Source: Muribaculaceae bacterium (lineage in GTDB: Bacteria; Bacteroidota; Bacteroidia; Bacteroidales; Muribaculaceae). From it: DNA of 36,776 nt. Positions 1-36,776 of this stretch are shown piece by piece. Both the position numbers and the translations under genes were made by a program. The stretch is from the NCBI GenBank assembly GCA_016281825.1, contig JAEEJI010000032.1:1-36776 (forward strand). The letters are read 5' to 3'. Below the pieces are notes generated by a model that worked only from the letters and a program-made list of their open reading frames with translations, was not told where the DNA came from and did not search any database. Every line of letters begins with the position of its first letter. Within the stretch, counting starts at the first letter, position 1.

Positions 1-1006
1 CGGCCATGTTGACAAAGTGATTCAGATTCACCTCGGCAACTGTCTTTTTCACCTTGTATTCATTAACCGACAAGCAAGCTAATATGTTTTCTGAAGCCGA
101 ACTCATCAATGAAACAAATGCATCAGCTCTAGCGATGCCTGCCTCCGAGAGAATGCCCGGCTCGGTGGCGTCACCATGGATTACCTCACAATCATGATAC
201 TGAGCAATCAATTCGTTGCATCGCGCCAGGTCACTCTCGATGATGGTAAATCGGAATTCACTTGCCGCGATGCGCACCATTAGTGCGGCGACATCACTGC
301 CGCCGGACACGACCACGTTTCGAATCTTCTGGATTTGGCATCCGGTAATAGCAGCGACATCTTCGAGTCGCGCACGGGTTGTCGCCACATAAATCATGTC
401 ACCCGCCACAAGTGTGTGGTCGCCCTTGGGTATCATAGTCATGTGGTTGCGGCGGATAGCGGCAATGTGGAAGAATCGGTCTTCAGCCGCCAGTTCTCTC
501 AGACGCTTGCCCACGGCAGGTGCCTGTTCTGGGAGCCTTACTCCCAATAACACCATCTCACCGTGATTAAACTCGTACCAATAGTTCACCCACGAATGAC
601 GCAATGAGTCAATGCCTCCTTGTGCTACCAAGTAATCGGGGCAAATGACATTGTCTACCCCCATGCTCTGCACTACCTGCAGATTGTGTGGCAGCAAATA
701 GTCATATCGGTCAACACGTGCCACGGTGATTTTTGCGCCCATTGACTTGGCCATGGCACATGCCACAAAGTTGCGTTCGGGCACCTCGGTTACTGCGACG
801 AATAGGTCGCATTGGTTCACCTTTGCTTGTCGAAGAATGGCCGGGTCGATAGCGTCGCCTGTGACTGCCATCAGATTATACTCGGCATCGAGCATTTCTA
901 GTTTGGCTGGATCTCGGTCAATGATGTAGATGTCGACATGCTCACCCGAGAGGTATCTGGCCAAGTGAGAGCCCACTGTTCCCGCTCCCACGATAGTTAC
1001 GATCAT
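1..1006 (-). CDS. trkA: TrkA-like potassium uptake regulatory protein (N-terminal part; C-terminus beyond window edge)
   Basis: Reverse-strand translation starts MIVTIVGAGTVGSHLARYLSGEHVDIYIIDRDPAKLEMLDAEYNLMAVTGDAIDPAILRQAKVNQCDLFVAVTEVPERN, a Rossmann GxGxxG RCK domain. A second RCK-like motif (VVVSGGSDVAALMVRIAASEFRFTIIESDLARC) follows. Open at the left edge, so missing from the ORF track. Confidence 0.88.
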   Translation of the reverse strand, partial: MIVTIVGAGTVGSHLARYLSGEHVDIYIIDRDPAKLEMLDAEYNLMAVTGDAIDPAILRQAKVNQCDLFVAVTEVPERNFVACAMAKSMGAKITVARVDRYDYLLPHNLQVVQSMGVDNVICPDYLVAQGGIDSLRHSWVNYWYEFNHGEMVLLGVRLPEQAPAVGKRLRELAAEDRFFHIAAIRRNHMTMIPKGDHTLVAGDMIYVATTRARLEDVAAITGCQIQKIRNVVVSGGSDVAALMVRIAASEFRFTIIESDLARCNELIAQYHDCEVIHGDATEPGILSEAGIARADAFVSLMSSASENILACLSVNEYKVKKTVAEVNLNHFVNMA

Positions 1007-1055
1007 AGCTGATTGAATTAATTGTTTTAGGATAGTCGGTGCAAAGATATAAAAT

Positions 1056-1090
1056 AGTTGTCAGTGGTCAGCAATCAGTTGTCAGTTTTT
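1056..1090. repeat. 7-bp tandem repeat array (AGTTGTC family, about 4.5 units)
   Basis: agttgtc agtggtc agcaatc agttgtc agttttt. Confidence 0.85.
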
Positions 1091-1151
1091 TTAGTTGGAC
1101 AAATACTTCAAGAAAAAAAAGCAATAATAGGTGGTATTGAGAAAAAAGTTG

Positions 1152-1159
1152 TATCTTTG
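1152..1159 (+). promoter_or_regulatory. Bacteroidetes -7 box (TATCTTTG) for preA-like gene
   Basis: TAnnTTTG match 22 nt upstream of ATG 1181. Confidence 0.6.
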
Positions 1160-1180
1160 TGGCAATCAATTGATAAAACT

Positions 1181-2638
1181 ATGCAACGAGAGATGAATAT
1201 CCGAGAAGAGGTGGCACGATGCTTGTTGTGCCACGACGCTCCTTGCTCGCGGGCTTGCGGGCATGGCGACCCTGCCCGTGCATTGCGCGCGGCGCGTTTT
1301 GACAACATAGCCCTGGCAGCACGTTGGCTCGAGGGCTGCACCGACGAGGATTTAGCGCGTGCCGAGGATGCCTGCATCCACTATGACCGCCCTATCCGTT
1401 TACGCGAGTTTGCCCTCCAACTGCCTAAGCCCGCTGCTCCATCGGAGGTGCCATCGCTTGCCATCGACTTCTGCGGCATCCATTGCGAGAATCCATTTTT
1501 CCTTGCCTCGTCATCCATCTGCACCAACTATGAGATGGTGGCGCGCGCCTTTGAAGCCGGCTGGGCCGGGGTCTTCTTCAAGACCATCTGCCTGCAGGAT
1601 ATTGAGGAAGTATCGCCACGCTTTGATGTTGTGAACCGCGCGGGCAACCATGGCGATTTCACCGCATTGCGCAACATGGAGCAGCTGAGCGAGAACCCTG
1701 CCGAGGTGGACTTTGAGACCTTGCGCCGCCTGAAACAGGACTATCCGTCGAAGGTGGTAGTGGCATCGATTATGGGTCAGACCGAGGAGGAATGGATTGA
1801 ATTGGCCAAGATGGCTGAACAAGCCGGTGTCGACGCGGTGGAGCTGAACTTCTCCTGTCCGCAGATGCGTCTTGCCGGCATGGGCAGTGATGTGGGGCAA
1901 GACTCAGAATTGGTGCTGTTCTACACAGCGCACGTCAAGCGTGCAGTGAGCATTCCCGTCATCCCGAAAATGACGCCCAATATCACTCACATCAACCAGC
2001 CCGCCATGGCGGCCTACTTTGCCTCGGCCGACGCCATCAGTGCTATCAACACTATCAAGAGCGTGACGATGGGCGACCGTAGCGCAGTGTCGGGTCAACA
2101 GACCATCTCGGGGCTCTCGGGGCGTGCCGTGAAACCCATTGCCCAGCGATATATCCTGCAAATGGCACAGAACCCGGTAATGAAGAATATTGAGTTTAGT
2201 GGCATCGGCGGTATCGAGACGTGGCACGATGCGCTTGAATTCATCCAGCTGGGTTGCCGCAACGTGCAGGTGTGTACGGCGGTTATGCAGTATGGCTACC
2301 GCATTATAGATGACTTGATTTTGGGTCTTCAGCACTACATGGCACAGCGTGGAGTCAATGATTTGAGCGAACTTGTCGGCGAGGAGTTGCCCAAGTTTGT
2401 TAAGCCCAGCGACCTGGACCGTTCGACGGTTGTCTTCCCGATGATTGACCGCGACAAGTGCATTGGATGCGGCCGTTGCTATGTGTCGTGTATGGATGGT
2501 GGCCATCAGGCCATCACCTTCGGCGAGGACCACAAGCCTCAGATTCATGGAAACCACTGTGTGGGATGCCACCTGTGCAGCCTCGTGTGCCCCACCGGCG
2601 CCATCACCCACGCCAAGCGCGTCGCCAAACGAAATTAA
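1181..2638 (+). CDS. preA: PreA-like NAD-dependent dihydropyrimidine dehydrogenase subunit with N-terminal Cys-rich domain and two C-terminal 4Fe-4S motifs
   Basis: DHOD-like TIM barrel (LELNFSCPQMRLAGMGSDVGQD, SAINTIKSVTMG, SGIGGIETWHDALEFIQLGCRNVQVCTAVM), C-terminal CIGCGRCYVSC and CVGCHLCSLVC, N-terminal CLLCHDAPCSRAC. The ORF track start (1058) is probably too early: a TATCTTTG -7 box at 1152-1159 precedes ATG 1181. Confidence 0.85.
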   Translation: MQREMNIREEVARCLLCHDAPCSRACGHGDPARALRAARFDNIALAARWLEGCTDEDLARAEDACIHYDRPIRLREFALQLPKPAAPSEVPSLAIDFCGIHCENPFFLASSSICTNYEMVARAFEAGWAGVFFKTICLQDIEEVSPRFDVVNRAGNHGDFTALRNMEQLSENPAEVDFETLRRLKQDYPSKVVVASIMGQTEEEWIELAKMAEQAGVDAVELNFSCPQMRLAGMGSDVGQDSELVLFYTAHVKRAVSIPVIPKMTPNITHINQPAMAAYFASADAISAINTIKSVTMGDRSAVSGQQTISGLSGRAVKPIAQRYILQMAQNPVMKNIEFSGIGGIETWHDALEFIQLGCRNVQVCTAVMQYGYRIIDDLILGLQHYMAQRGVNDLSELVGEELPKFVKPSDLDRSTVVFPMIDRDKCIGCGRCYVSCMDGGHQAITFGEDHKPQIHGNHCVGCHLCSLVCPTGAITHAKRVAKRN

Positions 2639-2660
2639 AACCAAGACTAAGTTACTACAA

Positions 2661-2700
2661 AATCAGCCGCTTGAGGGAGCAAATCCTCAAGCGGCTGATT
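2661..2700. terminator. Terminator-like hairpin between convergent preA-like and PNPOx genes
   Basis: Perfect 16-bp stem aatcagccgcttgagg / cctcaagcggctgatt with 8-nt loop. Confidence 0.7.
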
Positions 2701-2717
2701 TGTTGTATAGTATACAT

Positions 2718-3200
2718 TTATCTTACTCGCTTTTGCTTGCCGGAGAAGGTGGCGATGTCGATGCGGATGATGTCGGTGCGGGAGAATGATGATCGGGCAT
2801 ATTTCATGCCGACTTTGATGTCATTGGGCGAGTATTTTTCCAACAACAATTCGAGGGCCTGCATTCGCTCTTCGTCGTCGGAGATGATGGTTGCCTTTCC
2901 GGTAAGGATGACACTCTCATAATCGGTGGTGAACTTGCTGGGCAACAGGTTCACTCGCCCGACGACGCAGAACGATACATCATCGTTGATGTCGAGGATG
3001 TCTAGTTTACGCCCCTGGGTGGCGCAGTGGATGTAGATACAGTCGACATCGAAGACGAAGTTGACGGGTATACCATAGGGTTTTCGGTCAAGGTCGACCA
3101 TTGAGAGGATGCCATATTCGGCAGTGGCGAGAAGTTCTCTCGCCCTTGCTTCGTCGAGCAGGCGATCTTGCCGACGCACATGGGAGTTATCGTAGAGCAT
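2718..3200 (-). CDS. Pyridoxamine 5'-phosphate oxidase-fold flavoprotein (NimA-like)
   Basis: ATAEYGILSMVDLDRKPYGIPVNFVFDVDCIYIHCATQGRKLDIL resembles FMN-binding split-barrel proteins. Confidence 0.75.
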   Translation of the reverse strand: MLYDNSHVRRQDRLLDEARARELLATAEYGILSMVDLDRKPYGIPVNFVFDVDCIYIHCATQGRKLDILDINDDVSFCVVGRVNLLPSKFTTDYESVILTGKATIISDDEERMQALELLLEKYSPNDIKVGMKYARSSFSRTDIIRIDIATFSGKQKRVR

Positions 3201-3259
3201 TTAAGTAGTTAGAGGGAGTTAAGGAGTTAAAGGGAGTTAGAGAAGTAAGGAGCCAATTC

Positions 3260-4108
3260 TTAATTATCTCCGAGGATGGATGTTATTTGATGGCCATTCA
3301 TGCGTTGGTAGCCTTTAGGCTTGGAATCGTCGATGTTGACCTGGGTGTTCCAAGTGATGTCCTTGAGGTCGAGGGCTAAAGTAAACTTGCTGCTGCCTAT
3401 TGTGGCGGCAACATCGGCATGCTGCGCTATGGGTCCCGCGAGTGTGAGCTGGACACTGCTATAGCAGGCTGTATAGGGTGTCTTTGTTCCGCTGGCGGGT
3501 TTCACCTCTACGGCAACGACGTGGTTGCTGGGGTCGAGAGTAAAACCATAGTTGAATGCCTGCGGCTGGGTCTTGGGCGACAGGCGATAGTTGGTACCAT
3601 CGGCATCGAGCTGGACCAGATGTCGCGTGGAGGTGTTGACGGTTCCCTTGCCGAGGATGAATGCGCGACCGAGGAAGATGTCCTGCATCTCGGTGACTGT
3701 GACGGGCACGCCGTTGGTTATGAGCGAGATGGGTTCGGCAAGGTAGCGTTTGTGGTACTTGTCGACTACCAACACACTGTCGTTGGTGATGACAATTTTA
3801 CCCACCTCAATGCCAATGAGCGGCCGCAAGGAGATGTAGATGGCTTTACCTCGAATCATTCGCATCTGCATGGAACTGGAGAATGACTTGGCCCCTCCTA
3901 TTTTGACATTTCCTCCTGCCTGGAGTGTGTTCCAGCCGAGCTGGCTGGCAGCGAACGCATTGAGGCGTGTCTCGAGGGGATTGGTAGTTGGCGTAACAGT
4001 GGTAGTATCGGGCTTGGGGTAGTCGGTGGTGATTACTTGCTGCTTTGCGCGGCAGCCGGTGGCGAGGATTGCCAGAATGGCGAGTAAGATGATGGGAGTT
4101 GTTTTCAT
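3260..4108 (-). CDS. DUF4292-like lipoprotein
   Basis: Lipobox-like N-terminus (LLAILAILATGCRAK); LolA-like body; position next to TPR and dut genes as in other Bacteroidales. Confidence 0.65.
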   Translation of the reverse strand: MKTTPIILLAILAILATGCRAKQQVITTDYPKPDTTTVTPTTNPLETRLNAFAASQLGWNTLQAGGNVKIGGAKSFSSSMQMRMIRGKAIYISLRPLIGIEVGKIVITNDSVLVVDKYHKRYLAEPISLITNGVPVTVTEMQDIFLGRAFILGKGTVNTSTRHLVQLDADGTNYRLSPKTQPQAFNYGFTLDPSNHVVAVEVKPASGTKTPYTACYSSVQLTLAGPIAQHADVAATIGSSKFTLALDLKDITWNTQVNIDDSKPKGYQRMNGHQITSILGDN

Positions 4109-4130
4109 TGCCTTGTTTTGTATAGTGATG

Positions 4131-4149
4131 GCTGCGACGTAGCCGCAGC
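4131..4149. repeat. Dispersed small hairpin repeat, copy 1
   Basis: gctgcg-acgtagc-cgcagc. Confidence 0.7.
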
Positions 4150-4183
4150 AAGGAAAACGGCAGGACGATTCATCATTGCTTGG

Positions 4184-5947
4184 TTATTTGAAAAAGATGG
4201 TGCGATGCTTAACCTTGCGCTGGAGAAGTTCGTTGTCGGGCATGAGTTCGATAGCTTTCTGCCACTGCTCGAGTGCAGCCTCGTGGTCGCCCGTCATGAA
4301 GAGGATGTCGCCGTAGTGGTCCAGAAGGTCGCCACTGGGTGAGTCATCGTTCTCGATGGCACTCTTGATGTAGAGCAACGCCATCTGATAGTCTTTTTTC
4401 TTGAAGTATACCCAGGCGTAGGTGTCAAGGTAGGTAGAGCTCTGCGGCTGGTCTTTCACCGCCAACGCCGCCATGCGTTCAGCCTTGTCCAGGTCACGCT
4501 CGCTGAGTGCAAGGAAATAGGCGTAGTTGTTCATAATGCCCGTGTTGAGCGGATTGAGTTGGAGCGCCTGCTCGTAGAGTTCGAAGGCATGCAGGGTGTC
4601 GCCCATCTCAAAAAAAACATCTCCCATACCTCCGATAAAGTCGCTGCGTGTGTCAACATCGGCACTGTCGGTGAGTTCAAGGGCACGCTGATAAATCTGA
4701 AGCGACTTGTCGTACTGCTTGATTTGGAAATATGCCGGGGCAATGTATCGATACAGATCCAAGCTGTCGGGGTTATATTCCAACGCCTTGTCACCCGCAG
4801 CGATTGCGGCGGGGATGTTCTCGTCCATGATGTTGACAATCATCAGTTTGCGCCACATCTGTGCGTCGGTGGGTTCCACATCAAGCACATAGCCTAGCTG
4901 TTCGGCGGCATGGCTGTAATCCTTGCGAGCGATGAAGTACTCACTATAGAGGTCATGGATTTTCGGTTCGTGGGGATGTTGCTCCAGCAGTACGCTCATC
5001 AGCTGGTCGACGCGTCCCGTGGAGTCATTAGCAGCGATGCGGTCGCGCATAAAATCAACGAGCACCTGCATCTTGTCATCTACCTCAAGGTTCTCGTTCA
5101 CCAGTGCCTGGCGTACCTGCTGCTCGTAGGCCGCGGAGTCGCCCACCAAATTATAATACTGTGCCTTGGCGAGGTAGGTGTAGCCATTGTCGGGCTCAGC
5201 CTGTTGGGCCCGGTCGAGGTAGACGAGGGCACTGTCCTGCCTTCCCAGCTGTACGAGCAGCCCGCTCATGGTAATGTTGTAGGTAGCGTTCTCGGGCGCT
5301 GTCGTTAGCAGTGCACGCATCTCGTTAATGGCTCCGGCGGTGTCGTTCATTGCCATGTAGGCAGAAACCTTACGGGAAGTGATTTGCATCGACTTGCCAT
5401 GGAGAGCCTCGATGGAGTCGAATGTCTCGATGGCGCCGGTGAAGTCGCCGGTCTGCGCCTGTGCATGCGCCAGTCGTGCCTGCAATTCCAGTTTGTTGGG
5501 GTTTCGGTCGCTCAGTGTCTTGATGGCGCGCAGTCCTTCCTCGGGTTTTCCCAGCATCATGCATGCGTCGCTGTAGAATGTGGTCTCATAGAAGTCGCCT
5601 GGCGCTTCGTCAAAGTGCTTGCGCATGAGTTGCAGTCCCCGCTCGGCCCGTTGCTGGGTCATGTTCTCCATGGTCAGCAGACAGTAGCCGAGGTAGAACG
5701 ATACGCTGGTGTTGGTCGAGTCGATGTCGTAGGCCGCCTTGAGGAGGTCGTAGTAAGCGTCGAGTCGGTCGTGCTGCTTCTGGTTCTGTGCCTCGAGGAA
5801 GAGGTATTCAGCCTTACGGCGGTCCTGTTCGGTAATGCGCTGCTTGTCGCTGCCAGCCAAGGCGATGGGCGCGGCCAAGAGGAAGACTACGAGCCAAAGG
5901 GTCGCACTACTCCAACGTGTTGCACAACTATATTGATTATTACTCAT
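4184..5947 (-). CDS. Tetratricopeptide repeat protein with N-terminal signal
   Basis: Multiple TPR units (ALEYNPDSLDLYRYIAPAYFQIKQYDKSLQIYQRALEL, AFELYEQALQLNPLNTGIMNNYAYFLAL). Confidence 0.85.
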   Translation of the reverse strand: MSNNQYSCATRWSSATLWLVVFLLAAPIALAGSDKQRITEQDRRKAEYLFLEAQNQKQHDRLDAYYDLLKAAYDIDSTNTSVSFYLGYCLLTMENMTQQRAERGLQLMRKHFDEAPGDFYETTFYSDACMMLGKPEEGLRAIKTLSDRNPNKLELQARLAHAQAQTGDFTGAIETFDSIEALHGKSMQITSRKVSAYMAMNDTAGAINEMRALLTTAPENATYNITMSGLLVQLGRQDSALVYLDRAQQAEPDNGYTYLAKAQYYNLVGDSAAYEQQVRQALVNENLEVDDKMQVLVDFMRDRIAANDSTGRVDQLMSVLLEQHPHEPKIHDLYSEYFIARKDYSHAAEQLGYVLDVEPTDAQMWRKLMIVNIMDENIPAAIAAGDKALEYNPDSLDLYRYIAPAYFQIKQYDKSLQIYQRALELTDSADVDTRSDFIGGMGDVFFEMGDTLHAFELYEQALQLNPLNTGIMNNYAYFLALSERDLDKAERMAALAVKDQPQSSTYLDTYAWVYFKKKDYQMALLYIKSAIENDDSPSGDLLDHYGDILFMTGDHEAALEQWQKAIELMPDNELLQRKVKHRTIFFK

Positions 5948-5957
5948 GGTTCACTGT

Positions 5958-6401
5958 TTATTTTGTTCCGGTGTGACCGAAGCCTCCAGCGCCTCGCTCG
6001 GTGTCGTCAAGTTGCTCGACGGGTAGCCACTGAACGGTCTCGTGTCGTGCTACGACCATCTGGCAGATGCGCTCGCCATCTTCGATGGTCTGGGGCTCGT
6101 TGCTGAGGTTTGCGATGATGACACACACCTCTCCCCGGTAGTCGGCATCGATGGTGCCTGGGGTGTTGAGCACGGTGAGTCCTCGCTTCAGGGCGAGTCC
6201 GCTGCGTGGACGTATCTGGCACTCATATCCCTCGGGCAGAGCAATATAAATGCCCGTGTGCAACATGGCTCGTTGCAGCGGTTGCAAGGTGACAGGCTCT
6301 TCGAGCCACGCATGCAGGTCCATGCCTGCGCTCAATGAAGTGCTGTATGCGGGCAATGGGTGTGGCCCGCGGTTGACAATTTTTACTTCAATATTTTCCA
6401 T
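5958..6401 (-). CDS. dut: dUTP diphosphatase
   Basis: dUTPase motifs [58 protein letters not shown]. Confidence 0.95.
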
Positions 6402-6596
6402 TAGTCAGTTGTTTGAATTTGCAAAGGTAGTGTAAAAGCATCAAATTTGCACGCACACAATCGCTAAAAAAACAAAACATGTGGATTAATCACCTTCATT
6501 TTTTGATAATAACTCAGAGAAAAGTTGTGTTTTTAGATAAATTATTTTGCACTTCTCTCAACTTGCAGTAATTTTGCAAAGAATAATAAAAAAGCA

Positions 6597-7919
6597 ATGA
6601 ACTGGGACAAACTGATATGCGACAAGCGACTGGGGCTGGAGGACTATCACGATACCAAAGGTGGCGTGCGCAGCGACTTTGAGCGCGATTACGACCGCCT
6701 AGTGTTTTCCTCTCCGTTCCGTCGGTTACAGAACAAGACGCAGGTATTTCCGCTGCCAGGCAGCATCTTCGTACACAACCGTCTGACACATAGCTTGGAA
6801 GTGTCGAGCGTGGGCAAGTCGTTAGCGCGCGAAATTGCACTGCGGCTGATGCCCAAGTATGCCAGCGAACCTTGGGTGGACAAATTGCGTGACATCAGCG
6901 AGATTGTCGCCGCTGCATGTCTGGCACATGACCTTGGCAACCCGCCGTTCGGCCACTCGGGCGAGAAGACCATCGGGGCTTATTTCAGCGAGGGGGCTGG
7001 CCTGGCGCTAAAAGACAAATTCACAACTGAGCAGTGGAACGACTTAATACACTTCGAGGGCAACGCCAACTCGTTGCGCACACTGGTGCATCAGTTCAAG
7101 GGCCGCCGTCCGGGTGGTTTCGCAATGACCTACTCGACACTGGCTTCGATTGTCAAGTATCCCTACTCGTCGAGCCAAGCCAACTCGAAAGGCAAATTCG
7201 GGTTCTTCACCAGCGAGAAGGAGGTGTTTGAGCGCATCGCCACCGAACTGGGCATGCTGCAGCTGGGCCCTGAGCGTTACGCACGCCATCCACTGGTCTA
7301 CCTGGTCGAGTCCGCCGACGACATCTGCTACCAAGTGATGGACATTGAAGACGGGCACAAACTCAAACTCATCAGTACGGAGGAGACACTCGAGTTACTA
7401 TTGGGCTTCTTCGACAAGGAAGAGCAGGCGCACAAGCGCGAAGTGATGACACGCGTCGCCGACCCCAACGAGAAGGTGGGCTATATGCGTTCATGCATTG
7501 TGGGACTGCTGGTTCAGGAGTGCGCCCAGACCTTTGTCGCTCACGAGCCTGAAATTATGTCAGGCGCCTTTGAGGGTTCTCTTATTGACCATATATCTCC
7601 GCTAGCCAGCGAAGGCTACGAACGTTGCAGCCAATTGGCTTACGAGAAACTGTACCGCGCGGGCTATGTCGTGGATGTGGACCTAGCGGGCAACCGCATC
7701 ATCAACCTGTTGCTCGAGAAACTCATTGAGGCGGTGCAACATCCCGAGCGAAACTACTCGCAGTTGCTGCTGAACAAGTTCCCGCAACAGTATGACGTTC
7801 ACGCCCCTACCCTCTTCGAGAAGATCCAGGCAGTGCTCGACCACATCAGCGCGATGACCGATGTATATGCGCTGAACCTTTACCGACAACTCGACGGCAT
7901 CGCGTTGCCGACCGTTTAG
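6597..7919 (+). CDS. dgt: Deoxyguanosinetriphosphate triphosphohydrolase (HD-domain dGTPase)
   Basis: FSSPFRRLQNKTQVFPLPGSIFVHNRLTHSLEVSSVG and AACLAHDLGNPPFGHSGEKTI; TAATTTTG -7 box at 6569-6576. Confidence 0.9.
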   Translation: MNWDKLICDKRLGLEDYHDTKGGVRSDFERDYDRLVFSSPFRRLQNKTQVFPLPGSIFVHNRLTHSLEVSSVGKSLAREIALRLMPKYASEPWVDKLRDISEIVAAACLAHDLGNPPFGHSGEKTIGAYFSEGAGLALKDKFTTEQWNDLIHFEGNANSLRTLVHQFKGRRPGGFAMTYSTLASIVKYPYSSSQANSKGKFGFFTSEKEVFERIATELGMLQLGPERYARHPLVYLVESADDICYQVMDIEDGHKLKLISTEETLELLLGFFDKEEQAHKREVMTRVADPNEKVGYMRSCIVGLLVQECAQTFVAHEPEIMSGAFEGSLIDHISPLASEGYERCSQLAYEKLYRAGYVVDVDLAGNRIINLLLEKLIEAVQHPERNYSQLLLNKFPQQYDVHAPTLFEKIQAVLDHISAMTDVYALNLYRQLDGIALPTV

Positions 7920-7922
7920 TTA

Positions 7923-7950
7923 AATGCATAATTCATAATGCATAATTCAT
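7923..7950. repeat. 7-bp tandem repeat array (4 units, AATNCAT)
   Basis: aatgcat aattcat aatgcat aattcat. Confidence 0.9.
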
Positions 7951-8052
7951 AATCATTGCCGAGCTATTTTTTGCACACAGACTATTTTATTTTTCCTGTT
8001 TGAAAAGTTTTTCGTACATTTGCACTTTCGATTGAAAATCGCTTAACTAAAA

Positions 8053-9159
8053 ATGAAAGATATCAAACGCATCGTACTCACCGGCGGCCCCTGTGCCGGC
8101 AAGACCACGGCATTGGCTAAGATTGTAGAACATTTTTCTAACCTGGGATACCAGGTGTTCACCCTCCCTGAAGTACCCACCATGTTCACCGCGGCTGGCA
8201 TGAACTACCTGACGAAAAACAAGGGTTACTTCTATGAGGGCGAGAAAGCGACCCTGGAGGTTCAGTTGGCCCTGGAGGACAAGTTTACGCGCATGGCGCA
8301 GGAGTGCAATGAGCCTTGCATCATCGTGTGCGACCGCGGCACGATGGACATTTCAGCCTATATGACCCCCGAGATGTGGCAGACGTTGACACGCGCCGTG
8401 GGTACGTCGTCGGCCGAGCTCCGTGAGCGTTATGACGCTGTGCTTCACCTGGTGTCGGCAGCTGATGGCGCAGAGCAGTTCTACACCACCGCCAACAACG
8501 CGCAACGCCTTGAGCAGATGAATGAGGAAGGCCTGCGCATCGCTCGCATGCTTGACAAGAAGGTCATCAAGGCGTGGACGGGACACCCGCACTTGAGCGT
8601 AATTAACAACCACGATGACTTCGATGCCAAGATGAAGCGCGTGATCCAGGAAATCAGCAGTGTGCTGGGTCTACCCAAGCCCATCGAGACCGAGCGTAAG
8701 TACATCGTCAAACTCACTGGAGAAGTACCTGCCGACTGCATCGAGAACGACATCGTCCAGACGTACCTGAACTCTTCTGATGCAAACGCCGAGGTGCGTC
8801 TGCGCAAGCGTGGCTGGGACGGGAAGTACCTGTATGTGCACACGACGAAGAAGAAAGTGTCGGACAAGGAAGAACTGGTGACCGAGCGCCAGATTAACAA
8901 CAGTCTTTACGAGATGATGCTCACGCTTGCCGACCCGAAGCGCCGCACTATCTGCAAGCATCGCCTGAATTTCATCTACCAGGGGCAGTTCTTCGAGATA
9001 GACACCTACAAGAACGAGTTGGAGGGTCTTGTCATCCTGGAGGCGAAGGGTGTTGACGAAGGGGAGCCTATCAAGTTCCCGCCATTCATTGAGGTCATTG
9101 AGGACATCACGGGCAACGTCAACTACTACAACCACAACCTGGCACGCAAGTTCGACTGA
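8053..9159 (+). CDS. P-loop NTPase (AAA_28-like) fused to CYTH/triphosphate tunnel domain
   Basis: Walker A GGPCAGKTT at N-terminus; C-terminal ETERKYIVKL (ExExK signature), VRLRKRG, ILEAKG. TACATTTG -7 box at 8015-8022. Confidence 0.8.
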   Translation: MKDIKRIVLTGGPCAGKTTALAKIVEHFSNLGYQVFTLPEVPTMFTAAGMNYLTKNKGYFYEGEKATLEVQLALEDKFTRMAQECNEPCIIVCDRGTMDISAYMTPEMWQTLTRAVGTSSAELRERYDAVLHLVSAADGAEQFYTTANNAQRLEQMNEEGLRIARMLDKKVIKAWTGHPHLSVINNHDDFDAKMKRVIQEISSVLGLPKPIETERKYIVKLTGEVPADCIENDIVQTYLNSSDANAEVRLRKRGWDGKYLYVHTTKKKVSDKEELVTERQINNSLYEMMLTLADPKRRTICKHRLNFIYQGQFFEIDTYKNELEGLVILEAKGVDEGEPIKFPPFIEVIEDITGNVNYYNHNLARKFD

Positions 9160-9180
9160 TTTTTCTGGACATAAGAACCC

Positions 9181-9215
9181 AAGGACATGAGGCTATGCTT
9201 TGTGTCCTTTATTTT
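9181..9215 (+). terminator. Intrinsic terminator-like hairpin after CYTH gene
   Basis: aaggaca (9181-9187) / tgtcctt (9203-9209) followed by tatttttat. Confidence 0.55.
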
Positions 9216-9227
9216 TATAATGTAATG

Positions 9228-9246
9228 GCCGCGACGGAGCCGCGGC
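9228..9246. repeat. Dispersed small hairpin repeat, copy 2
   Basis: gccgcg-acggagc-cgcggc. Confidence 0.75.
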
Positions 9247-9416
9247 ATGGCGAACGACTAGGTGCTCTGCTTTGTGCTCGTTTATAAAACCTACTGTTTT
9301 CGGTAGTTTTTATGGCTTTTTGCTGAAATTTCAGGTGGAGCTGTGGCAAATTTCTGTCGAAATGCGTATTTTTGTTGCTTCAATAAATTTTGTACAAACC
9401 ATAAAACTAGATAACT

Positions 9417-12400
9417 ATGACAAGAAACAAACTATTTACTGCATTGGCCCTCGTGGTGGCTGCGTTCTGTGTATTTCCAGCCCACGCTGACCTGACAATC
9501 AAGGTACAAAAAGGCGGCGAGGCACCATATCTGTATGCCTGGGATAACGAGGGTACAAAGTTACTTGGAGATTTTCCTGGCACACAATTCACTGAGAAAG
9601 ATGGCAACTATTGGACAATGCCCGTGGAAGGGGTCACCCAGGTCAACATCATCCTGAGCATGGGCGAGGATGGTCCCCAAACCGCCGACTACCTAAATTT
9701 GACAGGTGTCAATGGCGTCATTTCACTGATGTATGATGGCGAGACCACCATGTTCGGTACCATGCCTCAATATAACTACTCGTCTAGTGAGGTTTATTTC
9801 AGTGTTCCTCCAACTTGGGGAACAACCTACGCCATAGCACGCACAACAGGTGGTGGTTATGAAGAAAAAGCCATGGAGGAAATAGGGACTGATGGAATGG
9901 GATTGAAAATTCTTAAGACTTCTTTCTCTCATTGGAATGATACCCCAAACACCATACAATTTAATGACCATTCCACTTACTCTGACCAGATTTCATATCA
10001 ATCTGGCGGCTATTACAACACCAGCAAGGCCGTTGCTCGATTTATGGGATTAAATGCAACCACCTTTCCTGACGAGAACTTCCGCAAAGCCATCAAGGCT
10101 AGCACGGGCATGACCAGCGACGTGTTTACTCCTTCGTCAATCACCTATCTGGATGTAAGCAATAGCGGAATATCAAACATAACTGGTATCGAGCTGTTCA
10201 CAAACCTGAAGACCCTTTTGGCCAGCAACAATTCGCTTTCGTTTGCCAATTTGCAACACAATCTGAATCTTGAGGTATTAGACTTGAGTTATAATTCTAC
10301 ACTACTAACCACCTACACTGACGCCTCCCAAGTAACAGGGAATGGTAGAATCTTTATTAGGAACTGCACAGGACTTACAGATTTTTATTTAAATAATTGC
10401 AATTTCAACGCTATTGGTGTTGGCACACTGACAAATCTTAAAAAACTGATTGTCTCTAACAACACCCCGCTAGACTATGTTACTTCTATCAATAGCTGCA
10501 CAAAACTAGAGCACCTCGAAATAGCAAACTGTGGCATTACTAGTAATAATGATGCGTTAGGTTCAGACAAATTTGGTGCATTGACAAGCCTTAAATACTT
10601 GGACGCATCAGATAATTCCAACCTTGATGTGGTCTATTTGACAAATAAAACTAATCTTGAAACATTGATTCTAAATGGTGACACCAAATTGAGGACAGCA
10701 ACAGATAATATACTTCAAGGTCTCTCAAGTCTAACCAACCTCAAACATGTGGAGTTTAACGGAGTGGACTTGAGCACTAAAAATTTTATTGGTTCTGAGT
10801 CTGATGCCGGTCGCCTCACTGCATCCCGCGGTTCTTTGGAATATCTCGACATAAGCAATGATAATTGCTTCACGCCTGATGTCTATGGCTACACGGCACT
10901 GAAGACCTTGAAGATTGGCGGCAATTACAACATCACTTCGTTTAAAATTAACAGTTGCACCGCGCTTGAAGAAGTGGATGTGACTGGCAACACCGCGATG
11001 ACGAAATTGACGCTGAACAATGATGGTCTTTCAAATTCCAATATTCCTACCCTCACTGGCTTGAGTAGCTGCACATCATTAGCTGCATTGGACTTAAGCT
11101 ACAATGCATTCACTAGTGTCCCGTCACTTGTTTTACCCGCAAGTTGCACCTCTTTATATTTAAACAGCAATCAGCTGACTGGTTTTGAGGTGCCTAGCGG
11201 ATCATCGGTGCAATTCTTGTATGCAGAAAACAATGGGTTCTCGGGGGCTCTGGAACTGACCAGTGAGAGCGTTCCTACGCTGAAGGGTCTTGACCTTGGC
11301 AATAACGGCATAACTAGTTTCATAGCCACAGGCACTGGACTGTCGGCACTGATGCTGGGCAACAACCCAACAATGACTACCTTGGAGTTGCATGGCAACA
11401 ACAACCTGACTTGCACCACCGCCAACGAAGCAATGAGTGACGGCAGCGGTCTTTATTTGCTGGGTAATACTGCCCTTGAAACCATCGATCTGAGCAACAG
11501 TTCGTTTAACCAGATTGGTGCCGATGCGGCCCTAAATGGTCTCGTCAACGTGAAATCCCTCAATGGCAGTCACAACAAGTTCACAACCTTTACCAACTCG
11601 AACTACGACAATGGTGTACGCCTTGCTAGTTATGTTGCCGGCAAGTCTAGCCTCGAGCACCTTACCGGCCTTGAGCACCTCGACCTGAGCTACAATGAAC
11701 TTGCCGACTCTGTTCACCTATTCAGAAACACTAATTTGACATGGCTCGACGTGAGCCACAACAACGTTATCGGTCCGCTCGCCACTACCGATGCCGAGAA
11801 ACTCGCTATGAGATTGAAGAAGGCAGACCTATTGCGTAAGTATCACTGCAAAGACACACCTATCGGCATCAGTTGCACTGCAGCCACGCAAGCTACACTT
11901 AATGCCAACGAGGCCTTGACTCATCGCGCTTTCGACTTGCGTGACATTGATTTGCGCGACACGACCGGTCTGTTCCATCTGGACCTGAACTTTAACACCC
12001 AGCTCAAGTACCTAAACATCAGTGAGACCAACATCCACAACACTGCTGCCGGATGGTGGTATATGGATCCCGGATGGGAATACGGCACTGGTGGATGGTA
12101 TTCCTATGTAGACCCTGCTCATCCTGGCACCAAGTCTCCAGCTAATGGCAGTACACGCCATCATTTCGTATGGCTGAAGACTTGCGGGCATCTGGAGGAG
12201 TTCCACGCAGATAACAATAACATGCAGTCACTGGGAGTGAACACTTCGCCCTATTTGCACACCATCACTGCCAAAGGAATGTATGGCGACTGCTATTTTA
12301 TGCGAGATGCTGGTTCATCGTCCAACCCTAATTGTTTAACTGAGAGAGGCAACATCACCATTTCTGGCCAAGTGGTGACCTATTCTCGCACCGTCTACAG

Positions 12401-14012
12401 TACAAATGAGGATGGGACACTGACTGGCACAATCTACTACAAAGACGCTAATGGAGTGGAAGGCGGCACTAACTACTACACCAACGCTGTCAAATGGTAT
12501 GATGTGAGCAATAGCGGCTACTATATCGTAAGAACAGCCAACGGCGTGAACCTAGAGCATCTGGATGTGAGCGGCAATCACCTCTCAGAACTCAAAGTGT
12601 CAGGCAACACAAAACTGCAATATGTCGACACCGAGAACAATGACCGGCTGACCTATGTTGACGCCAACGACCTGCCCGACCTCACCACGCTGAAGGTTGC
12701 CGACAATCCACTGCTTGAAAAACTTTATGCCGACAACGACCCGTCACTGCCTGGCATTAGCGGGCTGGAAGAGTGCACGGCACTCAAGTACCTGCATGTT
12801 CAGAACGACGGCTTGCTGGGAAAGAACAACTTTAATGTGCAGGCCAACACCAACCTGCAATCGTTGTTGGCATCCAGTTGCAATCTGCCAGGTGAACTAA
12901 AGGTAAGTCAGTGCGCCAACCTGGACACGCTTAGCGTGCATAACAATCAACTCACCAAGCTTGATGTAAGTAGTTTACAGAACATGCACTGGCTGAATTG
13001 CTACAACAACACGGGCATCACCGAACTAAACGTAGCTGCCAGCACAGGCATGACGCATCTGGACCTGCACAACTGCAGCACTATCGACCTGGCCTTGGAA
13101 AGCAACACGGCACTGAAGTATTTTGACTGCGACAACAACAAGATTCGTGAGTTGACCTTTGCCGATGCTGCCGCCATAGACACGATTCATGCAAACAGTA
13201 ATAACCTGTTCCAGATTAACCTCAGCGGCCCTCATGGCAGTCTGAAAGACCTGCAGTTTGAGAACAACCACATCAATGGCATCGACCTGACTGGCTGCAA
13301 TGCCAATGTTCTCACCAACATCCAGGATGCGAACAATGGCCGCACTATCCCTGCTAATTCGGTGACATTCTATGTGAAGGATGCGAACAATCAGCCAGAG
13401 ATGCGCAGGATGTATTACTTCCAGCTCATAGAAAGTGCTGAGGACAATGGTGGCGGTTTCTTCTTGAATGACCAATACTGTAGCGAAGACGCCGTGTCGA
13501 ACGCCGAGGAAAACATTTTTGGCCGTGGTGAAAACAAAAAGACATTGGCTGGTGATGGTGTGAACCTTGACAAGATTACTTGGAACGAGCAACCCTTCGT
13601 AGGAACTCGCGAGCGCCGCACACGTGCCGAAGATTTGGGCTTGACTGCCGACAAGGTGATTGGCACAATTGTGGTACTGAGCCCCACTAGTGTAACTGAC
13701 GATGTGGCCAGCGGCACTGAGACCTATAAGTACGACAACGGCATTAGCGAGAGCGAATTCTACCTGAACTGGACAGCCAGCAGCGACGCCACCGTCATCA
13801 CCGAGCTTGACGACTTGGCAATCAGTAGCTTGCAAGTCGTGGGTGGCACGGGATGCATCACTGTGACTGCGGCACAGACATTGCCAGTGACAGTGGTTGA
13901 CCTGTCGGGCCGGGTGGTCACACAGCGCGTCGTGGAGGCAGGCACGACTGTCATCGACGGTCTGCAACCGGGCATCTACATCGTTGCCGGCCAGAAAGTC
14001 GTTGTGAAATAA
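9417..14012 (+). CDS. Large secreted leucine-rich repeat protein with T9SS type A-like C-terminal domain and CBM-like N-terminal module
   Basis: Signal peptide; ADLTIKVQKGGEAPYLYAWDNEGTKLLGDFPGTQ starch-binding-like module; many LRRs (LEHLDVSGNHLSELKVSGNTKLQYV); C-terminus LPVTVVDLSGRVVTQRVVEAGTTVIDGLQPGIYIVAGQKVVVK. Confidence 0.85.
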   Translation: MTRNKLFTALALVVAAFCVFPAHADLTIKVQKGGEAPYLYAWDNEGTKLLGDFPGTQFTEKDGNYWTMPVEGVTQVNIILSMGEDGPQTADYLNLTGVNGVISLMYDGETTMFGTMPQYNYSSSEVYFSVPPTWGTTYAIARTTGGGYEEKAMEEIGTDGMGLKILKTSFSHWNDTPNTIQFNDHSTYSDQISYQSGGYYNTSKAVARFMGLNATTFPDENFRKAIKASTGMTSDVFTPSSITYLDVSNSGISNITGIELFTNLKTLLASNNSLSFANLQHNLNLEVLDLSYNSTLLTTYTDASQVTGNGRIFIRNCTGLTDFYLNNCNFNAIGVGTLTNLKKLIVSNNTPLDYVTSINSCTKLEHLEIANCGITSNNDALGSDKFGALTSLKYLDASDNSNLDVVYLTNKTNLETLILNGDTKLRTATDNILQGLSSLTNLKHVEFNGVDLSTKNFIGSESDAGRLTASRGSLEYLDISNDNCFTPDVYGYTALKTLKIGGNYNITSFKINSCTALEEVDVTGNTAMTKLTLNNDGLSNSNIPTLTGLSSCTSLAALDLSYNAFTSVPSLVLPASCTSLYLNSNQLTGFEVPSGSSVQFLYAENNGFSGALELTSESVPTLKGLDLGNNGITSFIATGTGLSALMLGNNPTMTTLELHGNNNLTCTTANEAMSDGSGLYLLGNTALETIDLSNSSFNQIGADAALNGLVNVKSLNGSHNKFTTFTNSNYDNGVRLASYVAGKSSLEHLTGLEHLDLSYNELADSVHLFRNTNLTWLDVSHNNVIGPLATTDAEKLAMRLKKADLLRKYHCKDTPIGISCTAATQATLNANEALTHRAFDLRDIDLRDTTGLFHLDLNFNTQLKYLNISETNIHNTAAGWWYMDPGWEYGTGGWYSYVDPAHPGTKSPANGSTRHHFVWLKTCGHLEEFHADNNNMQSLGVNTSPYLHTITAKGMYGDCYFMRDAGSSSNPNCLTERGNITISGQVVTYSRTVYSTNEDGTLTGTIYYKDANGVEGGTNYYTNAVKWYDVSNSGYYIVRTANGVNLEHLDVSGNHLSELKVSGNTKLQYVDTENNDRLTYVDANDLPDLTTLKVADNPLLEKLYADNDPSLPGISGLEECTALKYLHVQNDGLLGKNNFNVQANTNLQSLLASSCNLPGELKVSQCANLDTLSVHNNQLTKLDVSSLQNMHWLNCYNNTGITELNVAASTGMTHLDLHNCSTIDLALESNTALKYFDCDNNKIRELTFADAAAIDTIHANSNNLFQINLSGPHGSLKDLQFENNHINGIDLTGCNANVLTNIQDANNGRTIPANSVTFYVKDANNQPEMRRMYYFQLIESAEDNGGGFFLNDQYCSEDAVSNAEENIFGRGENKKTLAGDGVNLDKITWNEQPFVGTRERRTRAEDLGLTADKVIGTIVVLSPTSVTDDVASGTETYKYDNGISESEFYLNWTASSDATVITELDDLAISSLQVVGGTGCITVTAAQTLPVTVVDLSGRVVTQRVVEAGTTVIDGLQPGIYIVAGQKVVVK

Positions 14013-14018
14013 GGATAA

Positions 14019-14039
14019 AAATTAGAATTAAGAATTAAG
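14019..14039. repeat. 7-bp tandem repeat array (3 units, AATTAAG)
   Basis: aaattag aattaag aattaag. Confidence 0.8.
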
Positions 14040-14068
14040 CCGCTTTTCCCTGGTGGAAAGCGGCTTTT
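14037..14068. terminator. Bidirectional terminator between LRR gene and NUDIX gene
   Basis: Perfect 10-bp stem aagccgcttt / aaagcggctt (14037-14046 / 14057-14066) followed by tt. Confidence 0.75.
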
Positions 14069-14069
14069 A

Positions 14070-14627
14070 TTATGCATTGTGCATTGAAGAAGGATGCTCG
14101 GCGAAGTATCGCCAGAGGGGCGCTGCCATGAGGGCTTGTAGCATCTGGTTGTTGCGTAACATGTCGTGAACCTGTTGGCGTGACATGAGCAAGACCTCAA
14201 TGTCTTCGGTTGGCTCCAGCGCTTGATCGGCGAGGCGCTGAACACCTTCGGCAAGGAAGCAGTGTGTGATGTTATCGCAGATGCTGGGATTCTGCCCGAT
14301 GGTGAGAATCTCGGTCCACGTGCCTCCGCCGTAGCCCGTCTCCTCAAGGAGTTCACGTCGTGCGCTCTGCTCGGGCGTCTCACCTTCCTCACTGACACCG
14401 GCACAGAGTTCGATGAGTACCTGGTCCATGGCGTGGCGGTACTGACGTATCATGACGAACTGGTCGTCGGTCGTGATGGCGATGACGTTGACCCAGTCGG
14501 GGTACTCGAGCACGTAGTGCTCGGGGTGAATGACTCCGTTAGGCAGTTGCACGCGGTCAACGCGTGCTGTGAGCCATGGCCGCTGGATGATGTAGCGGCT
14601 CTCGAGTGTGGTCCATTTTTTGATCAT
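14070..14627 (-). CDS. NUDIX hydrolase (ADP-ribose pyrophosphatase-like)
   Basis: GVSEEGETPEQSARRELLEETGYGGGT NUDIX box. Start placed at MIKKWTTLESRYI (14627) rather than the longer ORF at 14762, which runs into the divergent upxY-like promoter. Confidence 0.85.
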   Translation of the reverse strand: MIKKWTTLESRYIIQRPWLTARVDRVQLPNGVIHPEHYVLEYPDWVNVIAITTDDQFVMIRQYRHAMDQVLIELCAGVSEEGETPEQSARRELLEETGYGGGTWTEILTIGQNPSICDNITHCFLAEGVQRLADQALEPTEDIEVLLMSRQQVHDMLRNNQMLQALMAAPLWRYFAEHPSSMHNA

Positions 14628-14732
14628 CTTTGCTGCTTTTGGTACGAGCCGTGGCTCGCAATACACTGACATGTTCCTGAGAGGCTTCCCTTTTTTAACG
14701 TGGTGGATTAGGGAATATTGCGAAAAAAATAG

Positions 14733-14740
14733 TAACTTTG
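14733..14740 (+). promoter_or_regulatory. -7 box (TAACTTTG) for upxY-like gene
   Basis: TAnnTTTG match only 6 nt upstream of ATG 14747. Confidence 0.55.
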
Positions 14741-14746
14741 CGGGCA

Positions 14747-15304
14747 ATGGAGGAGAAGGCACCGAATAAAGACATAGCAGAGGAGGCGGTATGGTATGCG
14801 TTGCGTGTGACCTACTGCCGTGAGATGCGTGTGAAAGCCGAACTAGATGGCCTTGGCATCCGCAACTTTGTGCCCATGCAGGTGAAGGGAGTGGTGCGTG
14901 GCGGGAAGCTAGTGAAGCGGCTTGTTCCGTCGGTGCATAACCTAATTTTCGTTTTCATCGAGCCATCGCGGATGAAGGAGTACAAAGCGTCGACTGCCTT
15001 GCCCGTACGGTATATCATGCGACAGGAGAGCAATGGTCGGCGCGAGCCAGTGACGGTGCCACAGCGACAGATGGACAGCTTTATCGCAGTGGCAGGCACG
15101 CACGACGAGCAGTTACTATACCTTACTCCAAAGCCTGGTGATTTCAGCCAGGGCGACCGTGTGCGCATCTTGGGCGGCCCGTTTGAGGGCGCCGAAGGTG
15201 TATTTGTTCGGGTGAAGGGTGACCGTCGCGTTGTCGTTTCTATTGAGGGTGTGGTAGCTGTGGCGACGACCTATGTGCATCCGTCGTTGCTGGAGAAGAT
15301 CTGA
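14747..15304 (+). CDS. UpxY-family transcription antiterminator (NusG-like)
   Basis: WYALRVTYCREMRVKAELDGLGIRNFVPM (NGN) and GDFSQGDRVRILGGPFEGAEGVFVRVKGDRRVVVSIEGVVAVATTYV (KOW). Confidence 0.8.
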   Translation: MEEKAPNKDIAEEAVWYALRVTYCREMRVKAELDGLGIRNFVPMQVKGVVRGGKLVKRLVPSVHNLIFVFIEPSRMKEYKASTALPVRYIMRQESNGRREPVTVPQRQMDSFIAVAGTHDEQLLYLTPKPGDFSQGDRVRILGGPFEGAEGVFVRVKGDRRVVVSIEGVVAVATTYVHPSLLEKI

Positions 15305-15362
15305 TGGCGCCGGCCGAACCATCGCCCCTATAACACTATCCTTTGGTGTATATACAACAAAT

Positions 15363-15389
15363 GCCGTTGTGACTTGTGGTCACGACGGC
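15363..15389. terminator. Terminator-like hairpin between upxY-like gene and rpmH
   Basis: 11-bp stem gccgttgtgac / gtcacgacggc (one T.G wobble), loop ttgtg. T-tract is poor. Confidence 0.5.
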
Positions 15390-15435
15390 TTGCTGCATTG
15401 TTGCCCGGCGTTGCGGGCAGGATGTCTGCGACTGA

Positions 15436-15588
15436 TTACTTGTAAACGCTGTCGCTGACAGTGAGGCTGTAACGACCCTTGGCGCGACGGCGTGCGAGCA
15501 CCTTGCGACCATCCTTGGTCTTCATACGAGCACGGAAGCCGTGCTTGTGAGCCTTCTTGAGGTTCGAGGGTTGGAATGTACGTTTCAT
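15436..15588 (-). CDS. rpmH: 50S ribosomal protein L34
   Basis: Reverse-strand translation [50 protein letters not shown] (50 aa). Missing from the ORF track because of its length. Confidence 0.97.
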
Positions 15589-15847
15589 TTTCTATCTTAA
15601 AATTTGATTTGTTTTCGTTCGTGCGAAAAAAGCGGTGCAAAATTACTGCTAATTTTCTAAACACACAAGTATGAGGCAAAAAAAGAAAGATTTTTTTTGA
15701 TTTCTTCATGATTTTGAGTCCCTTTAGCCTCTCCGAAGATACCCTCGCGCGGAAAAGCGCAAATAAATTTGGCTTTTCGCTCACTTATTCGTACCTTTGC
15801 AGCGTTTTTCGGAAATTACACATTAATAATATAAAACAAGCACTTTT

Positions 15848-16411
15848 ATGATTAACGCTCAAGACATCAAAAACGGTACTTGCATCCGCCTTGACGGCGA
15901 CCTGTACTTCTGCATCGAGTTCCTTCACGTGAAGCCCGGCAAGGGTAACACCTTCATGCGCACCAAGCTGAAAAACGTGGTTGACGGCCGCGTTTTGGAG
16001 CGCCGTTTCAACATCGGCGAGAAGCTTGAGGACGTCCGTGTGGAGCGCCGCCCCTATCAGTACCTGTACATGGACGGTGAGGACGCCATCTTCATGAACC
16101 AGGAGACCTATGAGCAGATCCCCATCGCCAAGGAGTTGATTACCGGTGCCGACTACATGAAGGAGAGCGACATCGTTGAGGTGGTCAGTGACGCTTCGAC
16201 CGAGACGATTCTGTTCGCCGAGATGCCCATCAAGACCAAACTGAAGATTACTTACACTGAGCCTGGTGTGAAGGGTGACACTGCAACCAACACGCTGAAG
16301 CCCGCCACTGTCGAGACCGGCGCTACGGTGCGTGTTCCTCTGTTCTGCAACGAGGGCGAGATTATCGAGGTCGACACCCGCGACGGCAGCTATCAAGGCC
16401 GCGTGCGTTAA
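15848..16411 (+). CDS. efp: Elongation factor P
   Basis: [43 protein letters not shown] and C-terminal [24 protein letters not shown] -7 box at 15792-15799. Confidence 0.95.
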
Positions 16412-16438
16412 CCGCGAATAACGCAAAGATTTGTTATA

Positions 16439-16471
16439 CTGCCCTACAGAGATGTAGGGCAGTTTTTTTTT
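16439..16471 (+). terminator. Intrinsic terminator of efp
   Basis: ctgccctaca-gaga-tgtagggcag followed by nine T. Confidence 0.92.
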
Positions 16472-16476
16472 GCGGA

Positions 16477-16494
16477 CTAGATAAACTAGACTTG
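16477..16494. repeat. 9-bp tandem repeat (2 units of CTAGANNNN)
   Basis: ctagataaa ctagacttg. Confidence 0.75.
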
Positions 16495-16495
16495 T

Positions 16496-16516
16496 TATTC
16501 TTAATTCTTAATTCTT
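16496..16516. repeat. 7-bp tandem repeat array (3 units, AATTCTT)
   Basis: tattctt aattctt aattctt. Confidence 0.85.
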
Positions 16517-16621
16517 AATTTGATTGTGGGTTGTTAATAATGTGTGGATATCTTTTGAGAGGGTGATGGGTGTTGAATGAAAGAGAAGCATTAACTTTGC
16601 ACACCCAAATTAAAGAATAAT

Positions 16622-18166
16622 ATGGCAGAAGACAGACAATACCGCCGCCGTCCGCAACACGAGAGCGAGCTCGTGAGCGAGTTTGGCAAGCTCCAGCCCC
16701 AAGACCTTCAGATTGAGGAGGCCGTGTTGGGAGCCGTGATGCTCGAGAAGGATGCTTACAGCGTGATCAGCGACATCCTAAAACCCGAGAGTTTCTACGA
16801 CAACGCCAACCAGAAAATTTACCAGGCGATTGTGTCGCTTGGTGCGAAGCAGCGTCCCATTGACATGCTCACGGTGACCGACCAGTTGCGTGCCGACGGC
16901 ACGCTTGAAGAGGTGGGCGGCCCGCTGCGCATCAGCGAGTTGACCGGTCGCGTGTCAAGTGCGGCAAACATCGAGTTCCACGCTCGTATCGTGGCGCAGA
17001 AGTATATCGCGCGCGAACTGATTCGCTTCAGCAGCATGGTCCAGCAGAAAGCCTTTGACGAGTCGATTGACGTGTACGATCTGATGCAAGAGGCCGAGGG
17101 CGGTTTGTTTGAGATTTCCAAAAACACGCTCAAACGCGATGTTGTTCAGATTGACCCTATAATCAGTGAGGCACTCAAGAAAATTCAGGAGGCGTCGAAC
17201 AGCGAGAGCGGTTTGAGCGGTCTACAGACGGGCTTCCACGAGTTGGACAAGAAGACGAGCGGTTGGCAGAACAGCGACCTTGTGATCATTGCCGCACGCC
17301 CTGCCATGGGTAAGACGGCGTTTGTACTATCGATGGCAAAGAACATGGCAGTTGACTTCTCGATTCCGACAGCGATTTTCTCGCTTGAGATGAGCAACCT
17401 GCAGTTGGTGAACCGCCTGATCAGCAATGTGTGCGAACTGGAGAGCGAGAAAATCAAGAGCGGCCAGTTGTCTCAGCCCGAGTGGGACAATCTGATGGCC
17501 CGCACCAAGCGGTTGTATTCTGCCCCGCTGTACGTTGATGACACCCCCTCGTTGTCGGTATTCGAGCTTCGCACAAAGGCTCGCCGCCTGGTTCGTGAGC
17601 ACGGCGTGAAAATCATCATCATCGATTACCTGCAGCTAATGAATGCGTCGGGCATGAAGTTCGGCAGCCGCGAGCAGGAGGTGAGCACGATTTCTCGCAG
17701 CTTGAAGGGTCTAGCCAAGGAGCTGAACATCCCCATCATCGCGTTGTCGCAGCTGAACCGTAGTGTGGAGACCCGTGACGACAAACACGGCAAACGCCCC
17801 CAGTTGAGCGACTTGCGCGAGAGCGGTGCCATTGAGCAGGATGCCGACATCGTATGCTTTATCCATCGCCCAGAGTACTATTACAAGAGTGGCCAAGATG
17901 CCGAGGGTAAGGACATCCGTGGCTTGGCGGAGTTTATCATCGCTAAACACCGCAGCGGTAGCGTTGGCGACGTGCAGATGCGTTTCCGCGGGCAGTTCGC
18001 TCGATTTGAGAACTGGGACGAGAGCTATAACTTGACGGGTGACACTGACAGTATCATACCGTCGAAGATGAACACACAGCCTGATGTTGATCCTGGTATG
18101 CCTACTCCTCCACCACCCAATGTAGACTTCTACCCTGACCACGACGAGCCAGGAGTGCCATTTTGA
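16622..18166 (+). CDS. dnaB: Replicative DNA helicase
   Basis: ARPAMGKTAFVLSMAKNMA, FSLEMSNLQLVNRL, IIIIDYLQLM, LSQLNRSVETR, LSDLRESGAIEQDAD; TAACTTTG -7 box at 16592-16599. No intein seen. Confidence 0.95.
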   Translation: MAEDRQYRRRPQHESELVSEFGKLQPQDLQIEEAVLGAVMLEKDAYSVISDILKPESFYDNANQKIYQAIVSLGAKQRPIDMLTVTDQLRADGTLEEVGGPLRISELTGRVSSAANIEFHARIVAQKYIARELIRFSSMVQQKAFDESIDVYDLMQEAEGGLFEISKNTLKRDVVQIDPIISEALKKIQEASNSESGLSGLQTGFHELDKKTSGWQNSDLVIIAARPAMGKTAFVLSMAKNMAVDFSIPTAIFSLEMSNLQLVNRLISNVCELESEKIKSGQLSQPEWDNLMARTKRLYSAPLYVDDTPSLSVFELRTKARRLVREHGVKIIIIDYLQLMNASGMKFGSREQEVSTISRSLKGLAKELNIPIIALSQLNRSVETRDDKHGKRPQLSDLRESGAIEQDADIVCFIHRPEYYYKSGQDAEGKDIRGLAEFIIAKHRSGSVGDVQMRFRGQFARFENWDESYNLTGDTDSIIPSKMNTQPDVDPGMPTPPPPNVDFYPDHDEPGVPF

Positions 18167-18168
18167 AC

Positions 18169-18203
18169 AATGCATAATTCATAATGCATAATGCACAATG
18201 CAT
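18169..18203. repeat. 7-bp tandem repeat array (5 units, AATNCAN)
   Basis: aatgcat-aattcat-aatgcat-aatgcac-aatgcat in exact 7-nt register. Confidence 0.9.
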
Positions 18204-18234
18204 GTGTCACACACTCCTCCGTCGCTTCGCGCCA

Positions 18235-18255
18235 CCTCCCCTAACTTAGGGGAGG
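18235..18255. repeat. Perfect 10-bp palindromic hairpin
   Basis: cctcccctaa-c-ttaggggagg. Confidence 0.85.
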
Positions 18256-18307
18256 ACTTTGTTGCAACATATCATGCAGCCAACAAGAGTATTAGCGAAC
18301 TCACGTT

Positions 18308-18377
18308 AACTATTAACTCTTAACTGTAAACTATTAACGCTTAACTATTAACTATCAACTGTAAACTATCAACTATC
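18308..18377. repeat. 7-bp tandem repeat array (10 units, mostly AACTNNN)
   Basis: aactatt aactctt aactgta aactatt aacgctt aactatt aactatc aactgta aactatc aactatc; last base is the first base of the radC stop codon. Confidence 0.92.
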
Positions 18378-19099
18378 TAGAGTGCTCCTTCGTCGTTGTA
18401 GCTGTAGTAGCGTCCTCCTCGGCACACAATGATGTGGTCGATGAGGTGCATGTCCATGGTGTTGCATGCAGCCGCGACTTTCTTGGTCAGTGTGTTGTCT
18501 TGCATGCTCGGACTTGCCGTGTCGCTGGGATGGTTGTGAGCGAGGATGATGGAGTCGGCCAAATGTTCGATGGCGGGTTTCATGACCATTTTGATGTCGG
18601 CCACGGTCATTGTGGTACCTCCTGCGCTGATGCGCTCCACGCCCAGCACTCGCTTGCTGCGGTTGAGCATGACAATCCATATTTCCTCGTGATCAAGCGC
18701 TCCCATCTTTGCCCACAGCAGGTCGTACGCGTCCTTACTGCAGGTGATTTGGTACTCGTCATCAAATCTCTCCAGCTGGTATCGCCGTGCCAGTTCGAGT
18801 GCCGCAAGGATTTCGATGGCCTTCACCTCTCCAATGCCGCGGTACTTTCTGACCAAGTCTTTGATGGAGTTTCGTGCCAGGTTGTAGTATTTCCCGGCAT
18901 GGTCATCGAGTATGCGTTGGCACAGTTCCAGCACATTCTCTCCTTGGCTTCCGCTTCCGATAATGAGTGCTAACAGGTCTCGGTCGTTGCATTGTTTGAA
19001 TCCAAACTGTTTGGCCTTCTCTCGTGGCCTGTCATCCTCGGCGACACACTGTTGCAGCGGTCTTGACCGCCGATATTCAACGTCATAATCCTGTATCAT
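18377..19099 (-). CDS. radC: RadC/JAB-domain DNA repair-like protein
   Basis: LALIIGSGSQGENVLELCQRIL, HhH-like YRGIGEVKAIEILAALELARR, JAMM-like ILAHNHPSDTASPSMQD. Confidence 0.9.
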   Translation of the reverse strand: MIQDYDVEYRRSRPLQQCVAEDDRPREKAKQFGFKQCNDRDLLALIIGSGSQGENVLELCQRILDDHAGKYYNLARNSIKDLVRKYRGIGEVKAIEILAALELARRYQLERFDDEYQITCSKDAYDLLWAKMGALDHEEIWIVMLNRSKRVLGVERISAGGTTMTVADIKMVMKPAIEHLADSIILAHNHPSDTASPSMQDNTLTKKVAAACNTMDMHLIDHIIVCRGGRYYSYNDEGAL

Positions 19100-19105
19100 A
19101 GTAAA

Positions 19106-20104
19106 TCATTTGCCTTTTCGCATGGCGATTTCTTCGTTGATGTCTCGGCCGTGACCCAGCAGGATTTTCCAAACGAATGACTTGATAAACCCATAACCGT
19201 AGCTGCCTAACTGGACAAAACTTGTTACCACCGCCATGAGCGATATTTTCAGACTCTTGGTCTTGACGAGTGCGCTGACCCAGAGCATAACAGCATAGAG
19301 CACCAGAGGCAGTATTGCCCACCAGCGCCAGAAGATGGCGAGCAGGATGAGCGCAAGGCATCCCAGCACGAAGACCGCGGGCAGGGTGTGGACCAGCTTG
19401 AGACTGTCGGGATAGAGCAGCTTCAGCGTGATTCGCGACATGCCGAAGACATAGGTCTGGCGGGCAAATTTTTTGAGACTTGTGCGGCGCTTGTGGTAGA
19501 CGCACGCCTCACGGATGAGCCGGATGTCGAATCCTGCCTGGCGTATGCGAGTGCTCATGTCGATGTCCTCGCTGAACATCTCCCGAAACCCTCCGACCTT
19601 TTCCCAGACCTCGCGCGAATAACCCATGTTGAACGACCGCGGGACAAATTTTTCCAATTGCACCTTTCCACCGCGTATTCCGCCAGTGGTAAGAAACGCC
19701 GTCATCGAGAAGCTAATGGCCTTCTGCAGGTCGGTGAAGTCCTCACCGGCTGCATCGGGACCTCCGAAGCAAGGCACATACTGCTCGCGCAAAGCCGTTT
19801 GCAGTTTGGCAAAGTAGTCAGGCGGGATGACGCAGTCACTGTCAAAGAAGACGAAATAGTCTCCCACGGCGCGTTCGATACCGTGGTTACGGGCAATGCT
19901 GCGTCCTTCGTTATCCTTATAATAATAATGTACGTCGATTTGGTCCTTGTACTTGTCGACGATGTCTCCGCAGGGGTCGGTCGAGCCGTCCTCGACAATC
20001 ATGACTTCAAAATCCTTGACGGTCTGCGCCGCCAGGCTGCGCAACAGGTCGTCGACCTCATCGCGCCGGTTGTACACGGGTACTATGACAGAGAAATAGG
20101 GCAC
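19106..20104 (-). CDS. Glycosyltransferase family 2 with C-terminal transmembrane segments (GTG start)
   Basis: PYFSVIVPVYNRRDEVDDLLRSLAAQTVKDFEVMIVEDGSTD, NHGIERAVGDYFVFFDSDCV; hydrophobic C-terminal helices. Confidence 0.9.
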   Translation of the reverse strand: MPYFSVIVPVYNRRDEVDDLLRSLAAQTVKDFEVMIVEDGSTDPCGDIVDKYKDQIDVHYYYKDNEGRSIARNHGIERAVGDYFVFFDSDCVIPPDYFAKLQTALREQYVPCFGGPDAAGEDFTDLQKAISFSMTAFLTTGGIRGGKVQLEKFVPRSFNMGYSREVWEKVGGFREMFSEDIDMSTRIRQAGFDIRLIREACVYHKRRTSLKKFARQTYVFGMSRITLKLLYPDSLKLVHTLPAVFVLGCLALILLAIFWRWWAILPLVLYAVMLWVSALVKTKSLKISLMAVVTSFVQLGSYGYGFIKSFVWKILLGHGRDINEEIAMRKGK

Positions 20105-20229
20105 GGTAATCTAATGCATAATTCATAATGCACAATGCATAATCAGCGCTGTCGCCAAGCTGATTACATTGTACAGAATGATGTTTTTACAATTATAGAA
20201 TGTTGGTGCAAAGGTACGAAGAAGTTTTG
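20096..20229. repeat. Direct repeat copy R1 (~130 bp), covering the GT2 start, 5'UTR and minus-strand promoter
   Basis: Near-identical to 26037-26170; contains heptads 20113-20140 and minus-strand TACCTTTGC. Confidence 0.85.
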
Positions 20230-20256
20230 AATTGTGTGGGGTGAGAGGAAATTTTT

Positions 20257-20284
20257 AATGGAGAATTGAGAATGGAGAATGGAG
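20257..20284. repeat. 7-bp tandem repeat array (4 units, AATNGAG)
   Basis: aatggag aattgag aatggag aatggag. Confidence 0.88.
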
Positions 20285-20301
20285 ACTTCTCGCCTAATGG
20301 G

Positions 20302-20356
20302 GACGGTTCCGCCATTTGTTAAAGAAAGTGTTAAAAGTGGCGGAAAAAGAACCGTC
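20302..20356. repeat. REP-like long hairpin element (gacggttc...gaaccgtc)
   Basis: Outer perfect 8-bp arms gacggttc (20302-20309) / gaaccgtc (20349-20356); inner cgccat / gtggcg arms. Confidence 0.7.
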
Positions 20357-20409
20357 TCTAATCCGCCACAGCCGCCCCTCTCCTCCGGAAAGGGGTTGGG
20401 GTGAGGCTT

Positions 20410-22740
20410 TTATGCTTTGCCTAGCATGATGTTGATGATGATGTTGACATCTGAGACATCAACATTGTTATCGCCGTTGCAGTCGGCATTGCCGGGATAA
20501 GTGCTTGCTTGTACCTTACCGAGCATGATGTTGATGACAATATTCACATCAGAGACATCGACCGATCCATCACCGTTGACATCGCCGAGGAGTGTATCAC
20601 TTTCACCCTCATAGTCGCTCAATATGCCAGTGGTTGTTAGGCGTTTTGGCCACCATCCTTTGGCTCTTGAGTTTTGCACCTGTTGCGCGGTCATCTTTTG
20701 GTCATCATCGCCCCTCGTGAACAGGTAATAAGTCTTTCTAGTGGGTCGATTGTCCAACGAGGCGATAAATTGGTCGACTGCATCAGTGCTTAGCTTGTTG
20801 GTGTTACAGTAAAGATTGATTGTCGTGCCGTCGGCAAACGACTCGGTGGACACTTTGAGCGAAGTCAACTTGTTGTCGTTACAATGCAATATTGTTAGGG
20901 CTTTATTTGGTGTCAAGTCAAGTTGCTGCAACTGGTTTGAGGTGCAGTATAATTTTTGCAACAAAGTACATTCGGACACATTCAGTGTCGTGAGCTGATT
21001 GGTCGTGCAACTGAGATAGGTCAATTTCTTATTATTACTCAGATCCAAAGATGTAAGGCTATTATCGTTAAGATTCAACGTCTTCAGTTCGGTGAAATAC
21101 TCGATGCCCTGCAGAGAGGTAATATTCTTTGACTGCGCAAACATCGACGTCACGTTCAGCTCTGAGGGTGTGAGATAGCCATTTCCATTTGTATCATAGT
21201 TGCTGACCCATTCTCGGAAGTTATCATCGGGGAAATGAGTCTCATTCACCGGAATTTCACCGTCATAGCTGAGCCATGGATTACCGGCACTTACTGTAGT
21301 ATATTGTACATCCCATTTCTTGGCTCTTGCGGCTTGAGCTTGCGATATCAACAAATGGTTATAATCCGTCTCGTTTGCACCGTTGGCAATGGTAAATCTG
21401 ATTGTGCCGGACGAAGTGCGCTGTGGCAGATTGTTCACAAAACTTTCGGCTCCGTCACCGTCTATGTTGTTAAAGTAGCAAAAAACTGTCTTGAGGGCAG
21501 TGTTCCTACTCAAGTCCAGGGTGGTGAGTTTGTTATTGTTACAATACAAGCTGGTTAAAGCAGTGTTATGCGTTAGGTTCAAGGTGGTGAGTTTGTTGTT
21601 GTTACAATACAATGTGCTTAAAGCGGTGTTATACGTTAGGCTCAGGGTCGATATCTGGTTGTTGTCGCATGCCAGGAAGGTCAAGTTATTATTGTATGTC
21701 AGATTCAGTGAGGTGAGGTTGTTGCCACAGCAATTGAGGTCTGTAAGTTGGGTATTCTTGGTCACATTCAGTGTCGAGAGTGTGTTGCTGCTGCAGTCCA
21801 GGCTGGCCAGTGCCGTGAAATAGGCAATTCCGGTTAGGCTAGAAATAGATTTGTACTTGACATCCATCGATGTAGTGTTAGCGACATCGGTAGCTGTGAT
21901 ATAGCCTTTGGGGAACAACTGAAGCACATAGTTGCGGAAATTGGCATCGGGGAAGTTGGTGGCATTGATGATTGCCACATAGTCGTTGCTGATTAATAGA
22001 TCCTTGTTATAAACGTTAACGCCGTTTAGCACTACCGATTCTGCCGTCTCGCTATATGCGGCTCCTATAGGTTGCAGAATACATTGGTTGTCGAAAAACG
22101 CCATCGCTTCCACATTTTTTACATTGGAATTGCTACTATTGCCGGTGGCTTGAAGGGTCACTTTGCTGTTTCCGGCAAATGCTACGCGCCAAATGTCGAG
22201 CAGGTCTCCACCACCCCCTTTTATCGTGGCATTGATTCCTTCCTGGAAACTCAGGTTGTTGTTGTCGTTGTTTCCTTCTATACCTCCTTTGCTCGTGGCG
22301 GTGATTTTGATAGTGCCATAGCCCTTGAAAGCCACATTGCTGCTATTGGTAATATAGATGCCGCCCTCACTGCCACCGGTAATGTTTGTAGTGCTGCCAG
22401 CCGTGACAATTACTGTGGTGTTTCGCTCGAATCGCACGGGTGCGGCATCGGCAGCCGACAGGTTATTAGTTCCAACCAGCTTCACGGTCAGTCCGGGGTT
22501 GCTCTCATTGTAGATGGCACGATTGTTGCTGCCTGTGCGCGAGATGGTGACATTGGTGAGGGTGACGGTGTTGGTCGCCAAGTCGTATTTCACCGAACCA
22601 CTGATGGTGCTTCCGGTGACGTTGTTGCAATTGTCACTGTTGACTGACACGCCACCGATTTTAAAGCCATAGTAGTCAGAGGCCTGCACTGCCAACATCG
22701 TCATCAGTACAGCCATAAGTATAAGCAATCTTGTTTTCAT
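20410..22740 (-). CDS. Secreted leucine-rich repeat protein with C-terminal type I dockerin-like domain
   Basis: Signal peptide; repeated NTALSTLYCNNNKLTTLNLT LRRs; C-terminal GDVNGDGSVDVSDVNIVINIMLGK...NADCNGDNNVDVSDVNIIINIMLGK (paired EF-hand-like dockerin repeats). Confidence 0.87.
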   Translation of the reverse strand: MKTRLLILMAVLMTMLAVQASDYYGFKIGGVSVNSDNCNNVTGSTISGSVKYDLATNTVTLTNVTISRTGSNNRAIYNESNPGLTVKLVGTNNLSAADAAPVRFERNTTVIVTAGSTTNITGGSEGGIYITNSSNVAFKGYGTIKITATSKGGIEGNNDNNNLSFQEGINATIKGGGGDLLDIWRVAFAGNSKVTLQATGNSSNSNVKNVEAMAFFDNQCILQPIGAAYSETAESVVLNGVNVYNKDLLISNDYVAIINATNFPDANFRNYVLQLFPKGYITATDVANTTSMDVKYKSISSLTGIAYFTALASLDCSSNTLSTLNVTKNTQLTDLNCCGNNLTSLNLTYNNNLTFLACDNNQISTLSLTYNTALSTLYCNNNKLTTLNLTHNTALTSLYCNNNKLTTLDLSRNTALKTVFCYFNNIDGDGAESFVNNLPQRTSSGTIRFTIANGANETDYNHLLISQAQAARAKKWDVQYTTVSAGNPWLSYDGEIPVNETHFPDDNFREWVSNYDTNGNGYLTPSELNVTSMFAQSKNITSLQGIEYFTELKTLNLNDNSLTSLDLSNNKKLTYLSCTTNQLTTLNVSECTLLQKLYCTSNQLQQLDLTPNKALTILHCNDNKLTSLKVSTESFADGTTINLYCNTNKLSTDAVDQFIASLDNRPTRKTYYLFTRGDDDQKMTAQQVQNSRAKGWWPKRLTTTGILSDYEGESDTLLGDVNGDGSVDVSDVNIVINIMLGKVQASTYPGNADCNGDNNVDVSDVNIIINIMLGKA

Positions 22741-22875
22741 TGTCTTTTCTATTTTATTTACAAAGTTTTTTAGAGGTTGTTTTTATCATGCAAAGATACG
22801 AAGAAATGTTGAGATGGGCATCATTTTGGTAGGGTTGAGGCAAAAATGAGAAAACAGGTATATTCAATATTTTCG

Positions 22876-22891
22876 TGTCATGGGAATGACA
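22876..22891. promoter_or_regulatory. Operator-like inverted repeat abutting the AAA ATPase -7 box
   Basis: tgtcat-ggga-atgaca immediately before TACCTTTG (22892-22899). Confidence 0.45.
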
Positions 22892-22943
22892 TACCTTTGC
22901 AGCGTGATTCAAAAAAAACAACACAAACAATAAATCTACAGGC

Positions 22944-24704
22944 ATGAAAAAGAACGAGTTAAGTACCGCCTCCGAGGCAACGAAAACCCCGTCTAAGACC
23001 ATGAAGCCCCGCAAACAAAAAGCCTTGTGGACCATCATCAGTGCACTGAACCGCGTGCTTGAACTTTCATATGAAAGCAAACTCAGCGGCACGTTCTGGG
23101 AATCGTGCAAGGAGCCGCTCGACTACCTGACCGAGAAACTCGACTTAACCGCCATGCAAGTGGTGGCACTCGCCATCCTCATTGAGAATGGGAAACCCAT
23201 GACATGGCGTGACTTCTGCTACCACCTCCGTTGCAGCCGTCTAACATTCATGGTTCACAGTGAGGACCTTGACGATCTCGTCGCCAAACGTTGGGTCACG
23301 CGCAAGAGATTCAGCGATTACGACGAAGAAAGAGAAGAGGAGGGCTTCATGATTGAGCAAGGTGTGGTCACTGCGTTGCGTCACAATCGGGTATTCGTGC
23401 CCGAGAAAATCGACGGGCTGACAACCCGTGAACTCATCGACAGAATGAACCGCTACGTTAAGAAAAATTGCGGGAACATGCGCACATCGCTGAACATGAA
23501 AGACGCCGAGGAGTGGTTCACAATACTGTGCCGCGCCAACTCCAAGTTACCATTGTGCCACGAAGCATTGCGCTTCGCTGATCAGCCCACTGTTCTCTCA
23601 TTGTTCATGTGGGTCGTTCTCAAGTACGACCAATTCGGTGACGATGTCCGCGGAGACATGTCCCTAGACGACATAGAAGACCTCTACCCAGACACTCGTG
23701 AACAAGAGACGCTGCGCAATCAGCTCAGCCATGGCAATCACCCCCTGCAAGAAGCAGGTCTGCTCGAGATGCGTTGCGTGGACGGTGTGGCCGACACCGA
23801 TTCCTACTTACTGACGCGACACTGTAAGGAAGAGGTACTCGCCGACTTCGAACCCAGTCAATCGAGTTGCAAAAAACGCTTCATCATAGAAAGTCCATAC
23901 TTGATCAAGCACACATCATTCGGCGCGAAGACGATGTTCTACAATGCTGACGAGCAAACTCAAATTGATCTGCTAACTCACCTGTTGAGTCAAGAACAGC
24001 TGCCTAAGGTTCAGGAACGGCTAGAACAGCAAGGAATGCGCAAGGGCTTCACTTGCCTATTCTACGGTGCTCCTGGCACAGGAAAGACCGAGACCGTGCA
24101 GCAAATAGCCCTTCAGACACGACGCGACGTGATGCGCGTAGACATCGCCGGAATGCGCGACAAGTGGGTGGGCGAGAGCGAGAAGAACATTCGAAACTTG
24201 TTCCGTCGGTACCGCCTGCTGAGCAAGGGGTGCAAAACAATGCCCATCTTGTTGTTCAACGAGGCCGACGCACTGATTAACAAGCGCCTCGAGAACATCG
24301 AGCACTCGGTAGACAAGATGGACAACGCGATGCAGAACATCATCCTACAAGAACTCGAGGAGCTTGACGGCATTCTCATCGCCACAACCAACCTCACATG
24401 TAACCTCGACAAAGCATTCGAGCGCCGCTTCCTCTACAAGATCGAGTTCCACCAACCCGATGCAACCGTCCAAGCCCGACTGTGGCGTTCGATGCTCGGT
24501 GAGGGATTGAACGAGGATGATGCCCAGGAGCTCGCCCACCGCTTCAACTTCTCGGGCGGCCAGATCGAAAACATCGCGCGCAAGAGCAGCATCCACTACA
24601 TCATGACAGGCCGCACTGCCACGCTTGACGAACTCGATGCCTTCTGCCGTGCCGAGCTGTTCGAGAACAAACCCAGTACCCGCCCGATAGGTTTCCGAGC
24701 TTAA
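22944..24704 (+). CDS. AAA+ family ATPase of unknown function
   Basis: Walker A LFYGAPGTGKTE; Walker B-like PILLFNEADAL; sensor-1-like LIATTN; FERRF arginine-finger-like; unassigned ~370-aa N-terminal region. Confidence 0.88.
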   Translation: MKKNELSTASEATKTPSKTMKPRKQKALWTIISALNRVLELSYESKLSGTFWESCKEPLDYLTEKLDLTAMQVVALAILIENGKPMTWRDFCYHLRCSRLTFMVHSEDLDDLVAKRWVTRKRFSDYDEEREEEGFMIEQGVVTALRHNRVFVPEKIDGLTTRELIDRMNRYVKKNCGNMRTSLNMKDAEEWFTILCRANSKLPLCHEALRFADQPTVLSLFMWVVLKYDQFGDDVRGDMSLDDIEDLYPDTREQETLRNQLSHGNHPLQEAGLLEMRCVDGVADTDSYLLTRHCKEEVLADFEPSQSSCKKRFIIESPYLIKHTSFGAKTMFYNADEQTQIDLLTHLLSQEQLPKVQERLEQQGMRKGFTCLFYGAPGTGKTETVQQIALQTRRDVMRVDIAGMRDKWVGESEKNIRNLFRRYRLLSKGCKTMPILLFNEADALINKRLENIEHSVDKMDNAMQNIILQELEELDGILIATTNLTCNLDKAFERRFLYKIEFHQPDATVQARLWRSMLGEGLNEDDAQELAHRFNFSGGQIENIARKSSIHYIMTGRTATLDELDAFCRAELFENKPSTRPIGFRA

Positions 24705-24773
24705 GACACCACTCGCAACAACATGTTGTGCGCCAACACCTTACGGAATATCGCGTAAAAAACGCACAACCAG

Positions 24774-24803
24774 TTAACCAAAATTAACCAAAAATCTTTG
24801 GTT
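24774..24803. promoter_or_regulatory. Candidate operator: two tandem 10-mers plus an inverted third site
   Basis: ttaaccaaaa-ttaaccaaaa followed by inverted tttggtta; overlaps the -33 TTTG region of the promoter with TACCTTTG at 24821-24828. Confidence 0.55.
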
Positions 24804-24834
24804 ATCTCAACAAAAACACATACCTTTGCATTTA

Positions 24835-25082
24835 GAAACACGAAATATACATTTTTATTTATCCGGCAATACCCATTAAGGGTGCTTTGTATATTTAACT
24901 ATGGTATATTTCGTTCAGATATTAGTTCATTCACATGATGTGACACACATGCATCCAGAGACAGGCTGCTCCGGCAGAAACTGCGCCAACCGAGTGACAT
25001 AAACACAAACGGTGGTCAAAATGATGTGATTAAACAGCCAAACTTGTATTTAATTTGTTTATTGTTTAATAAAAATAAAATT
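24835..25082 (+). promoter_or_regulatory. Long structured 5' leader of the 207-aa orphan gene
   Basis: 11-bp arms acgaaatatac (24840-24850) / gtatatttcgt (24904-24914); competing gtatattt at 24889-24896; hairpins accc-attaa-gggt and ctgc-tccg-gcag. Confidence 0.5.
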
Positions 25083-25703
25083 ATGACACATTATTCTATA
25101 AGTCATTCTAGCCCCCTCAACGGCATGGAGACTCTCGAGGCCTTCATGCCCAGTCATCGTGTTCAATCGACTGACTCCAACCTTGTCAGTCTTAAGGTGG
25201 TTCGTCGCCAGTCCAGCGTCAAGAAACAAGGCCGCCGCCCTATGGCATGGGACATCGTGATTACCGTCAATGGCGTGGCTTACCCACTCACCTTCGGCAA
25301 CAAGGACAATGCCATGGTCTACGCTTGCTCGTTGCTTCGCTATAAGGGCGGCAGCAAGTTCTATCGCGACGAGCTCGAGAGCCATGAGTGCGACCCTTGG
25401 ATCCGAGAGCTGTTCTTCACCATCTTCCCCTCGCGCGACCGCGATTTCGACGAGTGGTATCGAACATTCATCTCCGACAGGCAACGCCTTAGTCAAGCCA
25501 AGAGTCAAGCCTCTGCACAAATCAAGAACGCGATGTGTTCTGCCCCTGAGGACGCAGTAATGCAATGCATATTAGATGCACAAAAAGACAAGTTCAGAAA
25601 AAGCACCTCATACATCATCAACGTGCCACCCGAGCGCATCACACTTCCTGCCGAATGGATGCGAATCATCAACTACGATTCTCGTTCGACCATGCATAAG
25701 TAA
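25083..25703 (+). CDS. Hypothetical protein, no recognised domain
   Basis: ORF with ATG at 25083 (MTHYSISHSSPLNGMETLEAF...); the 25026 start in the track lies in the AT-rich leader. Confidence 0.65.
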   Translation: MTHYSISHSSPLNGMETLEAFMPSHRVQSTDSNLVSLKVVRRQSSVKKQGRRPMAWDIVITVNGVAYPLTFGNKDNAMVYACSLLRYKGGSKFYRDELESHECDPWIRELFFTIFPSRDRDFDEWYRTFISDRQRLSQAKSQASAQIKNAMCSAPEDAVMQCILDAQKDKFRKSTSYIINVPPERITLPAEWMRIINYDSRSTMHK

Positions 25704-25755
25704 AATCACTTGATATCATGAAAATGAACACACTTCTCCAAACAAATTTTTAGCT

Positions 25756-26055
25756 ATGCACATCAGTTTCAAACTTTTAGAACAACGATTTGCCGTGAAT
25801 GGATGGCGGCAATACCATTTGTTCCATCGAGGCACGAAATGGACAAAGGACGGACAGGAGGTCATCATGACTGTCAAGGGGTTCACGTTGAATGGCACAC
25901 CGGTAGATGGCGACGTCATCGCAGAAATGCTACACATCAGTGAGCGAGACATCAACTTAGACCAAGAACTAGCCCGTCGCCACTACACTGCGCCTTGCCG
26001 CCAAGCCTTCATTGAAGGAGTCCATTGGGCAGAAAAACAGGGCACGGTTATCTAA
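25756..26055 (+). CDS. Hypothetical small protein (99 aa)
   Basis: Intact ORF MHISFKLLEQRFAVNGWRQYHLFHRGTKW...; its last codons and stop lie inside repeat copy R2. Confidence 0.5.
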   Translation: MHISFKLLEQRFAVNGWRQYHLFHRGTKWTKDGQEVIMTVKGFTLNGTPVDGDVIAEMLHISERDINLDQELARRHYTAPCRQAFIEGVHWAEKQGTVI

Positions 26056-26170
26056 TGCATAATTCATAATGCACAATGCATAATCAGGTTTTCGCCGAGC
26101 TGAGCGCATTGTACAAAATGATGTTTTTACAATTATAGAATATTGGTGCATAGGTACGAAGAAATGTTGA
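26037..26170. repeat. Direct repeat copy R2 (~130 bp)
   Basis: agggcacggttatctaatgcataattcataatgcacaatgcataatcag...aatgatgtttttacaattatagaatattggtgcataggtacgaagaa, aligns to R1 with roughly 15-20 differences by eye. Confidence 0.85.
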
Positions 26171-26189
26171 TAAGTCGAAAAAAAAGCAT

Positions 26190-26197
26190 TAACTTTG
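26190..26197 (+). promoter_or_regulatory. -7 box (TAACTTTG) for orphan-sbcD-sbcC operon
   Basis: TAnnTTTG match 17 nt upstream of ATG 26215. Confidence 0.55.
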
Positions 26198-26214
26198 CCG
26201 AAAAAAGTAATTCT

Positions 26215-27000
26215 ATGAACGACAACAAGACACCAACTCATGAACCAGAACTCACGGTAGAATCCGTTTTTGACCTCTCGTCAATACCCGAGAGAGATTT
26301 GTTTGCTAACTGTATCGAATACAGAGATAAAGTTTATACTTTTAGTATCGTCCCCTACATATCTATAGATGGGAATTATGAGAACAAAATTGACATTGTT
26401 CTGACTCCTCAAGATGTTGCAGCTATTAGAGACTGGTTTTATCTCCGCGACAAGAAGTGGATTAGTTTTGTCCCTCTAGAATTTAGAACGCACAGTCCTA
26501 AAGTCTATGACAAGCTCTATCGCGCCCTTATCGATTGGATTAACACTAGTGACCTCGATGAAGATTTTTGCGACGAAGAAGTCATCTCAGATTTAGAATA
26601 CGATCCTTCACTCAATCCATTAAACAAAGATTGCCCATGGCCTGTTTTGCACTGGCCTGACCAACTCTTTAAAGAGATGGACATTAATATCCCCAATGTT
26701 TCTATATGGGTCAATGACAAGAAAACAAGCCCCTCAGACTCTGGGCTCGGCTACCCAATCTATCTAGAAGACCATTTCATGGATGAACTACAACATATTC
26801 TAACAGATTTGTTTAGCAAACAACCTACTATTGATTTTTTTAATATTGAAGAACTTGCAGAAAAACATCACAATTTGAGAGATGTCATCAAACAAAGAGT
26901 GAAAGATATGCTAATTAGCAACTTCGATTACGATGAATCTAAAATAACAGAACTTACATTTTCACTTTATCAATTCTCAATTCATCATACAGTTTTATAG
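26215..27000 (+). CDS. Hypothetical acidic protein (about 260 aa) upstream of sbcD
   Basis: Intact ORF MNDNKTPTHEPELTVESVFDLSSIPERDLF...; 10-nt gap to sbcD start; visibly AT-rich codon usage. Track start 26143 precedes the promoter and is unlikely. Confidence 0.7.
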   Translation: MNDNKTPTHEPELTVESVFDLSSIPERDLFANCIEYRDKVYTFSIVPYISIDGNYENKIDIVLTPQDVAAIRDWFYLRDKKWISFVPLEFRTHSPKVYDKLYRALIDWINTSDLDEDFCDEEVISDLEYDPSLNPLNKDCPWPVLHWPDQLFKEMDINIPNVSIWVNDKKTSPSDSGLGYPIYLEDHFMDELQHILTDLFSKQPTIDFFNIEELAEKHHNLRDVIKQRVKDMLISNFDYDESKITELTFSLYQFSIHHTVL

Positions 27001-27010
27001 CTCTTGCATC

Positions 27011-28282
27011 ATGAAGATTATCACAACTAGTGACTGGCATTTGGGGAACTTGTTTCATGGCAACGACCGGCTGGAGGAGCATGAGGACTTTTTAGAATGG
27101 TTGCTCGGTCAGCTAAAGGAACAACAGCCCGACGCGCTACTTGTAGCAGGCGACGTGTTTGATAACGGCAACCCGTCGGCAAAAGCTCAGTCGGCCTACT
27201 ACAAGTTTCTCGCTGAAGCGACACAGTCCTGCGCCACCCTGCAGATTGTCATCACCGCCGGTAACCACGACTCGGCGAGTCGCCTGGAGGCTCCTCGAGA
27301 ATTGTTGACGCATCATCGCGTAGAGGTTCGCGGCACAATCAAGCGCCAATGGGTCACCGATGATGACGGCCAAGGCGACTGGCAGGTTGACTATGACGAC
27401 CTGCTTATCCCCGTTGACGGCCAAGCGGGCGACCGTGCCATCGTGCTCGCTGTTCCCTATCTGCGCAGCGACGTGGTTCGCGACACGAGCTACTCACGAG
27501 GCGTGAACCAGTTCTTGCACTCACTCACCGCCCGTGCCCGCGAACTATATCCCGACACTCCCCTGGTGATGATGGCTCACATGTATGCCAGCGGTGCCGA
27601 CATCGCCTCGCGTGATGCCAGTGAGCGCATCATCATCGGCGGACAGGAGCAAGTAAGCATGGAAGGCTGGAACGAACATCCCGATTACCTGACCTGCGGC
27701 CACATCCACAAGCGCCAGCACATTTGGGACACCGACTGGGCGCGCTATACGGGCAGCGTGTTGCCCATGTCGTTCGTCGAGAAGGACTATACGCATGGCG
27801 TGGATCTGGTGACACTCACTGCCGGTCATCGCCCCATGGTGAAACAACTCGAGTACACGCCCCAGCACCGACTGCGGGTGCTGCCCGAGGATGGTGCCGA
27901 CCTCACTGTCAATCAATTGACTAAGCTCATTAACAACGAGTTGCAAGAGCGTACCAGCGACAAGCCTGATGACCACTTCGACTATGTATGGCTCAAGGTT
28001 CGGCGCAATCGCGTAAACCATGACGATGCCAAGATGCTGATGGACCTGGTGAACAGCAAAAATGCCGTCCTATGCAAAACCGAGAGCATCATCGAAATAG
28101 TGAACCCATCAGCCAGCGTCGGCGAACGCACGTTAACCAGCGTTGATGACATCCTGAACCGCGACCCGCTGGAAACTTTGCAGGAGGCTTTTGTGGCCAA
28201 ACACAACGCCGAGATGAATGAGCGGCAGAAGTCGCTCCTTACCGATGTCATCAACAGTATTAAGAACAAATCTAACGACTAA
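27011..28282 (+). CDS. sbcD: Exonuclease subunit SbcD
   Basis: Metallophosphoesterase motifs TSDWHLGN, LLVAGDVFDNGNPS, TAGNHDSASRL, HMYASGAD, CGHIHKRQ. Confidence 0.94.
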   Translation: MKIITTSDWHLGNLFHGNDRLEEHEDFLEWLLGQLKEQQPDALLVAGDVFDNGNPSAKAQSAYYKFLAEATQSCATLQIVITAGNHDSASRLEAPRELLTHHRVEVRGTIKRQWVTDDDGQGDWQVDYDDLLIPVDGQAGDRAIVLAVPYLRSDVVRDTSYSRGVNQFLHSLTARARELYPDTPLVMMAHMYASGADIASRDASERIIIGGQEQVSMEGWNEHPDYLTCGHIHKRQHIWDTDWARYTGSVLPMSFVEKDYTHGVDLVTLTAGHRPMVKQLEYTPQHRLRVLPEDGADLTVNQLTKLINNELQERTSDKPDDHFDYVWLKVRRNRVNHDDAKMLMDLVNSKNAVLCKTESIIEIVNPSASVGERTLTSVDDILNRDPLETLQEAFVAKHNAEMNERQKSLLTDVINSIKNKSND

Positions 28283-28287
28283 ATATC

Positions 28288-31200
28288 ATGAAACTCATCC
28301 GACTTGAAATTCTCAATCTCGCCTCACTCGACAGACCCGAAGGCGAAGTAATCGACTTTACCCAAGGTGCCCTGGGCGAGAGCAACATCTTTAGCATCGT
28401 AGGGCCAACGGGCAGCGGCAAATCGACTCTGCTTGACGCCATCTGTCTGGCATTGTACAACCGCGCGCCACGCTACCCACGCGTGGCACGCCAACACAAC
28501 AATATCGAGATTTACGGTACACCCGATGAGAGTGAGCTCAACCGTCTTGCTCCGACTGACTGCCGCAACATCCTTACGCGTGGCAAGAATAATGGCTACA
28601 GCAAGCTTACCTTCCTGGCCAACAACGGTACTATCTACCGCGCTGAGTGGCACGTCAGGTTTAACCGCACGAGATATGCCAACACCGTCAAACTGCTGTA
28701 CAAACTCAGCACGTCATCGGATGGCACGCCCATTGAGGAAGAAGCCGACTGGAACGAACTTCCGCAAATCATCGGGTTGGACTACGAACAGTTCCTGCGC
28801 ACGGTGCTGATTGCCCAGGGCTCGTTTGCCAACTTTCTCACCGCCAAGGAGGATGAGCGTTTTGCGTTGCTCGAGAAGCTGATTGGCTGCGAGGATTTAT
28901 ACACAAACATTGCTCAAGCCATTAAGGAACGCTTCAAAGCAGCCGAGACGACTTACAACCAAGTGAGTGCCTCGGTGGATGCCGTCAAGCAGAATATGCT
29001 AGATGACAACGCCCTTCAAGCCTTGAAAGACGAAATCAAAGAACTTGATGAAGCCGAGAAAGCACTATCCGAAACCCTCAAGCAGGTGGATAAAGAATTG
29101 CAGTGGTTTGTCGATGACGAGAAAAAGTCGCGAGCTATCATCGACTGCCAAGCCGAGGAAACAAAGGCCAAGGACGCGTTGGCCGCCAAAGCCTCGGACT
29201 TTGCGCGCCTGTCGCTTCACGATGCCATTGACCCCGCGGTGGACTTGTTGCGCGAGGTGAAACGCCTAGAGAATGAGATCAAGAAGCTGAATGATGAAAT
29301 CGCCGACACTGGTCGTGATATTATCGGTCAAGAAAAACGCATCCAGGCCGCCACCCGGCACCTCAATGAATTGAAAGATACAGCAGAGAAAGCACTAGCC
29401 CTAGCTGAAGAGGAACTCCGCAAGATGAAAACGGCTTTTGAAAAAGAGAGGAAAGATCATCAAGCTCACGTCCTCGACATCACGACACGACTTCAAAGCG
29501 AGCAACAAAAAATCCAAGGTCAAGATGCCGACGCTCTGCAACAAGCCAAGACGCGAGCCGACCATGCCCTGCGCGACTTGCAAGATGCCATCACTATAGT
29601 GGACAACTTGGGCAAAGCCGTCAAGGAGAAACAGGACAAGGAAAAAACACTAGCCCAGCTGCAAGAACAGAACAAGCGACTGCAAGAAGAATTGTGCAAA
29701 CTTGACATCGAGTCGCTGAATAAAGAAGTCGATACGTTGCGGCGCATCTACACTCTGACGACCAGCGAGCAGTGGTCGCAACACCGCGACCTGCTTCGCG
29801 AGGGGAGTCCGTGTCCGTTGTGCGGTGCGACCCAACATCCGTATCTTGAAGACTCGACGCAAGCCCAGATGGTTGGAACAGAGCTCCATGAGTTACTGAC
29901 CACCAAAGAGAATGAGTTGAAAAACCGGCAAAAGCGCCAATCGGATTTTTCGGGTGCCATTAAAACCAACGAGGGCACGATTGTTGAGCTGGACAAGCGA
30001 TTGCAACAATTGAGCGAGAACATGAACGAACTAGAAGGGAAATGGGATGCTATGCGCCAGCAGTATCCCTTGCTGCCGCATGAGTTGGAGTCGCTCAAAG
30101 CACTGGTACCCAGCCATGAGCAGACTAAACAGCAGGCCGATGACACCCTCGCGCGATACAATAAGGTGAAACAGTGCATTGATGACTGGGTTAAGCAAAA
30201 AGAGGAAGCCACTGATGTGTTGACAAACTTTGAAAAAAAGGCCTCTGAAGACATCTCAATATTTAAGGATGGGCTTAACTCATACAAGACCGTCCTTGCC
30301 GAACTGCGTGCCCTTACCCCTACCCTATCGCAGCAGTACGATGACAGTCAAAAAACGGCGGAGGAAACCACCTCGTCTTGCCAGATTACAAGCCAGGAGT
30401 TGGAGAAACTGCAAAAAACGTTCAAGAGAGAACTCGATGAGAGTCAAGCTGAATTAAGCAAGTTACAAGGCATCCAGCAGAAGCAGTCGCAACTGATGGA
30501 AGACCACAAACGCGAAATGGAAGCCAAAAATGGCGAGCTGAACAAGTGGTTGGATGAGTACAACGCCCGTGCAGACAAACTCAAGGAGATCACAATCGAT
30601 GATGTGAGCGACATGCTAGCGGCTACTGATAACTGGGAGACCATCCGCTCAACCAAGGAGCGCCTCATCAAAGCCATTCACTCAACTGGCGCGCTTCTTG
30701 ATCAGGCACGAAAAGAACATGAGTCTCACCAGACCAGCAAGCCCGAACTGCCAAAAGAAGCACTCGTTGCTCACCAACAAGAACTACAGCAGAGCAGCCA
30801 GCATGACAAGTTGATTGAGCTCAACACCCGCTTGAAGAGTCACAATGATGCAATCGTGCAGTTGGGCGACAAGGCCAAGGAGCTGGAGGATGCCACTCGC
30901 GACAAGCAGGACTGGGGTCAAATAAACGACTCTATTGGTGGTGACGGCAAGCTTTTACGCAAGATTGCGCAGTGCTATACCTTGGGCTTCCTGATTGAAC
31001 ACGCCAATGAGGAGATTCGCAAGTTCAACAGCCGTTATGAGCTGCAGCAAGTGAAAAACTCGTTGGGCATCCGGGTCATTGACCACGACCGCGCCGACGA
31101 TGTCCGCGACACGACATCGTTGTCGGGTGGCGAGACGTTCATCGTCAGTCTGGGCCTCGCTCTGGGCCTGTCGTCATTGTCGTCGCGCAACATCTCGTTT

Positions 31201-31410
31201 GACAACCTGTTTATCGACGAGGGTTTCGGCACGCTCGACCCCGACACGCTCGCCACAGTGATTGACTCGTTGGCGATGCTGCAGATGTCGCAAGGCAAAA
31301 AGGTGGGTGTGATCAGCCACACCGACACGATGAGCGAACGCATCACCACGCAAATCCGTGTGGTGAAGAATGGCTCGTCGGGCAGCAGCCACATCGAGAT
31401 TTACCCATGA
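28288..31410 (+). CDS. sbcC: Exonuclease subunit SbcC
   Basis: IVGPTGSGKSTLLDAICLALY; coiled coils; zinc hook CPLCG; SLSGGETFIVSLGLALGLSSL and NLFIDEGFGTLDPDTL. Confidence 0.95.
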   Translation: MKLIRLEILNLASLDRPEGEVIDFTQGALGESNIFSIVGPTGSGKSTLLDAICLALYNRAPRYPRVARQHNNIEIYGTPDESELNRLAPTDCRNILTRGKNNGYSKLTFLANNGTIYRAEWHVRFNRTRYANTVKLLYKLSTSSDGTPIEEEADWNELPQIIGLDYEQFLRTVLIAQGSFANFLTAKEDERFALLEKLIGCEDLYTNIAQAIKERFKAAETTYNQVSASVDAVKQNMLDDNALQALKDEIKELDEAEKALSETLKQVDKELQWFVDDEKKSRAIIDCQAEETKAKDALAAKASDFARLSLHDAIDPAVDLLREVKRLENEIKKLNDEIADTGRDIIGQEKRIQAATRHLNELKDTAEKALALAEEELRKMKTAFEKERKDHQAHVLDITTRLQSEQQKIQGQDADALQQAKTRADHALRDLQDAITIVDNLGKAVKEKQDKEKTLAQLQEQNKRLQEELCKLDIESLNKEVDTLRRIYTLTTSEQWSQHRDLLREGSPCPLCGATQHPYLEDSTQAQMVGTELHELLTTKENELKNRQKRQSDFSGAIKTNEGTIVELDKRLQQLSENMNELEGKWDAMRQQYPLLPHELESLKALVPSHEQTKQQADDTLARYNKVKQCIDDWVKQKEEATDVLTNFEKKASEDISIFKDGLNSYKTVLAELRALTPTLSQQYDDSQKTAEETTSSCQITSQELEKLQKTFKRELDESQAELSKLQGIQQKQSQLMEDHKREMEAKNGELNKWLDEYNARADKLKEITIDDVSDMLAATDNWETIRSTKERLIKAIHSTGALLDQARKEHESHQTSKPELPKEALVAHQQELQQSSQHDKLIELNTRLKSHNDAIVQLGDKAKELEDATRDKQDWGQINDSIGGDGKLLRKIAQCYTLGFLIEHANEEIRKFNSRYELQQVKNSLGIRVIDHDRADDVRDTTSLSGGETFIVSLGLALGLSSLSSRNISFDNLFIDEGFGTLDPDTLATVIDSLAMLQMSQGKKVGVISHTDTMSERITTQIRVVKNGSSGSSHIEIYP

Positions 31411-31484
31411 CCTTAGTAGGGTTTTAATCACGAATTTTCGAATTTTCGAAATAATATTGTACCTTTGCAGGCGATTTCGCTTGA

Positions 31485-31529
31485 CTAGAAGCACTAGATG
31501 GTCTAGATGCTCTAGATTTTCTAGATCGA
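31485..31529. repeat. 9-bp tandem repeat array (5 units of CTAGANNNN)
   Basis: ctagaagca ctagatggt ctagatgct ctagatttt ctagatcga, downstream of TACCTTTG at 31460-31467. Confidence 0.9.
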
Positions 31530-31558
31530 AGAGAAAACAAAAATAAAACAACAATAAG

Positions 31559-32305
31559 ATGAAATTACTGGAAGGAAAAGTCGCGCTGATCACTGGTGCA
31601 GCGCGCGGTATCGGCAAGGCCATCGCCCTGAAGATGGCCAGCGAAGGTGCAGACATCGCTTTCACCGACCTGGTGATTGACGAGATTGGACAGGCTACCG
31701 AGCAGGAGATTGGTGCCCTGGGCGTAAAGGTGAAAGGCTATGCCAGCAACGCTGCTGACTTTGCCCAGACCGAGGCTGTTGTGGCACAGGTGAAGGAGGA
31801 CTTCGGTCACATCGATATCCTGGTCAACAACGCCGGCATCACCAAGGACGGTCTGATGCTTCGCATGACCGAGGCCCAGTGGGATGCCGTAATCAATGTG
31901 AACCTGAAGTCGGCGTTCAACTTTATCCACGCCCTGGTTCCTATCATGATGCGCCAGCGTGGCGGTTCAATCATCAACATGGCGAGCGTTGTGGGAGTTC
32001 ACGGCAATGCCGGTCAGTCGAACTACGCCGCATCTAAGGCTGGTCTAATTGCTCTCGCCAAGAGCGTCGCCCAGGAGATGGGTAGCCGCGGCATCCGCGC
32101 CAACGCCATCGCTCCAGGCTTTATCGACACCGCGATGACTCAGTCGTTGCCCGAGGCCGTTCGTCAGGAGTGGGCACAGCGCATCCCGTTGCGTCGTGGC
32201 GGCACCGTTGACGACATCGCCAACGTCGCCATCTTCCTCGCCAGCGACCTATCGAGCTATGTCACAGGCCAAGTCATCCAAGTGGATGGTGGGATGAACA
32301 TGTGA
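31559..32305 (+). CDS. fabG: 3-oxoacyl-[ACP] reductase
   Basis: VALITGAARGIGKAIALKMA, LVNNAGITKDGLMLRMTEAQWD, SNYAASKAGLIALAKSVAQE, YVTGQVIQVDGGMNM. Confidence 0.93.
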   Translation: MKLLEGKVALITGAARGIGKAIALKMASEGADIAFTDLVIDEIGQATEQEIGALGVKVKGYASNAADFAQTEAVVAQVKEDFGHIDILVNNAGITKDGLMLRMTEAQWDAVINVNLKSAFNFIHALVPIMMRQRGGSIINMASVVGVHGNAGQSNYAASKAGLIALAKSVAQEMGSRGIRANAIAPGFIDTAMTQSLPEAVRQEWAQRIPLRRGGTVDDIANVAIFLASDLSSYVTGQVIQVDGGMNM

Positions 32306-32363
32306 TGCCGCCCCCCTAAATCCCCCCTAAAGTGGGGGACTTACTAAGTTGACTCATATAACG

Positions 32364-32396
32364 AATCCCCCTTAATCTCCAAGATTGAGGGGGATT
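32364..32396. terminator. Long hairpin (terminator or dispersed repeat) between fabG and DUF695-like gene
   Basis: aatcccccttaatct-cca-agattgagggggatt, 15-bp stem with one wobble. Confidence 0.6.
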
Positions 32397-32400
32397 GCTA

Positions 32401-32853
32401 TTAGTCATCCATGGATGACTGTACTTCGCACTGGGACATCTCGGCATACTCTTCCCAGTCGGGGTCTTCTTCAGCGTGGAATGTCAGCGGCAGTGTCTCG
32501 AAGGGCTGGAGAATGGTGTTGATTTTGCGCTGGAAGATGTGCAGGCTCCGGGTATAGAATACCCAGTTGCGTTCTCCCGCTCCCGTATAGATGCCAGTAT
32601 TGACGGCTACAGGATCCTTGCTGAACTCTGCCTCCAAGGCCTCTGTGACTTGTTCCATGAGTTTGCTGGTAGCGAAGTCGGGCATTCCATTTTCGTCGGG
32701 TGTATATGCCCAATTGACCTCGATACGGTAAACAAACACACCGGTTGCCTTGACGTCATTCAAGCCACTGCGTCCAGTCACCAGTATCAACTGACCGTCT
32801 TCGCTCTCGGCCGGCGCGGTCCACCATTCGTTGGGTATTTTGAGTCTTGCCAT
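32401..32853 (-). CDS. DUF695-like protein
   Basis: Body AVNTGIYTGAGERNWVFYTRSLHIFQRKINTIL...EEDPDWEEYAEM resembles DUF695 proteins. Confidence 0.6.
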   Translation of the reverse strand: MARLKIPNEWWTAPAESEDGQLILVTGRSGLNDVKATGVFVYRIEVNWAYTPDENGMPDFATSKLMEQVTEALEAEFSKDPVAVNTGIYTGAGERNWVFYTRSLHIFQRKINTILQPFETLPLTFHAEEDPDWEEYAEMSQCEVQSSMDD

Positions 32854-32862
32854 GATGTTTTC

Positions 32863-32883
32863 AATTAAGAATTAAGAATTAAG
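32863..32883. repeat. 7-bp tandem repeat array (3 units, AATTAAG)
   Basis: aattaag aattaag aattaag; a further single copy at 32894-32900. Confidence 0.85.
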
Positions 32884-32904
32884 AACCTTTGGCAATTAAG
32901 AATG

Positions 32905-32923
32905 GCCGCGACACTCTCGCGGC
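32905..32923. repeat. Dispersed small hairpin repeat, copy 3
   Basis: gccgcga-cactc-tcgcggc. Confidence 0.75.
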
Positions 32924-33240
32924 ATAGTGAAGCGCCATAGTTATGGGTTCCATTCATTGAGGTTACGAAGGTACGAAGAAAAAGTGAGATGCGCAAATTT
33001 CATGGCAAAAGAGCCAAAAAATGTTAAGGGGCGTTGATTGTTAATTCTTTTGTGGGTCTTGCTCCCATAGAAAACGGCACAAACGCCTATGTGGTCGGTA
33101 TTTTAACATTTTAAGTTAAAATTGGATCTACATAAACTTTTCATTCCATTTAAACCCCAAACAAGGCGCTATATGTCAGCTTTTTATGAAAATTTAATGT
33201 AGGGTGATTTGGCGGGTATCTGATTTTTGTCTACTTTTGC

Positions 33241-33391
33241 AGTCCCTTTCCGCAATTTTGGAACGGGTTGTACAAACTACAAACCCCTGGGTGTTTGGTT
33301 CGCCCATTTGCCGAAAGTCGGCACAGGCCTTGGTTGAAAGCGACGGATGTCGTTGTGCCCTGTCCTGAATTATGAACTTAAATAGATAATA
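33241..33391 (+). promoter_or_regulatory. Structured ~150 nt leader/RNA upstream of thioredoxin-like gene
   Basis: TACTTTTG -7 box at 33232-33239; several hairpins including tgccga-aag-tcggca (33309-33323) and competing ggcaca / tgtgcc (33320-33325 / 33354-33359). Confidence 0.5.
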
Positions 33392-33865
33392 ATGACAAAA
33401 TCCCTATTTACACTGGCTACATTAGCGATTCTGCTTGTGTTCACCTCGGCTTATTACACTACTCCTGCCGACGGTCGCGTGGGCTATTTAGCTCCGTCGT
33501 TGACAGTGACCACCGCTGAGGGCACCCAATCGTTGAGCCAGTTGCGCGGCAATTATGTGGTTGTGACCTTCTGGTCGTCCATCCAGCCTGAGTCGCGCAT
33601 CGACAACATGCAGCAAGCGCGTGCAGCTCGCCTGAACGGCATGAAGCATGTATCGATCAACATGGATGAGAGTGATGCGATGTACGCTCAACTGGTCACC
33701 ATTGACCGTCTGAACAGCGCGTTGCAATGGCACTGTGACAGTGCGTCGCAAGAAAAGGTTCGCCGCATCTGGCGACAAGAAAGCGGGTTCTGCAGTTTCT
33801 TGATTGACCCTGAAGGTCGCATCGTCAAGAAAGACCCAACGCCAGAAGACCTGGCACAGCGGTAA
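33392..33865 (+). CDS. Thioredoxin-like (TlpA-type) secreted protein lacking a CxxC motif
   Basis: Signal-like N-terminus; APSLTVTTAEGTQSLSQLRGNYVVVTFWSSIQPES redoxin-like fold; SFLIDPEGRIVKKDP. The active-site position reads WSSIQPES. Confidence 0.65.
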   Translation: MTKSLFTLATLAILLVFTSAYYTTPADGRVGYLAPSLTVTTAEGTQSLSQLRGNYVVVTFWSSIQPESRIDNMQQARAARLNGMKHVSINMDESDAMYAQLVTIDRLNSALQWHCDSASQEKVRRIWRQESGFCSFLIDPEGRIVKKDPTPEDLAQR

Positions 33866-33900
33866 AAAAAATCCACAGACGCTTGTCTGTGGATTTTTTA
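33864..33900. terminator. Bidirectional intrinsic terminator
   Basis: aaaaaaatccacagac-gctt-gtctgtggatttttt. Confidence 0.93.
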
Positions 33901-33913
33901 TTGTCAAATATCA

Positions 33914-35371
33914 TTATCTGTTTTTGCCTAGAATAATGTTCACCACCGCGTTGACATCACTCACATCTACGCCATTATCCCCGATGAGGTCGGCGCGACC
34001 GTCATAATTATCTGCAGTGTCTTTTCCCAGAATGATGTTTACCAGAATGTTGACATCTGACACATCTACACTGTGGTCACCATTGACATCACCCTGGTCA
34101 TAATCCGGCGTCACCGGAATCACTTCGGCAGTAAGGTCTAGTCCCGTTTGCGTAGGATTATCATTCGAACGGAAATGCAACATCATTTCAGTTCCAGTGC
34201 TAACCAAGGTACCCACATCTTCGGTTCCGCTACCATATCCCAACTTATCGCCCAGCTTCGTCGACGTCTGCTCGTCATACCCATCAAAGACATCGAGGTA
34301 ATCACCATAAGTCGTGGTCATCGAACCTGTCAGTCGAATGACATATCCTTCAGGTGCCTCCAATTTGAGATAAGAGTCGCAATTTCGGCTGTAGTTGTGG
34401 AAGTAGTCTATACTGTATTGCGACTGCCCAAAAGCATCTCCTCCACCTCCATCATCGAAGATACTGGTTGACTTTGCAAGTGCGTAGATATATACCGACT
34501 TTGTTCCACGTGTAGGCATGTCAATGTACAAACCGTCCTCAGCGGTCCATTCATATCCTGGGACTATCACAGGAACCACCGTTGCATTACAATTAGGCAT
34601 CGAGAAGACAACCTTGCCCTCGTTTGGCAGATACCAAGTTTCCATTTCTCTGATGCACACCGATTCAAACAGATTTCGCGGCTCGGCATGGACCCGCACA
34701 CCCGCGACAGAATATAGGGTGTTATCGATAATGTCACCATTCACCGTGAGGGTAATCAATTCCCCCGCCTTCGCCTTGGTTTTGCTGGCGGTCACCGTGG
34801 CACCAAGCACTTCAACGATATTGATGTCATGTTCGACCGTCGCCGGAACCAGGTCTACCGTCATGTCGAGACCGGCATATTGCCGAGTGCCATCTGCCCA
34901 AAAATGGAGCAACATGTTTCGACCACTGGACATGAATTGCCCGACGTTGGTGCTGACCCCATCTCGCATGTATTGATTACCATCAATAAACGCGTAATCA
35001 GTGTCACTTGAACCGTCATAAATGCACAGATGGTCATAATAAGACACAGTCATGTAACCCGTAATTTTCAACACATACCCCTCGGGGGCAATCAGTTCCA
35101 TCCAGCCGTTACAGTCATAACTATAGAAGTATCTGGGATCATAATTGTGAGGACCCAGCCCTCCGTCATCAAAAAGTCTGAAGGACGTAACCGTCCCGTC
35201 GAGTGTCAAGGTGTTTCGGCCACTGAATGGCATGTTAACATAGTATTGTCCCGTTGCTTCATCCAATGAGAGTGACACATTGTCGGCCTTGGCCACTACA
35301 GTTGTTGACAACACACATAGCATCATAACGAGCTGCCTGGCCCGTAAAGTCAGTTTCCAAAGTTTTTTCAT
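33914..35371 (-). CDS. Secreted protein with two CUB-like repeats and C-terminal dockerin-like domain
   Basis: Two blocks FDDGGLGPHNYDPRYFYSYDCNGWMELIAPEGYVLKITGYMTVSYYDHLCIYDG and FDDGGGGDAFGQSQYSIDYFHNYSRNCDSYLKLEAPEGYVIRLTGSMTTTYGDYLDVFDG; C-terminal GDVNGDHSVDVSDVNILVNIILGK...DLIGDNGVDVSDVNAVVNIILGK. Confidence 0.82.
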   Translation of the reverse strand: MKKLWKLTLRARQLVMMLCVLSTTVVAKADNVSLSLDEATGQYYVNMPFSGRNTLTLDGTVTSFRLFDDGGLGPHNYDPRYFYSYDCNGWMELIAPEGYVLKITGYMTVSYYDHLCIYDGSSDTDYAFIDGNQYMRDGVSTNVGQFMSSGRNMLLHFWADGTRQYAGLDMTVDLVPATVEHDINIVEVLGATVTASKTKAKAGELITLTVNGDIIDNTLYSVAGVRVHAEPRNLFESVCIREMETWYLPNEGKVVFSMPNCNATVVPVIVPGYEWTAEDGLYIDMPTRGTKSVYIYALAKSTSIFDDGGGGDAFGQSQYSIDYFHNYSRNCDSYLKLEAPEGYVIRLTGSMTTTYGDYLDVFDGYDEQTSTKLGDKLGYGSGTEDVGTLVSTGTEMMLHFRSNDNPTQTGLDLTAEVIPVTPDYDQGDVNGDHSVDVSDVNILVNIILGKDTADNYDGRADLIGDNGVDVSDVNAVVNIILGKNR

Positions 35372-35444
35372 AATCATTTAGTTCTAAAAATCGTGCAAAG
35401 TTAGAAAAAAACATTGGACTGACATCAACAAATTGACTATAAAA

Positions 35445-35481
35445 AAACGGCTCCACACATAAATGATGTGCGGAGCCGTTT
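35445..35481 (-). terminator. Intrinsic terminator of the M23 peptidase gene
   Basis: aaacggctccacacat-aaatg-atgtgcggagccgttt (one mismatch), T-run on the minus strand. Confidence 0.88.
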
Positions 35482-35501
35482 AAATCGTTCTAAAAATGCC
35501 C

Positions 35502-36515
35502 TTACTTGACGCGAAGGACTTTTCCTGACTGTACCTTGTCGCCCTTGATGCCGTTCATCTTCTTGAGTTGAGCGACTGTTGTGCCGTTGCGCGATGCAAT
35601 CTTGCCTAGGCTGTCGCCCTTGCGCACCTTGTAGGTGCTGCGCTGTGCTGTGCGCTGACGGGTCTTGGTGTCATACTTGTGACCGCGGCTCGACTTGCTG
35701 TAGCTAGCTTTGCTTGAGCTCGAGCTGTAGCCTGTGCTGCGCACGGCAGCATAGCGGCGGCTGGGAGCATACGACCGGCTCTCGGTGTAGGTACTCTTAT
35801 TAAAGGTATAAGAGTCGGTGTGCGTGGTGCGGCTAGCAAAGTCGATGATGGCTGCAGGGTTGATGGCGTAGCCCATGAAACGGGTCTCGAAGTGCAGGTG
35901 CGGACCTGTACTGCGACCGGTGTTACCGCTGATGGCGATGGGCTGGCCAGCCTTGACAAACTGATTGGGCTGAACGAGGAAGCGGGTCAGGTGGCCATAG
36001 ACGGTCTCCAGTCCGTTGTCGTGACGCAAAATCACATAGAAGCCATATCCACCGCGTTCAAACTTGGTGAGACGCACCTTTCCGGTGAATGCTGCATAGA
36101 CAGTGTCGCCCACCGCTGCGCGCATGTCCACACCCTTGTGTACACGGCGGAACGCGGGACGATATCCATAAGGCGATGTGATGTAGTTGCCCTTGAGTGG
36201 CATGTGGAAACCGCGAACGTCAATGACCTTGGTTTGCGGGACATTGGCATTCTTGTAGGGGTTCACACGGTCGCTCTCCCAACCCTCGGTGTAGATGTCG
36301 GGTTCGGGTTCTTCCTCTTCGTAGAGTTGCGAGGCATATTTTTGCGCCTCCTCGAGTTTAATTTGATCCTGGATGCGCGACTGGCGAGCCAGCAGATCTT
36401 TGTGCATCCGGCTGTTGTTACTTGCGCTCTGTAAATTCTGTGCTTGTGCTGGGCAAACGGTCAGTGCCATGACGGCGATGACGGCTGCTCCCAAAATATT
36501 CTGTAATTTAATCAT
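35502..36515 (-). CDS. M23 metallopeptidase with C-terminal LysM domain
   Basis: RVHKGVDMRAAVGDTVYAAFTGKV, SGNTGRSTGPHLHFETRFMG, C-terminal YKVRKGDSLGKIASRNGTTVAQLKKMNGIKGDKVQSGKVLRVK. Confidence 0.92.
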   Translation of the reverse strand: MIKLQNILGAAVIAVMALTVCPAQAQNLQSASNNSRMHKDLLARQSRIQDQIKLEEAQKYASQLYEEEEPEPDIYTEGWESDRVNPYKNANVPQTKVIDVRGFHMPLKGNYITSPYGYRPAFRRVHKGVDMRAAVGDTVYAAFTGKVRLTKFERGGYGFYVILRHDNGLETVYGHLTRFLVQPNQFVKAGQPIAISGNTGRSTGPHLHFETRFMGYAINPAAIIDFASRTTHTDSYTFNKSTYTESRSYAPSRRYAAVRSTGYSSSSSKASYSKSSRGHKYDTKTRQRTAQRSTYKVRKGDSLGKIASRNGTTVAQLKKMNGIKGDKVQSGKVLRVK

Positions 36516-36524
36516 ATTCAGTTA

Positions 36525-36776
36525 TTAAAGTAAATCAAAGAAGAAGATGACGGCAGCAAACTTTCGGTCGATGCCTTTTGCCGAGCCGACATTGCGGTTG
36601 CTGCTGTCGCGCACGGTGCCGTCGCTCTCAATCTTTCCGACGTAGCTGTTGCTGCTGTTGCGCACAGTTCCGTCACTGTAAATCTTGCCCATGTAAGAAT
36701 TGCTGCGGTTGCGGATGGTACCGTCACTCTCAATCTTTCCAACATAGCTGTTGCTGCTGTTGCGGATGGTGCCGTC
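36525..36776 (-). CDS. 5-fold beta-flower-like repeat protein (C-terminal part; N-terminus beyond window)
   Basis: Reverse-strand frame gives DGTIRNSSNSYVGKIES DGTIRNRSNSYMGKIYS DGTVRNSSNSYVGKIES DGTVRDSSNRNVGSAKG IDRKFAAVIFFFDLL*. The ORF listed at 36518..36745 is a wrong frame. Confidence 0.75.
   Translation of the reverse strand, partial: DGTIRNSSNSYVGKIESDGTIRNRSNSYMGKIYSDGTVRNSSNSYVGKIESDGTVRDSSNRNVGSAKGIDRKFAAVIFFFDLL

Follow-up and report, generated by a model that had tools for sequence, protein, structure and literature searches.

In the window, by which we mean the whole 36,776-bp stretch of DNA from a rumen member of the Muribaculaceae analysed here, two direct repeats, R1 and R2, flank a block of foreign genes. 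The overall explanation that fits best, to which we assign a probability of roughly 60%, is that the divergent promoter region of the glycosyltransferase gene GT2 and sbcD was duplicated around these genes through homology-facilitated illegitimate recombination. An insertion or hybrid scar of some kind is quite likely, and the specific mechanism, homology-facilitated illegitimate recombination between two forms of the locus, is put forward tentatively, at slightly less than even odds. The observations behind this explanation are the repeat itself, the block-free relatives, the split of the promoters, the low divergence of the two copies and their absence elsewhere. On this basis, R1 and R2 would best be read as a scar left by recombination at an accessory locus of variable content, rather than as a new type of mobile element.

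The host assembly comprises 2.83 Mb in 281 contigs and is 83% complete. The named genomes closest to it are for the most part bins from rumen metagenomes that carry the label Muribaculaceae or Bacteroidales, and Candidatus Sodaliphilus is present among its genus mates. The gene order in the window is DnaB, RadC, GT2 (leftward), LRR-dockerin (leftward), AAA ATPase, o225, o99, o285, sbcD, sbcC and fabG (Table 1). No known structured RNA was found in 19000-28000. Tandem repeats with a 51-bp period were seen at 36598-36776, within an ORF at the contig end.

Repeats and divided promoters

Direct repeats of about 130 bp bracketing the block had been reported in the first-pass annotation; they are real, and extend slightly farther to the left than it had placed them. 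The alignment of R1 with R2 spans 142 columns, of which 14 are mismatched and one holds a 1-base gap (89% identical), and its local alignment score was 207, as compared with 17-23 for shuffled flanks. Uninterrupted identity reaches 38 bp in one tract and 25 bp in the next longest. The whole repeat matched just two places in the 2.83-Mb host assembly, R1 and R2. The 44 other host matches were limited to the AT-rich core (query positions about 20-65), which belongs to a dispersed low-complexity family, and the whole repeat did not occur at dozens of unrelated host loci, dispersal being confined to this core. In 100 genus mates the repeat was absent, and its promoter half matched only 23 bp adjoining GT2 in genus mate G013. 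R1 and R2 were also considered as the ends of a mobile element, and this candidate was rejected on the grounds that the whole repeat occurs only twice in the genome, that there is no recombinase domain and that the block is single-copy. An AT-rich motif like AATGCATAATTCATAATGCA is found at window positions 7923-7955, 18169-18199, 20109-20146 and 26050-26087, with dozens of copies across the genome.

Table 1. Features of the repeats, the block and the flanking genes (window coordinates)
Feature	Position	Strand	Description
GT2 glycosyltransferase	19106..20104	-	Conserved locus anchor
R1	20089..20230	-	Start of GT2 gene (16 nt) with its leader and -7 promoter element; repeat ends on the right within promoter spacer
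38-bp identical R1/R2 tract	20109..20146		AT-rich core of genome-wide low-complexity family
GT2 -7 element TACCTTTG in R1	20209..20216	-	Intact; fits consensus TAnnTTTG
Block between repeats	20231..26029		About 5.8 kb, single copy in host genome
LRR-dockerin protein, 776 aa	20410..22740	-	Co-directional with GT2
AAA ATPase, 586 aa	22944..24704	+	Four closest genus relatives at GT2 and/or sbcCD locus
Orphan o225, 206 aa from ATG	25083..25703	+	No Pfam match; sole relative adjoins AAA gene in G003
Orphan o99, 99 aa	25756..26055	+	No Pfam match; stop codon is R2 sequence
R2	26030..26170		Putative left part of native GT2/sbcD intergenic region; right end and flank orthologous to G013 and G009
GT2-start relic GTGCCCTGTTTTTCTG in R2	26030..26045	-	16 nt, then similarity to GT2 drops sharply
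Leftward -7 element TACCTATG in R2	26149..26156	-	Decayed; counterpart intact in R1, G013 and G009
Rightward -7 element TAACTTTG of o285-sbcD-sbcC operon	26190..26197	+	Intact; identical element in G013 and G009
o285	26215..27000	+	Heads sbcCD operon in window
sbcD and sbcC	27011..31410	+	In o285-sbcD-sbcC operon

As judged from sequence, the repeat unit corresponds to the GT2/sbcD divergent promoter region together with the opening 16 nt of GT2; the first-pass annotation saw the repeats, but missed both their promoter nature and the GT2 relic in R2. The content of R1 follows from the start of GT2 at 20104 on the minus strand. The similarity ends sharply at 26030, and a second sharp edge lies at 20230.

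The promoters were assigned using the consensus TTTG/TAnnTTTG (PMC7366714). In G013 and a second genus mate, G009, one intergenic region holds both promoters, a leftward TTTG-N20-TAnCTTTG for GT2 and a rightward TAACTTTG for sbcD. In the host this pair is divided, R1 having only the leftward -7 element and the R2 side only the rightward element. No -33 TTTG for GT2 was found in R1 at 19-21 nt from the -7 element, because the R1 homology stops within the promoter spacer. The decay of the leftward -7 element in R2 is a single substitution, which is weak evidence when taken alone; the promoter pattern as a whole is consistent with such a division. A shared divergent promoter would have been duplicated with each copy keeping one half, so that both old neighbours would keep at least part of their own promoter. 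GT2, now without a -33 element, may be transcribed by read-through from the co-directional LRR gene, and the sbcCD operon probably retains its own promoter. The GT2 leader in R1 (20105-20212) contains a strong predicted hairpin (z -3.1), and the R2 version is weaker (z -2.0).

An assembly chimera of two strains in a metagenome-assembled genome was weighed as another source of the structure: the assembly is fragmented and incomplete, its named relatives are metagenome bins, and R1 and R2 share identical tracts. At 38 bp, however, the longest of these tracts would be a short one for assembly to join on in its final step, and no long shared tract includes the key join at 26030, so that some molecule carries this join. 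These results make a chimera very improbable.

Block-free relatives and age of the duplication

In G009, GT2 and sbcD diverge across 142 bp with no block between them. In G013, which is also block-free, GT2 is followed by 152 bp and then by a 5' remnant of sbcD next to fabG. A GT2-to-sbcD junction with one repeat copy, for which the first-pass annotation had suggested looking, is thus present in both, and it supports the reading, offered there, of the repeats as the scar of a duplication or insertion. At the corresponding site o285 is missing in G009 and G013. In G013 (L091:1-722), sbcC and most of sbcD are deleted, and about 24-40 sbcD codons are left between GT2 and fabG.

The right end of R2 and its flank (26148-26210) matched the G013 intergenic region at 87.5% over 64 bp and that of G009 over 29 bp at 93%. 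Among 80 GT2-upstream regions, the R2 flank scored clearly above null only for G013 and G009, and every score of the R1 right flank against all 80 was within null. Because the R2 side has the intact sbcD promoter and the GT2 relic, whereas all that R1 retains of the promoter pair is the -7 element of GT2, the native junction is taken to be R2 with its right flank, the block sitting between the repeats.

Of 141 positions compared between R1 and R2, 14 differ (about 10%), whereas the differences at 4-fold sites between the window and G013 are 0.53-0.56 (DnaB, GT2); against the sister genome G027 they are 0.16 (sbcCD). As the divergence of the copies is far below species-level 4-fold divergence (>0.5), the duplication appears to be recent, postdating the split from G013 and corresponding to about strain or sister-species divergence, provided that the similarity of R1 and R2 is not maintained by gene conversion or selection. 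A duplicated GT2 start was found in none of the 80 GT2 loci examined elsewhere. The block-free forms in G009 and G013 are therefore unlikely to be products of the R1/R2 pair, the duplication being much younger than the species splits. No block-bearing strain with a single R, and no donor, was found; the G027 contig ends inside sbcD.

These data bear on an alternative in which the block was present ancestrally together with its two repeats, and was lost from G009 and G013 by recombination between R1 and R2. The AAA genes at the same place in genus mates G021, G007 and G072 would accord with an ancestral block, but the divergence of R1 and R2 is far below species divergence, although gene conversion could lower it, the AAA gene is not vertical (see below), and two R copies occur in no other genome. 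To this alternative we give hardly any weight. Deletion of the block by an R1 x R2 crossover, a possibility raised in the first-pass annotation, is conceivable in principle in view of the 38-bp identical tract; no sign of deletion was seen.

In the concatenated tree, the window groups with G013 (support 100), and G009 is next with weak support. The tree of RadC (18377-19099) differs from that of DnaB and GT2, placing the window with G009 and G021 and not with G013, which suggests recombination beside the GT2 locus.

Block contents and gene exchange at the locus

A domain scan bore out the first-pass description of a block that carries an LRR-dockerin gene, an AAA ATPase and two orphans with no transposase or integrase; no such domain was found in the scanned block ORFs. 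The second orphan, o99, is present as described, but does not lie wholly between the repeats, since it ends inside R2; no usable homologues were found from which to judge whether its C-terminus is native. As for further copies of the block, only dockerin, AAA-paralogue and AT-repeat fragments were matched in the host, whose assembly is incomplete.

The LRR-dockerin protein has a 51% relative (1192 aa) elsewhere in G009. Relocation of the LRR gene from a G009-like position was considered and rejected, this relative offering no clear source.

For the AAA ATPase, the clade of the window protein, which has full support against other sampled paralogues, comprises genus members located at the GT2 locus (G021, G007 and G072) or adjoining sbcD (G003). 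The window protein is 48-51% identical to this clade, whereas those of G021, G007 and G072 are 86-90% identical among themselves, and the GT2 of the window is 92-94% identical to the GT2 of these same three genomes. These results indicate that the AAA gene was not inherited together with GT2, and vertical inheritance at this locus, suggested by position, was rejected. Eight loci examined from other genera showed no AAA gene of this type next to sbcD. A phage or plasmid origin was also rejected: no relatives of o225, o285 or the AAA ATPase were found in viral contigs and none of o225 in phages, and the AAA ATPase matched plasmids only at <60% identity. Upstream of o225 (24797-25082), a consensus promoter, TTTG-N20-TACCTTTG, is followed by a leader, about 245 nt in length, that contains a long hairpin (folding z-score -1.8, no Rfam match).

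The sbcC gene is likewise divergent between genomes. The non-vertical AAA gene, the o225 relative beside the G003 AAA gene and the divergent sbcC together argue that the locus exchanges genes. In G021, the interval from the AAA gene to sbcD holds a retron-type reverse transcriptase (RVT_1; L089:7498-8559, minus), which PADLOC matched best to retron types XI and XII and which may have an ncRNA upstream of it; G007 lacks the reverse transcriptase but has retained a similar upstream sequence. In G072 (L221:1347-5068), an endonuclease I gene directly follows the AAA gene, and a gene of the same kind follows sbcC in G021, G007 and G009. Because of this direct adjacency, sbcCD is cleanly absent in G072.

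On a broader reading, which we regard as distinctly unlikely, the GT2/sbcCD locus would serve the genus as a recombinase-free exchange site: homologous flanks would allow alleles of the AAA ATPase, the retron and SbcCD, which possibly form one anti-phage module, to be swapped, and the duplicated promoter would permit precise, reversible loss of the block. Very improbable is an excisable cassette without a recombinase, in which the block would circularise and reintegrate by RecA-dependent crossover between the R copies. Direct repeats with 38 bp of identity would allow this crossover, and both block-bearing and block-free states exist in the genus; yet the R pair is unique among 80 loci, the block is found nowhere else in the host, relatives of its proteins were not found in viral contigs or phages, and the block-free relatives are older than the duplication.

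Proposed mechanism and comparison with known systems

In homology-facilitated illegitimate recombination, the locus would have started with a single divergent promoter region between GT2 and sbcD. Two forms of it, block-bearing and block-free, would have crossed over by homology on the DnaB-RadC-GT2 side or, in a mirror version, on the sbcCD side, with an illegitimate join at 26030 on the opposite side. The LRR-dockerin gene, the AAA ATPase and the two orphans would thereby have been joined between GT2 and the promoter region. GT2 would have retained one copy of its own start and -7 element, as R1, and the native region with the 16-nt GT2 relic would have stayed ahead of the sbcCD operon, as R2; R1 and R2 would then be the corresponding regions of two strains or sister species. 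We infer the direction, the donor and the illegitimate step: either a block-free strain took up the block, or a block-bearing strain received an R2-sbcCD segment. Such a hybrid of two locus forms would account for the GT2 relic, the two versions of R and the recurring AAA type.

The right edge of R1 falls within the GT2 promoter spacer, and so is probably a junction as well, one that needs a second event or another mechanism. Template switching, or repair of a staggered break with a long target duplication, would run from GT2 into R, jump to the block at 20230 and return to GT2 codon 6, so that 142 bp would be present in two copies. It explains the two sharp edges, at 20230 and 26030, better than the hybrid model does, and fits the cut spacer and the lack of a recombinase in the block. 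It does not account, however, for the placement of the AAA gene in the clade that relatives have at this same locus, and requires that copies identical at the start have since accrued about 10% divergence. We consider it unlikely.

Whichever form the event took, its sequence illustrates cleanly a way in which a chromosome may acquire accessory genes with neither a transposase nor an integrase. It also points to a fast-changing locus with an AAA ATPase, a retron-like reverse transcriptase and SbcCD, which may be a defence site. The C-terminal domain of the AAA ATPase matches IetA profiles of the IetAS anti-phage system; the score, 96.9 bits, is far below the NCBIfam cut-off of 510 bits, the match being confined to the C-terminal part, and no IetS-like protease was matched in the block or among its neighbours.

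As with insertion-sequence target-site duplications, direct repeats surround foreign DNA. However, 142 bp far exceeds the usual length of such duplications, and the host block lacks a transposase domain.

Homology-facilitated illegitimate recombination is known both in transformation and in conjugation, with examples from S. pneumoniae, A. baylyi and P. stutzeri, and from E. coli conjugation (PMC3240628). The host locus resembles these examples in that one conserved flank would anchor, an illegitimate join would form opposite and non-homologous genes are added, whereas it differs in being read from sequence alone and in that the promoter region was left duplicated. The same mechanism has been proposed for the T6SS cassettes of V. 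cholerae (PMC5361080). As in the displacement of those effector-immunity cassettes, cargo lies beside a conserved anchor and relics of the old arrangement remain; in contrast to them, the host cargo consists of LRR-dockerin, AAA ATPase and orphan genes, and the relic is a promoter with 16 nt of a glycosyltransferase gene.
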